Of a DNA stretch of 40,358 nt, positions 1 through 40,358 are shown piece by piece. A model generated the notes under the pieces. That model worked only from the letters and a program-made list of their open reading frames with translations. It did not search any database and was not told where the DNA came from. The translations under genes and the position numbers were made by a program. Source of the DNA: a virus; IMG/VR virus record IMGVR_UViG_3300042317_001266, positions 1 through 40,358 of that record, one strand, 5' to 3'. Within the stretch, counting starts at the first letter, position 1; the number at the start of each line of letters is the position of its first letter.

Positions 1-1
1 G

Positions 2-106
2 TGGCGGACGATGTGCCGCTACATTCAGGCCAACTCGCGGATGGCGATGCTCGGGCTGGACTTGGAGCGGTGGGGCGACGAGGCCGCGCGGCGGCTGTCT
101 GCCTGA
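2..106 (+). CDS. C-terminal end of an unidentified protein (5' truncated)
   Basis: The second forward frame is open from the window edge to a TGA at 104-106 and encodes 34 residues ending GDEAARRLSA. The start lies outside the window. The helical, Arg/Ala-rich end fits the C-terminus of a DNA-modifying or structural phage protein, but no family can be named from so little. If the source replicon is circular, this could be the far end of the methyltransferase that starts at 40293. The two pieces do not join directly in frame, so sequence would have to be missing between them. Confidence 0.5.
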   Translation, partial: WRTMCRYIQANSRMAMLGLDLERWGDEAARRLSA

Positions 107-156
107 ATGACGCTACAGCGGCGAGAGCGGGCCGGTGAATCTGGCATAATGGCAAT

Positions 157-633
157 ATGCCAACCGCAGCCCCAACGCACGTCCAGCGGCTCGTCGCCAA
201 CGAACTAGCCGCCGCCCTCACGGCCTGCTCGTGGCCTGGCGACATTGCGACCATTTCCGCCACCGTCCGCCGGGTGCCCGACTACACGACCGAAGACCTG
301 GGAACGCTCAAGGTATCGGTCGTGCCCGGTCCCGTGACGCTGCGGACGGCCACGCGGTCCGACGATATGTTTGAGGCTTCCGTCGGGATCGTGCTCGCGA
401 AGCTCGTCACGTCGGAGGCCGAGATTTCCTCGCTCGAGGATCTCAATATGGCGATCATCAACGCGATCCGCTCCGAGCTTGTCGAGGTCGAAAGCCTGCC
501 GAGCGGGGCCGATTGGACCGAGATCGCCCTGCCGGTGCCGTACGACCGGGAATCGCTCACCGAGCGAAACGTCTTTCTGTCACAGATCGAAGTGACGTTC
601 CAAGTGCCGATCGAGAAAATCGCCGGAGGGTAG
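157..633 (+). CDS. putative tail completion/terminator protein
   Basis: A 158-residue soluble protein with no signal peptide, placed just before an HK97 gp10-like protein and the tail tube-like genes. That is where a tail terminator (lambda gpU or SPP1 gp17 type) is usually encoded. Its C-terminal part (LSQIEVTFQVPIE) is a beta-strand run similar to the end of minor tail or terminator proteins. The assignment rests mainly on position and size. A -10-like CATAAT (145-150) lies six bases before the ATG and no ribosome binding site is visible, so the message may be leaderless. The next gene follows after three bases, so the two are probably co-transcribed. Confidence 0.5.
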   Translation: MPTAAPTHVQRLVANELAAALTACSWPGDIATISATVRRVPDYTTEDLGTLKVSVVPGPVTLRTATRSDDMFEASVGIVLAKLVTSEAEISSLEDLNMAIINAIRSELVEVESLPSGADWTEIALPVPYDRESLTERNVFLSQIEVTFQVPIEKIAGG

Positions 634-636
634 CCG

Positions 637-1374
637 ATGGGCGTTTTCCTTCCCCCGGGCGGCGGCCTAGCCAGCAGCCTCGGGCTCAACGGCGGAATTC
701 CGTCGATCCCCGGCAGGATCAACGTCAAATTCTTTTTCGACCGGCCGGCCGTCAAGAACTCGATGAGCCGTGCGAAATACTGGGCTCTCTACAAGGCCGG
801 CAGCGTCGTGATGCAGACCGCCCGCCGGTCGATCAAGCGAAAGGGGCTCGCCCGCCCCAAGCTGCAGATCATGAAGGACAACCCCGGCGTTGCCTTGATG
901 CAGCTCGCGAGGATGCCGGGCGTCCGCGAATCCACCCGCCGGAAGCTCCGGCAGCGGATTTGGGAGATCAAGAACAAGCCAGCATCCATGCCGGGCACGC
1001 CGCCCAACACGCACACGGGAGTATTTCGGAGGGACATCGTCTACGCATACGACCCGATCGCCGAGTCGGTCGTTGTCGGCCAGTTCATGCAGGGCGGAGC
1101 GTGGCTCGCGGCCCTCCACGAATACGGCGGCGTGCAGCGGATGCAGGCCTACGCGTTCATTCCGAAATACGACGGTCGCTATACCGGCATCATCGGCTAC
1201 TGGCGAGTGGGCAAGAAGCCGCGGCTGCCGGGCCGGTGGCACCCGCTCAATATGTTCGAGAATCACATCTACCCAGAGCGGCCGTATATGCGGCCTGCGA
1301 TTACCAACGCGGCCGCGAAGAACGAAGTCGTGGCGCAGTTCCGCGGGCAATTTCGCGCCGGCGGCGGAGCGTAG
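637..1374 (+). CDS. HK97 gp10-like head-tail joining/neck protein
   Basis: A 245-residue protein. The segment LHEYGG (about residue 162) and the closing PERPYMRPAI (about residue 213) are the hallmark pair of the HK97 gp10/phage virion morphogenesis family, in which an acidic HE.GG and a C-terminal P.RPF.RPA flank the core. Members act at the head-tail interface or in tail completion. The gene follows the tail-completion-like gene by three bases and precedes the tail tube-like set. The first ~35 residues (Gly/Pro-rich) extend beyond the family core. The family assignment is fairly secure. The exact virion position is inferred. Confidence 0.7.
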   Translation: MGVFLPPGGGLASSLGLNGGIPSIPGRINVKFFFDRPAVKNSMSRAKYWALYKAGSVVMQTARRSIKRKGLARPKLQIMKDNPGVALMQLARMPGVRESTRRKLRQRIWEIKNKPASMPGTPPNTHTGVFRRDIVYAYDPIAESVVVGQFMQGGAWLAALHEYGGVQRMQAYAFIPKYDGRYTGIIGYWRVGKKPRLPGRWHPLNMFENHIYPERPYMRPAITNAAAKNEVVAQFRGQFRAGGGA

Positions 1375-1382
1375 GGCCGTGG

Positions 1383-1398
1383 TATACTGACGTTCAGG
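1383..1398 (+). promoter_or_regulatory. promoter-like TATACTGACGT element
   Basis: TATACTGACGT followed by two bases and AGG lies in the 72-bp gap before the tail gene at 1447. The same 11-mer with AGG two bases later recurs at 9963. TATACT resembles a -10 hexamer, but no convincing -35 lies 16-18 bp upstream. Confidence 0.4.
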
Positions 1399-1446
1399 AG
1401 CGGCGCCACGCCGCCAACGTCGGCAAAACCACTGGCGAAAAGGCAT

Positions 1447-1815
1447 ATGGCCACCTACACGCTCGGCAAGGATTACACGGTTTCGGGGCTGACGGGCGTC
1501 AGCGAGCTCACCTACACGCGAACCGGCGAACGGCTCGACGTGACCACCCGCGAGGGTGCCAAGCCGTACAAGAAGACGGTGGCCGGGTTCGGCGACGAGA
1601 CGCTCGAGTGCAGTGTGTACGAGCCGACGGGCGCGGGCGTGAACTTCGCCGGCTTCAAGATCGGCGAACAGAAGACCGTCGTTATCAACGGCACGTCGAT
1701 TACGGCTGTCATCATGAGCGCCAATCGTTCAGAGCCGCAGGACGGCGTGGTCGTCTACCAACTCACGCTGCGACCGGGCGAGGCGCTGGAATCCGCCCAG
1801 CAGGCTCCGATCTAA
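1447..1815 (+). CDS. small tail protein, copy 1 of 3 (tail tube-like)
   Basis: A 122-residue beta-rich protein, first of three consecutive small genes with a shared N-terminal pattern: MA..., a basic Gly residue pair (LGKD), a hydrophobic strand ending in GV, then LDVTT near residue 35. After that the three diverge. Size, position (after the neck genes, before the tail chaperones and tape measure) and beta content suggest tail tube or tube-related proteins. No named family was recognised with confidence. This copy is the most divergent, with KPYKKTVAGFGDE in the middle and a C-terminal strand VVVYQLTLRPG. The start ATG is preceded by only a weak ribosome binding site. Confidence 0.5.
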   Translation: MATYTLGKDYTVSGLTGVSELTYTRTGERLDVTTREGAKPYKKTVAGFGDETLECSVYEPTGAGVNFAGFKIGEQKTVVINGTSITAVIMSANRSEPQDGVVVYQLTLRPGEALESAQQAPI

Positions 1816-1839
1816 ACCCTTCCGCGAGGATCTCAGCAC

Positions 1840-2187
1840 ATGGCGAAATACAAGATGGGCCGCGCTTGCGTGGCCACCCTGCCAGGCGTCAGCAACAACG
1901 ACATCAAGGACGTGACCGTCAACGCGTCCGCGACGGAGCTCGACGTGACGACGTTTCCGACCACTGGTTCGCTCACCAAGGCCGACTATATGCCCGGCCT
2001 CGTCGACGTGACGATCGACGTGACGTGCACTGAAACGACCGCGACCGTTGGTATGTCGGGCGCCCAAGACGTTGCGAACATCGACACGACTCTCGAGGCC
2101 GTTGTGCTCGACGTTAAGGAGTCAGTCAGCCCCAAGGGTGTCGTCGAATACACCGTGACGTACGGCCTGCAGATGCCCGAAAACTGA
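1840..2187 (+). CDS. small tail protein, copy 2 of 3 (tail tube-like)
   Basis: A 115-residue protein with the same opening as its neighbours: MAKYKMGR, a strand ending in GV at residue 15, and ELDVTTF near residue 34. Its C-terminal strand VVEYTVTYGLQMPEN resembles the end of copy 1 (VVVYQLTLRP). It is separated from copy 1 by 24 bases and from copy 3 by 10, with no sign of a promoter or terminator between them, so the three are probably one transcript. Likely a virion tail component. Which copy forms the tube cannot be decided from sequence alone. Confidence 0.5.
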   Translation: MAKYKMGRACVATLPGVSNNDIKDVTVNASATELDVTTFPTTGSLTKADYMPGLVDVTIDVTCTETTATVGMSGAQDVANIDTTLEAVVLDVKESVSPKGVVEYTVTYGLQMPEN

Positions 2188-2197
2188 GTGGTGCTGA

Positions 2198-2557
2198 ATG
2201 GCGAAGGTCAAGCTGGGCCGCGATCAAACGCTGACGCTTGACGGTGTCGCCCTTGAGGGCGTTCGCGAGGTTGATATTCAGGTCGATATGCAGGGTCAAG
2301 ACGTTACTGCGTTCGACCACAGCACGACCTCGACGCTGCCTATTCGCCAAGACGTGACGCTCCGCACGCTCATCTACCACAAAGACGATTACGACCGCAT
2401 CCGCCCAAGCTTCAGCCTCACGACGCCGAGGCCCGTCACGCTGGCAATCAGCAACGTCGCGTCGGCCCAGTTTGTGCCGGTGGCAGTAAAGATCGCCCAG
2501 CCTGTCGACGGCGTCATGGCCTGGGACGTGACGTGGAAAACCTGGAACTATTCATGA
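2198..2557 (+). CDS. small tail protein, copy 3 of 3 (tail tube-like)
   Basis: A 119-residue protein with MAKVKLGRD, a strand ending in GV at residue 17 and QDVTAF near residue 36, aligning with the other two copies over the first ~40 residues. The C-terminal half (VTLAISNVASAQFVPVAVKIAQPVDG) is beta-rich and ends in VTWKTWNYS. The stop codon overlaps the start of the tail chaperone gene (ATGA), suggesting translational coupling. Three tandem members instead of one major tail protein is unusual for a siphovirus. They may form different rings of the tube or be decoration subunits. Confidence 0.5.
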   Translation: MAKVKLGRDQTLTLDGVALEGVREVDIQVDMQGQDVTAFDHSTTSTLPIRQDVTLRTLIYHKDDYDRIRPSFSLTTPRPVTLAISNVASAQFVPVAVKIAQPVDGVMAWDVTWKTWNYS

Positions 2558-3027
2558 AGACGTTTCGCACGACCGACGGATTGGAGTGGCAGATTGCCGT
2601 CAACGTGGCGACGGTCAAACGCGTCCGCGACCTCGCCGGCGTGGATCTGCTGGCCGTGGTCGACGACGCCGGCCCGCTGCAGGCGATCTTCGGGGATCAC
2701 GTCAAGTTTTCGGAAGTGCTCTGTGCGGCCGTTCGCCCGCAGTTGGCCGACCGCGACGTGGGCGATGACGAGTTTTTCGCGACGATCGACGGGGCGGTGA
2801 TTGAAGCCGCGGCGGAGGCGCTGATCGGCGAAATCGTCGATTTTTTCCAAGAGCCCCGAAAGGGGCTGCTCAAGAAGGCGCTGGCCAAGTACCAGGAAGC
2901 GCTGGCGAAGGTCAACAGCCGGACGACGCAGACCGCCGAGGCGGCCCTCGACCAGATCGACTTCGAGCAAATGATTCTAGCGATGCCTACGAGCTTTGCT
3001 TCCGCCTCGCCGGGATCTGCGGGGTAG
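2554..3027 (+). CDS. tail assembly chaperone (lambda gpG analogue)
   Basis: A 157-residue soluble protein with an N-terminal beta hairpin (MKTFRTTDGLEWQIAVNVATVKRVRDLAGVDLL) and a helical remainder, placed directly before the tape measure gene. This is the position and build of the first tail chaperone of long-tailed phages, which coats the tape measure during tail assembly. The ATG at 2554 was chosen because it overlaps the previous stop (ATGA). An in-frame ATG at 2533 would overlap the upstream gene further. The -1 frame stays open past its stop and encodes a typical T domain, so this gene appears to produce two proteins, short and frameshifted. Confidence 0.75.
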   Translation: MKTFRTTDGLEWQIAVNVATVKRVRDLAGVDLLAVVDDAGPLQAIFGDHVKFSEVLCAAVRPQLADRDVGDDEFFATIDGAVIEAAAEALIGEIVDFFQEPRKGLLKKALAKYQEALAKVNSRTTQTAEAALDQIDFEQMILAMPTSFASASPGSAG

Positions 3028-3302
3028 CACCGTGGGGCTACACGCTCCGCGAGTTGGATTGGATGGCCGTTGGCCGACAACACGACACTTGGAACCACAC
3101 CAGCAACCTCATGGCCCTGCTCGCGACCATCCACAGCGACCCCAGCAAGGGCAGCAGCTACACGCCGTCCGACTTCCACCCGTTCGTGGAATCGCCGGGG
3201 CTGCCGGAAGCCACGCCAGAGCTGCTTGAGTCGCTCGGATTCAAGCGGGCCGCCAAGCCGGAGGCGGCCGCCCAGCCGGAGGGGGTGAGCGATGGCCGCT
3301 AG
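2554..3302 (+). CDS. frameshifted tail chaperone G-T fusion (predicted -1 shift)
   Basis: The -1 frame relative to the G gene is open from 2805 (after a TGA at 2802-2804) to the TAG at 3300-3302. It encodes an unmistakable T-type chaperone segment: AYELCFRLAG, then GYTLRELDWMA, then TWNHTSNLMALLA. No ATG, GTG or TTG occurs in that frame before TTG 3054, which lies inside the conserved segment, so independent initiation would lose its start. As in lambda gpGT, a programmed -1 shift is the natural explanation and must occur after 2804. The end overlaps the tape measure start by 11 bases. The precise slip site is not proven. Confidence 0.6.
2841..2865 (+). promoter_or_regulatory. candidate -1 ribosomal slip sites in G gene
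   Basis: Two heptamers fit the X XXY YYZ rule in the correct phase: T TTT TTC at 2841-2847 and A AAG GGG at 2859-2865. Both lie after the last -1-frame stop (2802-2804) and before the zero-frame stop (3025). An earlier G TTT TTC at 2772 is excluded because the -1 frame closes afterwards. A short GC stem (CCCC GAA AGGGG) overlaps the second site. Confidence 0.4.
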
Positions 3303-5418
3303 TGCTGGTGCCGTGAAGATGGGCGGCGCCTACGTCGAAATCTTCGCGAAGGATGGCGCGTTCATGCAGGCCATGACGCGAGTCCAGAATCGGATCAAGT
3401 CGGTAGCGTCTTCCATGCAGACGGCCGGCCGCAACATGGCTTTCGGCGGCACGGCGATCGGTGCCCCAATGCTGCTGGCGATCAAGCAGGCGGCCACGTT
3501 CGAGGATGCCCTGCTTGGGATGCGGTCCGCGGCCGGGCTGACCGAGAAGCAAGTGGGCTCGCTCCGCCAGCAAGCCCTCGCGCTGGGCCAGGCGATGAAC
3601 GCGAGCCCCACCAAGGTTGCCGGCGCGTTCCTCGAGCTCACCAAGGCCGGCATGAGCGTCGACGAGGTGCTCAGGGGGGCCGGGCAGTCTTCGGTTGAGT
3701 TTGCCCGCGTGAGCGGCGTTGAGATGGCCGACGCGGCCGTCTTCATGAAAGTCGCCATGCAGTCGTTCGGTGTTTCGGCCCAAGAGGCCGTCGACACGCT
3801 CTCGGCCGCTGCCGACTCGAGCGAAACGAGCATCGCCAGCATGGTCGAGTCGTTCGGCCTCGTCGGCTCCGCCGGTGCTCTGTTCAACCAGAGCCTATTC
3901 GACCTCGCTCAAGGCATGGCCGCCCTCGCCCGGTTTTCGATCATCGGCGAGGAGGCCGGCACGGGCATCAAGAGCATCCTCAATAGCCTCGTGGCCCCGT
4001 CGGGCGTGGCCCAAGATGCCTTGGAAAGCCTCGGCCTCACCGTCGACAACTTCCGCGGCGCCGACAAGAAGATGCTGCCGCTGGTGCAGATCGTCGGCGT
4101 CTTCGAGAAGGCGCTCAAGAACATCGACCCGAAGACCGGCGACCGGGCTCTCGCCCAAATCTTCGGCGACCGCGGTATCAAGGTGATGGGTGCCTTCTTG
4201 AACCTGGGCACGCAGGGGTTTGAGAATATTTCGGCGGCGATGAAAGACAGCCTGCCGGTGAGCGAGAAATACCAGATCGTGATGAGCGGCGTGACCGGCT
4301 CGCTCGAGGGGCTGCGGAATTCGACTGAGCAGGTGTCGATCGCGTTTACGGAATCCGTCGGGCCGGCGTTCGCCCAGGCCACTCAGTCGGCCAGCGGATA
4401 CCTTGGGGCACTGGCGTCGATCATTTCAAGGAATCCAGAGGCCACCACTGCCGTCGCCATGCTGACTGTCGGCGTCACGGGCCTCGGGGCCGCTCTCGCA
4501 TTGACGGGCCTCGCCGCCAAGGGGCTTGTAGCATCCCTCGGCGTGATCGCGACGCTCGCGACTCCGTTCGCGGCAGCGGCCGCGGCCGCCCTGGCAGGCG
4601 GGGCGGCGGTCGGCTATTACGGCGGCAAGGCTGCCGGCTGGGCCTTGGGGCTCAAAGACCCGGGGGCAGAGAACGCACCGGGCGAGCTCGCCGGCAACTT
4701 CATGGCCGCGAGGGCTCTGCAGCGGCAGGGCGTCGACGGCAAGGCCGCGATCAAGCCGTCGGTGAAGATGAGCGACGCCGAGATCGCTAAGCTCGAGCAG
4801 CGAGCCCAGGCGGCCCGCGACGCGGAGGCTGCCCAGAAGGCCGCCCTCGACGCCGCGGAGGAGGCCCGCAAGGCCTTGGAGCGAGAGGACGAAGACTTCG
4901 ACCGCTCGCAGGCCCAAGCGGTTGCGGGGCTGCAGGAGTTGTCCAATGCGGTCGTCGAGGAATCGCTCAAGCTCGGCGCTGACGCCCAGGCGGCGGCCGT
5001 TGAGTTTCAGAAAAAGCTCTCTGGCCTGCAGGGCCAAGTGAGGGCCGGCGTGCTCAACCAGGCCGGAGCCGAAAACCTTGGCGGCCTTGAAAAAGCCAAG
5101 ATCGACGAGCGGTTTCAGCAGATCCGCGACGCTCAAAACCCAAAGCCCTTTTCCATTGGCCCAACGGCCGGCACGTTCGGCAGCGCCTCGCAGATCGGCA
5201 TTGCACCGGCGCTCAATACGGCGTTCCGGCAGGCCGCCGACGCGGCCAAGGCCGGGCAGCGGGCCGCCCAGGTCAACGCCGCGGCCGCCAACAAGGTCGC
5301 CGCCGGCGTCAACGGCATGGCCGATCAATTTAAGAAGGTGGTCGAGGCTCACAGGCAGGGCAACGAAATACTCGGCCGTATCGAAAACAAGCTGGGCATT
5401 GGGGGTGCGTTCGTATGA
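3292..5418 (+). CDS. tail tape measure protein (TP901 core type)
   Basis: A 708-residue protein that sets tail length and occupies the tail lumen. Residues ~70-330 match the TP901 tape measure core: LKQA-type AIKQAATFEDALLGMRSAAGLTEKQV, repeated Ala-rich amphipathic helices, GVEMADAAVFMKVAMQSFGVSAQEAVDTLSAAAD, and the SLEGLRNSTEQVSIAFTESVGPA element. A strongly hydrophobic stretch (~residues 390-450) may insert in or cross the host membrane during DNA delivery. It is followed by a charged coiled coil (~490-540). At roughly 0.15 nm per residue the length predicts a tail near 105 nm. The gene directly follows the chaperones and overlaps the next gene by ATGA. Confidence 0.9.
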   Translation: MAASAGAVKMGGAYVEIFAKDGAFMQAMTRVQNRIKSVASSMQTAGRNMAFGGTAIGAPMLLAIKQAATFEDALLGMRSAAGLTEKQVGSLRQQALALGQAMNASPTKVAGAFLELTKAGMSVDEVLRGAGQSSVEFARVSGVEMADAAVFMKVAMQSFGVSAQEAVDTLSAAADSSETSIASMVESFGLVGSAGALFNQSLFDLAQGMAALARFSIIGEEAGTGIKSILNSLVAPSGVAQDALESLGLTVDNFRGADKKMLPLVQIVGVFEKALKNIDPKTGDRALAQIFGDRGIKVMGAFLNLGTQGFENISAAMKDSLPVSEKYQIVMSGVTGSLEGLRNSTEQVSIAFTESVGPAFAQATQSASGYLGALASIISRNPEATTAVAMLTVGVTGLGAALALTGLAAKGLVASLGVIATLATPFAAAAAAALAGGAAVGYYGGKAAGWALGLKDPGAENAPGELAGNFMAARALQRQGVDGKAAIKPSVKMSDAEIAKLEQRAQAARDAEAAQKAALDAAEEARKALEREDEDFDRSQAQAVAGLQELSNAVVEESLKLGADAQAAAVEFQKKLSGLQGQVRAGVLNQAGAENLGGLEKAKIDERFQQIRDAQNPKPFSIGPTAGTFGSASQIGIAPALNTAFRQAADAAKAGQRAAQVNAAAANKVAAGVNGMADQFKKVVEAHRQGNEILGRIENKLGIGGAFV
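5364..5374 (+). repeat. CGAAATACTCG motif, exact copy
   Basis: Exact 11-mer inside the 3' end of the tape measure gene, read there as codons GAA ATA CTC. Other exact copies lie at 11784 (reverse), 12758, 20770 (reverse), 20785, 28343 and 30387. Confidence 0.6.
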
Positions 5419-6374
5419 CCGTCGTTTGCTACGAAATGTCCGATTCGATGTCGGGGAGCATCACTCACGATTTCGAGCAGGGCGAGACGCGCGAGGTCAA
5501 GCGGCGATACGTCATCGGCCAGTGCGTTGGATTCAACGACGCCGTGACGCAGATCGCGGCGTATGCCCCGCCATACGTTGACGGCGACGGGGCGGGCATC
5601 TTTTGGCGCCGTGCCAGGCTGGACGTAGTCGGGATCGGAAACAGATGGTTTGACTGCACGGCCACCTACTCAACGCTGATGTTTCGGGACGACGCGCACG
5701 GCGGCGGCAGCGGCGGAGGCGGAGGCGGAGGCGGCAGCGGCTCATTCCAGCCGGGCTCTATCGCCTGGGACACGACGGGCAATACGGAGCACATCACGCA
5801 AGGCCTCGTCGCAGAGGAGCGGATGCCGGCCAATGCCGCCGACTTCAAGGGGGCGATCAACGTCAATGGCGACGGCGTGGACGGCATCGACGTTGTTCGT
5901 CCTGCCATGCGGTACTCGGAAACATGGATACTGCCGGTGTCAGTGGCGGTCGGAGACGAATACGTCCGGGCCGTGTTCGGCCTGACCGGAACCGTCAATC
6001 AAAGTAACTTTCGGGCATTTGGCCCAGAGAACGTGCTTTTTCTTGGCGCCCGCGCGCAGTGGCAGGGTGATCTGCCATACGTTGCCGTGACATACGACTT
6101 TGAGGCTAGGAAGGGGTACGGCGACGACACTCCGCAATATACGGTCCCAGGAATTGCGGGGGCGATGGACAAGAAAGGCTGGGAGCACATCTGGATCGCC
6201 TACGAGCCGGAGGCCAACAACCAAAAGCTCGTCCGCAAGCCTATCGCGTTCTACAAAAACAAAGTTTACGAAGTGGCGGATTGGTCGCCGCTGCAGCTTG
6301 GCGGCGACATTGGCACGGCCCCGGCCGTCCTAAACGCACAGCTCCCCGGCGCCCCCGGCCAAGGCTTCCTCTGA
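5415..6374 (+). CDS. distal tail structural protein with glycine linker
   Basis: A 319-residue protein immediately after the tape measure, where distal tail or baseplate hub proteins are encoded. Two domains are separated by a low-complexity Gly/Ser linker at about residues 96-110. The N-terminal part (residues 1-95, with REVKRRYVIGQ and DCTATYSTLMF strands) looks like a tail-hub beta domain. The C-terminal part (112-319) is beta-rich with several Trp and Tyr and may bind a surface ligand. No catalytic motif was seen and no named family recognised. It starts inside the tape measure stop (ATGA) and its own stop overlaps the next ATG, so translation is probably coupled. Confidence 0.5.
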   Translation: MTVVCYEMSDSMSGSITHDFEQGETREVKRRYVIGQCVGFNDAVTQIAAYAPPYVDGDGAGIFWRRARLDVVGIGNRWFDCTATYSTLMFRDDAHGGGSGGGGGGGGSGSFQPGSIAWDTTGNTEHITQGLVAEERMPANAADFKGAINVNGDGVDGIDVVRPAMRYSETWILPVSVAVGDEYVRAVFGLTGTVNQSNFRAFGPENVLFLGARAQWQGDLPYVAVTYDFEARKGYGDDTPQYTVPGIAGAMDKKGWEHIWIAYEPEANNQKLVRKPIAFYKNKVYEVADWSPLQLGGDIGTAPAVLNAQLPGAPGQGFL

Positions 6375-7120
6375 TGCCAGATCCTCGCCAATACGTCCGG
6401 CCTGGCCAGCGGCTTCAGATAGCCGCCAGCCAGATCAACGCGCTCAATGAAATGATCCGCAAGGGCGACGCGGCGACTGTCGTGCCTGCGCGGCCGGAAT
6501 CCGCCCCCTACACGTTCGTATATGCAAGGAACGCCACCGGCGGCACTGTCGCCCGCTGGGGAATCATGTCGATCACTGGCGTCGAGATCACGCCCACCAG
6601 CACGAGCGGCGGGGCGACGGCTCAGTTTGAGCAGATGCCCGTGCTCACGGGTGGCACGCCGTCTGCGACCACAACGGCCTGGTGCGTGGCTGTCGAACCG
6701 ATTGAGAGCAACAAAATTGGTCGCGTGGCGGTGGCTGGTGTTGTGCAGTGCAAGGTTGAGGTGACTAGTGCCGACGACAAGTTTGCGGCGTGCAAGGCAT
6801 CTGCGTCAGAGCTCAAGACGGGGACTAGCGGCGAAGCGACGATTCTCTGGAAGGACAGTGGCACCGGCTCTGGCAAGTGGGCGTTCGTGCGGTTCGGTGG
6901 TGCTGGTGGCGGCGTCCGCCTCGGAACGATCTCGGCAACGTGGAGCAAGGGCGCAACAGCCACCGTCACGGAGCAAAACGGCGACGGCTCAACCAAGAGC
7001 CCGTCATCCACATTCACGGCGAAGAACTATTTTGCCACCGTCGCGGTCGCCAGCGGCACGAAGCGGGTCGCGTGCGCGAAGGTGGACGATACTTGGATTC
7101 TGTTGGCTGCGGAGTGCTAG
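6374..7120 (+). CDS. tail-associated structural protein
   Basis: A 248-residue protein of unknown family. The N-terminus (PRQYVRPGQRLQIAASQINALNEMIR, residues 4-29) is a conserved-looking helix like the ones that attach short fibre or hub proteins. The rest is a Gly/Thr/Ser-rich beta protein with repeated A.V.. strands typical of tail tips and fibres. The ATG at 6374 shares a base with the previous TGA. A longer in-frame start at 6281 would overlap the upstream gene by 94 bases and is less likely. It sits between the hub-like protein and the large GGSGY-repeat protein, so it is probably part of the distal tail. Confidence 0.5.
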   Translation: MPDPRQYVRPGQRLQIAASQINALNEMIRKGDAATVVPARPESAPYTFVYARNATGGTVARWGIMSITGVEITPTSTSGGATAQFEQMPVLTGGTPSATTTAWCVAVEPIESNKIGRVAVAGVVQCKVEVTSADDKFAACKASASELKTGTSGEATILWKDSGTGSGKWAFVRFGGAGGGVRLGTISATWSKGATATVTEQNGDGSTKSPSSTFTAKNYFATVAVASGTKRVACAKVDDTWILLAAEC

Positions 7121-9586
7121 ATGCTCGACCTCCTCGCCGCTATATCGTCAGTCGATCCGCCCGCCCTTGTGGCTTGGCTCGTCTTCCTGTTTGCTGCCAG
7201 CGGCTATCCGCTGGGCATCATGCTCGGGTCGAGCTGCTCGCCGTGTTGCGGTTGTAGCGGCACATGCACAACCACTGCCGATTGCCGCGCGGGCTGTGTA
7301 TGCGTAAGCGGTCAATGCGTTGCTAACCCATGCACCCAATGCACTGAAGGCGAATTGCCGGAAACGCTGACGGTCTCGTTTTCCGGCCTTGCCGACAAGG
7401 CTCCCGGCCCCGACCTAATTTCCCTCTCGTTCTCAGCCTGCTACGGAGGCGGCGCGACGGCGCAGGTGACGGCCCCCGGCGGCGACCCCGCGACGGACAA
7501 GGGCGCGATTGGTGCCGTTACCCTGACCAACGGCGGCAGCGGCTATGCGAAGTTGGGCCGCGTGGCTCCGACGCTTACGGTGAGCGGTGGCAGCGGCACA
7601 GGGGCGACGTTCACGCCCAGCCTGTCAACGTCGCAAGACGAGTGCGACCTAGACCTGTGGGCTTTGCAGTCTGTTGCGGCATCGGGCGGCACAGGTTACG
7701 AGGACGGCGACACGCTCACGATCACGGTGGCCGAAGGCGACACGGAGGTCGCTGCCGCGTCTGCAACGCTCTACCTCGACAAGTCGGAGCCGACGCTGAC
7801 GCTCGACGGCACGGCGACGGCGACCGTGGCGATGGCTGGTTTAGGAGATGGAAACTTCGGGATTGCCTCTGTCGCAGTCACCGGAGGCGGCAGCGGATAT
7901 ACAGAAGGTCAGTCGGTGACGTTTTCGGTTGGCGCAAACGACGAGACAGTCGCCGCCGCCACAGCGACCGCGCGAGTGGTTCACGGGTCGCCCGCCAACG
8001 CCCTGCTATACGAAGAAGGCACCGGGTCTGGCGCGGTCCTTACGCCCGTTTGGACGTTGCTGCCAATCAGTCAGTGGCCTGCCCCAAATAAGAAAGCCTA
8101 TAGCGTTTCATCGGTGACGATCACGAACGGCGGCAGCGGCTACTCATCGGCAGACTACTTTGAGTTTTATTTTGCGTCTGACGACGACGGGCAGGTTGTC
8201 GAGTACGGTTATGGTTTCGTAGACGCTGTAAATGGCAGCGGAGCCATTACAGCAGTCAGCATTGAAAGCGGCGGGCGGTACGTCGGGTCGCGAACCGACC
8301 AATTAGAATCGGTGGCAATAGCAAGCGGCGGCAGTTACTACAACGACGACCCAGGCGCGCGCAGCGTACTCGTGAACGCTGGCGGCACCTACTACCGCGA
8401 GGACGCGAGCGCCTCACCATACGTTGCCACCGTGACGGTGGGTGTGTCGCAGACGGCACCGAGCGCCGGGGCAGGGGCAACGCTGACGGTAGACATCGAC
8501 GATGACACTAGCAGCGAGACGTTCGGGCAGATCACGGGCGTTAGTAGCAGTGGCGGCAGCGGGTATCTCGCGCACGAATTGTTCGACACTTGCATGACGA
8601 GATTTGATGGCCGGTCGATTGTGGTGCGGCGCACAGGAAACCCGTGTCTATATGCGTTTTCTTGCGAATGGGATAGAGAGTGCGGCTTAGAACAAGAGTC
8701 AGTTTATGTTCAATATCGTGGCCCTACCCAGCCTTTGACGGTTGAAATGGGCTTGTCGCGTCCAACGGGCGGGCGCGCCGACGGGCAGCGAATCTGGATT
8801 CTCGTCGAAAATCCATCTATGACCGCCGATGAGTTGTCCCCCGACTGCTCCGCCATCGACGTTACGGCGACCGGCGGCTCTGGAGTGCCAGAGGGCGCGA
8901 CGGCTCACGTTGTAGGAGGCGGCGAGTACGAGGAGACGGAGACGTGTAAAACGATTCTCAGCGAAGACGTGGCGGCCCTGCATGTAGAGTTGAGTTGGGG
9001 AGGATTGACCAACTCAACGCAGACCGGAAGCGGTTGCGGGAGGGGCTCTACGTTTTACATTCCCGGCGCAAGCCAAAGCAGTCCGACTTTGTCTTGGTGC
9101 GATGCTTGGAAGGAAGGCGAGCAGGATCGAAAGGATGGCGTTGAGGCGGCAACAACAAACTTCGGGGGGTTCGCTTCTTGGACTGAATCTTGCGGCCCTC
9201 GCACGTTGGCGATCCAAGGAAACGGAGTCGCGGGCCTTGAGTTGAAGGGGTGCAACTGGAAATGGATTGCTCAAGGGGAAGTCTGCGTGGAGTTGTCCGA
9301 AAGCGCTCAGATCTTTTTTCAGACAAACACGAGCTACGGCCTTTCAAACAGTACCGTTGCTGGCACTCGCGTGTGCCGTTGGTGCTATCCAGTTCTTTCC
9401 GTGGCGGTTGATGGAGACTTTGTCCCGACTGGAGCAGTCACACTGGGGACGCCGGTATTCACGACGTCTCTGCCCGTATCGCCTGGGTCTATCGATGTCG
9501 CTTTTTGGTTTGATGATTATCTTTCAGCAGGAAGCGTATGTAACAACCCAGGAACGCCAACCGTAACTCTCTCACGGCTCCCATGA
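7121..9586 (+). CDS. large fibre-like protein with GGSGY repeats and Cys-rich anchor region
   Basis: An 821-residue protein. The N-terminus has one hydrophobic helix (about residues 15-36) followed by a compact Cys-rich segment (about residues 39-80: CSPCCGCSG.C, then DC..GCVCVSGQC and C..C). Residues ~120-480 contain at least six repeats of a beta hairpin motif V.(T/S)..GGSGY......TF, which occurs in phage fibres and other extracellular beta-repeat proteins. The C-terminal third holds scattered Cys and Trp residues and no recognised domain. Together with its tail-cluster position this suggests a receptor-binding or fibre protein. A membrane-like N-terminal helix is odd for a virion fibre. 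It starts directly after the previous stop. Confidence 0.55.
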   Translation: MLDLLAAISSVDPPALVAWLVFLFAASGYPLGIMLGSSCSPCCGCSGTCTTTADCRAGCVCVSGQCVANPCTQCTEGELPETLTVSFSGLADKAPGPDLISLSFSACYGGGATAQVTAPGGDPATDKGAIGAVTLTNGGSGYAKLGRVAPTLTVSGGSGTGATFTPSLSTSQDECDLDLWALQSVAASGGTGYEDGDTLTITVAEGDTEVAAASATLYLDKSEPTLTLDGTATATVAMAGLGDGNFGIASVAVTGGGSGYTEGQSVTFSVGANDETVAAATATARVVHGSPANALLYEEGTGSGAVLTPVWTLLPISQWPAPNKKAYSVSSVTITNGGSGYSSADYFEFYFASDDDGQVVEYGYGFVDAVNGSGAITAVSIESGGRYVGSRTDQLESVAIASGGSYYNDDPGARSVLVNAGGTYYREDASASPYVATVTVGVSQTAPSAGAGATLTVDIDDDTSSETFGQITGVSSSGGSGYLAHELFDTCMTRFDGRSIVVRRTGNPCLYAFSCEWDRECGLEQESVYVQYRGPTQPLTVEMGLSRPTGGRADGQRIWILVENPSMTADELSPDCSAIDVTATGGSGVPEGATAHVVGGGEYEETETCKTILSEDVAALHVELSWGGLTNSTQTGSGCGRGSTFYIPGASQSSPTLSWCDAWKEGEQDRKDGVEAATTNFGGFASWTESCGPRTLAIQGNGVAGLELKGCNWKWIAQGEVCVELSESAQIFFQTNTSYGLSNSTVAGTRVCRWCYPVLSVAVDGDFVPTGAVTLGTPVFTTSLPVSPGSIDVAFWFDDYLSAGSVCNNPGTPTVTLSRLP

Positions 9587-9948
9587 TCCGCTGTCATCGC
9601 AAACAACTGGAAGACCGTTGCAAGCAACGCGGCTACGCGCTGGCTAATGTGATGCCGTGCGTTATCGAGCAAGACGGCGACCGCTGGCTGATCGACACCG
9701 AGCACCCCGCCTACCCGCGCAAGCGTGAGGAGTGGCGGCCCATCCCCATCGGAGACCTCATTGAGCGTGGCCTCACCGCAATCGGCATCACAAAGGAGCG
9801 GGTCGAGGCTCTGACCCGCACGGAGGGCAAGCCCGGTGGGTGTGGCTGCGCCGGTCGGCAAAAGTGGCTGAACGAGGTCGGGAACAAGGTGCAGATCGAC
9901 GCGCGGAACGCGCTGATCGCGGCGAAGCGGTTTTACGTCGGCGAGTGA
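9583..9948 (+). CDS. phage protein with C-terminal CGC motif, unknown function
   Basis: A 121-residue soluble protein that begins inside the preceding stop codon (ATGA). The N-terminal half (LEDRCKQRGYALANVMPCVIEQDGDRWLIDTEHPAYP) includes two Cys. The C-terminal part carries GGCGCAGRQKWLNEVG (about residues 84-99), a Cys-rich turn followed by RQ.WLN that I recognise from short phage proteins near tail genes, where it may bind a metal. Function is unknown. Its placement at the end of the tail operon suggests a tail or adsorption accessory. Confidence 0.5.
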   Translation: MIRCHRKQLEDRCKQRGYALANVMPCVIEQDGDRWLIDTEHPAYPRKREEWRPIPIGDLIERGLTAIGITKERVEALTRTEGKPGGCGCAGRQKWLNEVGNKVQIDARNALIAAKRFYVGE

Positions 9949-9962
9949 GTTTCGCCGCAAGA

Positions 9963-9978
9963 TATACTGACGTATAGG
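9963..9978 (+). promoter_or_regulatory. promoter-like TATACTGACGT element, second copy
   Basis: Repeats the 11-mer found at 1383 and the AGG two bases later. The ATG of the next gene is at 9980, only 11 bases after TATACT, so any transcript started here would have almost no leader. No clear -35 was seen. Confidence 0.4.
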
Positions 9979-9979
9979 T

Positions 9980-10330
9980 ATGACCAACTTTTCCCAACTG
10001 CCGCGCACCAACAACCTGGCGTTCGTCAAGGGCGACGAAGTGTCTTTTACAGAAGCATTTGCCGGGCTCGACCTGACGGGCCATACGCTTTCAGCCGGGA
10101 TCTTTAACTCCAGCATCGCCACGGTCACAAACGTCGTTACGCCGACGCTCTCGCTGGCTACTGCTACTTCCGGCGGCGTCGTTACGAGCACGGTCACAGT
10201 CTCGCTCTCGGAGACAAACACAAGCGCCCTAGCTACGAATGTGCGTTACCGCTGGTTTCTGCGTTATGTCACGCCAGGCGGAAAGACCATTACGGCCGTG
10301 AGCGGGGCCGTGTCCTGCGTGAATCCGTAG
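9980..10330 (+). CDS. small beta-rich structural protein
   Basis: A 116-residue protein starting FSQLPRTNNLAFVKGDEVSF and built of alternating short strands (GHTLSAGIFN, TSTVTVSLSETNTSALATNVRYRWFLRYVTPGGKTITAVSGAVSCV). That pattern matches small immunoglobulin-like accessory proteins found with phage tail genes. No enzyme motif or export signal is present. It stands alone after a promoter-like element and before the intergenic repeat at 10357. Likely a virion accessory or an assembly partner for the tail fibres. The exact role is unknown. Confidence 0.45.
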   Translation: MTNFSQLPRTNNLAFVKGDEVSFTEAFAGLDLTGHTLSAGIFNSSIATVTNVVTPTLSLATATSGGVVTSTVTVSLSETNTSALATNVRYRWFLRYVTPGGKTITAVSGAVSCVNP

Positions 10331-10356
10331 GCGTCGCCTGCCAGCAAAAACTCGGG

Positions 10357-10384
10357 TTGACGCTATTGCTGGGTGTGGCAGTCT
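10357..10384 (+). promoter_or_regulatory. 28-bp intergenic element TTGACGC...GGGTGTGGCAGTCT (copy 1)
   Basis: Begins TTGACGC and ends GGGTGTGGCAGTCT. A second copy at 31017-31044 is identical in 24 of 28 positions, all differences lying in the central seven bases. TTGACG resembles a -35 box, and the segment 16 bp later (CAGTCT) is poor as a -10. It lies 22 bases before the metallopeptidase gene. Confidence 0.5.
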
Positions 10385-10406
10385 CGATCTAGCAAGGAGG
10401 CAGGCG

Positions 10407-10703
10407 ATGGCGGGCAGGCACGTCACGAAAAGCCGCAGGGTCTACGTCGGCGATCGCCGGTGGACGATACAGCACGTCCGCTACCCGCGGGACCGCGACG
10501 GCGATTGTGATTGGGACCGCCGCGTTATCCGCCTCGCCGCAAACCTTTCCGGCATCCAGCTCCTTGACGCGTTGCTGCACGAGCTGCTCCATGCCCGGTT
10601 TCCCGATCTTGCGGAGGAGGTTGTCGAGGAGTTTGCCAGCACGGCCGCCGCGATCGCCCACCACGAGGGCTTCCGCCTGGCCGACGATCACGAGGAGGAG
10701 TGA
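10407..10703 (+). CDS. small zinc metallopeptidase-like protein (HELLH)
   Basis: A 98-residue protein. HELLHARF (about residues 56-63) is an HExxH zinc site inside a helix, followed by EEVVEEFASTAAA, where a downstream Glu can be the third ligand (HExxH...E). Short phage proteins of this build resemble minimal SprT/ImmA-type zincins and often lie among late genes, but their substrate is not known to me. The N-terminal basic segment (HVTKSRRVYVGDRRWTI) forms the preceding strands. AAGGAGG lies eight bases before the ATG. The next gene starts directly after its stop. Confidence 0.6.
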   Translation: MAGRHVTKSRRVYVGDRRWTIQHVRYPRDRDGDCDWDRRVIRLAANLSGIQLLDALLHELLHARFPDLAEEVVEEFASTAAAIAHHEGFRLADDHEEE

Positions 10704-10979
10704 ATGGCGAAAGCCAAGAGCGGACTGTTGGCGTCACTGAAGGAGCGGGCCGTCGCGTCCGGCACTCGCCGCTTCGAGACTTGGTTCGACAAGTTGCCGG
10801 CCGACGTTCAGGCCGAGCTCAACCAAGCGAAGTTGAGTTTCCTCCGCGGCGAGATCGTCGACGCCCACGGGCGGATGCCCACGAGCCGATTCGCCGAAAT
10901 GATGTCGGCCGAGTTGGCCGAGCGTGAGATTGCCAACGTCGGTCGCCAAGGAGTCGAGAATTGGCTAAAGCGAAAATAG
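10704..10979 (+). CDS. small helical, possibly DNA-binding protein
   Basis: A 91-residue all-helical protein directly downstream of the metallopeptidase. The last third (SRFAEMMSAELAEREIANVGRQGVENWLKRK) has the spacing of a helix-turn-helix in which GRQGVENWL would be the recognition helix, as in phage regulators and small terminase-like subunits. The first half has FDKLPADVQAELNQAKLSFLRGE. Its end overlaps the TTG start of the metallophosphoesterase by 19 bases. A small terminase subunit is possible, since none was found next to the large subunit, but I see no firm evidence. Confidence 0.45.
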   Translation: MAKAKSGLLASLKERAVASGTRRFETWFDKLPADVQAELNQAKLSFLRGEIVDAHGRMPTSRFAEMMSAELAEREIANVGRQGVENWLKRK

Positions 10980-12184
10980 CCCAGGCGATCGCCGAGAAGG
11001 CCGCGATGGCCGCCGGCCGCCCGCCCGAGAAGTCTGAGCAAGTCACGCAGTCTCGCGACGGCGACACGCTCGAGGCCCGCAGCGTGTCGGTCCGCATTCG
11101 CACGGTTGAGGATCTCCTTCGCCATATTGAGGCCGACCTCGAGCGCTACGAAGTCAGTGCGAGTGAAGCGACCAAATGGGAGGTGGCGACGAGCGATGCC
11201 GACGGCACGGCCACGGTGACGGAATTGCATCGCGTTTGGGTGCGACTCAAGCCGCGGCCCGGCCCGGGCGTTGTCGAGTGTGTCGCGGCCATGATTCAGG
11301 CCGCGGCCAAAGAGATTCGCCGCCCGGCGATCAAGCCGCACAAGCGCCGCGAGCCCGGACCGTGGCAGGTTGTCGTGATCGCGGATACCCATTTCGGGAA
11401 ATACTGCTGGCGGGCTGGCACCGGCGACGCGGACTACGACCTCTCGATCGCCGAGAAGGTTGTGGGCGACGCCGGCCGCGATCTGCTCGACAAGGGCGAC
11501 GCCGTCTACAAGCCGAGCCGGCGGTCGATCCTGCTCGTGGGCGATCTCTTTCATTACGACACGATCAGCGGCACAACGACCGGCGGCACGCCGATGGCCG
11601 GCAGCCTCGACGGCCGGCTGCAGAAGATGATTCAAGTCGGCTCCGATTGCCTCTTGGGATTGATTGAGCGGTCCGCGGCCACCTGCCCGACCGACGTGTC
11701 GATTGTTCACGGCAACCACGACGAGACGCTGACGTTTGCCTTCCAGCGGATCATGGCCGAGCGGTTCCGCAGCGACCGCCGCACGAGTATTTCGGAGCGG
11801 CTCACAGGCCGGCAGTATCTCCACCACGGCAACAATTTGATTGGCATTGCCCACGGCCACCGGGCGAAACGTCGGCTCCCGCAACTGATGGCCCTCGAGG
11901 CCGCCGACGTTTGGGGGCGGACGACCTACCGCGAGATCCACACCGGGCACTTCCACTCCCAGGCCGCCGAGTGGTCGCTTCCCATCGAAACGGTTGATTC
12001 GGTGCTCGTGCGGGTGGCCCCGTCGTTGGGGCCAGCCGACGACTACCACGCGAGCAATGGGTGGATCGGGGCACGCCGAGCGATGGAATCGTATTTCTAC
12101 GATCCAGCCGGCGGGGTCGTCGGAATGTTTTGTAGCGGTCCCCGGCCCGAGCGGCGGGGAATAGTGAACACGCAAGCACGGTAG
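10961..12184 (+). CDS. metallophosphoesterase (calcineurin-like)
   Basis: A 407-residue protein with the full two-metal phosphoesterase motif series: IADTHFG (D142, H144), VGDLFH (D195, H198), HGNHDE (N252, H253, D254), HGH (about residue 304) and HTGHFHS (about residue 330). The N-terminal ~130 residues form a separate helical region of unknown role. Phage enzymes of this family act on nucleic acid ends, nucleotides or phosphoproteins. The substrate here cannot be read from sequence. A TTG start is supported by AAGGAG seven bases upstream, and it overlaps the preceding gene. No transmembrane or export signal was seen, so it should act in the cytoplasm. Confidence 0.85.
   Translation: MAKAKIAQAIAEKAAMAAGRPPEKSEQVTQSRDGDTLEARSVSVRIRTVEDLLRHIEADLERYEVSASEATKWEVATSDADGTATVTELHRVWVRLKPRPGPGVVECVAAMIQAAAKEIRRPAIKPHKRREPGPWQVVVIADTHFGKYCWRAGTGDADYDLSIAEKVVGDAGRDLLDKGDAVYKPSRRSILLVGDLFHYDTISGTTTGGTPMAGSLDGRLQKMIQVGSDCLLGLIERSAATCPTDVSIVHGNHDETLTFAFQRIMAERFRSDRRTSISERLTGRQYLHHGNNLIGIAHGHRAKRRLPQLMALEAADVWGRTTYREIHTGHFHSQAAEWSLPIETVDSVLVRVAPSLGPADDYHASNGWIGARRAMESYFYDPAGGVVGMFCSGPRPERRGIVNTQAR
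11784..11794 (-). repeat. CGAAATACTCG motif, exact copy (reverse orientation)
   Basis: Reverse complement of the 11-mer, inside the metallophosphoesterase gene (codons AGT ATT TCG). Confidence 0.6.
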
Positions 12185-12189
12185 AGCGA

Positions 12190-12987
12190 ATGAGCGATTG
12201 CGGCGACATTCTCACGGACGAGTATCTCCGCCAAGCGGAGCAGCGCGCGAGACGCTTTAGCGGCGCTTTTACGGGCACATCGGGCTCTCTTGCTGCCGAC
12301 GTGCTGAGAATCCTGAAACACCTGCGACACGTCACCAAGGAGGACCGAGCGATGGGACTGCAAGAAGCAATCGACACGGCGTTTAGCGGGCTGCCCGAAG
12401 ACTTCGTGAAGGCAAACGACCGCTACACGCTCACGCCCGCCGAGCCGCAGCCACCGCTCGAGATCGAGCCGCAGCGGGTGGGGGCATCAATGACGCCAGA
12501 GCAGCTCGAGGCCGCCTGGGCGGCCGTGAACGCACGACGCGAGCAAGTGATCGAGCGGATTCAATCCGGCGAAGTGCCGGAGCCCGTGGCCGAGGTTGTG
12601 GCGACCACGCCGCCGGCGGCCGACAAGGTTGTCGACGGCGACCGCACGAGGTTTGCGACCGGGGCCGTCCGCTCGAGCGATGCGGAGGCAACCCGCTACG
12701 ACTTGATCTCGCCGATCGGCCTCGAGGCGGTCGCGAGAACGTGCGCCGAAGGGGCTGCGAAATACTCGGCGCACAACTGGGAGCGCGGGATGGACGTGCC
12801 CGACCTTTTGAATCACGCGCTCCGCCATATCTTTCAATTCTTGGCCGGCGATCGCTCCGAGCCGCACCTGCCGCACGCGGCTTGGGGGCTCCTAGCCGCG
12901 ATCCATTCAGACACTCTCTGGCCGCATCTCAACGAGAACAAACTCCGCGGCCCCGGGTGCACGCCGCCCTACGAGCCCCCTATCTGA
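12190..12987 (+). CDS. dATP/dGTP diphosphohydrolase-like protein (DUF5664)
   Basis: A 265-residue protein whose C-terminal ~110 residues match the dATP/dGTP diphosphohydrolase N-terminal family (PF18909): RYDLISPIGLEAVARTCAEGAAKY, NWERGMDVPDLLNHALRH, LAGD..E.HLPHAAWGL. The conserved E, H and D residues are those expected to hold metal and nucleotide in this MazG-like helical fold. In cyanophage S-2L a related enzyme, MazZ, serves 2-aminoadenine synthesis. No PurZ partner is visible here, so nucleotide-pool adjustment is the safer reading. The N-terminal 54 residues look unrelated. An in-frame ATG at 12352 preceded by AAGGAGG may be the true or an additional start, giving 211 residues. Confidence 0.7.
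   Translation: MSDCGDILTDEYLRQAEQRARRFSGAFTGTSGSLAADVLRILKHLRHVTKEDRAMGLQEAIDTAFSGLPEDFVKANDRYTLTPAEPQPPLEIEPQRVGASMTPEQLEAAWAAVNARREQVIERIQSGEVPEPVAEVVATTPPAADKVVDGDRTRFATGAVRSSDAEATRYDLISPIGLEAVARTCAEGAAKYSAHNWERGMDVPDLLNHALRHIFQFLAGDRSEPHLPHAAWGLLAAIHSDTLWPHLNENKLRGPGCTPPYEPPI
12758..12768 (+). repeat. CGAAATACTCG motif, exact copy
   Basis: Exact 11-mer inside the diphosphohydrolase gene, read in a different codon phase (GCG AAA TAC TCG) from the copies at 5364, 28343 and 30387. Conservation is therefore at DNA rather than protein level. Confidence 0.6.
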
Positions 12988-12994
12988 ACAACCG

Positions 12995-13011
12995 TACAAT
13001 AGGGGTATAGG
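12995..13011 (+). promoter_or_regulatory. weak promoter-like element TACAAT...TATAGG
   Basis: In the 34-bp gap before the gene at 13022, TACAAT (12995-13000) is followed by GGGGTATAGG. It resembles the elements at 1383 and 9963 in having a -10-like hexamer then AGG about eight bases on. No -35 was found. Confidence 0.25.
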
Positions 13012-13021
13012 AGCCCGCCCT

Positions 13022-13306
13022 TTGATTCGCCGCCAGCGACCAGACGAGACGCAGTTTCGCCACGGTGCCGGCGGCCGGGAGCCGCTGTCGCCGCCGGGGC
13101 AGGCTGGCGATCACGTCCACTACACGCCGATGAAGCGGGCCGGGTTAGGTGTCATCACGAGCCGAGACAAGAAGCCCACGTCGGCCCTCTCGTTTTTCGA
13201 GGTGCTCGCCTGGGAGTTGTCCGGTGCTGGCGACGCCTCCAAGGCGATCGTGCCCGGCTGCACCGTCCGCCAAGCCAAACAACTTTTCGACGAGGGGCTC
13301 ATCTGA
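13022..13306 (+). CDS. hypothetical protein
   Basis: A 94-residue soluble protein with a TTG start. The first half is polar and extended (RRQRPDETQFRHGAGGREPLSPPGQAGDHVHYTP). The second half is helical (SALSFFEVLAWELSGAGDASKAIVPGCTVRQAKQLFDEGLI) with one Cys. No family was recognised. Its stop overlaps the next start (TGATG), tying it to the run of small genes that precedes the cysteine peptidase. Confidence 0.45.
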   Translation: MIRRQRPDETQFRHGAGGREPLSPPGQAGDHVHYTPMKRAGLGVITSRDKKPTSALSFFEVLAWELSGAGDASKAIVPGCTVRQAKQLFDEGLI

Positions 13307-13665
13307 TGAGGGAAGTCATGCCAGAGCTCGAGCGTGAGATCGTCACGACCGAAATCGCCGCGTTCCTCGAGCGGGCAAAGTATCTCGCCGCCGGCGGGCT
13401 GACCGTCGCCGAGTTTGGGCGGTTGGCCGTCGATCTCATGCGGCTCGTTATCGGCCTGGTCGACAAGATCGCCGCGCCGGGGGCCGACAAGAAAGCCGTC
13501 GTGCTCGCGGCAGTCGGCGATCTGTTCGACGCGGTCGCCGACAAGGCCGTGCCGCTCGCGGCCTATCCGCTCTTTGTGCTGCTCCGTCCGGCCCTGCGTG
13601 CGTTGTGTCTGGCCGTGGCCGCCGGGGCCGTCGAGAGCCTGCTTCCGCTCGTGAGGGCTATCTAA
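13306..13665 (+). CDS. small helical, probably membrane-associated protein in the lysis-position cluster
   Basis: A 119-residue protein. Residues 1-60 form amphipathic helices. The C-terminal half has a hydrophobic stretch AVPLAAYPLFVLLRPALRALCLAVAAGAVESLLPLVRAI (about residues 80-119) long enough for one or two membrane passes broken by Arg. Position just before lipobox-bearing and membrane-anchored genes and the papain-like peptidase suggests a holin-like or lysis accessory role. No family match was recognised. It overlaps the preceding gene (TGATG) and the next start (TAATG). Confidence 0.45.
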   Translation: MREVMPELEREIVTTEIAAFLERAKYLAAGGLTVAEFGRLAVDLMRLVIGLVDKIAAPGADKKAVVLAAVGDLFDAVADKAVPLAAYPLFVLLRPALRALCLAVAAGAVESLLPLVRAI

Positions 13666-13919
13666 TGATTCTGGCAACTGCTCTGGCCGTGGCGGCCCTG
13701 CTCACCGCCTGCCCGTGGCTCGTGGGTCGTGCGGCGTCGGTCGTCGGTGGCGGCCTCGCGATGCCGGCCCACCGGCCCGCCGGCCCGACCTACCAGGGGG
13801 CGATCGCCGACTTGGCGGTTGTCCGGCTGCGACTGCTCGAGACGCAGCAGCTCACCGAGCAGGCCCGGGCCGCCATCGACACGCTGACGCTGGCACTCGT
13901 GGCAGGGAGCGATCAATGA
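13665..13919 (+). CDS. small exported or lipoprotein-like protein (LTAC)
   Basis: An 84-residue protein. Its N-terminus MILATALAVAALLTAC is hydrophobic and ends in a lipobox-like LTAC at residues 13-16, though it lacks the usual N-terminal positive charges. It may equally be a single transmembrane anchor. The rest is a helical segment (YQGAIADLAVVRLRLLETQQLTEQARAAIDTLTLALVAG) that could form a coiled coil. The size, export signal and pairing with the next membrane-anchored gene recall spanin pairs, but spanin identity is only a suggestion. The start overlaps the previous TAA and its stop overlaps the next ATG. Confidence 0.45.
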   Translation: MILATALAVAALLTACPWLVGRAASVVGGGLAMPAHRPAGPTYQGAIADLAVVRLRLLETQQLTEQARAAIDTLTLALVAGSDQ

Positions 13920-14383
13920 GCGAGCGATCCCGATACCTTCTGGCCGGCGCCCTGGTCGTCGGTGCCCTGTTCGCCTGGGTTGTCGACCGCCCGGCAACGC
14001 CGCCGAGCCCCGAGCCGTTCCCGCCGGAGCCGCTGCCGGTGATGCTCCGCGGCAAGTTCACCGGGCCGACGGGGGCGGAGGATGCGGCCACGATCTCGGC
14101 GCTCTGTGCGGAGCTCGCCGACGAGATCGCCTGGGATGGCCGGCAGGCGGAGCCCTTCCTGAAAAACGCCGTCCAGCTTGACGCATTGCGGACGCGGTCG
14201 CGTGAGCTCCGCTGCCGGGGCGTGAGCATCGGCGAGCGGCAGCCGGCGGCCCGCGATGCGATCCACGCGTACCTCGATACGGCAGTCGGCACGGCCGGCG
14301 GTCCAGTGAGTGACAAGCAACGCGCGGCCTGGGTTGACGCGTACCGCAATCTCGCGAGGGCCGCCGCTGATGCGACGCGTTGA
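13916..14383 (+). CDS. membrane-anchored protein of unknown function
   Basis: A 155-residue protein with an N-terminal signal anchor (about residues 8-24, RYLLAGALVVGALFAWVV), a Pro-rich spacer (residues 25-44) and a helical extracytoplasmic domain with two Cys (C68 region ALCAELADEI and RELRCRGVSIG). This topology puts the bulk outside the cytoplasmic membrane. It lies between the lipobox protein and the cysteine peptidase, sharing bases with both (ATGA at the start, 14-bp overlap at the end), so it probably works with them. No family was recognised. Confidence 0.5.
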   Translation: MSERSRYLLAGALVVGALFAWVVDRPATPPSPEPFPPEPLPVMLRGKFTGPTGAEDAATISALCAELADEIAWDGRQAEPFLKNAVQLDALRTRSRELRCRGVSIGERQPAARDAIHAYLDTAVGTAGGPVSDKQRAAWVDAYRNLARAAADATR

Positions 14384-15503
14384 CGACACTGCACGGTTCC
14401 GCCTCGCGGTTGCCGGACTCCTGCTTGGCCTGGCCGTGCTCGTGGCCATTCGGGCCGGCCTGCTCCTCGAGGGCACGGTCGGGTTTGGTGGTCGTTTCGG
14501 GTACACACCCAATCCCGAGGGCACGCGGCAGTTTCTCCAAGAGCTTGACGAGCCGCGGTTTTCCCAGGCCGCCCCCGAGTGCATGGCGAAGGCCCGGGGC
14601 GTCGACACGTTCCTCTATCGGGCCGCCGACAAGGCCCACCGGGCACGCTACGGCACGCCGTTCAAGGTCTGGCGGCAATCGATCGGCGACTGCGTCAGTT
14701 TCGGGTGGGGGCTGGGCATCTTCGTTTCGGAGAGCGTCGATTGGCAGAACGGCCAGCTGCAGGAGCCGCCGCTGCTCCCCTGCACGGAAAGCATCTATGG
14801 CGGTTCGCGTGTCGAGGCCCGCAACAAGCCCGAGGGGTCGGGCGGGTGGAGCGACGGATCGTACGGCGGCGCCGCGGCCCGCTGGGCTCGCGATTGGGGG
14901 GTGGTGTATCGCGAGGTCGTCGCCGGCCACGATCTCCGCATCTACTCCGGTGATCGCTCGAAGCAATGGGGAAACCACGGCAACGGTGGCCAAGGCGATA
15001 AGGGCCGGCTCGACGCGATCGCGAAGAAGCATCCATGCAAATACGTTTCGCTCGTGAAGACGTGGGACGAAGCGGCCGCAGCTATCGAGGCGGGTTTTGC
15101 GATCCCAGTGTGCTCAATGCAGGGATTCGCTTCCGTCCGCACAGACGGGGGCTGGGCCGCACCTTCCGGCCAGTGGGCTCATTGCCTCTGCCTGATCGGA
15201 GTTCGCTACCAAAAGAACGGCAGCCCACGAGACGGGATGCTGGTGGCGAACAGCTGGGGCGAGTCGTGGATCTCTGGCCCGCGGTGGCCCGATGATATGC
15301 CCGAGGGTTGTTTCTGGGCGGACCGGAAGACGATCGAGCGGATGCTCGCCGGCGAAGATTCGTTTGCGGTTGGTTCGGTGGCGGGCTGGGGCTGGCGTGA
15401 GATCCACAACGGCGAATGGATGCAACCCATGCCGGTGGAAACCATCGGCCGCCGGCCGTCGACCGCCCGGCTTGTGGCCGACGTATTCAAGTTGTCGTTT
15501 TAG
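14370..15503 (+). CDS. membrane-anchored papain-like (C1) cysteine peptidase
   Basis: A 377-residue protein. An N-terminal helix (residues 12-33) is a signal anchor or uncleaved signal. The papain-type set is complete and in order: oxyanion Gln and nucleophile in QSIGDCVSFG (Q103, C108), catalytic His in WAHCLCLIG (H271), and Asn in VANSWGESW (N294). C1 peptidases cut proteins. No classical endolysin (muramidase, amidase, transglycosylase) is found anywhere in the window. Its place among small membrane proteins makes it the best candidate for a cell-envelope-degrading enzyme, by inference only. The ATG at 14370 is preferred over a GTG at 14310 because the anchor then starts near the N-terminus. 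Confidence 0.8.
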   Translation: MRRVDDTARFRLAVAGLLLGLAVLVAIRAGLLLEGTVGFGGRFGYTPNPEGTRQFLQELDEPRFSQAAPECMAKARGVDTFLYRAADKAHRARYGTPFKVWRQSIGDCVSFGWGLGIFVSESVDWQNGQLQEPPLLPCTESIYGGSRVEARNKPEGSGGWSDGSYGGAAARWARDWGVVYREVVAGHDLRIYSGDRSKQWGNHGNGGQGDKGRLDAIAKKHPCKYVSLVKTWDEAAAAIEAGFAIPVCSMQGFASVRTDGGWAAPSGQWAHCLCLIGVRYQKNGSPRDGMLVANSWGESWISGPRWPDDMPEGCFWADRKTIERMLAGEDSFAVGSVAGWGWREIHNGEWMQPMPVETIGRRPSTARLVADVFKLSF

Positions 15504-15508
15504 GGGGC

Positions 15509-15778
15509 ATGATGAAACTCGACCGAAATACTCTCCTGCTCGTGGCTGCCGGCGTGCTCGTCTGGTGGTTTTCCGGCTCCCCTGCCCCGCAGCCGCAGCC
15601 GTTCGCTCCGCCGCAGGATCGCCCCGTGCTCCGCTGGATCGCCAAGGCCGCAAAGACCGCCCTTTGGATCATGATCTTCGCCGAAGGCCCGCCGGCCCAG
15701 GACCGCCCGCTCGTCCACGCTCACGGCGACATTGGCGAAGACGGCTACGCCACGATCCAACATGGCAGGGGGTGGTAG
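15509..15778 (+). CDS. small single-pass membrane protein
   Basis: An 89-residue protein. MMKLDRNTLLLVAAGVLVWWFSG forms an N-terminal anchor (residues 7-22), followed by a Pro/Gln-rich linker and a second hydrophobic helix (KTALWIMIFAEG, about residues 50-61). Two in-frame ATGs (15509 and 15512) follow a GGGGG stretch. It has no recognised family. As part of the tightly packed lysis-position cluster it may be a holin or another envelope factor. The C-terminal HAHGDIGEDGYATIQHGRGW is His/Gly-rich. Confidence 0.5.
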   Translation: MMKLDRNTLLLVAAGVLVWWFSGSPAPQPQPFAPPQDRPVLRWIAKAAKTALWIMIFAEGPPAQDRPLVHAHGDIGEDGYATIQHGRGW

Positions 15779-15779
15779 C

Positions 15780-16076
15780 GTGACGCTTTACGAATGGCTC
15801 GTCGCTTGGCTCGTGTCGCTGTCGGCCGGCCCGGGGGCCGTCGACGCGGAGGCGCCACGGGCGGCAGCCGCAGTCACCGCCGCTCGAGCGAGCATGATTG
15901 CCGACGGCCCGGCGCCCCCGGCCCCGGCCCCTGCTGAGTGCGTCTGCGGTCGGACGTGCGTCAATGGAACATGGAAGCCCGACGGGCGGATCGAGCAGCG
16001 GTGCACCTGCACCTGTGAGCGATGCAAGCGGAAGCCCGCCCTCCCCTGCCCCGATGGCAAGTGCCCGCCACGGTGA
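15780..16076 (+). CDS. Cys-rich membrane-anchored small protein
   Basis: A 98-residue protein with a hydrophobic N-terminus (MTLYEWLVAWLVSL) and an Ala/Pro-rich middle. The C-terminal 45 residues hold nine Cys in CVCG..C, CTCTCERC and PCPDGKC patterns. Paired CxC and CxxC spacing suggests metal binding (zinc-ribbon or metallothionein-like) or, if exported, a disulfide-bonded knot. A GTG start with GGGGGTGG upstream is used. ATG 15762 is an alternative that would overlap the preceding gene by 17 bases. No family was recognised. Confidence 0.5.
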   Translation: MTLYEWLVAWLVSLSAGPGAVDAEAPRAAAAVTAARASMIADGPAPPAPAPAECVCGRTCVNGTWKPDGRIEQRCTCTCERCKRKPALPCPDGKCPPR

Positions 16077-16079
16077 AGC

Positions 16080-16466
16080 ATGGAAGCCCTCGAGCGGCTC
16101 GTCGCCCACGTCTCGGAACAATGCGGCCAGCGTGCCCGCATGGCCGGCCGTGCCCGCGTGCACGAGCTCACGCGTCTGGTTGTCCGGCACTGGCCGCACA
16201 ATCACGTCGAGGCCATTGAGCGGCACGGCGGCAAGAACAACGCCGCGGCCGCTCACGCGATGATCCTCGTGCGTGCCCAGGTTCGCGAGCAATACGAGGC
16301 CCGGCACGATGTTGGCCCGCTCTGGGATCTCTTTCTCGGCGGCCTCGTGGCGTCGATCTGCAGCTCCGTGCTCGATCTCTGGCTGGCCGATCGGGCGTGG
16401 CGGGTGATGCTCCGCGGGTTGTCCCGCCAAATCGCCGCGGAGCGGTCAGCGGATCGCACCGAGTAG
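16080..16466 (+). CDS. hypothetical helical protein, last gene of the rightward late block
   Basis: A 128-residue protein. The N-terminal half is His/Arg-rich and helical (MEALERLVAHVSEQCGQRARMAG, then HELTRLVVRHWPHNHVEAIERHG). The C-terminal half has a moderately hydrophobic helix (PLWDLFLGGLVASICSSVLDLWLA, about residues 81-104) and a basic end. No known motif. The gene ends 21 bp inside the 3' end of the minus-strand small gene at 16446-16610, marking the convergent boundary of the accessory block. Confidence 0.45.
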   Translation: MEALERLVAHVSEQCGQRARMAGRARVHELTRLVVRHWPHNHVEAIERHGGKNNAAAAHAMILVRAQVREQYEARHDVGPLWDLFLGGLVASICSSVLDLWLADRAWRVMLRGLSRQIAAERSADRTE

Positions 16467-16610
16467 GGCGGCGATCGCGTCATGCACGGCACGGGCGAGC
16501 GGCGTCTCGCTACCGAGCTCCTGGCCGAGTCGCACGAGCACGAGGGCACGAATCCATTCGTCCCACGGTATCCGCGAGCGGCGGCGTGTTATCCGGCGTG
16601 TTGTCCGCAT
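16446..16610 (-). CDS. small basic protein downstream of PrimPol
   Basis: A 54-residue protein. Its ATG lies inside the end of the PrimPol gene, eight bases after a GAGGAG ribosome binding site. The N-terminus is strongly basic (RTTRRITRRRSRIP), followed by amphipathic helices (WDEWIRALVLVRLGQELG, then PLARAVHDAIAALLGAIR). It may bind nucleic acid or the neighbouring PrimPol, but no family is known to me. It is the last gene of the minus-strand block. Confidence 0.45.
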   Translation of the reverse strand: MRTTRRITRRRSRIPWDEWIRALVLVRLGQELGSETPLARAVHDAIAALLGAIR

Positions 16611-17089
16611 AGCTCCTCCATGAGCCTCAAGGGGAAGGCCGCGATCTCGACGGCGGTCGGGTGGGTTGTCCATGCGTAGGCCTGGCCGTCGGGGTGGAGC
16701 GACGGCGGGAGCACCGACTGAGCGGCCCGGCCGCCGATGCGGACCTCGAGGCCGTCGATCTTGGCCACGGCCACGGGCGGCAGGTTGTCCGTCCAGCGGA
16801 AAAGCCGGTGCTCGCCGCGAGCCGATCGCCACGTCGGGGTGGCCACGTCGACCAAGCCGAGCCGCTCGAGCGTCGCCCGGCCGTCGTCGTCGTCGAATTC
16901 CACGTCGACAACGCCGGATGGCGGGCCGAGCAGGAGCCCCACATTCGACCGAGCGGCGAGCCACGCTGCCACGTCGCCCGGGTTGTCCGTCGATCGGGTT
17001 TGCCATGCGGCCCCGAGCGGGCGCTTCTCACGCCGGGCGAGCCGGACAAACCGGCAGCCGGCGGCGGCCAGTGCTGCGATGTCGTTCAT
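16589..17089 (-). CDS. stand-alone PrimPol-type primase/polymerase domain
   Basis: A 166-residue protein matching the N-terminal catalytic domain of bifunctional DNA primase/polymerases (PF09250). FVRLARREKRPLG, then the nucleotide-binding SNVGLLLGPPSGVVDVEFDDDDG with the acidic metal cluster (about residues 60-70), then SARGEHRLFRW with the conserved His (about residue 93), and VRIGGRAAQSVLPPSLHPDG near residue 125. The family normally continues into a helicase. Here nothing follows, so it may prime DNA or act in repair with other partners. Its start overlaps the previous gene's stop (ATGA). It is transcribed away from the main replication module. Confidence 0.75.
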   Translation of the reverse strand: MNDIAALAAAGCRFVRLARREKRPLGAAWQTRSTDNPGDVAAWLAARSNVGLLLGPPSGVVDVEFDDDDGRATLERLGLVDVATPTWRSARGEHRLFRWTDNLPPVAVAKIDGLEVRIGGRAAQSVLPPSLHPDGQAYAWTTHPTAVEIAAFPLRLMEELCGQHAG

Positions 17090-17349
17090 CGGTCGCCCCT
17101 CCTGTCGTCGAGCATGGTGTAGGTGGTGGGCATGGCGAGGCCCGCGGCGGCGAGAGCGTCGCGGACCTCTCGGCGGATACGCTCGCAGCGGTGGGCGCTC
17201 ACGGGCTCGCCGATGTCGTGGTAGGTGTCGAGAATCAAGAACGCGTCCGGCAATTCCCGGCCGGCGGCGATGGCGTCGACGACCGGCCGCGTGAGCGGGT
17301 CGGCCTCGAGCACCTGGGCGAGATCGGTTTCAAAGTTGGCGGCGTGCAT
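17086..17349 (-). CDS. hypothetical protein upstream of PrimPol
   Basis: An 87-residue acidic helical protein (MHAANFETDLAQVLEADPLTRPVVDAIAAGRELPDAFLILDTYHDIGEP, then RCERIRREVRDALAAAGL). No family or catalytic motif was recognised. AGGAG lies eight bases before the ATG in the leader form AGGAGCCCC, shared with the genes at 18027 and 19550. It is coupled to PrimPol through ATGA. Confidence 0.45.
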   Translation of the reverse strand: MHAANFETDLAQVLEADPLTRPVVDAIAAGRELPDAFLILDTYHDIGEPVSAHRCERIRREVRDALAAAGLAMPTTYTMLDDRRGDR

Positions 17350-17397
17350 GGCGGGGGCTCCTGGGTTGGGGGTGGGTTGTGGGTCGGTGGGTTGTGG

Positions 17398-17631
17398 TTA
17401 GTCGTTGATGCTCAGGAAACGATCGCTGGCCGGGCAGGCCTCGAGCACGATCGCGTCGGGGTCATCGGCCACGGCCGGGGCCGCCCGCATGGTGTCGTAC
17501 AGATCGGACGCGATGGCCTGGTAGCTGCCGGCCCCGAGCACGGCGTCGATGGCTGCGGCGAGCGTCGCCCCGGTGGACACGCGGGCGAGGATCATCCGGC
17601 TAACGGCTGCGTTCTTTTCGATGGTCGTCAT
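17398..17631 (-). CDS. hypothetical protein with strong promoter
   Basis: A 77-residue protein (MTTIEKNAAVSRMILARVSTGATLAAAIDAVLGAGSYQAIASDLYDTMR, then an acidic tail ending FLSIND). The ATG is chosen from an AGGAG seven to eight bases upstream. A longer reading frame would start inside the promoter. It is mostly helical and may be a small regulator. No family was recognised. Transcription should start from the -35/-10 pair at 17681-17708. Confidence 0.5.
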   Translation of the reverse strand: MTTIEKNAAVSRMILARVSTGATLAAAIDAVLGAGSYQAIASDLYDTMRAAPAVADDPDAIVLEACPASDRFLSIND

Positions 17632-17680
17632 TTCATTTCTCCTAGTTAGTGGCGGGCCGCTCGTTGCTGCCCGTGTGTGT

Positions 17681-17708
17681 ATATTAGCAATCGGCAATAA
17701 GGAGTCAA
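17681..17708 (-). promoter_or_regulatory. minus-strand sigma70-like promoter with TTATTGCCGATTG operator motif
   Basis: Read on the minus strand: TTGACT (17708-17703), 16-bp spacer, TAATAT (17686-17681). The spacer contains CTTATTGCCGATTG, repeated at 20408 and, in part, at 19766. An A/T tract (AAAAAGTTTTTTT) upstream may be an UP element. About 58 bp including this tract resemble the region at 20408-20463. Confidence 0.65.
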
Positions 17709-17736
17709 GGGCTGAAATCAAAAAAACTTTTTGGGG

Positions 17737-17964
17737 CTACTTCCCGGCCTTCTTGGTGGCGTCGGCTCGAGGCCGGCCACGGCCGATAGGATCACGCTTG
17801 AACGCCGCGGCCGACGACCGGAGGGCGAACCATTGGCCGTCAATCTCAACGCCCGCCACGGCCCCCTTCTTGATCTGCGTGAGCATCCAAAGGCGAGACA
17901 CGCCCGCGAGCTTCGCGGCCGTGCCGATGCGGACGTAGAGGCTAGGGTCGATTTTCGGTGGCAT
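17737..17964 (-). CDS. excisionase/MerR-type HTH protein
   Basis: A 75-residue DNA-binding protein. YVRIGTAAKLAGVSRLWMLTQIKKG (residues 9-33) is a winged-helix/helix-turn-helix of the AlpA/excisionase class, followed by GQWFALRSSAAAF as the wing and a basic tail. The end (F.R.P.GRGRPR) matches the end of the larger HTH protein at 19791-20387. The ATG lies six bases after its -10 box, so the mRNA may be leaderless. It probably regulates the minus-strand block or acts as a recombination directionality factor. Confidence 0.65.
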   Translation of the reverse strand: MPPKIDPSLYVRIGTAAKLAGVSRLWMLTQIKKGAVAGVEIDGQWFALRSSAAAFKRDPIGRGRPRADATKKAGK

Positions 17965-17970
17965 GGCTGC

Positions 17971-17998
17971 ATTATTGCCAATTGCTTTCTTCGGTCAA
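17971..17998 (-). promoter_or_regulatory. minus-strand promoter for the small HTH gene
   Basis: On the minus strand: TTGACC (17998-17993), 16-bp spacer, AATAAT (17976-17971). CAATTGGCAATAAT overlaps the -10 and resembles the operator motif of the other promoters in inverted orientation. The start codon at 17964 would coincide with transcription start. Confidence 0.5.
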
Positions 17999-18026
17999 GC
18001 GGCCCGGGTTGTCCGTTGTGGGTTGT

Positions 18027-18386
18027 CTATCCCTGGTAGTCGGCCAGATAAACGAGCTCGTCGGCCAGAGCCGAGCCCGGCAGCCCCTCGAGGGCGTCGA
18101 GCTCGTCATCGGAAAGCGGCTGGCCGGCGGCGGCGTGCACGTCGGCCACGATCGACACGCCCGGCGAGCGGCGGCCGGCACGCTTCCCGCCGGCCTGGCG
18201 TCGCATGATCTCGGCGTGGCAGTAGTGGACCTCGTCCATGTAATAGCCGGCCTTCGGGCCGTCGGGCATGGCGGCGAGGGCGGAGCGGCAATCGGCGATA
18301 ACGAATTCCAATTCCGCCAACGAGCGGCGGCGGCAGATCTGGGGGTAGGCGGCGTGGTCGATTTCTTTCGTGGCATATGCGGGCAT
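18027..18386 (-). CDS. hypothetical protein
   Basis: A 119-residue protein. The N-terminal half is helical with two Cys (YPQICRRRSLAELEFVIADCRSALAAMPDGPKAGYYMDEVHYCHAEIMRRQ). The C-terminal half has LSDDELDALEGLPGSALADELVYLADYQG. No recognised family or export signal. AGGAGCCCC precedes the ATG by about five bases, the same leader as the genes at 17086 and 19550. It lies upstream of the HTH gene, separated by a gap containing two ACAACCC copies. Confidence 0.45.
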   Translation of the reverse strand: MPAYATKEIDHAAYPQICRRRSLAELEFVIADCRSALAAMPDGPKAGYYMDEVHYCHAEIMRRQAGGKRAGRRSPGVSIVADVHAAAGQPLSDDELDALEGLPGSALADELVYLADYQG

Positions 18387-18438
18387 TGGTTGGGGCTCCT
18401 GGGTTGTGCGGCCATCGGCCGCGGGTTGTGTGGGTTGT

Positions 18439-18454
18439 GGGCGACGTGCCCGGC
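18439..18454 (-). repeat. 16-bp intergenic repeat (copy 1)
   Basis: GGGCGACGTGCCCGGC on the plus strand, identical to 19483-19498. It contains a short GGGC/GCCC inverted repeat and is flanked by GGGTTGT (minus-strand ACAACCC) copies. It lies downstream of the ardC-like gene. Confidence 0.55.
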
Positions 18455-18507
18455 AGCCCCCTAGCCGGCCGCGGGTTGCCCCGGGGCCGGCGCGGGGGAG
18501 GCCGCGG

Positions 18508-19434
18508 CTACTCGGCGGCGGCGGCGGGCTCGAGCTCCTCGGCGGCCGCTCCGCCGGGCTGCTTGGAGTGAAGGAACGCGGCGGCCCGGCTGGCGGCGGC
18601 GGAAGCGGTGAATATCGCCCGCTTGTCGGCCTTCATGATCTTCAGCCACGACGCCAGATATTCGGCGTGGTCTTCGCGGGGCTGGGGCTCAATGCCAAGA
18701 TCGGCGGCCAAGAACGCGGCCCCCAGTTCGGCAATGAGCTCCTCGGCCGCGTATTTGTTTTCGCCAAATCTCGACGAGAGATCGCGGGCGAGGCGGGAGC
18801 CGTGGCCGGTCCAATGCACGAGCTCGTGGGCAAGCGTCGCCGCGTGGTAGCCCGCATCCTCAAAAGCGGAGGCATCAGGCATCTGGACATAGTCCGCGGA
18901 CGGGTTGTAATAGGCGCGGCCGCCACCCTCGCGAATATCGGCGCCGGTATGGCCGAAAAACTGCATGGCCGCGGCGATCGGTTGCACGTCGCCGGCCGGC
19001 CGCTCTACGGCCGCGGTGAAGTGCTCCGGCAGCCCTTCACACTGTTCGGCATTGAATACCGCATAGCTTTTCAGGAACGGGATTTCACGCTCTTGGGTTG
19101 TCCCGTCGGCCCCCTGCTCCTCTTTCTTGAAGACGCCAGCGTAGACGACGGGCGTGGACTTCTCGCCCTTCTTGACGTGGCCGCCGAGCTCGCGGGCCTG
19201 ATTGAACGTCAGCCAGAACGGGCAGGAATAGCCGCCGGCCTCCGCGGCCATCCAGAGCACGAGAACATTGACGCCGGAGTAGGGTTGCCCGTTGTGGCGG
19301 AGCGGCCGCGACGCGGCCCCGGTTGTCCATGGCTTGTGCCACGGGGCCACGTCGCCAGCTTCAAGCCGGGCAACAATGGCATTGGTCACGTCAGCGTAAA
19401 CGTCGCGGCGGGTTGTGGTGCTGGTCGTCTTCAT
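18508..19434 (-). CDS. ardC: ArdC-like antirestriction protein with zincin domain
   Basis: A 308-residue protein. The N-terminal domain (residues ~8-140) is the ssDNA-binding ArdC-type region: VYADVTNAIVARLEAG..PWHKPW, then RHNGQPYSGVNVLVLW, FWLTFNQARELGGHVKKGEKSTPVVY and YAVFNAEQCEGL. The C-terminal zincin domain holds HELVHWTGH (about residue 201) with the later AAEELIAELGAAFL supplying the Glu ligand. ArdC proteins protect incoming DNA from restriction and are typical of conjugative plasmids and some phages. The start at 19434 is chosen from GAAGG upstream. A longer frame has no support. The C-terminal Ala/Glu tail is low complexity. Confidence 0.85.
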   Translation of the reverse strand: MKTTSTTTRRDVYADVTNAIVARLEAGDVAPWHKPWTTGAASRPLRHNGQPYSGVNVLVLWMAAEAGGYSCPFWLTFNQARELGGHVKKGEKSTPVVYAGVFKKEEQGADGTTQEREIPFLKSYAVFNAEQCEGLPEHFTAAVERPAGDVQPIAAAMQFFGHTGADIREGGGRAYYNPSADYVQMPDASAFEDAGYHAATLAHELVHWTGHGSRLARDLSSRFGENKYAAEELIAELGAAFLAADLGIEPQPREDHAEYLASWLKIMKADKRAIFTASAAASRAAAFLHSKQPGGAAAEELEPAAAAE

Positions 19435-19482
19435 CTTTGAACCTTCTTGGGTTGTGGCGGGTTGTCCGCCGGGTTGTGTGTC

Positions 19483-19498
19483 GGGCGACGTGCCCGGC
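19483..19498 (-). repeat. 16-bp intergenic repeat (copy 2)
   Basis: Exact copy of 18439-18454, in the gap between the ardC-like gene and the next minus-strand gene, again adjacent to three GGGTTGT copies. Confidence 0.55.
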
Positions 19499-19508
19499 CG
19501 CACGGTGC

Positions 19509-19532
19509 CCGGCCGCCACGAGCGGCGGCCGG
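19509..19532 (-). terminator. GC-rich hairpin downstream of 19550-19744 gene
   Basis: Perfect 9-bp stem CCGGCCGCC / GGCGGCCGG with a 6-base loop, 18 bp past the stop of the gene at 19550. No T-run follows on the minus strand, so it may attenuate or stabilise RNA rather than terminate intrinsically. Confidence 0.4.
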
Positions 19533-19549
19533 TGGCCGTGGGGCCGCGG

Positions 19550-19744
19550 CTACTTGGCGGCCGCCCGCATCGCCTTGACGAGCTCGCGGGCCTCTTGCCG
19601 GTCGTCACACGTCGCGACGTGATGCCGGGCACCGTCGGGCGTGATGCTTTCGATTTCGTACCAGCAGCACGCGCCGCGGCTGCGGGGGTCTGCAATGCGG
19701 ATGATGCGGTAAACGGTCGTCGGGTTGTGGGGCGTGTTATCCAT
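19550..19744 (-). CDS. small hypothetical protein
   Basis: A 64-residue protein (MDNTPHNPTTVYRIIRIADPRSRGACCWYEIESI, then DGARHHVATCDDRQEARELVKAMR). The alternating strand pattern with a C-terminal helix suggests a small alpha-beta fold. It has three Cys. AGGAGCCCC lies upstream of the ATG at 19744, and the reading frame further upstream is not supported. A motif TTTATTGCCGATTG with a -10-like GATATA sits 22-42 bases upstream. Function unknown. Confidence 0.45.
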   Translation of the reverse strand: MDNTPHNPTTVYRIIRIADPRSRGACCWYEIESITPDGARHHVATCDDRQEARELVKAMRAAAK

Positions 19745-19765
19745 CGTCGGGGCTCCTGTTAGGGG

Positions 19766-19786
19766 TATATCGTCAATCGGCAATAA
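19766..19786 (-). promoter_or_regulatory. third TTATTGCCGATTG operator copy with -10-like GATATA
   Basis: Minus strand: TTTATTGCCGATTG then AC and GATATA. The -35 position reads TAGGTC, which is poor, so this promoter would be weak or need activation. Confidence 0.45.
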
Positions 19787-19790
19787 AGAC

Positions 19791-20387
19791 CTAGAACGGG
19801 GCAAATCGCGGCCTTCCCATCGTGGGATGGCGGCGGAAGTTTTCGGCGGCTGACCGCGGGACAACCCACGAGCGGCCAATACGCTGGCCGGGCACGCGGC
19901 CGGCCTTCACCAGTTGGCGGAGCCATTGCTCCGTCACGTCGGCCAGAGCGGCGGCGGCCGGCAGCGGCAAGAGCTCGTCGGCCGTCGGGGCTGCGGGGGC
20001 AATTTCAGCGGCGGCCCGATTGATGGCCGCGGCCATCGTTTCATCGGCCGTCGGCAGCACCGGGGCCGGGGCCGTCACGAGCTCGTAGAGGGCTGCCGCG
20101 GGGTCGTCCTGCCCTAGTTCGGGAATGTCGGTATTCGCGAGCTCGCGGGCCACGTCGTCGAACGCCCGCAGATTGGTCTGGTCGCCGATGGTAACGGCGT
20201 GCCGATTGGCCATCTTGAACGTGCCCCCGTGCCGATGGCCGAGCGCAGCGTAGGCAATGCGGCGGGCCTCAAGCGTGCGAGCGATGCCCATAGTCTCGAG
20301 CTCACGCATTTCGGAGTAGATCGCGCGCACAACGGACCAATCGAGGCCCATTTCCGCGGCGGTCTGCTTGTGCTTTTGAATGTCCAT
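19791..20387 (-). CDS. regulator-like protein with C-terminal excisionase-type HTH
   Basis: A 198-residue protein. The N-terminal half (residues 1-90: MDIQKHKQTAAEMGLDWSVVRAIYSEMRELE, ARTLEARRIAYAALGHRHGG) is helical and unrecognised. An Ala/Pro-rich linker follows. The C-terminal ~60 residues (LPAAAALADVTEQWLRQLVKAGRVPGQRIGRSWVVPRSAAENF) form an HTH like the 75-residue protein at 17737, and both end in F.R.P.GRPR. Its gene is driven by a promoter carrying the shared operator motif, so it may control the block and itself. GGGAG lies 8-9 bases before the ATG. Confidence 0.6.
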   Translation of the reverse strand: MDIQKHKQTAAEMGLDWSVVRAIYSEMRELETMGIARTLEARRIAYAALGHRHGGTFKMANRHAVTIGDQTNLRAFDDVARELANTDIPELGQDDPAAALYELVTAPAPVLPTADETMAAAINRAAAEIAPAAPTADELLPLPAAAALADVTEQWLRQLVKAGRVPGQRIGRSWVVPRSAAENFRRHPTMGRPRFAPF

Positions 20388-20407
20388 GTCTCGTCTCCCG
20401 ATGCCCA

Positions 20408-20435
20408 ATATTATCAATCGGCAATAAGTGTGCAA
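20408..20435 (-). promoter_or_regulatory. minus-strand promoter with operator motif (copy 2)
   Basis: Minus strand: TTGCAC (20435-20430), 16-bp spacer, TAATAT (20413-20408). CTTATTGCCGATTG in the spacer is identical to the promoter at 17681. The homology extends upstream through CAGCCC and an AAAAACTTTTTTT tract. Confidence 0.65.
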
Positions 20436-20545
20436 GGGCTGGAATCTAAAAAAAGTTTTTCGGGCAAATTTCTAGCCAGAATTCCGGCGGGCGTGAGTTT
20501 CGCCCGGAATATTCCCAACTGGACACTTTGGCGAAATCGAAAAAC

Positions 20546-20601
20546 GCCATCGGCCATCCCCCCCGATAGCGGGGGCGTGCTCGCCCGTCGTGGCCGATGG
20601 C
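20546..20601. repeat. nested stem-loop
   Basis: Outer arms GCCATCGGCCA (20546-20556) and TGGCCGATGGC (20591-20601) are an 11-bp perfect inverted repeat. Inside them CCCCC and GGGGG pair around GATAGC. The two-level stem would fold in RNA or single-stranded DNA. Confidence 0.55.
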
Positions 20602-20768
20602 CACGGGATCGACCGCCGGGCCGGGCAGGATGGCCGACGGACGCGGCCACGAGCGGCGAGGGGCTCGAGCATCGGGCGACGATGGCCGGGCGACGACCTG
20701 CCCGGCCCGGCCGACGATGGCCGGCCGTCGGGGCTCTAAGTTGTGGGTTGTCGGGCCGGCCGACGGGC

Positions 20769-20796
20769 GCGAGTATTTCGATTCCGAAATACTCGC
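20769..20796. repeat. perfect palindrome GCGAGTATTTCG-ATTC-CGAAATACTCGC
   Basis: A 12-bp perfect stem with a 4-base loop. Each arm contains the 11-mer CGAAATACTCG, which occurs elsewhere in the window as single copies. It could be a dimer binding site, with the single copies as half-sites, or an extruding cruciform. No T-run follows, so it is not a classic terminator. Confidence 0.65.
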
Positions 20797-21020
20797 TTCC
20801 CCCGCTGCGTGGGGGGTGGCACACCCCGCCGCGTGGGGGTGACGCAAAACGCTACACCCCACCCGGCAGGGGGGGTCCTTCCGCCTCCTCCGCCGCCCTG
20901 CCCCCGGCTGCGAACTCCACTTTAGCGTCGAGTCCGTGCGCGCCCTGCCAAATTCTTCGACTGCTAGACCGAAAAACTTTTCACGCGTAGGATTCGACCC
21001 ACCCAAACGAGGAGCGTGAA

Positions 21021-21452
21021 ATGATGCGAATTCTCGCGGTAATCGCCCTGCTTCTGCCGGCGCTCTCGGCCGCCGACGAGCCGAAGCGGGCCGGAATGGT
21101 CGAAGCGAAAACGAAGGCCGTCGAGCCGAAGATCGACAAGGCCGTGGCGAGGATGCAGGCGGCAATCGCCCTGGTCGAAAACGACGAATGGCTCGCGGAA
21201 ATCGCCCACGATGCCGCGACGACCGGCCGCTACAAGACCCCGAAGCTGCCGGACGGCGTGGTCGTGACCGTCATCATCCACGAATCGTCTGAAAAAAACC
21301 CTTTCGGCCGTATTCCGACGCCGAAAGCACGCGGAAACGGTGCCGAAATGATCCAAGTGGCCTACAAGGTGGCCGAGGGCAAGCGCGGCGCAAAGCGGGC
21401 GATCATGTGGGTCGACAAGCAAAAAATCGACTACAAGCGACTCAGGCCGTAG
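21021..21452 (+). CDS. secreted protein in the lysogeny region
   Basis: A 143-residue protein with a clear Sec signal peptide (MMRILAVIALLLPALSA, cleavage predicted before ADEP). The mature part is basic, with a helix rich in Glu/Lys/Ala (VEAKTKAVEPKIDKAVARMQAAIALVENDEW) and a C-terminal alpha-beta section (GVVVTVIIHESSEKNPFGR, then YKVAEGKRGAKRAIMWVDKQKIDYKRLRP). GAGGAG precedes the first ATG. It stands alone between the non-coding region and the integrase, with an 11-bp convergent overlap. Lone secreted genes next to the integrase are often expressed from the prophage (morons). Function unknown. Confidence 0.6.
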   Translation: MMRILAVIALLLPALSAADEPKRAGMVEAKTKAVEPKIDKAVARMQAAIALVENDEWLAEIAHDAATTGRYKTPKLPDGVVVTVIIHESSEKNPFGRIPTPKARGNGAEMIQVAYKVAEGKRGAKRAIMWVDKQKIDYKRLRP

Positions 21453-22344
21453 GTCGGCCCATCGCCGGCGGCGGATCGACGCCGAGCGGCCGCGGAAATA
21501 CGCGATTTCGGGCGACAATCGTCGGGTCAACGTAACTGTCGTAGGCGATGCGGCTGCCCGGCGCGTGCCCCAACTGGACGCTCGCGGCCCCCTGCTGCTG
21601 CAGTTCGCAGTCGGTCGAGCTCGAGCGGCGGAGCCACTTCCACGTCCCGGGCCGAATCCCGGCCTTGAGCACCAGGCGGTCGAGCTGGTCGAGGAACGTC
21701 TCCCGGCTCGACGGCCACGGGACAACTAGCGGGCGTTGACATACGTCAAGCGATGCCCGAAGGGCCGCCATAGTGGCCTCGGACAGCCGGAACGTGACGA
21801 CGCGGCCCGTTTTGCTCTGCGTCCATGAGGCGAACCCGTCCGGCCGGATCGCCGAGACGGGAATCGCGATCAAATCGCCCCACCGGACACCGGAATCCCA
21901 GGCGACGCGGACGGCCAGATCCCACCAGACGCTCCGGCGGAGCCCGCACTTGTGCCACCGCGGCAGCGTGCGGCAGGCGGCCAGCAACTTCTCGACCTCC
22001 TCGAGCGTCCAGCACTGGACGACCGGCCTCGCACACCGGACGGAGCGAATCCTCCGCCCTGGCGGCTCGCAGAGCCCCTCATCGGCGGCCGCCCGCCAGA
22101 GGGAAAGCACTTGGGCCTTCTTTGAGCGGACTGTGTACGGGCGTACAGTTGCCGCGTAATCGCGGAGCCACGCCGAGACGCTCTGCGTATCAAGTTCTTG
22201 GAGTGGGACAGGCCCACCCGCCCACCGCTCGAAAAGCTCCGCCGCCATGCGGTACTGGCGAAGCGTCTCAGGTCGGCAGTCGTGGAGCAGGCCGTAGTCG
22301 CGAGCGTAGTCGCCCAACGTCCGCGGGCCGGAGCGGCAATACAT
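21442..22344 (-). CDS. int: tyrosine recombinase / phage integrase
   Basis: A 300-residue site-specific recombinase. The N-terminal SAM-like core-binding region spans about residues 8-95 (ETLRQYRMAAELFERWAG, TVRSKKAQVLSLWRAA). The catalytic domain has SGVRWGDL with R154, SKTGR with K178, the box II region WLRR (R240), LGH (H260) and the nucleophile in IAYDSYVD (Y268 or Y271). The His of the usual HxxR is replaced by Trp or Lys, which some integrases tolerate. The gene ends near the attachment site side of the lysogeny region and starts about 200 bp from the tRNA-derived att core, the usual int-attP order. Confidence 0.9.
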   Translation of the reverse strand: MYCRSGPRTLGDYARDYGLLHDCRPETLRQYRMAAELFERWAGGPVPLQELDTQSVSAWLRDYAATVRPYTVRSKKAQVLSLWRAAADEGLCEPPGRRIRSVRCARPVVQCWTLEEVEKLLAACRTLPRWHKCGLRRSVWWDLAVRVAWDSGVRWGDLIAIPVSAIRPDGFASWTQSKTGRVVTFRLSEATMAALRASLDVCQRPLVVPWPSSRETFLDQLDRLVLKAGIRPGTWKWLRRSSSTDCELQQQGAASVQLGHAPGSRIAYDSYVDPTIVARNRVFPRPLGVDPPPAMGRPTA

Positions 22345-22550
22345 GGTTGCTAGTCAAGGCTATGCCCTCGCCTGGTCCGCCAGACCCGTCGAGGACTCCC
22401 CCACGGCGAGCATCCTGCCGCCGGGTGATACCGCCATCTTCCAGATGGTTTCCTGCCGGTCAAAACCCCCGCAAAACCCGAATGTCCGCTACTCGGCACC
22501 GTTTGTCAGAGCAGTTGAATTTCAGTTCTGTAGATCGTTTTTTCGGTTCC
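22345..22550. other. non-coding left flank of attachment site
   Basis: The 331-bp gap between integrase and repressor starts here. It holds CCATCT-TCC-AGATGG (a 6-bp inverted repeat near 22431-22446) and an A/T-rich run before the att core, as expected for integrase arm and host-factor binding. A 70-residue plus-strand frame crosses it but lacks coding character. Confidence 0.45.
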
Positions 22551-22606
22551 AGTAGAGCATCGGTCTACGGAACCGAAGGTTGCTGGTTCGAGCCCAGCGG
22601 GGTGTA
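22551..22606 (+). other. attP: phage attachment site: 3' part of tRNA-Arg(ACG)
   Basis: The sequence folds as the 3' two-thirds of a tRNA. D-stem 3' strand GAGC (22555-22558), anticodon stem TCGGT/ACCGA around loop CTACGGA (anticodon ACG, 22567-22569), 5-base variable loop AGGTT, T arm GCTGG-TTCGAGC-CCAGC, acceptor 3' strand GGGGTGT and discriminator A at 22606. The matching 5' acceptor (ACACCCC) and D-stem 5' strand are absent, so it is not a functional tRNA gene. Temperate phages carry such 3' tRNA pieces as attP cores so that integration restores the host tRNA. Confidence 0.8.
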
Positions 22607-22608
22607 TT

Positions 22609-22664
22609 GCCGTCAGTGAACCCTACGGGTCGCGTGACGGCTAGGCAAATTGCGTAGAGTTCAC
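22609..22664. promoter_or_regulatory. two interleaved inverted repeats before the repressor
   Basis: GCCGTCA (22609-22615) pairs with TGACGGC (22635-22641). GTGAACCCTAC (22616-22626) pairs with GTAGAGTTCAC (22654-22664) with one mismatch. They may be integrase arm sites, operators for the repressor promoter, or a leader RNA fold covering the ribosome binding region. Confidence 0.45.
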
Positions 22665-22675
22665 GGAGGAGTCGA

Positions 22676-22909
22676 ATGGTCAGCAGGCACCCGGGCGGCA
22701 GGCCGCGGCAGATCAAGGTGTGCGAGCTTGGCAAGCGCATCGAGCAGATGGCGGCCACCCGAGGATGGAACCGCTCCGACCTTGCTAGCCGTGCTGGCAT
22801 CACGCCCGTCTCGATGTGGGCACTGTGCGTCGGCAAGTCCAAGCCAAAGTTTGAAACGATCTGCAAGATCGCAGACGCTCTCGGCGTCCCAGTAACAAAG
22901 CTGCGGTAG
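22676..22909 (+). CDS. XRE-family HTH repressor
   Basis: A 77-residue Cro/C1-type protein: LGKRIEQMAATRGWNRSDLASRAGITPVSMWALCVGKSKPKFETICKIADALGVPVTKL is a complete five-helix XRE domain, with recognition helix about residues 44-53. A short basic N-terminal arm (MVSRHPGGRPRQIK) precedes it. There is no peptidase or oligomerisation domain, so control of lysogeny would not be through self-cleavage. GGAGGAG lies seven bases before the ATG. Downstream, the strong promoter at 22950 is overlapped by a 13-bp inverted repeat, the obvious candidate target. Confidence 0.8.
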   Translation: MVSRHPGGRPRQIKVCELGKRIEQMAATRGWNRSDLASRAGITPVSMWALCVGKSKPKFETICKIADALGVPVTKLR

Positions 22910-22933
22910 ACGCTTTTTCAGAAAAATTATCTC

Positions 22934-22978
22934 CACCTAAAAACTCCTGTTGACTGAGTTATTAGGTGTGCCTATGAT
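22934..22978 (+). promoter_or_regulatory. early promoter overlapped by palindromic operator
   Basis: TTGACT (22950-22955), 17-bp spacer, TATGAT (22973-22978). The arms CACCTAAAAACTC (22934-22946) and GAGTTATTAGGTG (22956-22968) are a 13-bp inverted repeat with one mismatch around CTGTTGACT, covering the -35 box. Repressor binding here would block rightward early transcription. Confidence 0.75.
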
Positions 22979-23089
22979 CCCCGCCATGCGATGCCGATTG
23001 CCGGCATCACGACCCCATGGCGAGGGACCGCCGGATGGCAAGCAGAGAAGACAAGCCAGCGGCCTCCCTCATTTCGCAAGGAGGCCGAA

Positions 23090-23308
23090 ATGGAATTGCA
23101 GGACAGCAATGCAGGTCGCAGGGGAGGAAAGTTTCGCCCTGTCGAGGATCCCACGTTGGAGCAGATCGCCGAGCGCTGCTTGGAAGTTCAGGCCAAGTGG
23201 AGCGAGCGGGAGAAGCTGAATCGCTCCGGCATGACTCGGTTTCTGTGGCGGCCGCAGCGTATCACGTTCGATCTCGAGCGAATGTCTGTGCAAGAGTCAT
23301 TCACCTAG
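23090..23308 (+). CDS. hypothetical protein, first gene after early promoter
   Basis: A 72-residue protein. The start ATG is set by AAGGAGG six bases upstream. DPTLEQIAERCLEVQAKWSEREKLNRSGM (about residues 20-48) is an amphipathic helix pair that I have seen in short planctomycete proteins, where it may contact other proteins. The last third (TRFLWRPQRITFDLERMSVQESFT) is basic and not recognised. It is the first product expected from the repressor-controlled promoter. A second frame opens across its end (see 23281). Confidence 0.5.
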   Translation: MELQDSNAGRRGGKFRPVEDPTLEQIAERCLEVQAKWSEREKLNRSGMTRFLWRPQRITFDLERMSVQESFT

Positions 23309-23652
23309 CCGAAAGCCTTGCCCGCCGCGCCCATCTCTGCCAGGGGTGTGACGCTACCGCACCCCTGGCGAGCTGGGATTCGGCCCATCTTGACCTCGAC
23401 CAGCGAATCACGGCCAACGACCCGGCTGCCATGTTCGACGTGATCGTCGAGGCCATCTGGGAGTTGGGCGAAATCCGAGACGCGGTCGACCGCGACCTCG
23501 TTTCACCGTCGGGGCCGCTGATGGGTGGCCGCGGGACGCTCGCGAGGCTCGCGGAATTGCGCGAGCGGGCAGCGGGCGGATTCGCATTGTTCGCACAAGG
23601 AGACGGCGGGCTTGGAGGCCAGCCGGAAGGAGCCGCAGAGGAGCGGCGTTAG
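23281..23652 (+). CDS. hypothetical protein, start unresolved
   Basis: The frame one base behind the preceding gene has coding character (high third-position GC) from about 23290 to the TAG at 23650-23652: ARVIHLAESLARRAHLCQGC, then DLDQRITANDPAAMFDVIVEAIWELGEIRDAVDRDLVSPSG. No start codon with a ribosome binding site exists near the beginning. The first ATG (23434) would discard convincing sequence, and GTG 23197 begins in shadow sequence. It may begin from a rare codon, be joined to the previous gene by a -1 shift, or be broken. The coordinates give the coding-like span, not a proven start. Confidence 0.4.
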   Translation, partial: NVCARVIHLAESLARRAHLCQGCDATAPLASWDSAHLDLDQRITANDPAAMFDVIVEAIWELGEIRDAVDRDLVSPSGPLMGGRGTLARLAELRERAAGGFALFAQGDGGLGGQPEGAAEERR

Positions 23653-23710
23653 CAGGATTGACGGCCGGCAAGCCAAGGCAGGCAAGCCGGCAGTTAGCAA
23701 GGAGGCGATC

Positions 23711-23938
23711 GTGCTGGTTCTGTCGAGAAAGCCTGGCGAGTCGTTGGTGTTCCCAGATTTGGGCATCAGCGTCTTCGTCTGTGAGACGCGAGGCGATCGC
23801 GTCCGCCTGGGCATAGTTGCCCCCGACGGCGTGCTCGTCCTCCGCGACGAAGTCTTGCAGCGGATTCGCCTTGGCGAGCCGCTGCGTCAAAGGCCGTCCG
23901 ATGGATCGGGCGGAAGGAGCGTGGCACCAAAGGAGTAG
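23711..23938 (+). CDS. csrA: CsrA-family RNA-binding regulator
   Basis: A 75-residue protein with a GTG start and AAGGAGG four to six bases upstream. It follows the CsrA consensus: MLVLSRKPGESLVF, SVFVCETRGDRVRLGIVAP and GVLVLRDEVLQRI, including the Arg before the acidic pair that contacts GGA-containing RNA. CsrA dimers bind GGA motifs at ribosome binding sites and change translation or stability. A C-terminal extension of about 17 residues (Ser/Gly-rich) is not in typical members. It heads the early operon, so it could reprogram host or phage translation soon after infection. The target is unknown. Confidence 0.85.
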   Translation: MLVLSRKPGESLVFPDLGISVFVCETRGDRVRLGIVAPDGVLVLRDEVLQRIRLGEPLRQRPSDGSGGRSVAPKE

Positions 23939-23940
23939 CT

Positions 23941-24168
23941 ATGGGCCAGTGGGACTCAGAAATGAGGTCGGCGGTCGCCGTGAGGCTTCTCGCGAAGCAC
24001 ACAAGGACGACCGCGACGTTGATGGAAGTGATGCGGGCGGCGGAAAAACTGGCAGCGGAAAGCCGTCCGGTCGCTCGCGGGATTTACGAGATCAAGCCGG
24101 AATCGCTCTTGAGCCTGCGGACATCGCTGGCGGCGGCCCGGCAACACATGGAAAGGGATTCCAAATGA
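23941..24168 (+). CDS. hypothetical helical protein
   Basis: A 75-residue protein (MGQWDSEMRSAVAVRLLAKHTRTTATLMEVMRAAEKLAAESRPVARGIYEIKPESLLSLRTSLAAARQHME), all-helical and without known motifs. AAGGAG precedes the ATG by six bases. It lies between csrA and the Sak4-like ATPase and overlaps the ATPase start (ATGA), so it may serve the recombination module. Confidence 0.45.
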   Translation: MGQWDSEMRSAVAVRLLAKHTRTTATLMEVMRAAEKLAAESRPVARGIYEIKPESLLSLRTSLAAARQHMERDSK

Positions 24169-25082
24169 CAATTTCGATTCGCAAAGCAAAGCGGTCGGCC
24201 ACGAAACTGCGACTGCTCACGACCGGCCCGAGTGGCGCCGGCAAGACCTACGGCAGTTTGCTCGTGGCCAAGGGGCTCGGCTGCAAGAACATCGTCGTGA
24301 TCGACACGGAGCAAGGCTCTAGCGATCTCTACGACACGCTGGCTGACTTCAATGTCATCGACCTCGCCCCGCCGTTCACGCCGGAGCGATACATCGAGGC
24401 GATACAGACGGCGGAGCAGGCCGGGGCCGACTGCATCATCATCGACAGTATTTCGCACGAGTGGAACGGCAAGGGTGGCTGCCTCGAGCTGGTGGACGAG
24501 ATCGCCAAGGCGAAATTCAGGGGCAACACTTGGTCGGCCTACTCGGAAATCACCCCGCGGCACCGGGCCTTCATCGACGCAATGCTGCGGTCGAGTGCCC
24601 ACATCATCGCGACCGGGCGGGCGAAAACTGAGACGGCGCAAGTCGACGACGGGGGCAGGAAGAAGGTCGTCAAGTTGGGCATGAAGCTCGAAAGCCGCGA
24701 CGGTGCGGAATACGAATTCACGCTCTGCCTCGACATCGTCCACGACGGCCACTTCGCGGTGGCAAGCAAGGACAGGACGGGGCTTTTCGGCGGCGACCCG
24801 AAGCCGATCACGGAGGAAACCGGCCGACGGCTCGCGGCGTGGCTGGCCGGCGGCGAGTCTCGCCAGCCGGAGCCGGAGGCCAAGGGCGACGACGGTCTTT
24901 TCAAGAAGGCGGCCGACGCGATCGACGCGGCCGACTCCGTCAAGAAGATCGCCCCGATCTCGAAGCGGATCGACGCCCTGGTGGCCGACGGCACGCTCTC
25001 GAGCGAGCAGTGGTCGGCCCTCACCGACAAGGTCGACGCCAAGCTCCGCGAGCTGACGGAAAGCGAGGCTTCGAATGTCTGA
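24165..25082 (+). CDS. RecA-like AAA ATPase (AAA_24, Sak4-like)
   Basis: A 305-residue ATPase: Walker A GPSGAGKT (residues 21-28), an acidic VIDTEQGSSD after the second strand, Walker B CIIIDS (D94), a sensor-like region HIIATGRAKTETAQ (about residues 146-160) and ASKDRTGLFG near residue 203. This order matches phage AAA_24 proteins related to Sak4, which promote single-strand annealing with an SSB partner. The C-terminal ~90 residues (after GGESRQPEPEAKGDDGLF) form a separate helical region. The SSB-like gene at 26439 and the Hjc-like nuclease at 28532 lie in the same operon, consistent with a recombination module. Confidence 0.8.
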   Translation: MTISIRKAKRSATKLRLLTTGPSGAGKTYGSLLVAKGLGCKNIVVIDTEQGSSDLYDTLADFNVIDLAPPFTPERYIEAIQTAEQAGADCIIIDSISHEWNGKGGCLELVDEIAKAKFRGNTWSAYSEITPRHRAFIDAMLRSSAHIIATGRAKTETAQVDDGGRKKVVKLGMKLESRDGAEYEFTLCLDIVHDGHFAVASKDRTGLFGGDPKPITEETGRRLAAWLAGGESRQPEPEAKGDDGLFKKAADAIDAADSVKKIAPISKRIDALVADGTLSSEQWSALTDKVDAKLRELTESEASNV

Positions 25083-25905
25083 GCACTACGAAACATTCGT
25101 TTCCGTCGCCATCGACTACCTCTCGCAGCGGAGCGTCTCGCGACACTACTCCGAGAACGTCACGCGGATCGCGACGCGGGCCGGGGCGATCTCAACGGAG
25201 CGGGTCAACGCGTTCCTCAAGTGGCGTCTCGAGCAGGTTTCCACCGTCACGGCCAAGGCCGAGCGGGTGGTGCTGCTCTCGCTCTGGCGGGCCGCCTACG
25301 AGGCCGGCAAGGTGAACGACCCGCCGCGAGGCGTGTTGCGGATCAAGGCAAAGCGGCCGCCCACGCGGGCGTGGACCGTCGAGGAAATGCGGAGGGCCAT
25401 CGCCAAGACCGACGAGGTCCGCGGGCGAACCCTGCGGAACGGAGCCGATCTCGGTGCGTTTCTCAAGTGCTGGCTGCTGCTTGGCTACGAGAGCGGTGCC
25501 CGGCGGGGCGACATCTTCTCGTTCACAAGCCAGCACCTCGACGGCGACGTGCTCCGCTGGACGATGGCGAAGACGGGCGACCCAATGACCAAGCATCTGT
25601 CGCCGGCCTGCCTGCGGGCTTGCTGGGAAATGCTCGAGCAATCGCCCGATGGCAGCATTTTGGCCTGGGTCGTTCAGCGGCGTCGTGCGGCGATTCTGCT
25701 CAAGGAGCATCTAGACCGCTGCGGCATGGTGGGCTCGAGCAAGTTCCTGCGGCGATCTGGGGCGACCCATATCGAGATTGAGTCGCCGGGCCTCGCCACT
25801 CGCCATCTGGGCCACAGGACGGCGGCGCTCGCCAGCCAGGCCTATCTGGATTGGGGCCAGATTCGCAAGTGCAGCCCGCAAACCCCCGTGCTGGTGGCGT
25901 CATGA
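25075..25905 (+). CDS. second tyrosine recombinase, within the replication operon
   Basis: A 276-residue protein with the full catalytic set: ESGARRGDI (R143 or R144), AKTGD (K166), FLRRSG (R226/R227), HLGH (H247) and ASQAYLDW with nucleophile Y257. As in the first integrase, the His of HxxR is missing. It shares with it LSLWRAA, WT.EEM, SGxRxGD and LRRS, so the two appear related to each other. The core-binding domain is short. It starts inside the ATPase gene by an 8-bp overlap and no att-like repeats flank it. It may resolve genome multimers or invert a segment, and is unlikely to be the lysogenic integrase. Confidence 0.8.
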   Translation: MSEHYETFVSVAIDYLSQRSVSRHYSENVTRIATRAGAISTERVNAFLKWRLEQVSTVTAKAERVVLLSLWRAAYEAGKVNDPPRGVLRIKAKRPPTRAWTVEEMRRAIAKTDEVRGRTLRNGADLGAFLKCWLLLGYESGARRGDIFSFTSQHLDGDVLRWTMAKTGDPMTKHLSPACLRACWEMLEQSPDGSILAWVVQRRRAAILLKEHLDRCGMVGSSKFLRRSGATHIEIESPGLATRHLGHRTAALASQAYLDWGQIRKCSPQTPVLVAS

Positions 25906-26249
25906 TGAACGACATCGAAAAGTCGCCGGCAAACCGGACGTTCCGCGAATTCATCGAATTTGAGGCGGCGCAGCACGACCCGCTCGACCGCGAGTTTGCG
26001 GTCAAGCGTATGTGCGGACCGCGGGCAGTGAAGGGGCGTCCAGCGACGCTTCCGCAACTGACTGACGAGCAGATCGTTGAGGCGGCCAGTTGCCTCTACC
26101 ACCACCTGCTCTCCCTGCAGGAGTGCATGGCGACCGACGAGAAATGCACCTGGCGGCTGACGACCGTCAACGCATGGCTTGGGGCACGCTCGGCGATCAA
26201 GCGGGCGGCGACGTTCACGCGAAAGGAGGAGCCGGATGCTGTGGCATGA
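25902..26249 (+). CDS. hypothetical protein in recombination operon
   Basis: A 115-residue protein starting inside the preceding stop (ATGATGA). It is acidic and helical, with FREFIEFEAAQHDPLDREFAVKRMCGP and a second part LTDEQIVEAASCLYHHLLSLQECMATDEKCTWRLTTVNAWLGARSAIKRA. Three Cys and several Trp suggest a compact domain. No family was recognised. Its operon position suggests a role in DNA metabolism. Confidence 0.45.
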   Translation: MMNDIEKSPANRTFREFIEFEAAQHDPLDREFAVKRMCGPRAVKGRPATLPQLTDEQIVEAASCLYHHLLSLQECMATDEKCTWRLTTVNAWLGARSAIKRAATFTRKEEPDAVA

Positions 26250-26442
26250 CCGATCGCGGTGGCAGGCCCGCCGCGATGAGCAAGCAAAGAAGGTCGAGAC
26301 GATGACAGCGTTGATTGAGTCGTTCAAGCGTGGCGAGCTCTCGTACACGCGGCTGGCCGACAAGATCGACGAGGTAGTGAACGGTGAAACCGACAGCATC
26401 GTGCGAGTCGGCGAAGCACACAAGTTGGAGATCAAATCGTGA
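26236..26442 (+). CDS. small helical protein upstream of SSB-like gene
   Basis: A 68-residue protein (MLWHDRSRWQARRDEQAKKVETMTALIESFKRGELSYTRLADKIDEVVNGETDSIVRVGEAHKLEIKS), basic then acidic and helical throughout. GGAGGAG lies four to five bases before the ATG. It overlaps the SSB-like start (GTGA). No known family. It may assist DNA binding. Confidence 0.45.
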   Translation: MLWHDRSRWQARRDEQAKKVETMTALIESFKRGELSYTRLADKIDEVVNGETDSIVRVGEAHKLEIKS

Positions 26443-26945
26443 GCATGGATTGGACGACGTTTTTCACGGATGACGAACCGAAGCAAGGCCCGGCCGCGGT
26501 CGAGGCCGATATGCCGATCCTGCCGGAAGGCACGCACACCGGCGAGATCAAGGTCGCGCTCATCCAGCAAAAGGAATGGGCCAAGAGTGACGTGAACCCA
26601 AACGGCGAGTGTCTCACGGTCAAGGTGGCCGTGACGAACTACCGGCCGATCTGGGAGTCGATCCCCTGCCACTACACCGGCAAGGTCGCCGCGCTCTGCC
26701 GGGCCGCGAGGATCGAGCCGCCGACGAAGACGAACCCCAAGTTCGACGAGGCATCGCTCGCCGGCCAGTTCGTCACGTTCAAGAGCCTGCTCGCGATCTC
26801 GAAGAAGGGCAACGAGTTCGTGAAGGTCGAGCAGTGGCAGCCGAGCACGGCGCCGCTGCCGGCCGCGATCAAGAACGCAGCGCCGCGGAAGACGGCCGCC
26901 GCCAAGCTCTCCGCCGCCACGCCGGAGGACGACATTCCGTTTTGA
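26439..26945 (+). CDS. SSB-like protein with DDIPF C-terminal tip
   Basis: A 168-residue protein. The core (residues 20-130) alternates strands typical of an OB fold (GTHTGEIKVALIQQKEWAKSD, ECLTVKVAVTNYRPIWESIPCHY, FVTFKSLLAISKKGNEFVKVEQW). An Ala/Pro/Lys linker leads to the terminal EDDIPF, which reproduces the conserved acidic tip of bacterial SSB that recruits repair and replication partners. The core does not obviously match canonical SSB, so I call it SSB-like. The Sak4-type ATPase two genes upstream supports a single-strand annealing module. A GTG start overlaps the previous stop, and ATG 26445 is an alternative. Confidence 0.7.
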   Translation: MSMDWTTFFTDDEPKQGPAAVEADMPILPEGTHTGEIKVALIQQKEWAKSDVNPNGECLTVKVAVTNYRPIWESIPCHYTGKVAALCRAARIEPPTKTNPKFDEASLAGQFVTFKSLLAISKKGNEFVKVEQWQPSTAPLPAAIKNAAPRKTAAAKLSAATPEDDIPF

Positions 26946-27107
26946 TCCATCCACCCCGCCGTGGGTTCGCTGCGTTCATCAGCGAAATCGGCCGCTGCGC
27001 CCTTTTGAGGCGTTACATCGAAGGGCTGCCATCCAGCGGTTTTTACCTTCCGCCGCGGGGCTGGCCGGGTGCCGCACGAGACGCGGCCAATACACGGGAG
27101 AAGACCA

Positions 27108-27431
27108 ATGCCGACGTTCGTGGAAGCCAATTGCGATCTGCCGCTGTTCGCGGCGTGTCGCCGCAGCGATCCGCCGACGAGCCGCGCGGCCGCGAGCATG
27201 GCCGGCGGGCTGCGGGCGGACCATCAACGGAAAATCCTTGACAGTCTTGGTCAAGGTGCGGCGGGTGCAAGCGAGATCGCGGCCCGGTGCGGCCTGGACG
27301 CTCACCAAGTCGGCAAGCGTCTCGGCGAAATGGGCCGGGCGGGGTTGATCCAGACGACCGGCCGCACGGTGCGGTCGGCGACCGGGCGGCCGGAAAGGGA
27401 ATGGACGAAGGGAGTCGTCGATGGCCGGTGA
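27108..27431 (+). CDS. winged-helix DNA-binding protein
   Basis: A 107-residue protein. QRKILDSLGQGAAGASEIAARCGLDAHQVGKRLGEMGRAGLIQTTGRTVRSATGRPEREW (residues 48-106) has the MarR/Lrp-like order: helix, HTH with recognition helix HQVGKRLGEM, then a wing. The N-terminus has two Cys (NCDLPLFAACRRS). The ATG at 27108 follows GGGAG. It ends 11 bp inside the replication gene. It may regulate the operon or load the replication protein. A 162-bp gap with no clear gene lies upstream. Confidence 0.6.
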   Translation: MPTFVEANCDLPLFAACRRSDPPTSRAAASMAGGLRADHQRKILDSLGQGAAGASEIAARCGLDAHQVGKRLGEMGRAGLIQTTGRTVRSATGRPEREWTKGVVDGR

Positions 27432-28272
27432 ATGGATCGCAATGGACGTTGGCCTACCGGACAAACCCGAGGTGCAGGAGCTCCTCGACATAACCGGCGA
27501 GTCGGTCGAGGCCGTCGTGTTCCGGCTTTACCGTCTTTGGGGCTGGGCCGCCCTGCACTGCTCCGACGGTACGGCACGAATGACCATCCCGAGGCTCGTG
27601 CGGACGTGCGGGGCCGACGAGGCCTTCTGGCGTGCCGTCGCGGCCGTTGGCTGGCTGGAAATCGACGAGGACGGCGGCACGGTTGCCGTGCCCGGCTGGG
27701 ACCGCCGTTTCAGCCAGGCCGCGAAGGCCAGAATCCAGCACCAAGACCGGGCAAAGGCCCAAAATGAGCGCGATCCAGACCGCCGGAAGCGTCCCGAGGC
27801 TGCCTGCGCTCAAGCGCAGGAGTCGCCTGCGCCGACGCGCAGTAGAGGAGATAGAGGAGATAGAGGAGAAGTTCCTCCTCCTCCGCGTGCGAGCTTCGCA
27901 GACTTGCGGAAAGCCTGGAACGACGGTCCCGGCCAGAAGTGGAAGCCCAACAAGCCGCCAGACGGTGCCGAAGACCGCCTCAACGACCCGGAATGGTGGC
28001 CTATGGCCGTGGAAGCGATCCAGCGGCTCCGCACGGCCAAGTATTTCGATACCCCGCCGACGCTGATGCAGTTCGTGGCCGAAGGGTTCGTGGAGCGGAC
28101 GCTGGGCGGCCAGTACGACGCCGGCAAGACCTCGCCGCGGCCCCCCGGCGGCCGCGGCCGGCCGGACGATAGGCCGGAGGCCAAGCCGTTCGTGGGCAAG
28201 GACGCTGACGATTTCGAATACACCCGCCGCCGCGAGCTCGAGCGGCTGGCCCAAGCGAAGGCGGTGAGCTGA
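27421..28272 (+). CDS. replication initiation-like protein (DnaD/O-type N-terminus)
   Basis: A 283-residue protein. The N-terminal ~105 residues (MAGEWIAMDVGLPDKPEVQELLDITGESVEAVVFRLYRLWGWA, then WRAVAAVGWLEIDEDGGTVAVPGW) form a winged-helix domain typical of phage replisome organisers. A charged linker (residues 106-158) and a helical C-terminal domain (FADLRKAWNDGPGQKWKPNKPP, WWPMAVEAIQRLRTAKYF) follow, the latter probably contacting the host helicase. No polymerase or helicase gene is present in the window, so it must recruit host enzymes. The linker DNA carries three 9-bp tandem repeats, as replication origins inside such genes often do. Confidence 0.65.
   Translation: MAGEWIAMDVGLPDKPEVQELLDITGESVEAVVFRLYRLWGWAALHCSDGTARMTIPRLVRTCGADEAFWRAVAAVGWLEIDEDGGTVAVPGWDRRFSQAAKARIQHQDRAKAQNERDPDRRKRPEAACAQAQESPAPTRSRGDRGDRGEVPPPPRASFADLRKAWNDGPGQKWKPNKPPDGAEDRLNDPEWWPMAVEAIQRLRTAKYFDTPPTLMQFVAEGFVERTLGGQYDAGKTSPRPPGGRGRPDDRPEAKPFVGKDADDFEYTRRRELERLAQAKAVS
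27843..27869 (+). repeat. three tandem 9-bp repeats TAGAGGAGA (possible origin iterons)
   Basis: TAGAGGAGA is repeated three times without gaps in the linker of the replication gene, encoding RGD repeats, and is followed by CCTCCTCCTC, which can pair with it. In lambda-like phages the origin lies inside the initiator gene. Three copies alone are weak evidence for that here. Confidence 0.45.
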
Positions 28273-28523
28273 TGGGCGGCCTGCGAATCGAGAAGATGCC
28301 GAAGGACTCCGACGGCCGCGTGGCACCGACGGCGAGGCAGCGCGAAATACTCGACGCCGGCATCCGCTTGGCGTCCGCGGGCTATCCGCCCACGCTCCGC
28401 GAGTTGGCCCAGGCCGTCGGGATTCGTTCGCTCAATGGACTGCGAGTGCAGTTGGATGCTCTGCGGCGCAAGGGCTGGGTCGATTGGCGAGAGGGATGCG
28501 CTCGTACACTAAGATTCATGTAG
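28272..28523 (+). CDS. orphan LexA-type DNA-binding domain
   Basis: An 83-residue protein matching the N-terminal winged helix of LexA: PTARQREILDAGIRLASAGYPPTLRELAQAVGIRSLNGLRVQLDALRRKGWVDWREG.ARTLRF covers residues 19-83. The peptidase domain with the Ala-Gly cleavage site and Ser-Lys dyad is absent, since the gene stops straight after the DNA-binding part. It cannot be inactivated by RecA-stimulated cleavage. It could bind host or phage SOS-like operators as a constitutive competitor. The start overlaps the previous stop. Confidence 0.75.
   Translation: MGGLRIEKMPKDSDGRVAPTARQREILDAGIRLASAGYPPTLRELAQAVGIRSLNGLRVQLDALRRKGWVDWREGCARTLRFM
28343..28353 (+). repeat. CGAAATACTCG motif, exact copy
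   Basis: Exact 11-mer inside the LexA-like gene, in codons GAA ATA CTC (Glu-Ile-Leu), where ATA is an otherwise rare Ile codon in this GC-rich window. Confidence 0.6.
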
Positions 28524-28531
28524 AGGAAATC

Positions 28532-28900
28532 ATGGGACGTAGTTCGAGAGAAAAGGGAAAACGCGGCGAGCGTGAGTGCCGCGACGAGCTCCGCGAGGTG
28601 CTGGGCCTGCCCGACGGGGCGGCCCGGCGTGGCTGCCAGTTCCAAGGCGGGCCGGACTCGCCCGACGTGGTGCTCGACGGGGTGCCGATTCACGTCGAGG
28701 CCAAGCGGACTGAGCGGCTCTCCCTCTGGCCGGCGGTCGACCAAGCAGGCCGCGATGCAAAGGCCGGCTGCGTCCCGATCGTGTGGCATAAGTGCAATCG
28801 GCGTCGTTCGGTCGTGATCGTCGAGACGGCGAGGCTTTACGACCTCGCGGTGGCCGTCGTTGAGGCCGCAAAAAACGGTACTCCTGCGGAGCCGACCTAG
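28532..28900 (+). CDS. Hjc-like Holliday junction resolvase / PD-(D/E)XK nuclease
   Basis: A 122-residue nuclease. GKRGERECRDELREVLGL supplies the first conserved Glu (E13), SPDVVLDGVPIHVEAKR the Asp (D45) and the E-x-K pair (E56, K58), and a basic tail (WHKCNRRRSVVIVETARLYDLA) follows. This is the minimal Hjc-type PD-(D/E)XK layout used to resolve four-way junctions or trim replication intermediates before packaging. The ATG at 28532 is preferred over 28484 because of GAGG upstream and because the longer form overlaps the LexA-like gene. It precedes terminase directly (TAGTG). Confidence 0.75.
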   Translation: MGRSSREKGKRGERECRDELREVLGLPDGAARRGCQFQGGPDSPDVVLDGVPIHVEAKRTERLSLWPAVDQAGRDAKAGCVPIVWHKCNRRRSVVIVETARLYDLAVAVVEAAKNGTPAEPT

Positions 28901-31008
28901 TGCCCGTCAAGAGCAAGGAGGCAATCGAAAACCGCCGCAAGGCGACGCTCGAGCGTGGCCGGGCGACGACGCGGCTGGGGGCCGACATCGGCGAGATCGC
29001 CAAGCCGGTCAACTTAGAGCGACGCGAAGCCTGCCGGCTCGACCTCGCCCGCTTTCTCGTCGAATACTTCCCGCAGTCGACCGGCCTTTCGCCATTCTCC
29101 GAAGACCACAAGCGAGTCATCGGCCGCATCCAAGACTGCATCCTCCGCGGCGGGCGATTCATCAACGCGGTCTACCGCGGCTTCGCCAAGAGCACGATCT
29201 CCGAAAACTCTCTGCTCTGGGCCATGCTTTACGGCCACCGGCGATTCGGGGCGATCTTCGCGGCCGAGGCCGACCTCGCCACCAAGGCCATCACGAGCAT
29301 CAAGCTCGAGCTCGCCGAGAACGACCTCCTGTTCGAAGACTTCCCCGAAGTGTGCATCCCCGTGCGGGCCTTGGAGGGCAAGCCGCAGCGGTGCAACAGC
29401 CAGACGTTCAACGGGAAGCACACGCATATCCGCTGGCAGGCCGATAGCGTTGTCCTGCCGTCGATCCCGGGCGGCGTGGCCAGCGGCTCGATCATCATGA
29501 GCCGCGGCCTCACCGGCTCGATCCTTGGCCTGCGTCACAAGGCGCCGGACGGCACCCAACTCCGGCCGGACTTCGTGATCGTCGACGACCCGCAGACGCG
29601 AGAGTCGGCGGCGAGCCCGATGCAGTGCCAGAAGCGTCTCGAAATACTCTCCAAGAGCGTGATGAAACTGGCCGGCCACACCAAGAGCATCGCCTGCGTG
29701 GTCAACGCGACCGTGATCGCGACCGACGACATGGTTGACCAACTCCTCGACCAGCGGAAATACCCGGCGTGGCAGGGCGAGCGGATTCCGATGGTGCGGA
29801 AGTGGGCGGACCGGCACGAGGAGCTCTGGCTCGGAAAGTATCGCGAGATCCGCAACACGTTCGACAAGGATCGCGTCGGCGACCAGGCGAGAGCCCACCG
29901 CGAGGCGAATGAGTTTTACGCGACCAATCGCGAGGCGATGGATGCCGGCTGCCAAGTCTCGTGGGCCGCCTGTTTCGATCCCGACAACGAGCGCTCGGCG
30001 ATCCATCACGCGTACAACGCTCTGATTGACGACGGCGAAGCGGTCTTCGCGAGCGAGTTCCAGCAGGTGCCGCTCGCCAACGAGGCCCAGGCGTCGGGGC
30101 TCACGCAGGACGACGTTCGCGGGCGGGCGATCGCGGTGCCGCGGTGGATCGTCCCGGCGGGCCTTGAGACTTTGACCGCGTTCGTCGACGTGCAGGAGAA
30201 ACTTTTGTATTGGGCCGTGGTCGCTTGGGGGCAGCAACTCCGCGGGCACTTGGTCGCCTACGGCGTCTACCCAGAGCAAAACCGCACCTACTACACGCTC
30301 CGCGACGCCCGCAAGACGCTGGTTAAGGCCGCGGGCGGCGTGAGTCTCGAGGCGGCGATCCACGCCGGGCTCGAGAAGGTGGCCAGCGAAATACTCGACC
30401 GCGAGTTTTCGCGGGAGTCTGACGATGCCGTGCTCCGCGTCTCTCAGGTTTTTGTTGACGCGAATTGGGCGCAGACGGCCGGCGTGGTCCGCGACTTTGC
30501 CCGGCGGTCGCAGTGGGGGCCGCGGATCATCCCCACCCACGGCCGATTCGTCGGGGCCAGCGGCTCGACGCTCTCCGACAAGAAGGCGGACAAGGGCGAG
30601 CGGGTGGGAGCCAACTGGCGGACGAGCACGATCAACCGCCAGCGGCACGTCTTGTACGACACGAATTCGTGGAAAACCTTTTTCGCGGCCCGCTGCAAGC
30701 TGCCCATCGGCGATCTGCAGGCCTTCACGGTCCACGAGGGCCGGCACGAAATGCTGTGCGAGCAGTTGGCGGCGGAGTATCCGACACGGGTCGAAGCCAA
30801 GGGCCGCGTCGTGGACGAGTGGCGATTGATCCCCGGCCGCGACAACCATTGGCTCGACTGCTGCGTGGGCTCGGCCGTGGCGGCGTCTTTCACGGGGATC
30901 TCGGCCGTGGGCGTTGACGCCCGGCCGGGGGTGGTGGCCAGCCGGACGGTGTCCCGCGAGGAGGCCGCGAAACGTCGGGCGGAAATCATGGCCAAAATGC
31001 GGCGCTAA
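28900..31008 (+). CDS. terL: terminase large subunit
   Basis: A 702-residue DNA packaging motor and nuclease. The ATPase has the Walker A-like VYRGFAKST (about residues 91-99) and Walker B FVIVDDPQT (about residue 225), followed by a coupling region VVNATVIATDD near residue 272. The nuclease domain shows an acidic AFVDVQEKLLYW (about residue 427), QVFVDANW (about residue 520) and a late acidic cluster GRDNHWLDC near residue 650. The first ~45 residues are basic. At 702 residues it is long for the family. A GTG start overlaps the Hjc-like stop. No adjacent small subunit was identified. Confidence 0.85.
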   Translation: MPVKSKEAIENRRKATLERGRATTRLGADIGEIAKPVNLERREACRLDLARFLVEYFPQSTGLSPFSEDHKRVIGRIQDCILRGGRFINAVYRGFAKSTISENSLLWAMLYGHRRFGAIFAAEADLATKAITSIKLELAENDLLFEDFPEVCIPVRALEGKPQRCNSQTFNGKHTHIRWQADSVVLPSIPGGVASGSIIMSRGLTGSILGLRHKAPDGTQLRPDFVIVDDPQTRESAASPMQCQKRLEILSKSVMKLAGHTKSIACVVNATVIATDDMVDQLLDQRKYPAWQGERIPMVRKWADRHEELWLGKYREIRNTFDKDRVGDQARAHREANEFYATNREAMDAGCQVSWAACFDPDNERSAIHHAYNALIDDGEAVFASEFQQVPLANEAQASGLTQDDVRGRAIAVPRWIVPAGLETLTAFVDVQEKLLYWAVVAWGQQLRGHLVAYGVYPEQNRTYYTLRDARKTLVKAAGGVSLEAAIHAGLEKVASEILDREFSRESDDAVLRVSQVFVDANWAQTAGVVRDFARRSQWGPRIIPTHGRFVGASGSTLSDKKADKGERVGANWRTSTINRQRHVLYDTNSWKTFFAARCKLPIGDLQAFTVHEGRHEMLCEQLAAEYPTRVEAKGRVVDEWRLIPGRDNHWLDCCVGSAVAASFTGISAVGVDARPGVVASRTVSREEAAKRRAEIMAKMRR
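30387..30397 (+). repeat. CGAAATACTCG motif, exact copy
   Basis: Exact 11-mer in the terminase gene. A one-mismatch copy (CGAAATACTCT) lies 750 bp upstream at 29640, and another at 15524. Confidence 0.6.
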
Positions 31009-31016
31009 ATCTGGCG

Positions 31017-31044
31017 TTGACGCATATGCAGGGTGTGGCAGTCT
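31017..31044 (+). promoter_or_regulatory. 28-bp intergenic element TTGACGC...GGGTGTGGCAGTCT (copy 2)
   Basis: Matches 10357-10384 in 24 of 28 positions. It lies between the terminase stop and the secreted-protein gene at 31079, as copy 1 lies before the gene at 10407. This is probably a phage promoter class. Confidence 0.5.
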
Positions 31045-31078
31045 GCGGGTGGACAGTTTCCCCCAAAGGAGATCCACC

Positions 31079-31378
31079 ATGCGTTTCTTGATCGCGTTCG
31101 TTGCCCTGCTTGTCGCCTGCCCTGCCCTGGCTGAGACGTTCGTCACGACGACGACCATCACGATTACGACGGCCCAGGCCGAGGCCGAAGGCATGGCCCG
31201 CACCGGGATTCTTCGCCACTGCGGCCGGAACGGCGGCCGTGCGGAGGGCATAGGTTTCTCGACCGTGAGTGCCGACCATGCCATCCGCAACTCCTGCTAC
31301 TGGGGCCAGCGAAAGCCTCGCGAGATCGGCGTGGCCCGCGGCCCGCGGGGATGGTACGCCTGCGTGAGATACTACTAG
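31079..31378 (+). CDS. secreted protein between terminase and head genes
   Basis: A 99-residue protein with a clear Sec signal peptide (MRFLIAFVALLVACPALA, cleavage before ET). The mature part is Thr-rich then basic (GMARTGILRHCGRNGGRAEGIGFSTVSADHAIRNSCYWGQRKPREIGVARGPRGWYACVRYY) with three Cys. I associate this domain with secreted planctomycete proteins of unknown role. AAAGGAG lies before the ATG and a phage-type promoter element precedes it. An exported gene inside a head operon suggests envelope modification, for example superinfection exclusion. That is only an inference. Confidence 0.6.
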   Translation: MRFLIAFVALLVACPALAETFVTTTTITITTAQAEAEGMARTGILRHCGRNGGRAEGIGFSTVSADHAIRNSCYWGQRKPREIGVARGPRGWYACVRYY

Positions 31379-31521
31379 TGAGCGGCCCTCTCATCGCACT
31401 CACTGGATTGATCTATGCCTGGATTGCCGCCGACCAGTTTTGGCGCGGCAATCCAGGCATGGGCATCGCCTACTTGGGCTATGCCGTTGCCAACGCGGGA
31501 ATGTATCTGCTCGCTCGTTGA
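31378..31521 (+). CDS. small membrane protein (47 residues)
   Basis: A GTG start shares a base with the previous TAG. The peptide is almost entirely hydrophobic with two helices: PLIALTGLIYAWIAADQFW and GMGIAYLGYAVANAGMYLL. Proteins of this kind (GLIYA....QF..GN.G....Y.GYA..N.G.Y..A) occur in many phage genomes without known function. It may be an accessory membrane or exclusion factor with the secreted protein upstream. Confidence 0.65.
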   Translation: MSGPLIALTGLIYAWIAADQFWRGNPGMGIAYLGYAVANAGMYLLAR

Positions 31522-31588
31522 CGACGACCTCGACTTCAACCCGTTCGACGAAGACGACGGAACGATCGGCCTAATCGTTTTTGCGTAG
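31487..31588 (+). CDS. possible acidic micropeptide
   Basis: A 33-residue frame with TTG start, overlapping the small membrane gene, is acidic in its second half (DDDLDFNPFDEDDGTIG). No ribosome binding site is obvious and there is no comparator, so it could be an artefact of the short interval. Confidence 0.2.
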   Translation: MPTRECICSLVDDDLDFNPFDEDDGTIGLIVFA

Positions 31589-31606
31589 GCTTGGCCAGGA
31601 TGCCGG

Positions 31607-31622
31607 GTGTACGGTGGTACAC
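31607..31622 (+). promoter_or_regulatory. palindrome GTGTAC-GGTG-GTACAC with -10-like TACACT
   Basis: A 6-bp inverted repeat (31607-31612 and 31617-31622) with TACACT overlapping its right arm (31618-31623). It lies 50 bp before the gpW-like gene. It may be an operator or promoter for the head genes. No -35 was seen. Confidence 0.35.
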
Positions 31623-31670
31623 TTATGGGTAGGCGCGGAGGGACCGCGTCCACCTGCCGGAGACTGCCTC

Positions 31671-31880
31671 TTGGCCGACAACGACGACGTGATCGACGCG
31701 CTGGCGGCGAATCTCGCCCAGCCCCGTCGCGCCCGCACCGACGCCGGTGAAGTCGAGCAGCACGAGCTCGACCGCCAGGTGGAGGCCGCCAAATTTGTCA
31801 TGCAGTCGCGGGCGGCTTCCGTGTCGCCCTTCAAGAGCCTGCGTATGGCCCGCATTGAGTACCCGGGGGCCACCGGCTAA
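31671..31880 (+). CDS. gpW-sized head-tail connector candidate
   Basis: A 69-residue protein between terminase and portal, the place of lambda gpW (about 68 residues). It is largely helical (MADNDDVIDALAANLAQPRRARTDAGEVEQHELDRQVEAAKFVMQS) with a C-terminal basic segment FKSLRMARIEYPG. TTG is the best start, preceded by GGAG at about nine bases. Sequence similarity to gpW is not obvious and the call rests on size and position. Its stop overlaps the portal start. Confidence 0.5.
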   Translation: MADNDDVIDALAANLAQPRRARTDAGEVEQHELDRQVEAAKFVMQSRAASVSPFKSLRMARIEYPGATG

Positions 31881-33349
31881 TGGGGCTGTTCTCCAAGCTC
31901 GTTGGGCCGTCGAAGCGGACGCTGCAGGCGACGATCGCCGCGCAGCAGGCCGCTATGTCGACGCTGGTGCGTGCCCGCTACGACGCCGCCCAGACGACCG
32001 AGCTCAACCGCCGGCATTGGTCGCAAGCCGACTACTACTCGGCCGACGCGGCTCTCAGCCACGAGGTTCGCCGCAAGCTCCGCTCGCGGGCTCGCTACGA
32101 GATCGCGAACAACAGCTACGCCGCCGGCATGGTAAGCACCTGGGCCAACGACCTCGTGGGCACCGGTCCGAAGATCCAACTCGACCTTGGCCCCGACGTT
32201 GACCCAGAGCTCGTCCGGCAGGTTGAGCTCACCAATTTCGATTGGTCCGTCAACGTCGACCTCGCCAACAAACTCCGCATCTGCAAGCGGGCGAAGTTGG
32301 GCGACGGCGAAATCTTTGGCGTCATGACGACCAACAGCCGGCTTTCCCGCCGCCGCGATGCCGTCACGCTGGACTTCCGGCTCATCGAGGCCGACCAGAT
32401 CGCCGACCCGGCCGCGTCGATCTGGACGAACGAAGCGGACGGCATCCGCTTCGACGAAGACGGCAACGTCAACGACTACTACTTGCTCAAGCATCACCCC
32501 GGCACGGCACTCGCGACGGCGACGCTGGACGGCCGCTGGGTGGCTGCCGAGCACGTCCTGCACTGGTATCACGCCACCCGGCCAGGCCAGCACCGCGGCG
32601 TCGGCGAGATCGTGCCGGCCCTCGAACTGTTCGCCATGTTGCGCCGCTACACGCTCGCGGTCGTGACGGCCGCGGAGACGGCGGCCGACTTCGCCGCGAT
32701 CTTGAAGACGACCATGCCGGCGGACGGCCGCGGGGCCGACAAGCTCGAGCTCTACGAAACCATGCCGATCACGCGTGGCATGGCCATCGCCGCCCCCGAC
32801 GGGTGGGAGCCGGTCCAGATGAAGCCGGAGCAGCCGACGAGCACCTACGACTCGTTCGTGCGTCGCCTAATCTGTGAAATTTCGCGAAGTTTGAATCAGC
32901 CCTATATCGTCGCAAGCATGGACAGTTCGCAGGCGAATTACTCGTCCATGCGGGGCGATTACCTCGTCTACCGCAAGCACATCGGCACCGAGCGGAGCGA
33001 CCTCGAGCGTGTCATTCTCGACCCGCTCTTTGAGCGTTGGCTCGACGAGGCCGCCCTTGTGGACGGTGCGATCCCCGACGGCCTGCCGCCCCGCGACCAG
33101 TGGAATTGGCGTTGGGTGTGGGATGGCTTCGAGCACATCGACCCGCTCAAGGAATCGAGTGCGGACGTGGAGCTCGTCAACAACAACATGGCGAGCCTCG
33201 CCGACGTGTGTGCCAAGCGCGGCCTCGATTGGCGTGTCGTGCTTCGTCAGCGGGCGATCGAGCGCGGCGTCGAGGAGGAGTTTGGCATCCGCCCCGAGGC
33301 GGCAACGCCAGCCCCGCAAAACAACCCCAGCCAGGAGCAAGACCAATGA
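31880..33349 (+). CDS. portal protein (lambda gpB family)
   Basis: A 489-residue protein forming the dodecameric DNA entry ring. Family features: YEIANNSYAAGMVSTWANDLVGTGPKIQL (about residues 75-103), RLIEADQIADPA (about residue 170), a beta-rich clip with HVLHWYHATRPGQHRGVGEIVPAL (about residue 215), and the C-terminal RRLICEISRSLNQPY..... SSQANYSSMRGDYL (about residue 330). Length fits lambda-type portals. The N-terminal region is helical and basic. It overlaps the previous gene (TAATG) and the capsid fusion gene (ATGA), indicating tight coupling. Confidence 0.9.
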   Translation: MGLFSKLVGPSKRTLQATIAAQQAAMSTLVRARYDAAQTTELNRRHWSQADYYSADAALSHEVRRKLRSRARYEIANNSYAAGMVSTWANDLVGTGPKIQLDLGPDVDPELVRQVELTNFDWSVNVDLANKLRICKRAKLGDGEIFGVMTTNSRLSRRRDAVTLDFRLIEADQIADPAASIWTNEADGIRFDEDGNVNDYYLLKHHPGTALATATLDGRWVAAEHVLHWYHATRPGQHRGVGEIVPALELFAMLRRYTLAVVTAAETAADFAAILKTTMPADGRGADKLELYETMPITRGMAIAAPDGWEPVQMKPEQPTSTYDSFVRRLICEISRSLNQPYIVASMDSSQANYSSMRGDYLVYRKHIGTERSDLERVILDPLFERWLDEAALVDGAIPDGLPPRDQWNWRWVWDGFEHIDPLKESSADVELVNNNMASLADVCAKRGLDWRVVLRQRAIERGVEEEFGIRPEAATPAPQNNPSQEQDQ

Positions 33350-35244
33350 GCGGTCGCCACCGTCGCGAGTCTGTTGCCGCCGAGAACGCCACCCGCCACG
33401 GGATCGTGGCCCAGGCGGATTTCAGCGTTGTGCAGCCGTCCGTCGCCGCCGAAGGCCAGGCCAGCGGCCAGCCGCGGTTTTCGCTCACGGCCTACACCGG
33501 CCGGGCGATCCGGCAGTCGTGGTCCAGAAACCCAATCGTTGTCGACCTCGCGGGCATGGACACGAAGACGAATGTCGTGTCGATCATGTACGGCCACCAG
33601 TACGACATTTCCGCCGCTCTCGGCCAAGCCGACTCTATCGACAATTCGATGGAAGACCTCGCGCTGGCCGGCAATCTGATCGGCGAGGGCGAAATCTATG
33701 ACCGCGTAGTGAGCTACGCGAAGAAAGGCTGGCGTTTCCAGGCCTCGATCGGTGCCGACGTGAACCGCATCGAAAACGTCGCCGCCGGCGAAACCGTCAC
33801 CGTCAACGGCCGGGAATTCACCGGGCCGATTTCCGTAGTTCGTAGTTCCATGCTCCGCGAAGTCAGCGTCGTAATGTTCGGGGCCGATGCCTCGACGACG
33901 GTGCAGATCGCAGCGGAGCAAGACCCAGGAGAAGAAACCATGGCTGACGAAGCCACCAAAAACCCCGTCGAGGCGTCCGCCCCGATGGAAGGCACGGCGA
34001 GCGTCGCCGTGGAAACCCCTGTGACCGCTGCCGCGGTCGTGTCCGAGGAGAACAAGTCGATGGAAAGCATCAAGGCCGAGATCCTGAAGGAGCTGAAGGC
34101 CGAGCTTCTGGCGGACGTGCGGGCCTCGCGCCCCGCCGCCCCCGCCGCGCCGGCGGTCCACGTCAAGGCTCCGACCGACGACCCGAAGACGGTCGTGGCG
34201 TCGCTCTGCCTTGCCGGTGGCCTGCACGGTGCGGAAAAGGCCTTCGACGAGCGGACGCTCGAGGCGGCTCACGCCCGGCGTGGCGAGGCGTCGCTGGCCC
34301 AGGTGGTGCTTGCCGCTGCCAAGGCCAACGGCTACACCGGCCCGGCTCGCATCAGCGAGGGCAACTGCCGCGAGGTGCTCAAGGCCGCGTTTGCGACCCA
34401 CAGCATCTCGACGGTCCTGTCTGCGACCTACGGCAAGTTCCTCCTCAACGGCTTCACCGCCGTCGAGAGCAACTGGGACCGCATCGCCTCCGTTCGCTCG
34501 GTCAGCGACTACAAGTCGGTGACGGGCGTGCGTGTGACGGGTGGCTTCGAGTTCGAACCGGTCGGCCCCACGGGTGAGCTCAAGTCGGCCGACGCCGGCG
34601 AGGAGACGCGGTCGATCAAGGCGGACCTCTACGGCCGCCTGAGCTCGATCTCGATGGTCGACCTCGTGAACGACGATCTCGGTGCTCTGACGCAGGTCAG
34701 TGCACGGCTCGGCCGCGGTGCCGCGCTTCGGCTCAACAAGGTGTTCTGGGCTGCCTTCGAGGCCAGCAACGCCAGCTACTACGCGAAGGAAACGGCGGCC
34801 GCGGGCAACGCGTTCTCGCTGACCTCCCTCCGCACGGCGACCGCGAGCTACCGCAAGCTCAAGGACGGCGACGGCAACGTGCTCGGCGTGGCTCCGCGGA
34901 TCCTGCTGGTCCCATCGGACCTCGAGCTCCCGGCCGCCGAGATCATGAGCAGCTCGCTCCTCATCACCGGCAGCGATACCGTCCGCGGCAACGCGAACGT
35001 GCTCGCCGGCCGTTACCAGGTCGTGGGCTCGAGCTACCTCTCGAGCGCGTCGACTTGGTGGCTGTGTGCCGACCCGATGGATCTGCCCGCGATGGAAGTC
35101 GCCTTCCTCGGCGGTCAGCGCCAGCCGGTCGTGGAGTCGGCCGAAGCCGACTTCAACCAACTCGGCGTGCAGATCCGCGGCCACTTCTCCTTTGGCGTGG
35201 CCAAGGGCGAGAAGAACGGTGCCTACCGGATGGCGACTGCTTGA
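33346..35244 (+). CDS. fused prohead protease-scaffold-major capsid protein
   Basis: A 632-residue single polypeptide. Residues ~40-200 form an HK97-type prohead protease: FSLTAYTGRAIRQSW, MYGHQYD with H84, and GWRFQASIGADV with S134, then SMLREVSVVMFGADA. Residues ~200-285 are Ala/Pro-rich with a coiled segment (MESIKAEILKELKAELL), as expected for a scaffold or delta domain. Residues ~290-632 form an HK97-like major capsid protein (FATHSISTVLSATYGKFLLNGF, SIKADLYGRLSSISM, ARLGRGAALRLNKVFWAAF). Usually these are two or three genes. Fusion fixes a 1:1 protease:capsid ratio unless internal starts are used. ATG 33346 overlaps the portal stop. Confidence 0.8.
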   Translation: MSGRHRRESVAAENATRHGIVAQADFSVVQPSVAAEGQASGQPRFSLTAYTGRAIRQSWSRNPIVVDLAGMDTKTNVVSIMYGHQYDISAALGQADSIDNSMEDLALAGNLIGEGEIYDRVVSYAKKGWRFQASIGADVNRIENVAAGETVTVNGREFTGPISVVRSSMLREVSVVMFGADASTTVQIAAEQDPGEETMADEATKNPVEASAPMEGTASVAVETPVTAAAVVSEENKSMESIKAEILKELKAELLADVRASRPAAPAAPAVHVKAPTDDPKTVVASLCLAGGLHGAEKAFDERTLEAAHARRGEASLAQVVLAAAKANGYTGPARISEGNCREVLKAAFATHSISTVLSATYGKFLLNGFTAVESNWDRIASVRSVSDYKSVTGVRVTGGFEFEPVGPTGELKSADAGEETRSIKADLYGRLSSISMVDLVNDDLGALTQVSARLGRGAALRLNKVFWAAFEASNASYYAKETAAAGNAFSLTSLRTATASYRKLKDGDGNVLGVAPRILLVPSDLELPAAEIMSSSLLITGSDTVRGNANVLAGRYQVVGSSYLSSASTWWLCADPMDLPAMEVAFLGGQRQPVVESAEADFNQLGVQIRGHFSFGVAKGEKNGAYRMATA

Positions 35245-35261
35245 TCTCTGACGTGACTGTG

Positions 35262-35295
35262 CCCGGCCGGCGGGAGCCCAAGCCCGCCGGCCGGG
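35262..35295 (+). terminator. strong hairpin after capsid gene
   Basis: Perfect 13-bp stem CCCGGCCGGCGGG / CCCGCCGGCCGGG with an 8-base loop, 18 bp after the capsid stop, followed by TCTTC rather than a long T-run. Probably a partial terminator or RNA stabiliser that keeps capsid mRNA abundant. Confidence 0.6.
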
Positions 35296-35339
35296 TCTTC
35301 GATCAACCCTAACCCTGTTTCCAAGAAAGAGAGTTTCAA

Positions 35340-35666
35340 ATGGCTTCTATCGTTGGCGAGGGCACTTCCCTCGACTACACCCCGGGCTCGGCCGTTGCGT
35401 CGGGCGACGTGGTGGTTCTCGGTTCCATCGGTGTCGGCATCGCCGATCACGACATCCCGGCGAACACGCTTGGGGCGGTCGTGGTCGACGGCCTGGTCGA
35501 GTTCCCCAAGGCCACCGGCGCGATCAACGCGTACGCCAAGGTCTACTGGAACGCGACCAACAAGAACGTGACGACGACCGCCACGGACAACACGCTCGCC
35601 GGCTATGCCGTCGCGGCCGCCGCCTCCGGCGACGCGACCGTCCGCGTCAAGCTGATGAAGGCCTAG
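35340..35666 (+). CDS. DUF2190-family capsid decoration protein
   Basis: A 108-residue beta-rich protein matching the DUF2190/capsid cement family: DYTPGSAVASGDVVVLG, GIADHDIPANTLGAVVVDGLVEFPKA, AYAKVYWN, and a C-terminal GYAVAAAASGDATVRVKL. Such proteins bind the outside of the HK97-fold shell and stabilise it. It directly follows the capsid gene and hairpin. The leader carries AAAGAGAG before the ATG. The conserved pattern and position make the assignment fairly secure. Confidence 0.75.
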   Translation: MASIVGEGTSLDYTPGSAVASGDVVVLGSIGVGIADHDIPANTLGAVVVDGLVEFPKATGAINAYAKVYWNATNKNVTTTATDNTLAGYAVAAAASGDATVRVKLMKA

Positions 35667-35745
35667 TGGCGTGCTGACGGGTGCCCCGCGGCGGCGCTTT
35701 CAATAGCCGCCGCCGCGGGCGCAACCCGTTCCCGGGAGTATTGCG

Positions 35746-36444
35746 ATGCAGGATATGTTGGCCAAGGCCGAGTTGTGGTTTGAGCAACAGCGTCGGGAGC
35801 ATCTCGCCGTTGAAGTTCAATACCGGCCGGCCGGCACGCTCCTGCCGCGAACCTGCCGGGCCACGCTGGTCGTTGGCCGCTGGGAGTCTGTCGATTCGGC
35901 CGGGCAATTGGTGCGGATGGAGAGCTTGGATTTCTTCATCCACAAGGACGAACTGCCGGCCGACCCCAAGAAGGGCGACCGGATAGCCGTCACGGAGCAA
36001 GGCGTCGAGAAGTTGTACGAGGTGGCGATCATCGGCGGGGCATCCCATCCGTGGTCGTGGGCCGATCGTTCGCAAAAAATCCGCAGGATACGAACTATGG
36101 CCGTTGCCGGCACCACTGCCACCCCGAATGAGACGCTGCTCGTGCGGGCCGTCGGCTCCTCGACCGCGGCCGACATCACCGACGCCCAGATCAAGACGAG
36201 CCTCTCGCTCGATATGGCCCAATCGCGGGCCATCGAAAAGACGGTCGTCGCCGCGTCGGCCTACCTCTACGTCGTGCTGCCCGTGTCATTTGGCGAGCCC
36301 GTTCTCCGCGTCAACGGCTTTCTGACGACCGCCTGGGGGCTGACGCTGCGAAATATTGCCTTTGATGGGCAAGCCTCGCGGCCCTACCGCATTTACCGCT
36401 CGACCTACCCGATCACCGGCACGGCCGTCGTGGAGATTTCGTAA
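35746..36444 (+). CDS. head closure-like protein fused to a fibre-type domain
   Basis: A 232-residue protein. Residues 1-115 (AELWFEQQRREHLAVEVQYRPAGTLLPRTCRATLVVGRWESVD, then FFIHKDELPADPKKGDRIAV) resemble head-closure or head-tail joining proteins such as lambda FII or SPP1 gp16 relatives. Residues ~125-232 (ITDAQIKTSLSLDMAQSRAIEKTVVAASAYLYVVLPVSFGEPVLRVNGFLT, ASRPYRIYRSTYPITGTAVVEI) match a beta domain found in phage tail fibres. The fusion of a connector with a fibre domain is unusual. GGGAG supports ATG 35746. Its end overlaps the next gene. Confidence 0.55.
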   Translation: MQDMLAKAELWFEQQRREHLAVEVQYRPAGTLLPRTCRATLVVGRWESVDSAGQLVRMESLDFFIHKDELPADPKKGDRIAVTEQGVEKLYEVAIIGGASHPWSWADRSQKIRRIRTMAVAGTTATPNETLLVRAVGSSTAADITDAQIKTSLSLDMAQSRAIEKTVVAASAYLYVVLPVSFGEPVLRVNGFLTTAWGLTLRNIAFDGQASRPYRIYRSTYPITGTAVVEIS

Positions 36445-37874
36445 TGCCGCAGATCAAGGGCACCAACGTCGTCGCCCCGGTCGTGCCGCTCGACACGGCC
36501 GACGTGCACCCATCGCACGAGGCCCGCTATGGCAAGGGCGGCTATCGCACGGTCGCCACGCTGGCGGAGCGGGACGCGATCCCGGCCCCTCGTCGCGAGG
36601 CTGGGATGCTCGTCTACGTCCAGGCCGACGACAAGATTTACCAGCTCTCGGCCGATCTGCTCGCGTGGGAGGAATTCTCGGGTGGCGTTTCCACTTGGAC
36701 GGAGCTGGAAGGGAAGCCCTCCACCTTCCCGCCAGATCCACACGGCCACACGGTTTCCGCGATCGTAGGCCTGCAGGCGGCCCTCGACGGCAAGCAAGCC
36801 GCAGGCTCCTACGTTCTGACGACGGACGCCCGCCTCTCGGATGCCCGCCAGCCGCTCACGCATACCCACACGGCCAGCCAGATCACCGACTTCACGACGG
36901 CCGTCGTGGCCGCCGCGCCGCCGACCACCAATGCCAGCCTGCTCACCTCTGGCACGCTCCCCGACGCGCGGCTCTCCTCGTCAATCGCCCGCACCGCTGA
37001 CGTTACGGCTGCGGTCGCCGCCGTGGTGAACGCGGCCCCGGCGACGCTCGACACGCTCGCGGAGTTGGCCTCGGCTTTGGGCTCAGACGCGAACTTCTCA
37101 ACGACCGTCACCAACTCGCTCGCCTCGAAAGCCCCGCTCGCGAGCCCGACGTTCACCGGCACGGTCAGCGGCGTCACCAAGAGCATGGTCGGCCTCGGCA
37201 ACGTCGATAACACAAGCGATGCCTCGAAGCCCGTCAGCACGGCCACGCAAACGGCTCTCGACGACAAGGCCGCGACGAGCCACACGCACGGGTTTCTGTC
37301 GGCAAGCGGCGACCTGTCGAACGCTTCTGGCGCAGGGACCGCAGCGACGGTTGCAATGGTGGGAATTGCTGGCACACCGAGCGCCGGAAAACTTGTCGCT
37401 GCCACATCAATGGTTGGCCTAAGCGTATCGGCAGTTTCAAACGCCCTATTAGTTACTTACGGCAGCACCGCACTCACGGCCTGCCAAGGTAACGACTCCC
37501 GGCTCTCCGATGCTCGAACCCCGACCGCCCACACGCAGGCGTGGTCAACGATCACGGCCACCCCGACAACGCTCTCTGGCTACGGCATCACCGACGCTGT
37601 TTCCTCGTCGGACGCCCGGCTGACGGATGCCCGCACGCCCCTCTCTCATACGCATAGCGCACAAGATATTCAGAGCGGTGTCATCGACACGGCTCGGCTT
37701 GGCAGTGGTTCGGCAACCTCCACGACGTTCCTGGCTGGGGATCAAACCTGGAAAACCGTCACCAGCGGCAGCACCAACGCCAGCGATTTGACCTCTGGCA
37801 CGCTGGCCAATGCCCGCATGACAACGCGAGCGCGCGCCTCAATGAACATTTACCTCTGGTCTTCTTTCCGATAG
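36444..37874 (+). CDS. tail fibre with collagen-like DARLSDARTP repeats
   Basis: A 476-residue fibre protein. Several copies of DARLSDAR(T/Q)PL.HTH (about residues 127, 355 and 390) are the repeat widely seen in phage tail fibres. KSMVGLGNVDNTSDASKPVSTATQTALDDKA (about residue 246) is the standard fibre-shaft repeat. The first 100 residues (RTVATLAERDAIPAPRREAGMLVYVQADDKIYQLSADLLAWEEFS) form an N-terminal beta module. No C-terminal chaperone peptidase is visible. ATG overlaps the previous TAA. Confidence 0.8.
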   Translation: MPQIKGTNVVAPVVPLDTADVHPSHEARYGKGGYRTVATLAERDAIPAPRREAGMLVYVQADDKIYQLSADLLAWEEFSGGVSTWTELEGKPSTFPPDPHGHTVSAIVGLQAALDGKQAAGSYVLTTDARLSDARQPLTHTHTASQITDFTTAVVAAAPPTTNASLLTSGTLPDARLSSSIARTADVTAAVAAVVNAAPATLDTLAELASALGSDANFSTTVTNSLASKAPLASPTFTGTVSGVTKSMVGLGNVDNTSDASKPVSTATQTALDDKAATSHTHGFLSASGDLSNASGAGTAATVAMVGIAGTPSAGKLVAATSMVGLSVSAVSNALLVTYGSTALTACQGNDSRLSDARTPTAHTQAWSTITATPTTLSGYGITDAVSSSDARLTDARTPLSHTHSAQDIQSGVIDTARLGSGSATSTTFLAGDQTWKTVTSGSTNASDLTSGTLANARMTTRARASMNIYLWSSFR

Positions 37875-37883
37875 GAGTCTGTC

Positions 37884-38267
37884 ATGGCCCTAGAGCCGCA
37901 GTTTGCAGTTACGCCGCGTATTGGCACCGTCAATATCGCTACCGCGAATACGAACCGCGACGGCACTGGCACCGTTGCCACGCTGATTACGGGGGCTGCG
38001 ACCGGCACCCGTATCGCGGAGATAGTCGTGCAGGCCCGCGTCACGACAACAGCAGGCATGGTGCGGATTTTCCTGCACGACGGGACGACGTTCTACTTCT
38101 TCGATGAAGTAAACGTGGCCGCAGCCACCGTGGGTGCGAACGTAAAGGGTTCGCGAGTCAGCACCACCTACAGCAACCTCGTCCTACCCAATGCGTCTTG
38201 GAGCGTTCGCGTCAGTACGCACAACGCGGAGAGCATCGACGTTACGGCTCTTGGGGCCGACCTGTGA
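37884..38267 (+). CDS. small virion or fibre accessory protein
   Basis: A 127-residue beta-rich protein (ALEPQFAVTPRIGTVNIATANTNRDGTGTVATLITGAATGTRIAEIVVQARVTTTAGMVRIFLHDGT, YFFDEVNVAAATVGANVKGS). I recognise this short jelly-roll-like pattern from virion accessory proteins next to tail fibres. GGAG precedes the ATG. Its stop overlaps the GTG of the next gene. It may cap or connect fibres. Confidence 0.55.
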   Translation: MALEPQFAVTPRIGTVNIATANTNRDGTGTVATLITGAATGTRIAEIVVQARVTTTAGMVRIFLHDGTTFYFFDEVNVAAATVGANVKGSRVSTTYSNLVLPNASWSVRVSTHNAESIDVTALGADL

Positions 38268-39994
38268 ATGCCGGAGTGCTGGCAAGCGGACACGCGCCGC
38301 CAACAATGCCGCTCGGGCTGCTTGGCGGCAGCTTTGGTGTGCCGCTGTTCAGCCGCACCATGCACCCAGAGGTTATCGGCTGGTTTTCACGAGTCCGCGC
38401 AAACGGCGGAAACGCTTCAGCGGCAACGCTGGAGGCTCTCAGCGAGTTTTGCAGGGGCGTTGACTCGCTAGGGCTGCGAAGCCTGTTCTATCGCCTGAAC
38501 CTTTTTTGCGGCAGCAACCTATCGGCCTGCTTGGTCCCGCTGTATCGCGGGCCGACCTTACAAGGGCCGCTATTCGGACACCCCGTAGACGCTAATTACA
38601 ACTTCGCGTCATCCGACTACACGGAAACAGGCGCGAGCGGAGGACTGACATCAAGCAACACGAAGTACCTTATCACCGGCCTCGCCCCTGCGGACTTTGT
38701 CCAGGCTACTAGCGGCCTACACATGGGTTTTTCTTCGTCGCGTCAGGGGCAGCAGTTTGGAGACTATATCGGAACCGATTACGGGAACGCGGGAGCTGTA
38801 GCAGGAGTTTCGTTTTACATCCGGCAAAACACTGGCCTCCAAGTGCAGTCCGGTACGTCGATCTCTAGCGCAGGCACTTCGCCTTTCGTTCCAAGGCGAT
38901 TTATCGCATCAACGACAACGACTGCTCAAAACAGAATGATAGTTGCCGGTGCGCCAGGAGGCAGTTTTGGCAACATAGTACCGCCGTCCGCGGGTGTCAT
39001 GGCGGTTTTTGGCAAGGCAGCATCAGCCACTACGGTAGCCTCGCCAAACTACATGCCGCTTGGCGTATTCCAGATGTATTCAATCGGTGCGCACATAACA
39101 GCGGAGCAGTCGCTCGCGATAGATACCCTGCTTCGCTCGTTCAATGCGGCCCTGCGCCGCGACCGCCCCAGCAGCGACCCGGCGTTTGACCGCGTTGGGC
39201 ATCCAGAGGCAAGGGAGTGGATTGATAACGTGTACGCCAACGGCGGAACCGTCAGCACCTCCACCGCGAGCGCCGTCAACGACTTCTGCAACGCCATCGA
39301 CGCCGCTGGCCTGCGCGACCGCTTCTATCGTCTCAACCTCTTCGCTGGCACCGGCCTCGCAGCCGCACTCGTCCCGCTCTATCGCGGGCAGTCCCTCGGC
39401 GGGACGCAGTTTGGGAATGCGACGGACACGAACAGCAACTTCGTCGCAGCCGACTACAACGAGGCGAGCGGCCTTATCAGCAACGGTAGTAGCAAGTGGC
39501 TGAACACAGGACTACCGCTGAACTTCGCAACTGGCAGGCATATCGGTGCTGTTTTGTTTTCCTCCAGTTTTGGCGGGCAGTACCTTCTCGGTGCGTGGGG
39601 CGCAAGCGGCAATAATTCGATCTTCGGTATTTTCACGCAAGCCAGCCAAAATCTGACCGCGTTCAATTTCTCCGACGCCGGGGCATCTGGCTCCGCTGGC
39701 AACAATGCACCGACGCTGAGACGATCCGCGATTGCGAGCAGCAACCCCGGTACTGGCGGATTGGAGTTGTTCCTGAACGGCACAAGCGTCGGCGCAGGGA
39801 CGGCCTACAGCACAACCAACACTGGCCCCATATCTATCTTTGGCCTTAGAAGAAGTAACGAGGCCATTCCGCAGTCGATCACGACCGCACGAATGTCCGG
39901 CTATACCATTGGAACGAATCTTTCGGCGGCAGATGCGTCCGCAATCAATAGCGCGCTGGCGACGTTTAATGCAGCAATGGGGAGAGACTCCTAA
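38264..39994 (+). CDS. adhesin-like fibre protein with duplicated module
   Basis: A 576-residue protein containing two tandem copies of a module of about 270 residues. Module 1 begins EVIGWFSRVRANGGNAS and has FYRLNLFCGSNLSACLVPLYRGP and TSSNTKYLITGLAPADF. Module 2 begins EAREWIDNVYANGGTVS with FYRLNLFAGTGLAAALVPLYRG and NGSSKWLNTGLPLNF. Each continues into a Gly/Ser-rich beta domain (concanavalin-like carbohydrate binding is possible). A GTG start overlaps the previous stop. Located at the end of the fibre cluster, it probably determines host binding. Confidence 0.65.
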   Translation: MNAGVLASGHAPPTMPLGLLGGSFGVPLFSRTMHPEVIGWFSRVRANGGNASAATLEALSEFCRGVDSLGLRSLFYRLNLFCGSNLSACLVPLYRGPTLQGPLFGHPVDANYNFASSDYTETGASGGLTSSNTKYLITGLAPADFVQATSGLHMGFSSSRQGQQFGDYIGTDYGNAGAVAGVSFYIRQNTGLQVQSGTSISSAGTSPFVPRRFIASTTTTAQNRMIVAGAPGGSFGNIVPPSAGVMAVFGKAASATTVASPNYMPLGVFQMYSIGAHITAEQSLAIDTLLRSFNAALRRDRPSSDPAFDRVGHPEAREWIDNVYANGGTVSTSTASAVNDFCNAIDAAGLRDRFYRLNLFAGTGLAAALVPLYRGQSLGGTQFGNATDTNSNFVAADYNEASGLISNGSSKWLNTGLPLNFATGRHIGAVLFSSSFGGQYLLGAWGASGNNSIFGIFTQASQNLTAFNFSDAGASGSAGNNAPTLRRSAIASSNPGTGGLELFLNGTSVGAGTAYSTTNTGPISIFGLRRSNEAIPQSITTARMSGYTIGTNLSAADASAINSALATFNAAMGRDS

Positions 39995-40221
39995 TGTGGC
40001 TGGACGCCTCGCAACACCTAGACGAACTGGCGGCCCTCAACGCGGCCCATGCCGACCGGCAAATTCAGCCGGTGGCGGGAACCGGCGGCACGTTTCTCGT
40101 CGGGGCCGATCTCCTTACCGACTGCGGCGAAGGGTGCTACTGGCACGGGTATTGCGAGTGGTTGGAGAAGCTGCCGCCGACCGATGCGGTGCCGTTGCCG
40201 CCGGACGAGCCGGTGGCCTGA
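39994..40221 (+). CDS. small hypothetical protein after fibre genes
   Basis: A 75-residue acidic protein (MWLDASQHLDELAALNAAHADRQIQPVAGTGGTFLVGADLLTDCGEGCYWHGYCEWLEKLPPTDAVPLPPDEPVA) with three Cys and three Trp. Start shares a base with the previous TAA. No family was recognised. The first helix and CGEGCYWHGYCEWLE motif could bind a metal. Its position suggests a tail or adsorption accessory. Confidence 0.45.
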   Translation: MWLDASQHLDELAALNAAHADRQIQPVAGTGGTFLVGADLLTDCGEGCYWHGYCEWLEKLPPTDAVPLPPDEPVA

Positions 40222-40292
40222 GTTGCCGTCTTCCCACAAGAGAGCGCATTTCGGGGCATTTCAGAACTGGACGCGGCGCGTAGGCTGCGGGG

Positions 40293-40358
40293 ATGGCATG
40301 GACGATCCATCACGGCGACAGCGTGGAGACGCTTTCCCGACTCCCCAGCGAGTCGGTC
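40293..40358 (+). CDS. DNA methyltransferase, N-terminal fragment (3' truncated)
   Basis: The last 22 codons read MAWTIHHGDSVETLSRLPSESV, the typical start of DNA (cytosine-N4 or adenine-N6) methyltransferases, in which GD....L..LP..SVD is the first element before the DPPY motif. The gene continues beyond the window, so class and target cannot be stated. A phage methylase could protect its own DNA from restriction, complementing ArdC. Confidence 0.6.
   Translation, partial: MAWTIHHGDSVETLSRLPSESV

Follow-up and report, generated by a model that had tools for sequence, protein, structure and literature searches.

The described systems that lie closest to the locus analyzed here are the peptidases of family C1A (papain, the cathepsins and xylellain; PF00112), the signal-anchored (SAR) endolysins, the lytic peptidases of the CHAP, NlpC/P60 and C39 families, and the C1 peptidases of uncultured Caudovirales and giant viruses in BFVD. 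PeiW and PeiP (C71), the pseudomurein endoisopeptidases of methanogen viruses, are cysteine peptidases that lyse hosts with non-murein walls. The exit of tailed phages from bacteria without peptidoglycan, or from ones that can dispense with it, is an open question, and there is dispute over what keeps planctomycete cells intact. The C1 peptidase family and the concept of a lysis cassette are both known. No description of a system such as the one proposed below was found in the literature searched, which is also silent on the combination of the two, on its link to particular hosts and on how large this uncatalogued family is.

The window, by which we mean the whole stretch of 40,358 nucleotides analyzed (positions 1 to 40,358 of IMG/VR record IMGVR_UViG_3300042317_001266), encodes at 14370-15503 a protein that resembles these systems in part. 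It has the fold, the Q-C-H-N order and the NSWG motif of family C1A, and two of its relatives (L161 and L189) exceeded the gathering score of Pfam Peptidase_C1 (PF00112). Like the SAR endolysins it combines an N-terminal membrane anchor with small membrane proteins as neighbors, and it shares with the CHAP, NlpC/P60 and C39 peptidases the papain-like superfamily and Cys/His chemistry. Its structural matches in BFVD are annotated as Peptidase C1. We consider it somewhat probable that 13306-16076 serves late in infection for lysis (particle release) and that in this cassette a papain-like protease, cutting a load-bearing envelope protein, replaces or outranks a muralytic endolysin. The features of the region are:

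13306-13665, plus strand: 119-aa helical, hydrophobic protein, weakly assigned as a candidate holin or membrane partner; cluster present in 46/80 viral loci and also in Blastopirellula
13665-13919, plus strand: 84-aa small membrane protein with homologues in L005, L013 and L089
13916-14383, plus strand: 155-aa TM-anchored protein with a periplasmic helical domain, the usual immediate upstream neighbor of C1
14370-15503, plus strand: signal-anchored C1A papain-like cysteine peptidase, 377 aa (Q103/C108/H271/N294-S-W-G), from the open ORF, homologue alignments, AF2 and Foldseek
14385-14477, plus strand: N-terminal transmembrane helix, residues 6-36 (AF2 helix; KD maximum at 14-32)
14676-14693, plus strand: oxyanion-hole/nucleophile segment Q103..C108 (Q-S-I-G-D-C), with Q, G and C invariant
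15180-15182, plus strand: codon of catalytic H271, invariant in homologues
15249-15260, plus strand: catalytic Asn motif N294-S-W-G, from homologue alignments; homologue L207 has an intein at exactly this point
15509-15778, plus strand: 89-aa small membrane protein encoded after C1; its cluster occurs in 38/80 viral loci, about +0.27 kb
15780-16076, plus strand: about 98-aa protein with a hydrophobic N-terminus and a Cys-rich module; cluster in 46/80 loci
16080-16466, plus strand: 128-aa protein with one hydrophobic segment, the last gene before the minus-strand block; less conserved (6 loci)

The earlier note had described a C1 signature behind a signal anchor and among small membrane genes, and each part of this description was confirmed. 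Q103, C108, H271 and N294 are in place, the last followed by S295-W296-G297. Q, C, H, N and W were identical in 80/80 viral homologues from the close relatives. Among 81 homologues with identity down to about 21-25%, Q103, G106, C108, H271 and S295 were invariant and N294, W296 and G297 were at least 90% conserved. With such conservation, the catalytic set is not a product of chance. The peptidase domain is preceded by a single strong N-terminal hydrophobic segment (residues 14-32) inside the predicted helix 6-36; this segment is Gly/Ala/Leu-rich, yet strongly hydrophobic (KD 2.38), and an N-terminal hydrophobic segment was found in 32/32 close-clade representatives. The small membrane genes are those at 13665-13919, 13916-14383 and 15509-15778, and starts and stops overlap.

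The AF2 model of the C1 protein had a pLDDT of 89.8 and a pTM of 0.84 with an 81-sequence alignment, which was used instead of a 6-sequence input (pLDDT 39). In the model, C108 opens a long helix (108-126), H271 lies within a strand (265-279) and N294 directly follows another (289-293). Foldseek against the PDB placed xylellain first (E 5.5e-10) and cathepsins B, L and S and papain next, and a profile of the 81 homologues matched mainly C1 proteases among PDB sequences (best E 1.1e-3). Used as a single query, the protein had no match in Pfam, PHROGs, PDB sequences or INPHARED phage records; these empty searches reflect a detection limit and are not a defining feature. No known muralytic domain was found in it with Pfam or PHROGs, the CHAP, NlpC and C39 families included in Pfam gave no match, and one relative matched Peptidase_C39_2 at E 0.16 only. 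By fold, catalytic order and sequence relation the window protein is a C1A peptidase, for which hydrolysis of peptide bonds is predicted.

More than 500 loci in IMG/VR encode the C1 family, which the searches did not find in Pfam, PHROGs or INPHARED; 272 stretches matched the close profile and 507 a more divergent one, and the two sets may overlap. C1 mostly lacks the anchor in phages of larger size, on contigs reaching 221 kb, where it lies beside secreted helical proteins and small membrane proteins that include a BhlA-like one. Two C1 loci were present on each of two large phage contigs in IMG/VR (L166/L177, 221 kb; L170/L172, 206 kb). At L193:1138-2883 and L195:7821-9548, C1 is fused to a second TM segment and a Pfam-supported thioredoxin domain, and L189:4444-6084 has a similar C1 tail with a CPAC motif only. 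The homologue at L207:7929-9953 carries a LAGLIDADG-domain intein exactly between the catalytic Asn and SWG.

The neighbors of C1 recur co-oriented across the 80 close loci. The cluster of the 13306-13665 protein, present in 46 of these loci about -1.05 kb from C1, consists of helical proteins of 120-166 aa; the window protein had no convincing PHROG or Pfam match, and the stop of its gene overlaps the following start (TAATG). Relatives of the 13916-14383 protein occur in lipoprotein or signal-peptide form. Counterparts of the 15509-15778 protein (cluster protein, 88 aa) were also found in Blastopirellula and in G401, a 35,575-bp C1-bearing relative with a 127-bp direct terminal repeat. In other clades the counterpart of the 15780-16076 protein bears a thioredoxin domain. 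Thioredoxin was found beside C1 in 10/80 distant loci versus 0/80 close-clade loci, so it was rejected as a universal partner of C1; the window's own clade has the Cys-rich module instead. The only holin match in the cassettes was at L202, BhlA-like and weak (Pfam E 1e-3, below the cut-off; phrog_2429 E 1.6e-5). The position of the cassette varies: in the window it comes behind the tail genes, in most relatives the prohead protease and capsid genes flank it, and in Blastopirellula marina it immediately precedes the terminase.

Several other genes were observed in the window and its relatives. The 98-aa protein at 10407-10703 (plus strand) has a HELLH zincin-like motif, is conserved ahead of the cassette in 7 loci (as cluster 22) and is possibly a small metallopeptidase. 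The genes at 18508-19695 (minus), 21442-22344 (minus) and 25075-25905 (plus) likely encode an ArdC-type anti-restriction protein with a zincin domain and two tyrosine-recombinase-like proteins, assigned by position; they point to a temperate phage. A CsrA-like regulator is also encoded (Pfam CsrA, E 7e-15). A second, C1-less prophage of the planctomycete genome G394 has a secreted C39-like protein in the equivalent slot adjoining small membrane genes (L261:2971-3555, minus); a Q..C..H..DN pattern was visible by eye, and PDB sequences gave no match.

Among the bacterial genomes scanned, C1 was present in Planctomycetota records, in an unassigned MAG and on a short contig of an alphaproteobacterial MAG, and this last match (L090, 6 kb) was treated as probable misbinning. 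The family was present in 12/392 Planctomycetota genomes. PF00905 (PBP transpeptidase) was missing from 15/392, and all four genomes with the TM-anchored close clade were among these 15 (Fisher, p=1.4e-6; p=1e-3 after collapsing one genus). Taking all C1 carriers together, 5/12 were without PF00905 compared with 10/380 other genomes (Fisher, 2.7e-5), an association that involves few lineages and in which MAG incompleteness may bear on the absence of PF00905. Three further close-clade hosts outside the 392-genome sample also lacked PF00905, and MraY scored over the cut-off in 0/7 close-clade hosts (G001, G126, G338, G344, G003, G004 and G005). Among chromosomal carriers, close-clade C1 is linked to PBP-less hosts. 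Hosts of distant C1 homologues mostly have PBPs (G157, G199, G288, G304, G326, G366, G394 and G002), and MraY was also found in hosts of distant homologues. Because these homologues live in PBP-bearing hosts, absence of peptidoglycan is not required. Terminase relatives of the window occur in PBP-bearing hosts as well.

The literature on planctomycete envelopes is mixed, and our reading of wall composition relies on PMC10632474 and PMC4432640. Peptidoglycan synthesis genes, including mur, are dispensable in Planctopirus limnophila, and a Cys-rich YTV protein was suggested to contribute to wall rigidity (PMC10632474). Older work described a disulfide-bonded protein sacculus (PMC2754498), and planctomycetes with lysozyme-sensitive peptidoglycan sacculi exist (PMC4432640).

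The main rival explanation is that C1 is a true endolysin, that is, a papain-fold peptidase comparable to CHAP, NlpC/P60 and C39 domains that would cut the cross-link peptides of peptidoglycan. Papain-like folds are common in muralytic peptidases (PMC10318531), the C1 model weakly matched mycobacteriophage Lysin A in BFVD (E 4.4e-3), and the hosts of distant homologues include some with PBPs and MraY. However, the fold and motif are those of a C1A protease (NSWG, cathepsin and xylellain neighbors) and not of CHAP or NlpC, the close-clade hosts have neither the PBP transpeptidase nor MraY over the cut-off, and no wall-binding domain was fused to C1 among the family members scanned. We regard a true endolysin as unlikely.

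No muralytic enzyme had been noticed when the window was first read, and this held for the best 25 of 33 Pfam families, the other eight having E-values above 2.5e-4, and also for the best 25 of 142 PHROGs. Two independent contigs (42.1 and 43.8 kb) are colinear with the window and begin and end almost where it does, so the window is probably near complete and the missing part of the genome small. The called genes of G401 matched 22 Pfam families and the Blastopirellula phage-like cluster matched 17, all of which were listed; none was muralytic in either, and thioredoxin was present in the Blastopirellula cluster. Amidase_2 was absent from 28 C1-bearing records. An additional muralytic gene beside C1 was considered for PBP-bearing hosts, and none was seen among 48 sampled genes (11 Pfam families) of the G394 and G199 prophage regions. 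A missing match is not a missing function, and a muralytic enzyme could be hidden among the unannotated genes.

Such a hidden gene would be central to a second alternative, in which C1 is a lysis helper: it would destroy outer-membrane or S-layer-like proteins in a spanin-like last step, or activate another lysis factor by cleaving it, and an unrecognized gene would do the main job. The cassette includes several anchored proteins of no known function, and the 13916-14383 protein is an almost constant partner of C1. G401 and the Blastopirellula cluster offered no candidate for the muralytic gene, although unannotated genes remain in them, and a helper role appears rather unlikely.

Chromosomal copies of the cassette bear on two further alternatives. 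In Blastopirellula-type genomes (G001, G344 and G126), a structural cluster of about 26 kb with the C1 cassette occupies the same chromosomal site (L107-L109; about 3,953,700-3,980,000 of G001:C2 in Blastopirellula marina). It contains terminase, portal, protease, capsid and tail genes in addition to the cassette, and no integrase was recognized in the clusters of the three genomes. The cluster proteins diverge at the pace of flanking host proteins, and NG86 dN/dS was 0.08-0.36 across the cluster and 0.12 for C1. The cluster resembles a gene-transfer-agent-like element that is inherited vertically, and is a candidate gene transfer agent. That the cassette was kept together with capsid and terminase genes fits a function in release.

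A third explanation is that the cassette, like a moron, alters the envelope of the lysogen or infected cell (superinfection exclusion, receptor removal or anti-defense). A stand-alone C1 cassette with lipoprotein and thioredoxin genes is flanked by host genes, with no phage neighbors detected, in a Planctomycetota MAG (L091:9142-12062), and PHROGs classes one BhlA/UviB-like neighbor under bacteriocin production/immunity. Most loci, however, place the cassette on the same strand within late structural modules, it has been kept under purifying selection in a structural cluster without an integrase, and it has spread across very different phages, which makes this explanation improbable. The place of C1 in most relatives, with the prohead protease gene on one side and the capsid gene on the other, might suggest a maturation protease (virion or prohead) or a protein for ejection. 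This is highly improbable: a head-maturation role was rejected on account of the separate prohead protease (Peptidase_S78 in G401), C1 has an N-terminal signal anchor, and in the window and Blastopirellula its location is not tied to head genes.

Under the proteolytic lysis proposal, we infer the export, activation, substrate and lytic action of C1 as follows. The enzyme would enter the inner membrane through its signal anchor and expose the catalytic domain on the outer side, as its topology suggests, and would be held inactive by tethering, by oxidation of C108 or by the adjacent anchored helical partner. Collapse of the membrane by a small membrane protein would end this inactivity. In other clades, the thioredoxin partner could act as a reductant of the catalytic cysteine or of disulfides in the envelope. 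Freed C1 would then cleave load-bearing envelope proteins, which in planctomycetes may take over or share the mechanical role of peptidoglycan, and the cell would burst. The TM-less sister clades of C1, found beside holin-like genes, may be a holin-released version, in parallel with soluble, holin-released endolysins as opposed to SAR endolysins.

More broadly, and tentatively, planctomycete phages and gene-transfer-agent-like clusters may lyse their hosts by a papain-like "proteolytic endolysin" that dismantles a protein-based, load-bearing envelope instead of peptidoglycan, with a thioredoxin partner in some clades that keeps C1 reduced or opens envelope disulfides. The earlier note had speculated that lysis by a protease might suit hosts with protein-rich envelopes. 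The C1A identity of the enzyme, the occurrence of the cassette at varied positions across very different phages, the lack of a recognized muralytic gene in G401, the PBP-less hosts of the close clade and the purifying selection in Blastopirellula give that suggestion partial and unexpected support; the distant homologues in PBP-bearing hosts leave some probability to a role in cutting peptidoglycan peptides or to an accessory one. These homologues also count against the proposed lysis cassette, as do the weak holin assignment, the lysozyme-sensitive sacculi of some planctomycetes, a muralytic enzyme that may be hidden among unannotated genes, the lack of thioredoxin next to C1 in the window's clade and the terminase relatives of the window in PBP-bearing hosts. 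If the proposal is true, the phage C1 enzyme would become a probe, with the load-bearing envelope proteins identified as its substrates, and it would establish a group of lysis enzymes that are not muralytic. It would also mean that current phage annotation has missed a viral family of more than 500 loci, and it would supply the release module of the Blastopirellula phage-like clusters.

The window protein differs from each of the systems it resembles. In family C1A it is set apart by having no PF00112 match, by its N-terminal signal anchor and by its place in a phage late-gene cassette. The spacing from Q to C is 5 in the window protein (QSIGDC) and 6 in papain. Its sequence identity to the BFVD C1 peptidases, for which neither genomic context nor function is given, is only 13-16%. 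PeiW and PeiP belong to a different peptidase family and act on a different substrate. The CHAP, NlpC/P60 and C39 lytic peptidases are other families, whereas the window protein has the C1A arrangement, the NSWG motif and cathepsin-type neighbors. In contrast to the SAR endolysins, its anchor carries a catalytic domain that is a C1A protease.
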